Shown here: piece by piece, positions 1 through 13,444 of the stretch
Layout of the letters: each line of letters starts with the position of its first letter
Position numbering within the stretch: position 1 is the stretch's first letter
Source of the DNA: an uncultured Lachnospiraceae bacterium
GTDB taxonomy: Bacteria; Bacillota; Clostridia; Lachnospirales; Lachnospiraceae
DNA: 13,444 bases
Assembly (NCBI GenBank): GCA_949935685.1
Contig: CATLGN010000020.1
Coordinates: forward strand, 1-13,444
Direction: 5' to 3'
The notes under the pieces: model-generated
Told to the model about the DNA's origin: nothing
Databases searched by the model: none
Seen by the model: only the letters and a program-made list of their open reading frames with translations
Position numbers and translations under genes: made by a program

Positions 1-112
1 TCTGTCCCCGCTTTTTCCCAAAGCCAATTCCGTTTCCCATCACGACAATTTCCCTGCCGTTTTCATCCAGAGCGCTGATCACGCTGTTATTTATAATTCG
101 CTCGATAACCAA
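1..112 (-). CDS. licT: BglG/LicT-family transcriptional antiterminator, N-terminal fragment (cut by window edge)
   Basis: Thirty-seven codons run leftward off the window. The translation starts MVIERIINNSVISALDENG and continues with REIVVMGNGIGFGKKRG. This is the co-antiterminator (CAT) RNA-binding domain of the BglG/SacY/LicT family: the I-N-N pair, the VVMGxGIGF block and the following basic KK are its hallmarks. Family members bind a RAT hairpin in nascent RNA, prevent terminator folding, and are controlled through PTS phosphorylation of two PRD domains. Those domains would lie beyond the left edge and are not visible. The start is TTG at 112, chosen because AAGGGGA lies 6 nt upstream and because CAT domains begin almost at the initiator residue. 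The leader carries a promoter, a RAT site and a terminator, so autoregulation is likely. LicT is the best guess from the bgl-like RAT; assignment to LicT rather than another BglG paralogue is inference. Confidence 0.88.
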   Translation of the reverse strand, partial: MVIERIINNSVISALDENGREIVVMGNGIGFGKKRGQ

Positions 113-118
113 TTTTTA

Positions 119-125
119 TCCCCTT
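119..125 (-). promoter_or_regulatory. Ribosome binding site that fixes the TTG start of the antiterminator gene
   Basis: AAGGGGA on the minus strand, 6 nt before the TTG at 112. No ATG or GTG lies nearby in frame, so this site decides the start. Confidence 0.75.
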
Positions 126-167
126 CAGAAAATCTGCAGGAAACCGTGTGGAGCTTCCCGCTGTAAT

Positions 168-198
168 AAAAAAAGCGCGGTTACGCGTTTCCTCGCGC
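168..198 (-). terminator. Second terminator-like hairpin in the antiterminator-gene leader
   Basis: On the minus strand GCGCG (198-194), a bulged A (193) and G192 pair with CCGCGC (180-175). The stem has 6 bp with one bulge and an 11-nt loop, and is followed at once by seven Ts (174-168). It lies downstream of the RAT-linked terminator and upstream of the coding region. It fits a weak intrinsic terminator or attenuator, but it is not RAT-linked and could instead be part of the larger GC-rich structure at 168-245. Confidence 0.45.
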
Positions 199-205
199 AC
201 AGGCA

Positions 206-220
206 GACTGCGAAGCAGTC
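206..220. repeat. Perfect short inverted repeat in the leader RNA
   Basis: GACTGC and GCAGTC form exact 6-bp arms around a 3-nt loop. The repeat lies in a GC-rich stretch (about 175-242) inside an otherwise AT-rich leader. It would form a small stable hairpin between the two terminator-like structures. Its function is unknown. Confidence 0.5.
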
Positions 221-264
221 ATTCCCTCTCCGCGGGTCGCGCATTGTAATTTTTTATCCTACCG

Positions 265-320
265 AATAAAAAACCAAATTTTATAAATCAATCACCCCTG
301 ATTAACTTATAAAATCTGGT
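265..320 (-). terminator. RAT-controlled intrinsic terminator upstream of the antiterminator gene
   Basis: On the minus strand ACCAGATTTTATAA (320-307) pairs with TTATAAAATTTGGT (286-273). All 14 positions pair, with one G-U wobble. The loop can extend the stem further through AATCA/TGATT around GGGG. The T-rich tail TTTTTTATT follows directly. The first three bases of the stem (ACC) are also the last bases of the RAT site, so the two structures exclude each other. This is the classic arrangement for BglG-family antitermination. Confidence 0.9.
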
Positions 321-344
321 TTTGCCTGCTTCCAGTAACAATCC
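318..344 (-). promoter_or_regulatory. RAT site (ribonucleic antiterminator) of bgl/LicT type
   Basis: The minus strand reads GGATTGTTACTG, then GAA, then GCAGGCAAAACC. From memory this matches the Bacillus bgl-type RAT almost base for base, differing mainly in the variable loop. It sits about 40 nt after the expected transcription start and overlaps the downstream terminator stem by 3 nt. When bound by a CAT domain it should stop that terminator forming. The encoded regulator is the obvious ligand. The same protein probably also acts on a beta-glucoside PTS transcript outside the window (inference). Confidence 0.92.
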
Positions 345-389
345 ATCTTTTATATCCGTTTCGCAATCTGTTACTTAAGAACTATAGAC

Positions 390-418
390 AGTATAGCAAT
401 GTATCCAAACATTGTCAA
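390..418 (-). promoter_or_regulatory. SigA-type promoter of the antiterminator gene
   Basis: TTGACA (418-413), a 17-bp spacer, then TATACT (395-390) on the minus strand: a perfect -35 and a 5/6 -10 at ideal spacing. Transcription would begin near 383, giving a leader of about 270 nt that contains the RAT site and both hairpins. Confidence 0.9.
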
Positions 419-476
419 CCCATTTTTCGCAACTTTTATCTTTTTCAAGAAAATCATTCTGTTTTTTTGTGCAGAA

Positions 477-505
477 TGTACAATCTGTGAAGGCTGCCGT
501 ATAAT
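477..505 (+). promoter_or_regulatory. Probable promoter of the GerA-family gene
   Basis: TGTACA (477-482), a 17-bp spacer and TATAAT (500-505) on the plus strand, ending 65 nt before the ATG at 571. The -10 is perfect and the -35 matches TTGACA at 4 of 6 positions. Germination receptor genes are normally read by forespore SigG. A GAATG at 474-478 resembles a SigG -35, but the spacing and -10 fit only partly, so the sigma factor is open. Confidence 0.55.
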
Positions 506-570
506 TGCCCCCGTTTGTGAGGACAATATGCATCAATATGTCTGTTTAGCGGGAAGGCGGCGACCATACC

Positions 571-2025
571 ATGAAATTATCAACATCACTGGAATACAAT
601 AAAAAACAGGCCTGCGAACGCTTTCCGCTCGGAAAGAGTTTTGACCTGATTACACGGGATCTGTATCTTGGCAATACCGCCGCGTGGTTCCTGGGCGTCA
701 ACGGCATGTGCCGGACAGAAGTGCTGCAGGAAATCTTCTCCGATCTGCCAAATCCTGCTTATATGAAAGACAGTACGATCGAGGATATTTCCCGGGATAT
801 GGCCTCCAAAATCGGCTATGCCCAGACCGAGCTGACGGACGACTGGGATACGATCGTTTCCGCCGTGTTAAGCGGCCCCTGCGTCCTGCTTGTGGACGGT
901 TTCGCGCAAGCGATCCTGCTCGATACCCGCACTTACCCGGCCAGAAGCATCTCCGAGCCGGAGACAGAGCGGGTGACAATGGGCGCACGTGACGGTTTCG
1001 TGGAAACCATGCTTTTCAACGCCAATCTGATTCGGCGCCGTATCCGCAATCCCCGCCTGACATTCGCCGTGCGGTCCGTGGGAAGCGACAGCCGCACCGA
1101 TGTGGCCATCGCCTATATCGACGGCTATGTCGATGAGGCGCTGCTCCGAAAAATCGACGAAAGTCTGCTTGCCGTCCGGGCAACTTCCCTGACGATGGGC
1201 GCCAAAAGTCTGGAAGAACTGCTTGTCCCCAAACGCTGGTATCATCCTCTGCCCAGCATCCAGCAGACGCAGCGTCCCGACGTGGCCTGTAGCTATCTGA
1301 CGGAGGGAAATATCCTGCTCCTCGTGGATAATTCTCCCTCCGCCCTGATTCTGCCGAGTACGATCTTTCAGTTTACCCAGAGCCCGGAAGACTATTACAA
1401 AAGCCCCGTGGTCGGCAGTTACAGCCGTCTGCTTCGTTTTTGCTGCATCTTTATCAGCCTGCTTTTGCTGCCTGTGTTTCTGCTGCTCGGCTCGTATTTT
1501 CCCGCTGTCGCGGACACGCTCTCTCTCTTTCCCGTCGAACAGCTCAGCAGCGGCAGACTGCTTTTATACACCTTGTTTGCCGAGCTGGCGCTCGACCTGT
1601 TCCAGTATTCCGCCGCCCACAGCCCCTCCTCGTATTCCGGCGCCCTTTCCATCGTCGGCGGCCTGATTCTCAGCGACGCCGCCATCGATCTGCACTGGGT
1701 TTCGCTGGAGGTAATGTTTTATGCGGCGGCCACCATGCTGGCCTCGCTGGCGCTTTCCAGCACCGCCTTTTCGGAAGGGCTGCGCTGCTATCGGATTTTC
1801 CTGCTCCTTGTCACCGGTATGTTCGGCCTGTGGGGGTTTCTGTGCGGCTGTGCGCTCGTCTTTCTTTCCATTTTGACAACGCCCTCCTTCGCGGGAAAAA
1901 GCTTTTTCTGGCCGCTGTTTCCCTTCAACCGGAAAGCGCTTTCCACATTGTTTTTCCGAAAGCCCACCTATATGGCGCAGCCCGGCAATGTGTGGAAACG
2001 GGAACGCCAAAAACACGATCACTGA
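571..2025 (+). CDS. GerA-family spore germination protein (GerAA/SpoVAF type)
   Basis: A 484-residue integral membrane protein of the GerA family, the A-subunit of nutrient germination receptors in the spore inner membrane, or its SpoVAF relative. A soluble N-terminal domain (about 1-285) carries the family signature TERVTMGARDGF followed by NANLIRRRIRNP (residues 132-161). The C-terminal half has hydrophobic segments near 287-308, 330-345, 357-396 and 408-437, including GALSIVGGLILSDAAI (357-372), typical of GerA proteins. The opening SFDLITRDLYLGNTAAWFLG (23-42) reads more like SpoVAF than GerAA. No GerB or GerC subunit gene follows, which also favours a SpoVAF-like or orphan subunit. The ATG at 571 has GGGAAGG 13 nt upstream, a rather long spacing. 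The 3' end overlaps the convergent pdaA-like gene by 7 bp, so there is no room for a terminator between them. Confidence 0.9.
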   Translation: MKLSTSLEYNKKQACERFPLGKSFDLITRDLYLGNTAAWFLGVNGMCRTEVLQEIFSDLPNPAYMKDSTIEDISRDMASKIGYAQTELTDDWDTIVSAVLSGPCVLLVDGFAQAILLDTRTYPARSISEPETERVTMGARDGFVETMLFNANLIRRRIRNPRLTFAVRSVGSDSRTDVAIAYIDGYVDEALLRKIDESLLAVRATSLTMGAKSLEELLVPKRWYHPLPSIQQTQRPDVACSYLTEGNILLLVDNSPSALILPSTIFQFTQSPEDYYKSPVVGSYSRLLRFCCIFISLLLLPVFLLLGSYFPAVADTLSLFPVEQLSSGRLLLYTLFAELALDLFQYSAAHSPSSYSGALSIVGGLILSDAAIDLHWVSLEVMFYAAATMLASLALSSTAFSEGLRCYRIFLLLVTGMFGLWGFLCGCALVFLSILTTPSFAGKSFFWPLFPFNRKALSTLFFRKPTYMAQPGNVWKRERQKHDH

Positions 2026-2819
2026 ATCTCACCGAGCGGCCGGATGCGGTAGCCCATCTTTTCCCATTCGGTCAGCAGTTCATCCAATATCTGTCCGTTC
2101 GTCGCGGAAGTACTATGTAAGAGCACAATGGCGCCGGGATGGATCCTGCCGAGCAGCTTTTCAAAAGCCTCCTCCTTCGTGGGCTGGTCGTCTTCCAGCC
2201 AGTCTACATAGGCCAGGCTCCAGAAAAACGTCTGATAGCCCATGGCTTTTGCATGTTTCAGCGTTTCCATGCTGTATTTTCCCTGCGGCGGCCGGTAAAA
2301 TTTCGCCAGTTCCCCGCCGGTGATCTCTTTATATTTTTCTTCCAGCAGCCGGATCTCCTGTTCAAACTCCGCCTCTGATTTCACCGTCATATCGGGATGA
2401 TGGTAAGAATGGTTTCCCACCGTATGCCCTTCCGCTGCCATCCGCTTTACCAGTTCCGGGCTTGTTTCCAGATAATTGCCAACGACAAAAAAAGTGGCCG
2501 ACACCTGATGCTTTTTCAGCGCGTCCAGTATGGCCGGTGTATTTCCGTTTTCAAATCCCGCGTCAAAGGTGAGATAGATCACCTTCTCCTGTGTGCCGCC
2601 CACATACCAGGCGTCATACGCCGCCAGTTCTTCGGCTCCGGTATTGCCCGTCGGCTTCTGCCCGCTCTCTCCGAACCCAAGCCCCCAGTCCTTTGACTCA
2701 TGCGCTATGGCGGAAGTCTCCTTCCACACATTCACGCCCCCTGCCAGACCGGCCCCGATCATATACATCATCACAAACAACAGACCGACCCGGGCCAGAA
2801 CCTTATATTCGTTTACCAT
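2019..2819 (-). CDS. pdaA: PdaA-type polysaccharide deacetylase (delta-lactam cortex de-N-acetylase)
   Basis: A 266-residue NodB-fold (carbohydrate esterase family 4) deacetylase. PdaA removes the acetyl group from N-acetylmuramic acid so that muramic delta-lactam can form in spore cortex. Visible elements are an N-terminal hydrophobic anchor or signal (about 8-28), WGLGF (45-49), the catalytic TFDAGFENG (84-92), the metal-binding NHSYHHP (136-142, H137 and H141), RPPQG (176-180), FWSLAYVDW (199-207) and IVLLHS (231-236, H235). The TFDxGxENG form, the WG(L/F) motif and the FWSL.(F/Y).DW motif are typical of PdaA rather than general deacetylases. The start at 2819 has AAGGCG close upstream. 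It lies 58 nt after the dehydrogenase gene on the same strand, so it could be read from the glycan operon. A TATACT (2860-2855) lies in the gap but lacks a good -35. Its role in the spore is established for the family, not tested here. Confidence 0.93.
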   Translation of the reverse strand: MVNEYKVLARVGLLFVMMYMIGAGLAGGVNVWKETSAIAHESKDWGLGFGESGQKPTGNTGAEELAAYDAWYVGGTQEKVIYLTFDAGFENGNTPAILDALKKHQVSATFFVVGNYLETSPELVKRMAAEGHTVGNHSYHHPDMTVKSEAEFEQEIRLLEEKYKEITGGELAKFYRPPQGKYSMETLKHAKAMGYQTFFWSLAYVDWLEDDQPTKEEAFEKLLGRIHPGAIVLLHSTSATNGQILDELLTEWEKMGYRIRPLGEIQ

Positions 2820-2877
2820 GCTTCGCCTTATCCTGCTTCCTGTTTCTTTTGTGAAGTATATGCAGGAAAGCGGGAAG

Positions 2878-3921
2878 TTAGGAAAGGATTATCATAACTT
2901 TACCGTATTCCTCCGTTTTATCCCGCATAAGCGCAAAGCCATTTCCGGCTTCTTCCAGCGGAAATCTGTGGGTAATCAGCGCCGCGGGATCAATCCGCCT
3001 CTCCTGCAGGCGATTGCACACATAATGCCAGTCATCGTCCGGCTCATGGGTAAACGTCGTATTCCATGTGCCCGTCACGGTAAGCTGGCTGCGAAGGATT
3101 TTCCAATAGCAGTTTTTTGCTAACGTCATATCCGAAGCGGGATTGCCGACCAGCACGACCCGGCCGCCGGGCGCCGCGCTCTCAACGCCCAGTGAAACGG
3201 TATCCTGTTTTCCCACACATTCGAAAAAGACGTCGGCTCCCGCGCCGCCCGTGCGTTCCGCAATCCATCCGCGCACATCGTCGCCCGCGTCGCAGTAACA
3301 GTCTTCCGGCACGCCCAGCCCGGCCGCCGCCTGTCTCTGAAACGCTTTGTTGCCGACTGCGAAAATATGTTCCATACCGGCCTCCTTTAAAAACATCACC
3401 AGCAGCAGACCGATCGTCCCCAGACCACAGACAACGATCCGGTCACGCTTTTCCATGGCAATCCGCCGCATGGCATGTACGGCCACCGCCATCGGCTCCA
3501 GCATGGCGCCTTCCGCAAACGACACCGTATCCGGCAGCGCAATCAGATTATCCGCCGGCACGGCCGCATACTGCGCAAAACCGCCGTCCCTGCGCGAGCC
3601 CAGATAATCGTAATGACGGCACATTTCATACTGCCGGTTCCGGCACGGCCCGCAGTCATGACACGGAATCAGCGGAAAGACGCCGACACGCCGGTGCAGC
3701 CATTTTCGCTGCGCGCCCTCCGCCTTTACGACCACGCCGGAAAACTCATGTCCGGGAATCAGCGGATGGACATGCGCGCCGGTCCGGTATATGCGGGGAA
3801 TGTCCGAGCCGCAGATCCCCGCCGCCCTGACTTCCACCAGTACTTCGCCCGCTGCCGGAACCGGCTCCGCAACGTTCTCATGCCTGCAGTCTCCGATATG
3901 ATGCAATACCCATGCTTCCAT
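2878..3921 (-). CDS. Zinc-dependent medium-chain dehydrogenase, putative sugar-phosphate/polyol-phosphate reductase
   Basis: A 347-residue medium-chain dehydrogenase/reductase of the sorbitol/galactitol-1-phosphate dehydrogenase type. Catalytic-zinc elements are GICGSD (C37), PGHE (H58, E59) and LEPMAVA (E142). The structural zinc site is the four-cysteine lobe C87, C90, C93, C101. The nucleotide-binding turn is GLGTIG (166-171). The residue usually Asp at the end of strand 2 in NAD-users appears replaced in AVGNKAFQR, which may mean NADP(H) preference (inference). The start is ATG at 3921 with GAGGG 5 nt upstream; a longer form from TTG at 3948 adds nine basic residues and is unlikely. The gene overlaps the cytidylyltransferase gene by 44 nt. 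By analogy with TarJ beside TarI, it probably reduces a ketose phosphate to the alditol phosphate that the neighbour activates. The exact substrate cannot be read from sequence. Confidence 0.85.
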   Translation of the reverse strand: MEAWVLHHIGDCRHENVAEPVPAAGEVLVEVRAAGICGSDIPRIYRTGAHVHPLIPGHEFSGVVVKAEGAQRKWLHRRVGVFPLIPCHDCGPCRNRQYEMCRHYDYLGSRRDGGFAQYAAVPADNLIALPDTVSFAEGAMLEPMAVAVHAMRRIAMEKRDRIVVCGLGTIGLLLVMFLKEAGMEHIFAVGNKAFQRQAAAGLGVPEDCYCDAGDDVRGWIAERTGGAGADVFFECVGKQDTVSLGVESAAPGGRVVLVGNPASDMTLAKNCYWKILRSQLTVTGTWNTTFTHEPDDDWHYVCNRLQERRIDPAALITHRFPLEEAGNGFALMRDKTEEYGKVMIILS

Positions 3922-4627
3922 CTGTGCCCTCTTTTCCCTCTTCCACAATCCGGCGGAAACGTTCCAGATCCCCGCCCGTCGTTATCTTAAAATTCCGCTC
4001 GTCCCCCGGTATCATCACCATATCCATGCCGGCCATAACGGCCGGCTCTGTGGAACCGTTGATTTCCAGAATCCGCTGCGGCAAAAGCCGCCGGTTGGCG
4101 TCCAGATACGGCCCAAGCCGGAACACCTCCGGAGCCTGTCCGGCAAAAATTTCCCTCCGGTCCAGCAGCGAGCCGATTGTTTTCCCGTCCGTGCTTCCAT
4201 AAACCGTATCTTTCATCGGCAGCACCGGGAGCACGCCGTCGTGACCGTCCGCCGCCGCCAGACAGGCCGATACCATTGCCGCCGTCAGCAGCGGCCGGGC
4301 GGCGTCGTGTATCAAAACCCGGTCGGCATCATCGGCACATGCCCTGATGTCAAGCAGCCCATTGTAAATGGAAAGCTGCCGATTGGCGCCCGGTTCGGAA
4401 AATCCGCGGAACTTTTTCGCCGGATCGCAGTCGGCCAGCCAGTCCGTGATCGCCTCCCGCCAGGGAGCGGCCGCCACGATATGGATTCTGTCGATGTCCC
4501 GATGGGCGGACAGCAATGCCACACTGTAAGACAGGATTGCCCGTCCGCCCACTTCGATATATTGTTTGGGAATATCCGTCCCGGCCCTGCTGCCGGTGCC
4601 GCCGGATAAGACAAGGGCGATATTCAC
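3878..4627 (-). CDS. IspD/TarI-family cytidylyltransferase, putative CDP-alditol synthase
   Basis: A 249-residue nucleotidyltransferase of the IspD/TarI family, which joins CTP to a polyol phosphate. The CTP-binding loop LSGGTGSRAG (7-16) leads to PKQY (20-23). Further family landmarks are NRQLSIYNGL (82-91, R83), HDAARP (107-112), PMKDTVY (137-143) and NFKITTGGDL (212-221, K214). The GTG start at 4627 is chosen because GAGGAGGG lies just upstream and because the Rossmann-like strand begins at the next residue; the open frame upstream lies inside the epimerase gene. It follows the epimerase gene by 14 nt and its end overlaps the dehydrogenase gene. Housekeeping IspD (methylerythritol phosphate pathway) is possible, but this setting, flanked by a sugar-phosphate epimerase and a polyol dehydrogenase inside a glycan operon, argues for a TarI-like role making CDP-ribitol or another CDP-alditol. 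Confidence 0.85.
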   Translation of the reverse strand: MNIALVLSGGTGSRAGTDIPKQYIEVGGRAILSYSVALLSAHRDIDRIHIVAAAPWREAITDWLADCDPAKKFRGFSEPGANRQLSIYNGLLDIRACADDADRVLIHDAARPLLTAAMVSACLAAADGHDGVLPVLPMKDTVYGSTDGKTIGSLLDRREIFAGQAPEVFRLGPYLDANRRLLPQRILEINGSTEPAVMAGMDMVMIPGDERNFKITTGGDLERFRRIVEEGKEGTDGSMGIASYRRLQA

Positions 4628-4641
4628 AGGCGTCCCTCCTC

Positions 4642-5304
4642 TCAAAACCGCAGTTCCCGAATGGCCTGCAGCGTCTCCCCATAGGGCCTGTCTTTGCCAA
4701 AGAGCAGCGTCGTGCCAAGCACAAAGCCTTTGACCCCTTTGGGCGCATATTCCAGTATCTTTTCCGCGCTGCACGCGCCGTCCCAGTATATCTCGAAATC
4801 CATATCCTCTTTCAATGAAAGAAGTCTCGTGATCTTCTTGCCCACATACGGCAGATACATCTGTCCGGCATTGCCCGGATTGACGGACATGACAAGCACC
4901 TTTTTGACAATGCGCAGCATTTCCATCACCGTCTCCACGCTTGTCCCCGGATTGATGGCAATACCCGGTATCAGGCCCGCGTTAATAATAAACTGCAGCG
5001 TCGTCGAAGGGTGATATTCCGCCTCCGGGTGGATATAAATGGTATCGCCCGGTCTGAGATTTTCCAGAAACAACCCGATCCGGTTATTCGGATGCTCGAT
5101 CATCAGATGCACATCCACCGGCCCTTTCGCATGCCGGGCTATGTATGTCATATCGTTTAAAGACATGGCAAAATTGGGAACATACCGTCCGTCCATAATA
5201 TCGATATGAAAGGAATCGATTCCTCCTTCTTCCAGCGCTTTTACCTCTTTTTCCAGATTGCCGAAATCGGCGCACATCATGGAAGCCGTTAATTCAAAAT
5301 CCAT
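4642..5304 (-). CDS. Ribulose-/allulose-phosphate 3-epimerase family protein, divergent
   Basis: A 220-residue TIM barrel of the pentulose/hexulose-phosphate 3-epimerase family. The metal and catalytic set is present: FHIDIMDG (H33, D35), DVHLMIEHP (H66) and YWDGACS (D175). VMSVNPG (138-144) marks the phosphate side. Two details differ from housekeeping ribulose-5-phosphate epimerase: the opening is ASMMCADF rather than PSILSADF, and the mobile loop reads NPGNAGQ rather than NPGFGGQ. The first and the ending GFVLGTTLLFG resemble AlsE, the allulose-6-phosphate epimerase. The start at 5304 has a strong AGGAGGT 4 nt upstream. It heads the epimerase-cytidylyltransferase-dehydrogenase trio and probably supplies their ketose phosphate. 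Whether that is ribulose-5-P, xylulose-5-P or a hexulose-6-P is undecided. Confidence 0.88.
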   Translation of the reverse strand: MDFELTASMMCADFGNLEKEVKALEEGGIDSFHIDIMDGRYVPNFAMSLNDMTYIARHAKGPVDVHLMIEHPNNRIGLFLENLRPGDTIYIHPEAEYHPSTTLQFIINAGLIPGIAINPGTSVETVMEMLRIVKKVLVMSVNPGNAGQMYLPYVGKKITRLLSLKEDMDFEIYWDGACSAEKILEYAPKGVKGFVLGTTLLFGKDRPYGETLQAIRELRF

Positions 5305-5342
5305 TGTTACCTCCTGTCATCAACGGAAACGTTCCGCAATCG

Positions 5343-8300
5343 TTACAGCAAATCCGTCATGTCCGTCATCCTGTTAAAAAACGGGTCCTCAACTTTCAGA
5401 TGCAAAAATGTCTGATCGGAAACGGTTATCCCGTGAATCAGGGAAAGCAGCGTCTCGTCCAGCTCCTGATCTGTTTTTCTCGCTTCCGGCGGGCAGAGTT
5501 TCAGATAGATCCGAAAATAATCCAGAATGCCCGCCTGCGCGGAGAGAACACATTGTATCTCTTCTCCGCTCCTCGTCTCTTCCCCGTAGACAGCGGCGCC
5601 GTCCGCCGCAAATCCGATTACGGAAGGCTCCGGCGACGTCAATATCGTTTCCAGAATATAATAATCCTCAAATATCCGGCCCCCGCCGCCTTCTTCCAGC
5701 CGGTAAAACGGTACGATGTCCAGCCCGCTTCCGCGCATAGATGCCGCTTCCAGCTGCAGAAAATAAAATCCTTTCAGGTGATTCGCAAACAGCCGGGACA
5801 GAAACATCTGGCTCGTCCCTTTGGCCACGAAATCAAAGAAGGCAATATCCCCTTCCCGTATGCCAAGCTGCCCGATATATGCCGCATAAGCCTTTCTGCT
5901 CTCCGACGCCCGCTCCAGTATTTCCTGTGCATAGTCTGACAGACATGTTTTCCCGCTGTCTTCGGCGTCTGCAGTCACGCCGAAACGCTTTACAAGCTGT
6001 TCCTGCAGGCTGCCGCTGAATTTCATCTTTTCAACATAGCGAATGTCTTCCACATTTCTCATGCCCGCGCGGATTGCCGCCGTGCGGGAAGTGAGAAAAT
6101 AAACGGAAACCATATCCCGGTCCCGTGCCAGCATGTCATGCATCTTCTGCATCAGATAACCGTCTCTGGCACAGAACAAAATATTCCGTATTCCCTGCTC
6201 TCTTATCTGTCTGTCAAACCAGAGCGCAAAATCGCCCAGCAGCGGTGCAAAAAAGAGCCATCCTATATCATACGCATGCGCAGCCGCAATCTTTTTCCCG
6301 TCTTCTTCAAACTGAAACGGACTGTTAAAGAGTACCGACACAAACATGCCGATGCGAATCCGGTTTGCGAGCGGTTCCATAAAATCCCAGAGCCCCATAT
6401 AACCGGCCATTTCCAGCAGGTCAATCCCACTGTGAAGCCGGCATGCCTGCAGACCGTTTGCTCTTGCCTGTTCCATATCCGCGGTCAGATCATCCCCGAT
6501 ATGGACACATGACTTTTCTCCCGTTATCTCTTTCAACTTTGAAAACAGATATTGTGTCTTGCCCGTACCGTACTCACAGGAAACCAGAATATCCGTATAG
6601 CCTTCGATCCCGCATCTCTCCAGCAGCCCTGTAATCTGTTCTTTCGTATAATACGAATCCGTGACAAGGTAGATTTCTTTCCCCTGCCCGCGTAACTGCG
6701 GCAGCAGTTCACAGACTTCCTTCCGGGGAACGACCAGCGAACGGTCAATCTCCCATTCCAGCCGGACCGTCGCCGCCACGTCCAGCGCCGCAATGCCATA
6801 CGTCTCTTTCATCCAGGTATATATGGCGGTCAGCGTGGGCGCCCGGTCCTTCGACAATTCTTTCTCCGCCGCCAGACGTTTCCCGGCAAACTGTTCGATA
6901 ACCACACCCCGTTCCCGCAGCCGTTCGTCAACCAGTTCGAACACATCGGACGGAAAAAGCGTCCGGCGCATCAGCAGCGTGTCGAACAGGTCAAAACTTA
7001 TGACGTCGCATGCCGCCATCGTCCGCAGCAGAGCCCCCTTTGTCATGCCCGCCTGCCGGTCAAACGTGTAGACGGGCCGCTTTTCCCGGCAGAGATTGTT
7101 TCCGCGCATATCATATAGAGCAATCTGCCGCTGCACGCAGATTTTCCCAATCCTTTTGGCAATCGCCCGGCAGGAACCCGGCCGCGCGGCCACAATGATG
7201 AGCTTTACCTGCTGCACCGCAACCGCAAACGGAATGACCGGCATCCCGTATAATGTCCCTTCTTCCCGGTATCCGTCCAGGAGGCCGACAATCTGAAATT
7301 CGTTTTTCCAGGCGCGCAGAAGCTTCTCCGTCTCCGCACCCAGACCGTATATGGCAATTTTCCCGTTCTGAAATCTGCGAAATACTTCCGGCACGGGTCT
7401 GCGTATGAAATCCTGCAGCGCATCCGCAAACCGTTCCATGGAAAAATAAGTCTCATAGACCGCTCTTGCTTCCCGTCCCATCCGCCGCAGGCCGTCCGGG
7501 TTTCCGATTCCCCATGCGATCTGCTCTGCCAGTCTTTGGCTGTCCTCACTCGGAAACACAAGCCCGCCTGCGCCGTTTTGAATATAATCCGCCGTACCCG
7601 CGGCGTCGGATATGATACAGGGAACCCGATGCATCATCGCCTCCGCCGCCACCGTCGGCATGGGATCTTCCCGGGAAGGGCAAATCAGCGCGTCCGCCTG
7701 TTCCAAAAGCGTATGTACGGCCGGCCGGTCCAGCGTGCCGGTCATAATCACCTGCGGCAGATCCGCCGCCGTCTTTTCCAGCTCCCGTGCCATCCGGGAA
7801 GAGCGTTCTCCCACCAGATAAAATACGGCCTGCTGCCGCAGCGCCTCCGGCAGGCGCCGAATTGCCTGCAACAGGATGTCCTGCCCTTTGCGCGTTTCGA
7901 TATATCCGATCGTCACAAAGCAGATTTTCCGGTTTGCATCCCGCTCCTCCGCTTCGGCCTTTTCCGCCGCCTCGTCCCCTACACCATAGAGAAGCGTGCC
8001 CACCGGAAAATCGGGCAGAAACGAACGAATTGCCCTGCGCGGGACCGGCCCTACCGATACGATTTCCAGATTTTCCGTATCCATCCCGCACAAAAGCGCC
8101 CGGTCTGCGCCCTCATAAAAAAACGCGGCGTCATGGAGCCACCAGAGTACCGGAATGGCCGTATTGCGGCGGGATAAAAAGACATGATAATTGACCGTAT
8201 TGCACACGATCCGGGAAAAATTCCGAATCCATTCGATGTCGTCCATAACCGCCACCTGCAGATTCCCATCCACAACAACCGGAATGCCCGACCGCAGCAG

Positions 8301-8792
8301 CCGCTCCCGCAGCGGCCCGTCGATCATGGAGGCGAATACGACCGGGAATCCCTGCGCTGTCAGCGTCTCGGCCATATGATACAGAGCGAGCGAAGGCCCG
8401 CCCAGATTCATGTCGTGCGAGAGCAGCAATATCCGGTTTTCCGCTCCGTCCCCGTCCCGGACGACACTCTCGGCGCCGCCGTAAAACAGCGCCGGTATCT
8501 TCCGCTCTTTCACATCAATCAGCCGGTGCAAGTCATAAAAATGAAATATCCGGTTTTCGGAAACGCCCAGTTCCCGTAGCTGCTTTTTCATCTCCTTCAC
8601 ATAAAAGCTGAGAATCACAACCGCGTCAAACGATTGTTTCACACCCTCCGCCGGAGATAAGACCGGAATGCCGTCGATCTCCGTATTTTGTTTTTCCGGC
8701 GCATTGTCAAGCAGCGCCCGCACCCTTTCCCGGTCAAACCATTTCTTATACCGTTCGTAATAGTCGCCGGTTCCAAAAAGAAGAAATTTCAT
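5343..8792 (-). CDS. Multidomain protein: Rossmann-like, GT4 glycosyltransferase, Rossmann-like, HAD, second HAD-like region
   Basis: A 1149-residue modular protein without a signal peptide. Residues 1-95 are a Rossmann-like module (KFLLFGTGDYYERYKK). Residues about 118-465 are a GT4-type glycosyltransferase: the GGPSLALYH acceptor-side loop (131-139), GYIETRKGQD at the start of the second lobe (296-305), and the donor motif SREDPMPTVAAEAM (373-386). Residues 477-565 hold a second Rossmann-like module (KIAIYGLGAETEKLLRAW). A HAD phosphatase-like domain follows (595-790) with SFDLFDTLL (599-607), VTDSYYTK (710-717), GKTQ (744-747) and HIGDDLTAD (764-772). The C-terminus (about 810-1149), with ILFCARDGYLM (871-881) and AFFDFVAKGTSQ (984-995), resembles the tail of COG5610-type HAD proteins from glycan clusters. 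HAD motif I has Phe at the +2 position where phosphatases usually have the acid/base Asp, so phosphatase activity is uncertain. The neighbouring stop lies 1 nt upstream of the ATG. Confidence 0.85.
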   Translation of the reverse strand: MKFLLFGTGDYYERYKKWFDRERVRALLDNAPEKQNTEIDGIPVLSPAEGVKQSFDAVVILSFYVKEMKKQLRELGVSENRIFHFYDLHRLIDVKERKIPALFYGGAESVVRDGDGAENRILLLSHDMNLGGPSLALYHMAETLTAQGFPVVFASMIDGPLRERLLRSGIPVVVDGNLQVAVMDDIEWIRNFSRIVCNTVNYHVFLSRRNTAIPVLWWLHDAAFFYEGADRALLCGMDTENLEIVSVGPVPRRAIRSFLPDFPVGTLLYGVGDEAAEKAEAEERDANRKICFVTIGYIETRKGQDILLQAIRRLPEALRQQAVFYLVGERSSRMARELEKTAADLPQVIMTGTLDRPAVHTLLEQADALICPSREDPMPTVAAEAMMHRVPCIISDAAGTADYIQNGAGGLVFPSEDSQRLAEQIAWGIGNPDGLRRMGREARAVYETYFSMERFADALQDFIRRPVPEVFRRFQNGKIAIYGLGAETEKLLRAWKNEFQIVGLLDGYREEGTLYGMPVIPFAVAVQQVKLIIVAARPGSCRAIAKRIGKICVQRQIALYDMRGNNLCREKRPVYTFDRQAGMTKGALLRTMAACDVISFDLFDTLLMRRTLFPSDVFELVDERLRERGVVIEQFAGKRLAAEKELSKDRAPTLTAIYTWMKETYGIAALDVAATVRLEWEIDRSLVVPRKEVCELLPQLRGQGKEIYLVTDSYYTKEQITGLLERCGIEGYTDILVSCEYGTGKTQYLFSKLKEITGEKSCVHIGDDLTADMEQARANGLQACRLHSGIDLLEMAGYMGLWDFMEPLANRIRIGMFVSVLFNSPFQFEEDGKKIAAAHAYDIGWLFFAPLLGDFALWFDRQIREQGIRNILFCARDGYLMQKMHDMLARDRDMVSVYFLTSRTAAIRAGMRNVEDIRYVEKMKFSGSLQEQLVKRFGVTADAEDSGKTCLSDYAQEILERASESRKAYAAYIGQLGIREGDIAFFDFVAKGTSQMFLSRLFANHLKGFYFLQLEAASMRGSGLDIVPFYRLEEGGGGRIFEDYYILETILTSPEPSVIGFAADGAAVYGEETRSGEEIQCVLSAQAGILDYFRIYLKLCPPEARKTDQELDETLLSLIHGITVSDQTFLHLKVEDPFFNRMTDMTDLL

Positions 8793-8793
8793 A

Positions 8794-10347
8794 TTATCCC
8801 CGCATCATCGTATCCAGTATCGCTTCCAGACTGTAAATTTTCCCCTGATAGTTCCGCCGCAGCATCCGTTCGATGCCGGCCGCATCATACGCCGTAATCA
8901 CAATCGCATCCACCGCCGGGAAATTCTCTTCCGGCCGGTAGATCGCAAAGTCACTGCCGAACTGTCCCACATACCGGTCAATCCCAAAGGCCGCAGGCCG
9001 CCCCTCCCGCGCAAGGCTGAGCAGCAGATGTTTCCCCAGAGACGCCATTCCGTATATGGCCACGCTGCCGACCTCCTCCGCCTCCAAAAAATCCGAAAAA
9101 CGGATCTTCTGTTCCTGCTCCAGAAACAGCCAGGTATCCACCGTCTGAAACAGCCGTTTGAACTTCCGCGCCTCATCGGCAAGCTCTGTCATCTCCCGCC
9201 GCGCATCCGCCGCAAACCGTGTGCAGGCTGCGTCCGGCACAAACGCCGGCGCCGCGGCAGCGTCCGCAGCGGCATCCCGGACGGCCTCCAGATACCCGTA
9301 TCCGTCCGTTTCATCCGGCTCCAGATACATACCCTCGCCCCATTCGTTCCAAGCGTTGAGAAACAGGTAGCCGTTTCCACAGTCCGCGCTTTTGCGAATC
9401 AGTTTTGCCAGGTTTTCCCGGAATATCTGCGGCGACGCACCCGTCAGGCATTCCCCGCTCCGTCCCCTGCGCGGGGTATCGTCATACCCGGAAATGCCGC
9501 AGAAATAAGTCCGGCACCCCGGCAGTGGCTCCGAAGCCAGCGCCGCATCCCAAGCGTCCCGATAGGCAAAGCATCGGACACCGTTTCGGATTTCCGCCTT
9601 CCCGGCCCGGTTCATCCGGTTAAAGCTGCTGCGCGGTTCATAGATCAGCGCCGCGTCCAGACAATCGTTCGGCGCCTGCATCCGCGCCCCGATCAGATAC
9701 AGCCCCGGCAGCCCCGCCTGCCGTGCCAGCGCGCGCCAGCATGCCGTCATCTCCCGCAGCGGCCCTATATCGTCGGGACTGTAAAAGACAAATACCGGTT
9801 TCCCCGCTTCTTTTATGTACCTGTCATCCGCAAAGAACGGCAGCAGATAGGCAAAATGCCGCTCCCAGTCGGCGCGGCCGCCATACGCCTGCTCCGCCAG
9901 CACCCCGCCCGGCGCATCCGCGCCGCCCGCCTCATACTTCTCCGCCCAGACATTGCCGCTGATGCGGCTCCACGAACGAATCCAGGGCTCGCTCGCCCAG
10001 TTAAAACAAAACGGCATGTCGATGTCTTTCCAGCGCAGCAAATTCTCCGCCGGCAGTTCCAGCTCTTTTTTTCCGTCCTTAAAATAATAGTGATAAAAGC
10101 AAAAACCGTCGATCCCGTGCGCGGCGGCAAGCGCCGCCTGCCGCTGCATCGTCTCTTTTTTGCTCAAATCATAATAGACGCCGCCGGCCGGTACCCGCGG
10201 CTCATTGTGGCCGGGGAAATACGGCTCGGCCGTTTTCACGGAAACCCAGTCCGTAAAGCCTTCTCCCCACCAGGCATTGTTATCTTCGTTTTCATAAAAC
10301 TGCGGCAGATAAATCGCCAAAATCTTCGGCAGCTTCCCTGTTTTCAT
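8794..10347 (-). CDS. WbsX-family glycan-cluster protein (GH99-like fold) with C-terminal Rossmann-like module
   Basis: A 517-residue protein. Residues 1-365 match the WbsX (Glyco_tran_WbsX) family: AIYLPQFYENEDNNAWWGEG (11-30), GFTDWVSV (30-37), GIDGFCFYHYYF (78-89), FCFNWASEPW (113-122) and FLNAWNEWGEGMYLEPD (329-345). Such proteins are common in O-antigen and capsule clusters and resemble the GH99 glycoside hydrolase fold; older annotation calls them glycosyltransferases and the activity is unsettled. A linker (366-426) leads to a Rossmann-like module (427-511) with SVAIYGMASLGKHLLLSLA and AVDAIVITA, closely matching the C-terminus of the PIG-L protein upstream. The start ATG overlaps the stop of the methyltransferase gene as ATGA, indicating translational coupling. 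GC content is very high here (44 of 60 bases at 9241-9300). Confidence 0.85.
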   Translation of the reverse strand: MKTGKLPKILAIYLPQFYENEDNNAWWGEGFTDWVSVKTAEPYFPGHNEPRVPAGGVYYDLSKKETMQRQAALAAAHGIDGFCFYHYYFKDGKKELELPAENLLRWKDIDMPFCFNWASEPWIRSWSRISGNVWAEKYEAGGADAPGGVLAEQAYGGRADWERHFAYLLPFFADDRYIKEAGKPVFVFYSPDDIGPLREMTACWRALARQAGLPGLYLIGARMQAPNDCLDAALIYEPRSSFNRMNRAGKAEIRNGVRCFAYRDAWDAALASEPLPGCRTYFCGISGYDDTPRRGRSGECLTGASPQIFRENLAKLIRKSADCGNGYLFLNAWNEWGEGMYLEPDETDGYGYLEAVRDAAADAAAAPAFVPDAACTRFAADARREMTELADEARKFKRLFQTVDTWLFLEQEQKIRFSDFLEAEEVGSVAIYGMASLGKHLLLSLAREGRPAAFGIDRYVGQFGSDFAIYRPEENFPAVDAIVITAYDAAGIERMLRRNYQGKIYSLEAILDTMMRG

Positions 10348-11447
10348 ATCTTTTCCACCACTGCATATACAATCAACGGATAATATTTGTCATTTGCTTC
10401 AAAATCCTTTTCCTGCAAGTCCTCACGGCACAGTCCGACGATATGCGCCGTTACCGTCTTTACATTGCCATAGCTGCCGACGGCCGCCAGGCGAAGCGAA
10501 GGTTCCTCCGCAAACATCCAGCGAAAAGCGTCCATATTAAAGTTAAACCGGCAGCCGTAATCATCCATACAGCGGATGGAATTCTGGGAAAGACCGGAGC
10601 AGGTGATCAGAGCGCTGCCGCCCTTTTTCAGGAGGCGGCCGATACTGTGCGCCGCGGCTCTCAGATCAGACAGATACATCAATGTCTGCGTCAGAATAAA
10701 GCAGTCCGCGATCCCGTCCCGAATGCCCGCGCCGGTTTCCAGATTCCCGTTAAACGTTATGCCGTCGCCTGTACTGCCGACATCCATGACAAGGGAACGG
10801 CCGACCCGTTCTGCGCCAAACGCTCTCGTATAGGTATTGTCCTCGATTTCCAGGACATCACCGCATATGCGGTCCCGGTATTGCTCTAAAAAACGCGCGA
10901 TATAATACCGGTCCACCGGCGTCCCGCGCTCTGTCCCGAACTGCCGGCTGACCGGCTCCGTGTCCATTTCCGCCACCGCCCGGATTATGGCATACCGCTC
11001 CGTGTATGCCTGCCGCAGAAACGCCCGCCATCCGTCTTCATCAGCGATGCGGACTGTCCGGCCGTCCCGGCAGACACATAAAAAGCAGTCCTTATGAAAC
11101 ACGATCTTCTCCAGACATCCGGCAAGCGCTTCTTCGTTTTCAAAAAACGGCTCCTGCGCAAACGGAAATACGAGCCGTTTCGGGTCAACCCCCGCCCCGC
11201 ACAACTGCTTCCACATACTGACAAAATGAACGGACATCAGAAAGATTTCCGTCGTATCCTCCGTATCGACCGCCGCCGGATTCATCACCGGTATGTCCGT
11301 ATCCCGATACCGGTACGGCGCATCTGCCGCCGCACGGTTATCAAGAAATCCGGCAATATGATACCGGCTCTGTATCGCCTCTTGCTTGTGTTCGAAATAT
11401 TTTCCCGTACCGAATACAATAATGTCTCTCATATGCCGCTCTCCCAT
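10344..11447 (-). CDS. N-terminal Rossmann-like module fused to a methyltransferase-like domain
   Basis: A 367-residue protein. Residues 6-100 form a Rossmann-like module (IIVFGTGKYFEHK, GFLDN, DIPVMNP, MWKQLCGAGVDPKR) that aligns by eye with the N-terminus of the 1149-residue protein. Residues about 165-367 resemble class I SAM-dependent methyltransferases from surface-glycan clusters: RGTPVDRYYI (174-183), GDVLEIEDNTYTRAFG (196-211) in place of the usual glycine-rich motif I, and LMYLSDLRAAAHSIGRLLKK (256-275) before GGSALIT. The loss of GxGxG means SAM binding is not assured. The start is either ATG 11447, which overlaps the upstream stop as TGATG and has GGAAGGAG about 10 nt upstream, or ATG 11432, which begins at the Rossmann strand and has GGGAG 8 nt upstream. 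The longer form is given. The 3' end overlaps the WbsX gene by 4 nt. Confidence 0.75.
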   Translation of the reverse strand: MGERHMRDIIVFGTGKYFEHKQEAIQSRYHIAGFLDNRAAADAPYRYRDTDIPVMNPAAVDTEDTTEIFLMSVHFVSMWKQLCGAGVDPKRLVFPFAQEPFFENEEALAGCLEKIVFHKDCFLCVCRDGRTVRIADEDGWRAFLRQAYTERYAIIRAVAEMDTEPVSRQFGTERGTPVDRYYIARFLEQYRDRICGDVLEIEDNTYTRAFGAERVGRSLVMDVGSTGDGITFNGNLETGAGIRDGIADCFILTQTLMYLSDLRAAAHSIGRLLKKGGSALITCSGLSQNSIRCMDDYGCRFNFNMDAFRWMFAEEPSLRLAAVGSYGNVKTVTAHIVGLCREDLQEKDFEANDKYYPLIVYAVVEKI

Positions 11448-12499
11448 CAGACTTTCTCTCCTTCCAGAAGCGTCCGCAGGGAAATGATATTGGCAAATCC
11501 CATCCCCTGCAGTTCCCGCCTGATCTCATCAAAATAATAAACCGCTGTCACCACGACCGCGTCCACAGCGGGAAGCCCTTCCCGCGGCGCATAGACAGGC
11601 AGTTCCGCCCGGCCGGTATCGACCGCTTTTTTATCCAGTACATATGCCGCCCGTACCGGGCTGCCGGCAAGTTCCAGACAGAGCAGCCGGCCCAGTTCCG
11701 CATACCCGTATACCGCGACCAGACGGTGCCCGCGCATCATAAGCGTCTGCGCCAGACTGCCGCCCGCGATCTTCCTGCGCATCCACCGTGTCAATACCTG
11801 ATAAAAGAGAATCTGCTTTTGCAGACGGCTCTGCAGTTCCGCCTCCTGCACGGAATCGCTGTCCGTCTCCGTTTCCACGCGGGTATACGCTTCGGCAAAA
11901 CGCCCGCACAGACGGTTTTGCAATGCTCTGTACTCCGCCATGCAAACCGCATACCGGTCATACGGCAGCGATGTGAGCTGCGATTGGTGAAAACGAATCA
12001 TCTGCCGCTTTTTCTCCATCCGGTCCGTTATATCCAGCAGGTGCGTCGGGCACTGCAAAGGCGCATGCACCTCATACAGATACAGCTCGCTGCCCGGCGC
12101 CCCCTGCTTTTGCAATGCCTGCCGCACACTCCTGTACGCGGCCGTGTGATCAGGATGATCGTCGTGCATGCCGGTGACAAAAATTTTCGTATAATCCGCA
12201 AGCCCGATCTGTTCCAGACAATCGGTATGCTGCAGCAGCGTGCCGTCTTCATAGCCGAGCATCTGATAGTCCGTCACGCCGAGAAAGCGCATTTCCTCCT
12301 GAAATTCCTGTTCCCGGACTGCCTTCACCCGCTCCGGCGCCGCGTCCCCCTGCCCTTCCCTGCCGTCGGTTAAAACGAGCACCCGGCACTGCCCGGGATA
12401 ACGGGCAAGCAGACCGCCCGGCCCGATACACTCATCGTCCGGGTGAGGCGCGATAATCAAAATATGGTCGTTTTCTTTGATGTCAAGTGTCTGCAGCAT
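11447..12499 (-). CDS. PIG-L/LmbE-family N-deacetylase with C-terminal Rossmann-like module
   Basis: A 350-residue protein. Residues 1-200 are a PIG-L (LmbE) zinc-dependent deacetylase: APHPDDE (17-23, with H19 and D22 as probable zinc ligands and D21 as probable base) and GMHDDHPDHTAAY (110-122, third ligand H115 or H118). The family removes acetyl groups from N-acetylglucosamine-type substrates, here presumably a glycan intermediate in the cytoplasm; no signal peptide is seen. Residues 205-258 form a charged, probably helical linker. Residues 259-346 are a Rossmann-like module, LVAVYGYAELGRLLCLELA then AVDAVVVTA and IISLRTLLEG, paralogous to the end of the WbsX-family protein. The ATG has AGGAGG only about 4 nt upstream, and this site overlaps the TAG of the previous gene. 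Deacetylase identity is firm; the substrate is not known. Confidence 0.9.
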   Translation of the reverse strand: MLQTLDIKENDHILIIAPHPDDECIGPGGLLARYPGQCRVLVLTDGREGQGDAAPERVKAVREQEFQEEMRFLGVTDYQMLGYEDGTLLQHTDCLEQIGLADYTKIFVTGMHDDHPDHTAAYRSVRQALQKQGAPGSELYLYEVHAPLQCPTHLLDITDRMEKKRQMIRFHQSQLTSLPYDRYAVCMAEYRALQNRLCGRFAEAYTRVETETDSDSVQEAELQSRLQKQILFYQVLTRWMRRKIAGGSLAQTLMMRGHRLVAVYGYAELGRLLCLELAGSPVRAAYVLDKKAVDTGRAELPVYAPREGLPAVDAVVVTAVYYFDEIRRELQGMGFANIISLRTLLEGEKV

Positions 12500-12506
12500 A
12501 TGCCTC

Positions 12507-13439
12507 CTACAACTTTCTGATCCAGATATTAGCGCCGGCTACAAAGTGGTCAAACAGATTCCTTCTGCGCATCTCCTCATTCCACATATCGTTAAAAAAG
12601 AGCATCTCATAGGCATTGTTATGCATTAGAAAGGCCCGCAGCAGATAACTTTCATTCCAAATCCAGCCGTTCTTCAGCCATTCCAGCGGATATTCAAAAT
12701 CAGCGGTAATATCATGAAAATGAATGCAAACGCCCGGATTCAATGCCGGCAGAATTTCGAAAAAAATGCGGTTGACATCCGAACCCCGTTTTGCCAGGTG
12801 CGAAGAGTCAACAAACAAAATGTCACCCGCCTCCAACTGCTCAAATATGGCCAAATCCACTTCCTGCAGGCCGCATTCCTCCAAATGGATATGATCGCTT
12901 TCCTTTAACAGCCTCCGCAGTCTCGCGGGATACGGCTCTATAAACGTCAGTTCCATCTTATGGCCACAATAATATTCATTGGTATCCAGCATAACGGCAG
13001 AAGAAAATCCAGAGCCGATCTCTATAATGCGGGAAGGCTGCAGCAGGCGAATCATTCCGTGCAGTACAAATGCATCCGCAATTCCATAAGTGGTATTATC
13101 CTCATAAAATCTTGGCCTGACATCCGGCCCCAGCTGTGCGGGCAGCTGCGCATGAATGTGCAGCAGCGATTCGAATATCGCCTTTTGTTTCTCCATTTGA
13201 AAATCTATATCCCGAATAACCGGGCGGCTGTCTCTTTCCGATTTAATGCAATATGAAATATCGGGAAAAGGACTGTTGAAATTCCCCATCTCTTCGATTC
13301 TGTCATATCCATAATATTCACAGTCCAGATAACTCAGGCGATACAGCAGATCAATCGTCTCTGTCGGATAAACATTCTCATATCTGGCAGACAACTCCCC
13401 ATACAATTCTTTGCTGTCCGAAACACTGACCAGCAGCAT
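12507..13439 (-). CDS. Class I SAM-dependent methyltransferase (Methyltransf_24-like), possibly incomplete at its 5' end
   Basis: A 310-residue reading frame. The methyltransferase core covers about 108-250: YGIADAFVL (118-126), motif I RIIEIGSGFSSAVMLD (137-152), FIEPYP at the ribose-binding acidic end (166-171), GDILFVDSSH (205-214) and IHFHDI (239-244). This pattern fits Methyltransf_24-type enzymes found in glycan clusters. The acceptor is unknown. The ATG at 13439 is only 5 nt from the window end and the frame stays open beyond it, with no ribosome binding site visible, so the true start may lie outside. Base composition is AT-richer than the rest of the operon (sampled lines give 24/60 and 28/60 G+C). 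The stop lies 7 nt before the PIG-L gene, whose ribosome binding site overlaps it. Confidence 0.85.
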   Translation of the reverse strand: MLLVSVSDSKELYGELSARYENVYPTETIDLLYRLSYLDCEYYGYDRIEEMGNFNSPFPDISYCIKSERDSRPVIRDIDFQMEKQKAIFESLLHIHAQLPAQLGPDVRPRFYEDNTTYGIADAFVLHGMIRLLQPSRIIEIGSGFSSAVMLDTNEYYCGHKMELTFIEPYPARLRRLLKESDHIHLEECGLQEVDLAIFEQLEAGDILFVDSSHLAKRGSDVNRIFFEILPALNPGVCIHFHDITADFEYPLEWLKNGWIWNESYLLRAFLMHNNAYEMLFFNDMWNEEMRRRNLFDHFVAGANIWIRKL

Positions 13440-13444
13440 CGTAT

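Follow-up and report, generated by a model that had tools for sequence, protein, structure and literature searches.

The window, the whole 13,444-nucleotide stretch analysed here, contains five segments that, judged from their sequences, are copies of one mobile Rossmann-like module, apparently non-catalytic. We propose a transferable domain for assembly, perhaps gated by a nucleotide, through which soluble enzymes would be brought together and to the membrane, and we put the probability of this reading at just under one half. The modules (M1 to M5), the segments preceding two of them and their host genes are as follows.

8508..8792, minus strand: M1, an N-type N-terminal module, residues 1-95 of a 1149-residue GT4-HAD fusion protein
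7086..7382, minus strand: M2, residues 471-569 of the GT4-HAD fusion protein; in relatives this module is N-terminal in the HAD gene
11148..11432, minus strand: M3, an N-type N-terminal module, residues 6-100 of a methyltransferase-like protein
8815..9075, minus strand: M4, a C-type C-terminal module, residues 425-511 of a WbsX protein
9076..9195, minus strand: segment before M4, residues 385-424 of the WbsX protein, with K and W as in the M5 proteins and the free-standing proteins
11465..11728, minus strand: M5, a C-type C-terminal module, residues 258-345 of a PIG-L protein (AF2 pLDDT 93.0)
11729..11842, minus strand: helical segment before M5, residues 220-257 of the PIG-L protein (AF2 helices at model residues 2-25 and 30-36)
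5343..8792, minus strand: fusion gene of M1, GT4 glycosyltransferase, M2 and HAD hydrolase (Pfam)
8794..10347, minus strand: WbsX gene with M4 (Pfam PF14307, E 6e-106)
10344..11447, minus strand: methyltransferase-like gene with M3 (Methyltransf_11 20.3 bits, slightly below the cut-off of 21.2)
11447..12499, minus strand: PIG-L deacetylase gene with M5 (Pfam, E 9e-20)
12507..13444, minus strand: Methyltransf_24 gene (P0005), truncated by the contig end (alignment to its L005 relative)

The motifs and coordinates by which the sequence-only reading had defined the five modules are all present in the translations. M1 and M3 carry FGTGDYYE / FGTGKYFE, LDN, IPVLSPA / IPVMNPA and MKKQLRELGV / MWKQLCGAGV, respectively, and M4 and M5 carry VAIYGMASLG / VAVYGYAELG, PAVDAIVITA / PAVDAVVVTA and IYSLEAIL / IISLRTLL; the M2 sequence quoted there, KIAIYGLGAETEKLL, is found at 7098-7364. 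Residue 6, where M3 begins, is the start of most of its aligned homologues. A sixth module is probably missing at the contig end, since residues 1-309 of P0005 align to residues 74-378 of its L005 relative (L005_2142_3281), which has an N-terminal module. Genes for RPE, an IspD-like protein and a zinc dehydrogenase also adjoin modules in the window (Pfam).

The five copies form two close pairs and a diverged fifth, M2. M4 and M5 are 38% identical over 92 residues (BLAST E 1.4e-8) and M1 and M3 30% identical (BLAST E 3.6e-5), with HHalign probabilities of 99.3 and 98.5. Across classes direct HHalign comparison is mixed. With a zinc-dehydrogenase Rossmann domain as control (M4 60, M5 45, M2 9, M1 3, M3 0.5), three of the eight pairs exceed the control of both partners (M1-M5 77, M2-M5 54, M1-M2 43), whereas M1-M4 (22), M2-M4 (18), M2-M3 (8), M3-M5 (3) and M3-M4 (0.2) fail this comparison. 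The link between classes accordingly rests mainly on iterated profiles, together with the shared fold matches described below. Profiles seeded separately with M3 and M5 over the related loci (inclusion at E<=1e-3, with E-values of our own HMM runs set for 100,000 sequences) gave final sets of 104 and 106 rows, 104 of them common, when halted after six rounds with 4 and 1 new entries still entering; all five window modules are in both sets, and the overlap of loci L014 and L016 makes three of the 104 rows duplicates. Such near-identical sets from separate seeds, with none of 2,460 reversed or shuffled decoys reaching E<=10, rule out chance similarity. Against indiscriminate pick-up of any Rossmann domain stands the absence from both profile sets of all six TarJ-like dehydrogenase ORFs that were among the searched sequences, yet HHalign beats its control in only the three pairs above. 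Whole-genome profile searches also pick up ORFs of about 220 aa and 620-700 aa, which we take to be Rex and FlaA1-type relatives.

A profile search for the catalytic domains joined by the module, a check that the sequence-only reading had proposed, found it attached to enzymes from 22 Pfam families with many different folds in such clusters of the related loci. Its placement varies between the N-terminus and the C-terminus of diverse enzymes in surface-glycan clusters, and some copies stand by themselves, which bears out the earlier suggestion of a common, transferable, apparently non-catalytic part. Across the nine cluster-bearing loci, each about 21 kb long, between 6 of 19 (L008) and 12 of 17 (L009) listed ORFs have modules, as do 11 of 18 ORFs in another cluster (L042), and 4 to 41 N-type matches per genome were found among the matches listed for nine genomes. 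Recent copying of modules within clusters is unsupported: eight of the ten family pairs tested gave no significant excess of within-cluster likeness, and the small excess in the other two (M1-M4 and M3-M5) is possibly compositional.

Some copies stand free. These C-type proteins of about 160 aa consist of the module only, many with a hydrophobic N-terminus containing G-x-x-x-G, and are located in these clusters. Counting ORFs of <200 aa matched over half or more of the hydrophobic part, we found 17 copies among the matches listed for nine genomes, 16 of which lie inside groups of N-type modules or a few kb from them, on contigs with at least three. The window's own genome has three, of which one is truncated at a contig end and another is only weakly hydrophobic. 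All 13 hydrophobic cores of proteins hand-picked for a hydrophobic start contain G-x-x-x-G against 6.1 expected on shuffling, although these related sequences are not independent. The free-standing module probably adjoins a membrane anchor; with a membrane copy on 12 of 20 multi-module contigs, the arrangement is not universal. In the segment preceding the module, K9 and W20 are shared by these proteins and two of the enzymes: all 29 rows compared, drawn from WbsX, PIG-L and free-standing proteins, have both residues.

M2 had been described as an internal fifth copy. The module is where that description placed it, but its internal position reflects gene fusion: in six loci (L002, L006, L007, L009, L010 and L012) the 1149-residue protein is split into two genes, M1 with GT4 and M2 with HAD, so that M2 is, on this comparison, an N-terminal module moved inside. 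This rules out internal insertion of M2 as a third mode of attachment, while another locus, L041, does have an internal module. Besides this protein (P0001) there are three other GT4::HAD fusions (P0057, P0073 and P0083), and one protein, L006_2456_3175, consists of two modules only. In one draft genome (L003) a PIG-L module::module methyltransferase lies in one frame, possibly through an assembly error since the PIG-L start is in a different frame.

The module is built from beta-alpha units; its loop reads G-x-G/A, and strand 2 is followed by an acidic residue. Structure prediction, also suggested earlier for the five segments, covered the C-type and M2 (pLDDT 90.6); the N-type is known from profiles. 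The confident models match 2g6t, 3nkl, WbaP (8t53) and Rex, with 3nkl, 2g6t and WbaP among the matches of M2, and N-type profiles match 3nkl, 2g6t, Rex and VioB. PDB profile searches with the full-length alignments A1 and A2 and with M2 found no clear relative. On the predicted models the module is a member of the C2185-like_N / PglD_N / WbaP-DUF fold group. Its nucleotide-type pocket is well kept: the first G is present in 103 of 104 rows, the second position is G, A or S in about 98%, and the acidic residue is present in about 97% (D in 96%). The third G of GxGxxG, the motif of classical NAD(P)-binding Rossmann domains, is found in 93% of 40 C-type rows and is often Y or F in the N-type.

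This pocket also lends itself to the main rival of docking, in which each module would tune its own enzyme, with no joining, on binding a shared ligand that is either a nucleotide or a nucleotide sugar (CMP/CDP-pentitol or UMP/UDP). The near-constant G and D and the fold matches to NADH-sensing Rex and the WbaP DUF are consistent with sensing, and the neighbouring RPE, IspD-like and zinc-dehydrogenase genes suggest, in line with TarI/TarJ chemistry, a CDP-pentitol pathway. The available text of PMC10942596 implicates the WbaP DUF in uridine nucleotide binding or UMP sensing, with UMP, UDP and UTP as candidate stabilising ligands and inhibition of WbaP by UMP at an apparent IC50 of 4.1 uM. However, sensing alone leaves unexplained the membrane-anchored free copies, the two-module protein and the K and W common to WbsX, PIG-L and free-standing proteins, and the aromatic residue in place of the third glycine in many N-type copies also speaks against it. 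We consider it rather unlikely, and the natural fusions, together with the free copies that have a probable membrane anchor, tilt the balance towards docking.

It is improbable that the module is a private oligomerisation or stability domain, which would homodimerise its own enzyme with no cross-talk. The WbaP DUF does make most dimer contacts and form homodimers, according to the available text of PMC10942596, and the eight family pairs with no significant within-cluster likeness agree with such a role. This would nevertheless leave unexplained why the same domain occurs on many enzyme families of the same clusters and why free-standing copies are retained inside them. A substrate-holding domain would, like the N-terminal domain of PglD, bind the substrate's nucleotide moiety on behalf of the catalytic domain fused to it. 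This would fit the VioB profile match and the structural matches to PglD-type acetyltransferases, that for GDP-perosamine among them, but is very improbable given that glycosyltransferases have their own donor sites, that no nucleotide-sugar use is known for PIG-L, WbsX or HAD types, and that free-standing copies have no catalytic domain.

In the assembly reading, modules would pair with each other and with the small copies, probably anchored in the membrane, that many of these clusters also encode. Pairing would gather soluble glycosyltransferases, methyltransferases, deacetylases and phosphatases at the inner membrane face, the site of lipid-linked glycan building, with the modules presumably on the cytosolic side; as the nucleotide-type pocket is kept, it may require a nucleotide, for instance CMP/CDP or UMP. 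Being on many enzymes of a surface-sugar gene cluster of gut bacteria and also alone beside a probable membrane anchor, the module may be a common plug at the membrane. Tentatively, one can go further to a pathway-wide bacterial docking tag, fused onto some twenty families, whose nucleotide-gated assembly would be nucleated by a small single-pass membrane protein of the same module.

Research on capsules and exopolysaccharides has long asked how soluble glycosyltransferases and tailoring enzymes reach the membrane-bound intermediate, a question that would become directly testable if one small module were the plug. The tag alone would then suffice to recognise pathway enzymes, and the module would lend itself to the construction of synthetic glycan assembly lines; the docking-tag form would amount to a genetically encoded glycan metabolon. 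As a sensor, the module would instead be a shared control input for the whole pathway. It also provides a lead for cluster proteins with no recognised catalytic domain.

We found no prior description of the module in the available text of the open-licence literature searched. The modelled modules match the fold of the 2g6t N-terminal domain, C2185-like_N (PF22674); 2g6t is a Clostridium acetobutylicum structure that we take to be protein C2185. None of M1-M5 is listed by the Pfam model (E<=1), sister copies reach 28.5 (L009_5580), 57.2 (L014_862) and 27.0 bits (L015_1441) against a cut-off of 27, and the newer PF22674.3, precomputed in the protein database, lists P0001 with residues unspecified. 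The family name covers one partner, not a cluster-wide shared module or a membrane-anchored copy. Kinship with the PglD N-terminal fold, raised in the sequence-only reading, is upheld by the fold match of M2, the structural matches to PglD-type acetyltransferases, the VioB profile match and weak Pfam matches of sister copies above the PglD_N (PF17836) cut-off of 23.4 (L005_2142 23.8 bits, L015_1441 29.0 bits), although no window protein matches this model. PglD_N is normally attached to one acyltransferase type, a left-handed beta-helix enzyme, whereas the partners in the window are GT4, HAD, WbsX, methyltransferase and PIG-L, with no such acyltransferase by Pfam. The modules resemble the NADH-binding domain of Rex in fold, but Rex has a DNA-binding domain beside its Rossmann domain, and window proteins give no Pfam match to one of this kind. 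The N-terminal part of the FkbM methyltransferase 2py6 is also among the closest known systems, with no gene-cluster-wide role described in the literature searched.

For the WbaP DUF (CoA_binding_3, PF13727), Pfam gives no match in window proteins. A WbaP-type transferase inside the cluster was considered as membrane hub and set aside: proteins with this domain occur in all 18 genomes searched, and those of the window's genome lie on contigs C41, C104 and C209, not C20. The PF13727 model has 175 positions against about 90 in the modules, and the modelled C-type and M2 segments have no WbaP-type C-terminal beta-hairpin after the last core strand. WbaP uses this hairpin for domain-swapped dimerisation (available text of PMC10942596 and PMC12802240), although large transferases without it are also reported (available text of PMC12802240). 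The enzyme to which the WbaP DUF belongs also brings a TM bundle of its own.

The glycan cluster lies on the minus strand between the contig end (position 13444) and position 2878, and the five Rossmann-like modules (M1–M5) were found where the sequence-only reading had placed them. The genes are, in minus-strand order:

12507–13444, minus: Methyltransf_24 gene, truncated at the contig end
next, minus: PIG-L deacetylase (M5)
next, minus: methyltransferase-like protein (M3), its ORF overlapping that of PIG-L by one base
8794–10347, minus: WbsX (M4), a glycosyltransferase by Pfam name
next, minus: 1149-residue GT4/HAD protein (M1, M2)
2878–5304, minus: consecutive genes for a ribulose-phosphate 3-epimerase family protein, an IspD-type cytidylyltransferase and a zinc-dependent dehydrogenase
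2019–2819, minus: polysaccharide deacetylase, past the downstream cluster end
571–2025, plus: GerA spore germination protein, likewise past that end

The genes at 2878–5304 suggest a CDP-pentitol (CDP-ribitol type) pathway, by analogy with TarI/TarJ-like chemistry; size-matched genes lie downstream of the HAD gene in loci L002, L006, L007 and L009, two of them checked by Pfam in L002. WbsX may be glycosidase-like, since the top PDB match of its profile, albeit weak (E 0.066), is an endo-alpha-mannosidase. A sixth module was probably cut off with the Methyltransf_24 gene, because in a relative (L005_2142_3281) residues 16–89 form an N-terminal module.

M2 had been taken for an internal copy, a description that did not survive comparison with other loci. 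M1+GT4 and M2+HAD are two adjacent genes in L002, L006, L007, L009, L010 and L012, as against one protein in the window, so M2, like M1, is an N-terminal module. Among the 120 M2-region proteins listed of 171 found, four are fusions of 1146–1161 residues, the window protein included. A 239-residue protein (L006 2456–3175) is essentially one N-type module (the M1/M3 class) plus one C-type module (the M4/M5 class), and a single ORF (L003 834–2945) fuses the end of the PIG-L C-type module to the start of the methyltransferase N-type module. The last is less sure, because L003 is from a draft genome in which PIG-L begins in a different frame, and an assembly error is possible. Together these natural fusions support closeness of the partners. 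In the window's own genome, a 792-residue protein (L041 4161–6539) has an internal module ahead of a cytidylyltransferase-like domain.

Twelve loci were fetched, each with a relative of the window methyltransferase. Across the nine cluster-bearing loci (about 21 kb each), modules were carried by between 6 of 19 (L008) and 12 of 17 (L009) listed ORFs, and by 11 of 18 in a different cluster (L042). Pfam names 22 partner families: GT4, GT2, GT-D, TOD1/MUCI70, Glyco_transf_56, RgpF, DUF5672, WbsX, PIG-L, Methyltransf_11, TylF, Methyltransf_24, FkbM (Methyltransf_21), HAD, WcbI, radical SAM, TupA ATP-grasp, an aldo-keto reductase/TPP protein (one entry), sulfatase, DUF1919, CTP_transf_like and NKWYS. 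These span many folds yet are not all unrelated, four being methyltransferases. On GT4 proteins the module sits at either the N- or the C-terminal end. A Stealth-type phosphotransferase gene without a listed module (L009 7939–8937) adjoins the PIG-L gene, and a 332-residue ORF occupies its position in L002, L004, L010 and L012.

Among the matches listed, the nine genomes of the loci hold 8, 29, 41, 19, 9, 9, 10, 4 and 25 N-type matches, and at least 23 module copies lie in the window's own genome (69% complete), on contigs C20, C44, C57, C172, C87 and C161. In Lachnospiraceae 60 of 100 genomes have a match (E≤1e-3), many of them a single one in an ORF of about 220 or 620–700 residues, and several-copy clusters are a minority. 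Matches occur in 32 of 199 Bacillota genomes (E≤1e-4), with multi-copy clusters in other families too (L043, L044).

The C-type module also occurs in free-standing proteins of about 160 residues, following a short hydrophobic N-terminus and a further segment. That segment, helical in the M5 model, has a K and a W that are invariant across the PIG-L, WbsX and free-standing proteins (29/29 rows). All 13 related proteins chosen for a hydrophobic start have G-x-x-x-G in the hydrophobic core (shuffled mean 6.1; 0 of 20,000 shuffles reached 13). Counting ORFs under 200 residues whose match begins by position 12 of 158, 17 copies with a hydrophobic N-terminus are among the matches listed for nine genomes. 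Sixteen lie within, or a few kilobases from, N-type modules on contigs with at least three listed N-type matches; the other is on G303:C14. The own genome has three free-standing copies: one on C44, a weakly hydrophobic one on C57 and, on C172, one truncated at the contig end. Outside Lachnospiraceae a clear copy was found in G285, the only one among 198 other genomes of the phylum sample. No Pfam model exceeded its cut-off on six of these proteins, nor any NCBIfam model on four. The anchor was not seen in L011_5512, L015_1441 (truncated where its contig stops) or two free-standing modules of about 110 residues, L012 1549–1881 and, inspected by eye, L042 15616–15942.

We tentatively favour, with a probability of roughly 0.47, a module that would gather the cluster enzymes around a putative hub, the small membrane protein made of the C-type module; pairing of modules may be gated by a nucleotide. 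Several observations weigh against this reading: the anchor is missing from 8 of the 20 contigs with at least three listed N-type matches (12 have a free-standing copy), charge gives no decision on the topology of the free-standing protein, and modules of one cluster show no consistent extra likeness to each other. The nucleotide-type pocket is kept: 103 of 104 rows have the first glycine, and 96% the strand-2 aspartate. A role purely as nucleotide sensor seems less likely to us than assembly, private oligomerisation unlikely, and substrate holding very improbable.

The fold group is already known; in the open-licence literature searched we found no account of it serving as a tag across a whole cluster, with a free copy anchored in the membrane. 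WbaP has a dimer hairpin in its DUF, whereas the two modules modelled here (M5 and M2) are predicted to lack it, a further point against assembly. The assembly reading is preferred because the kept pocket is joined by two precedents. The WbaP DUF, a well-studied structural relative, bears most dimer contacts; on its own, this domain had UMP, UDP and UTP as candidate stabilising ligands, and UMP inhibits WbaP (PMC10942596). For EpsZ, another study describes modelling in which the response regulator EpsW promotes contact between the dimer's two DUFs (PMC12802240).
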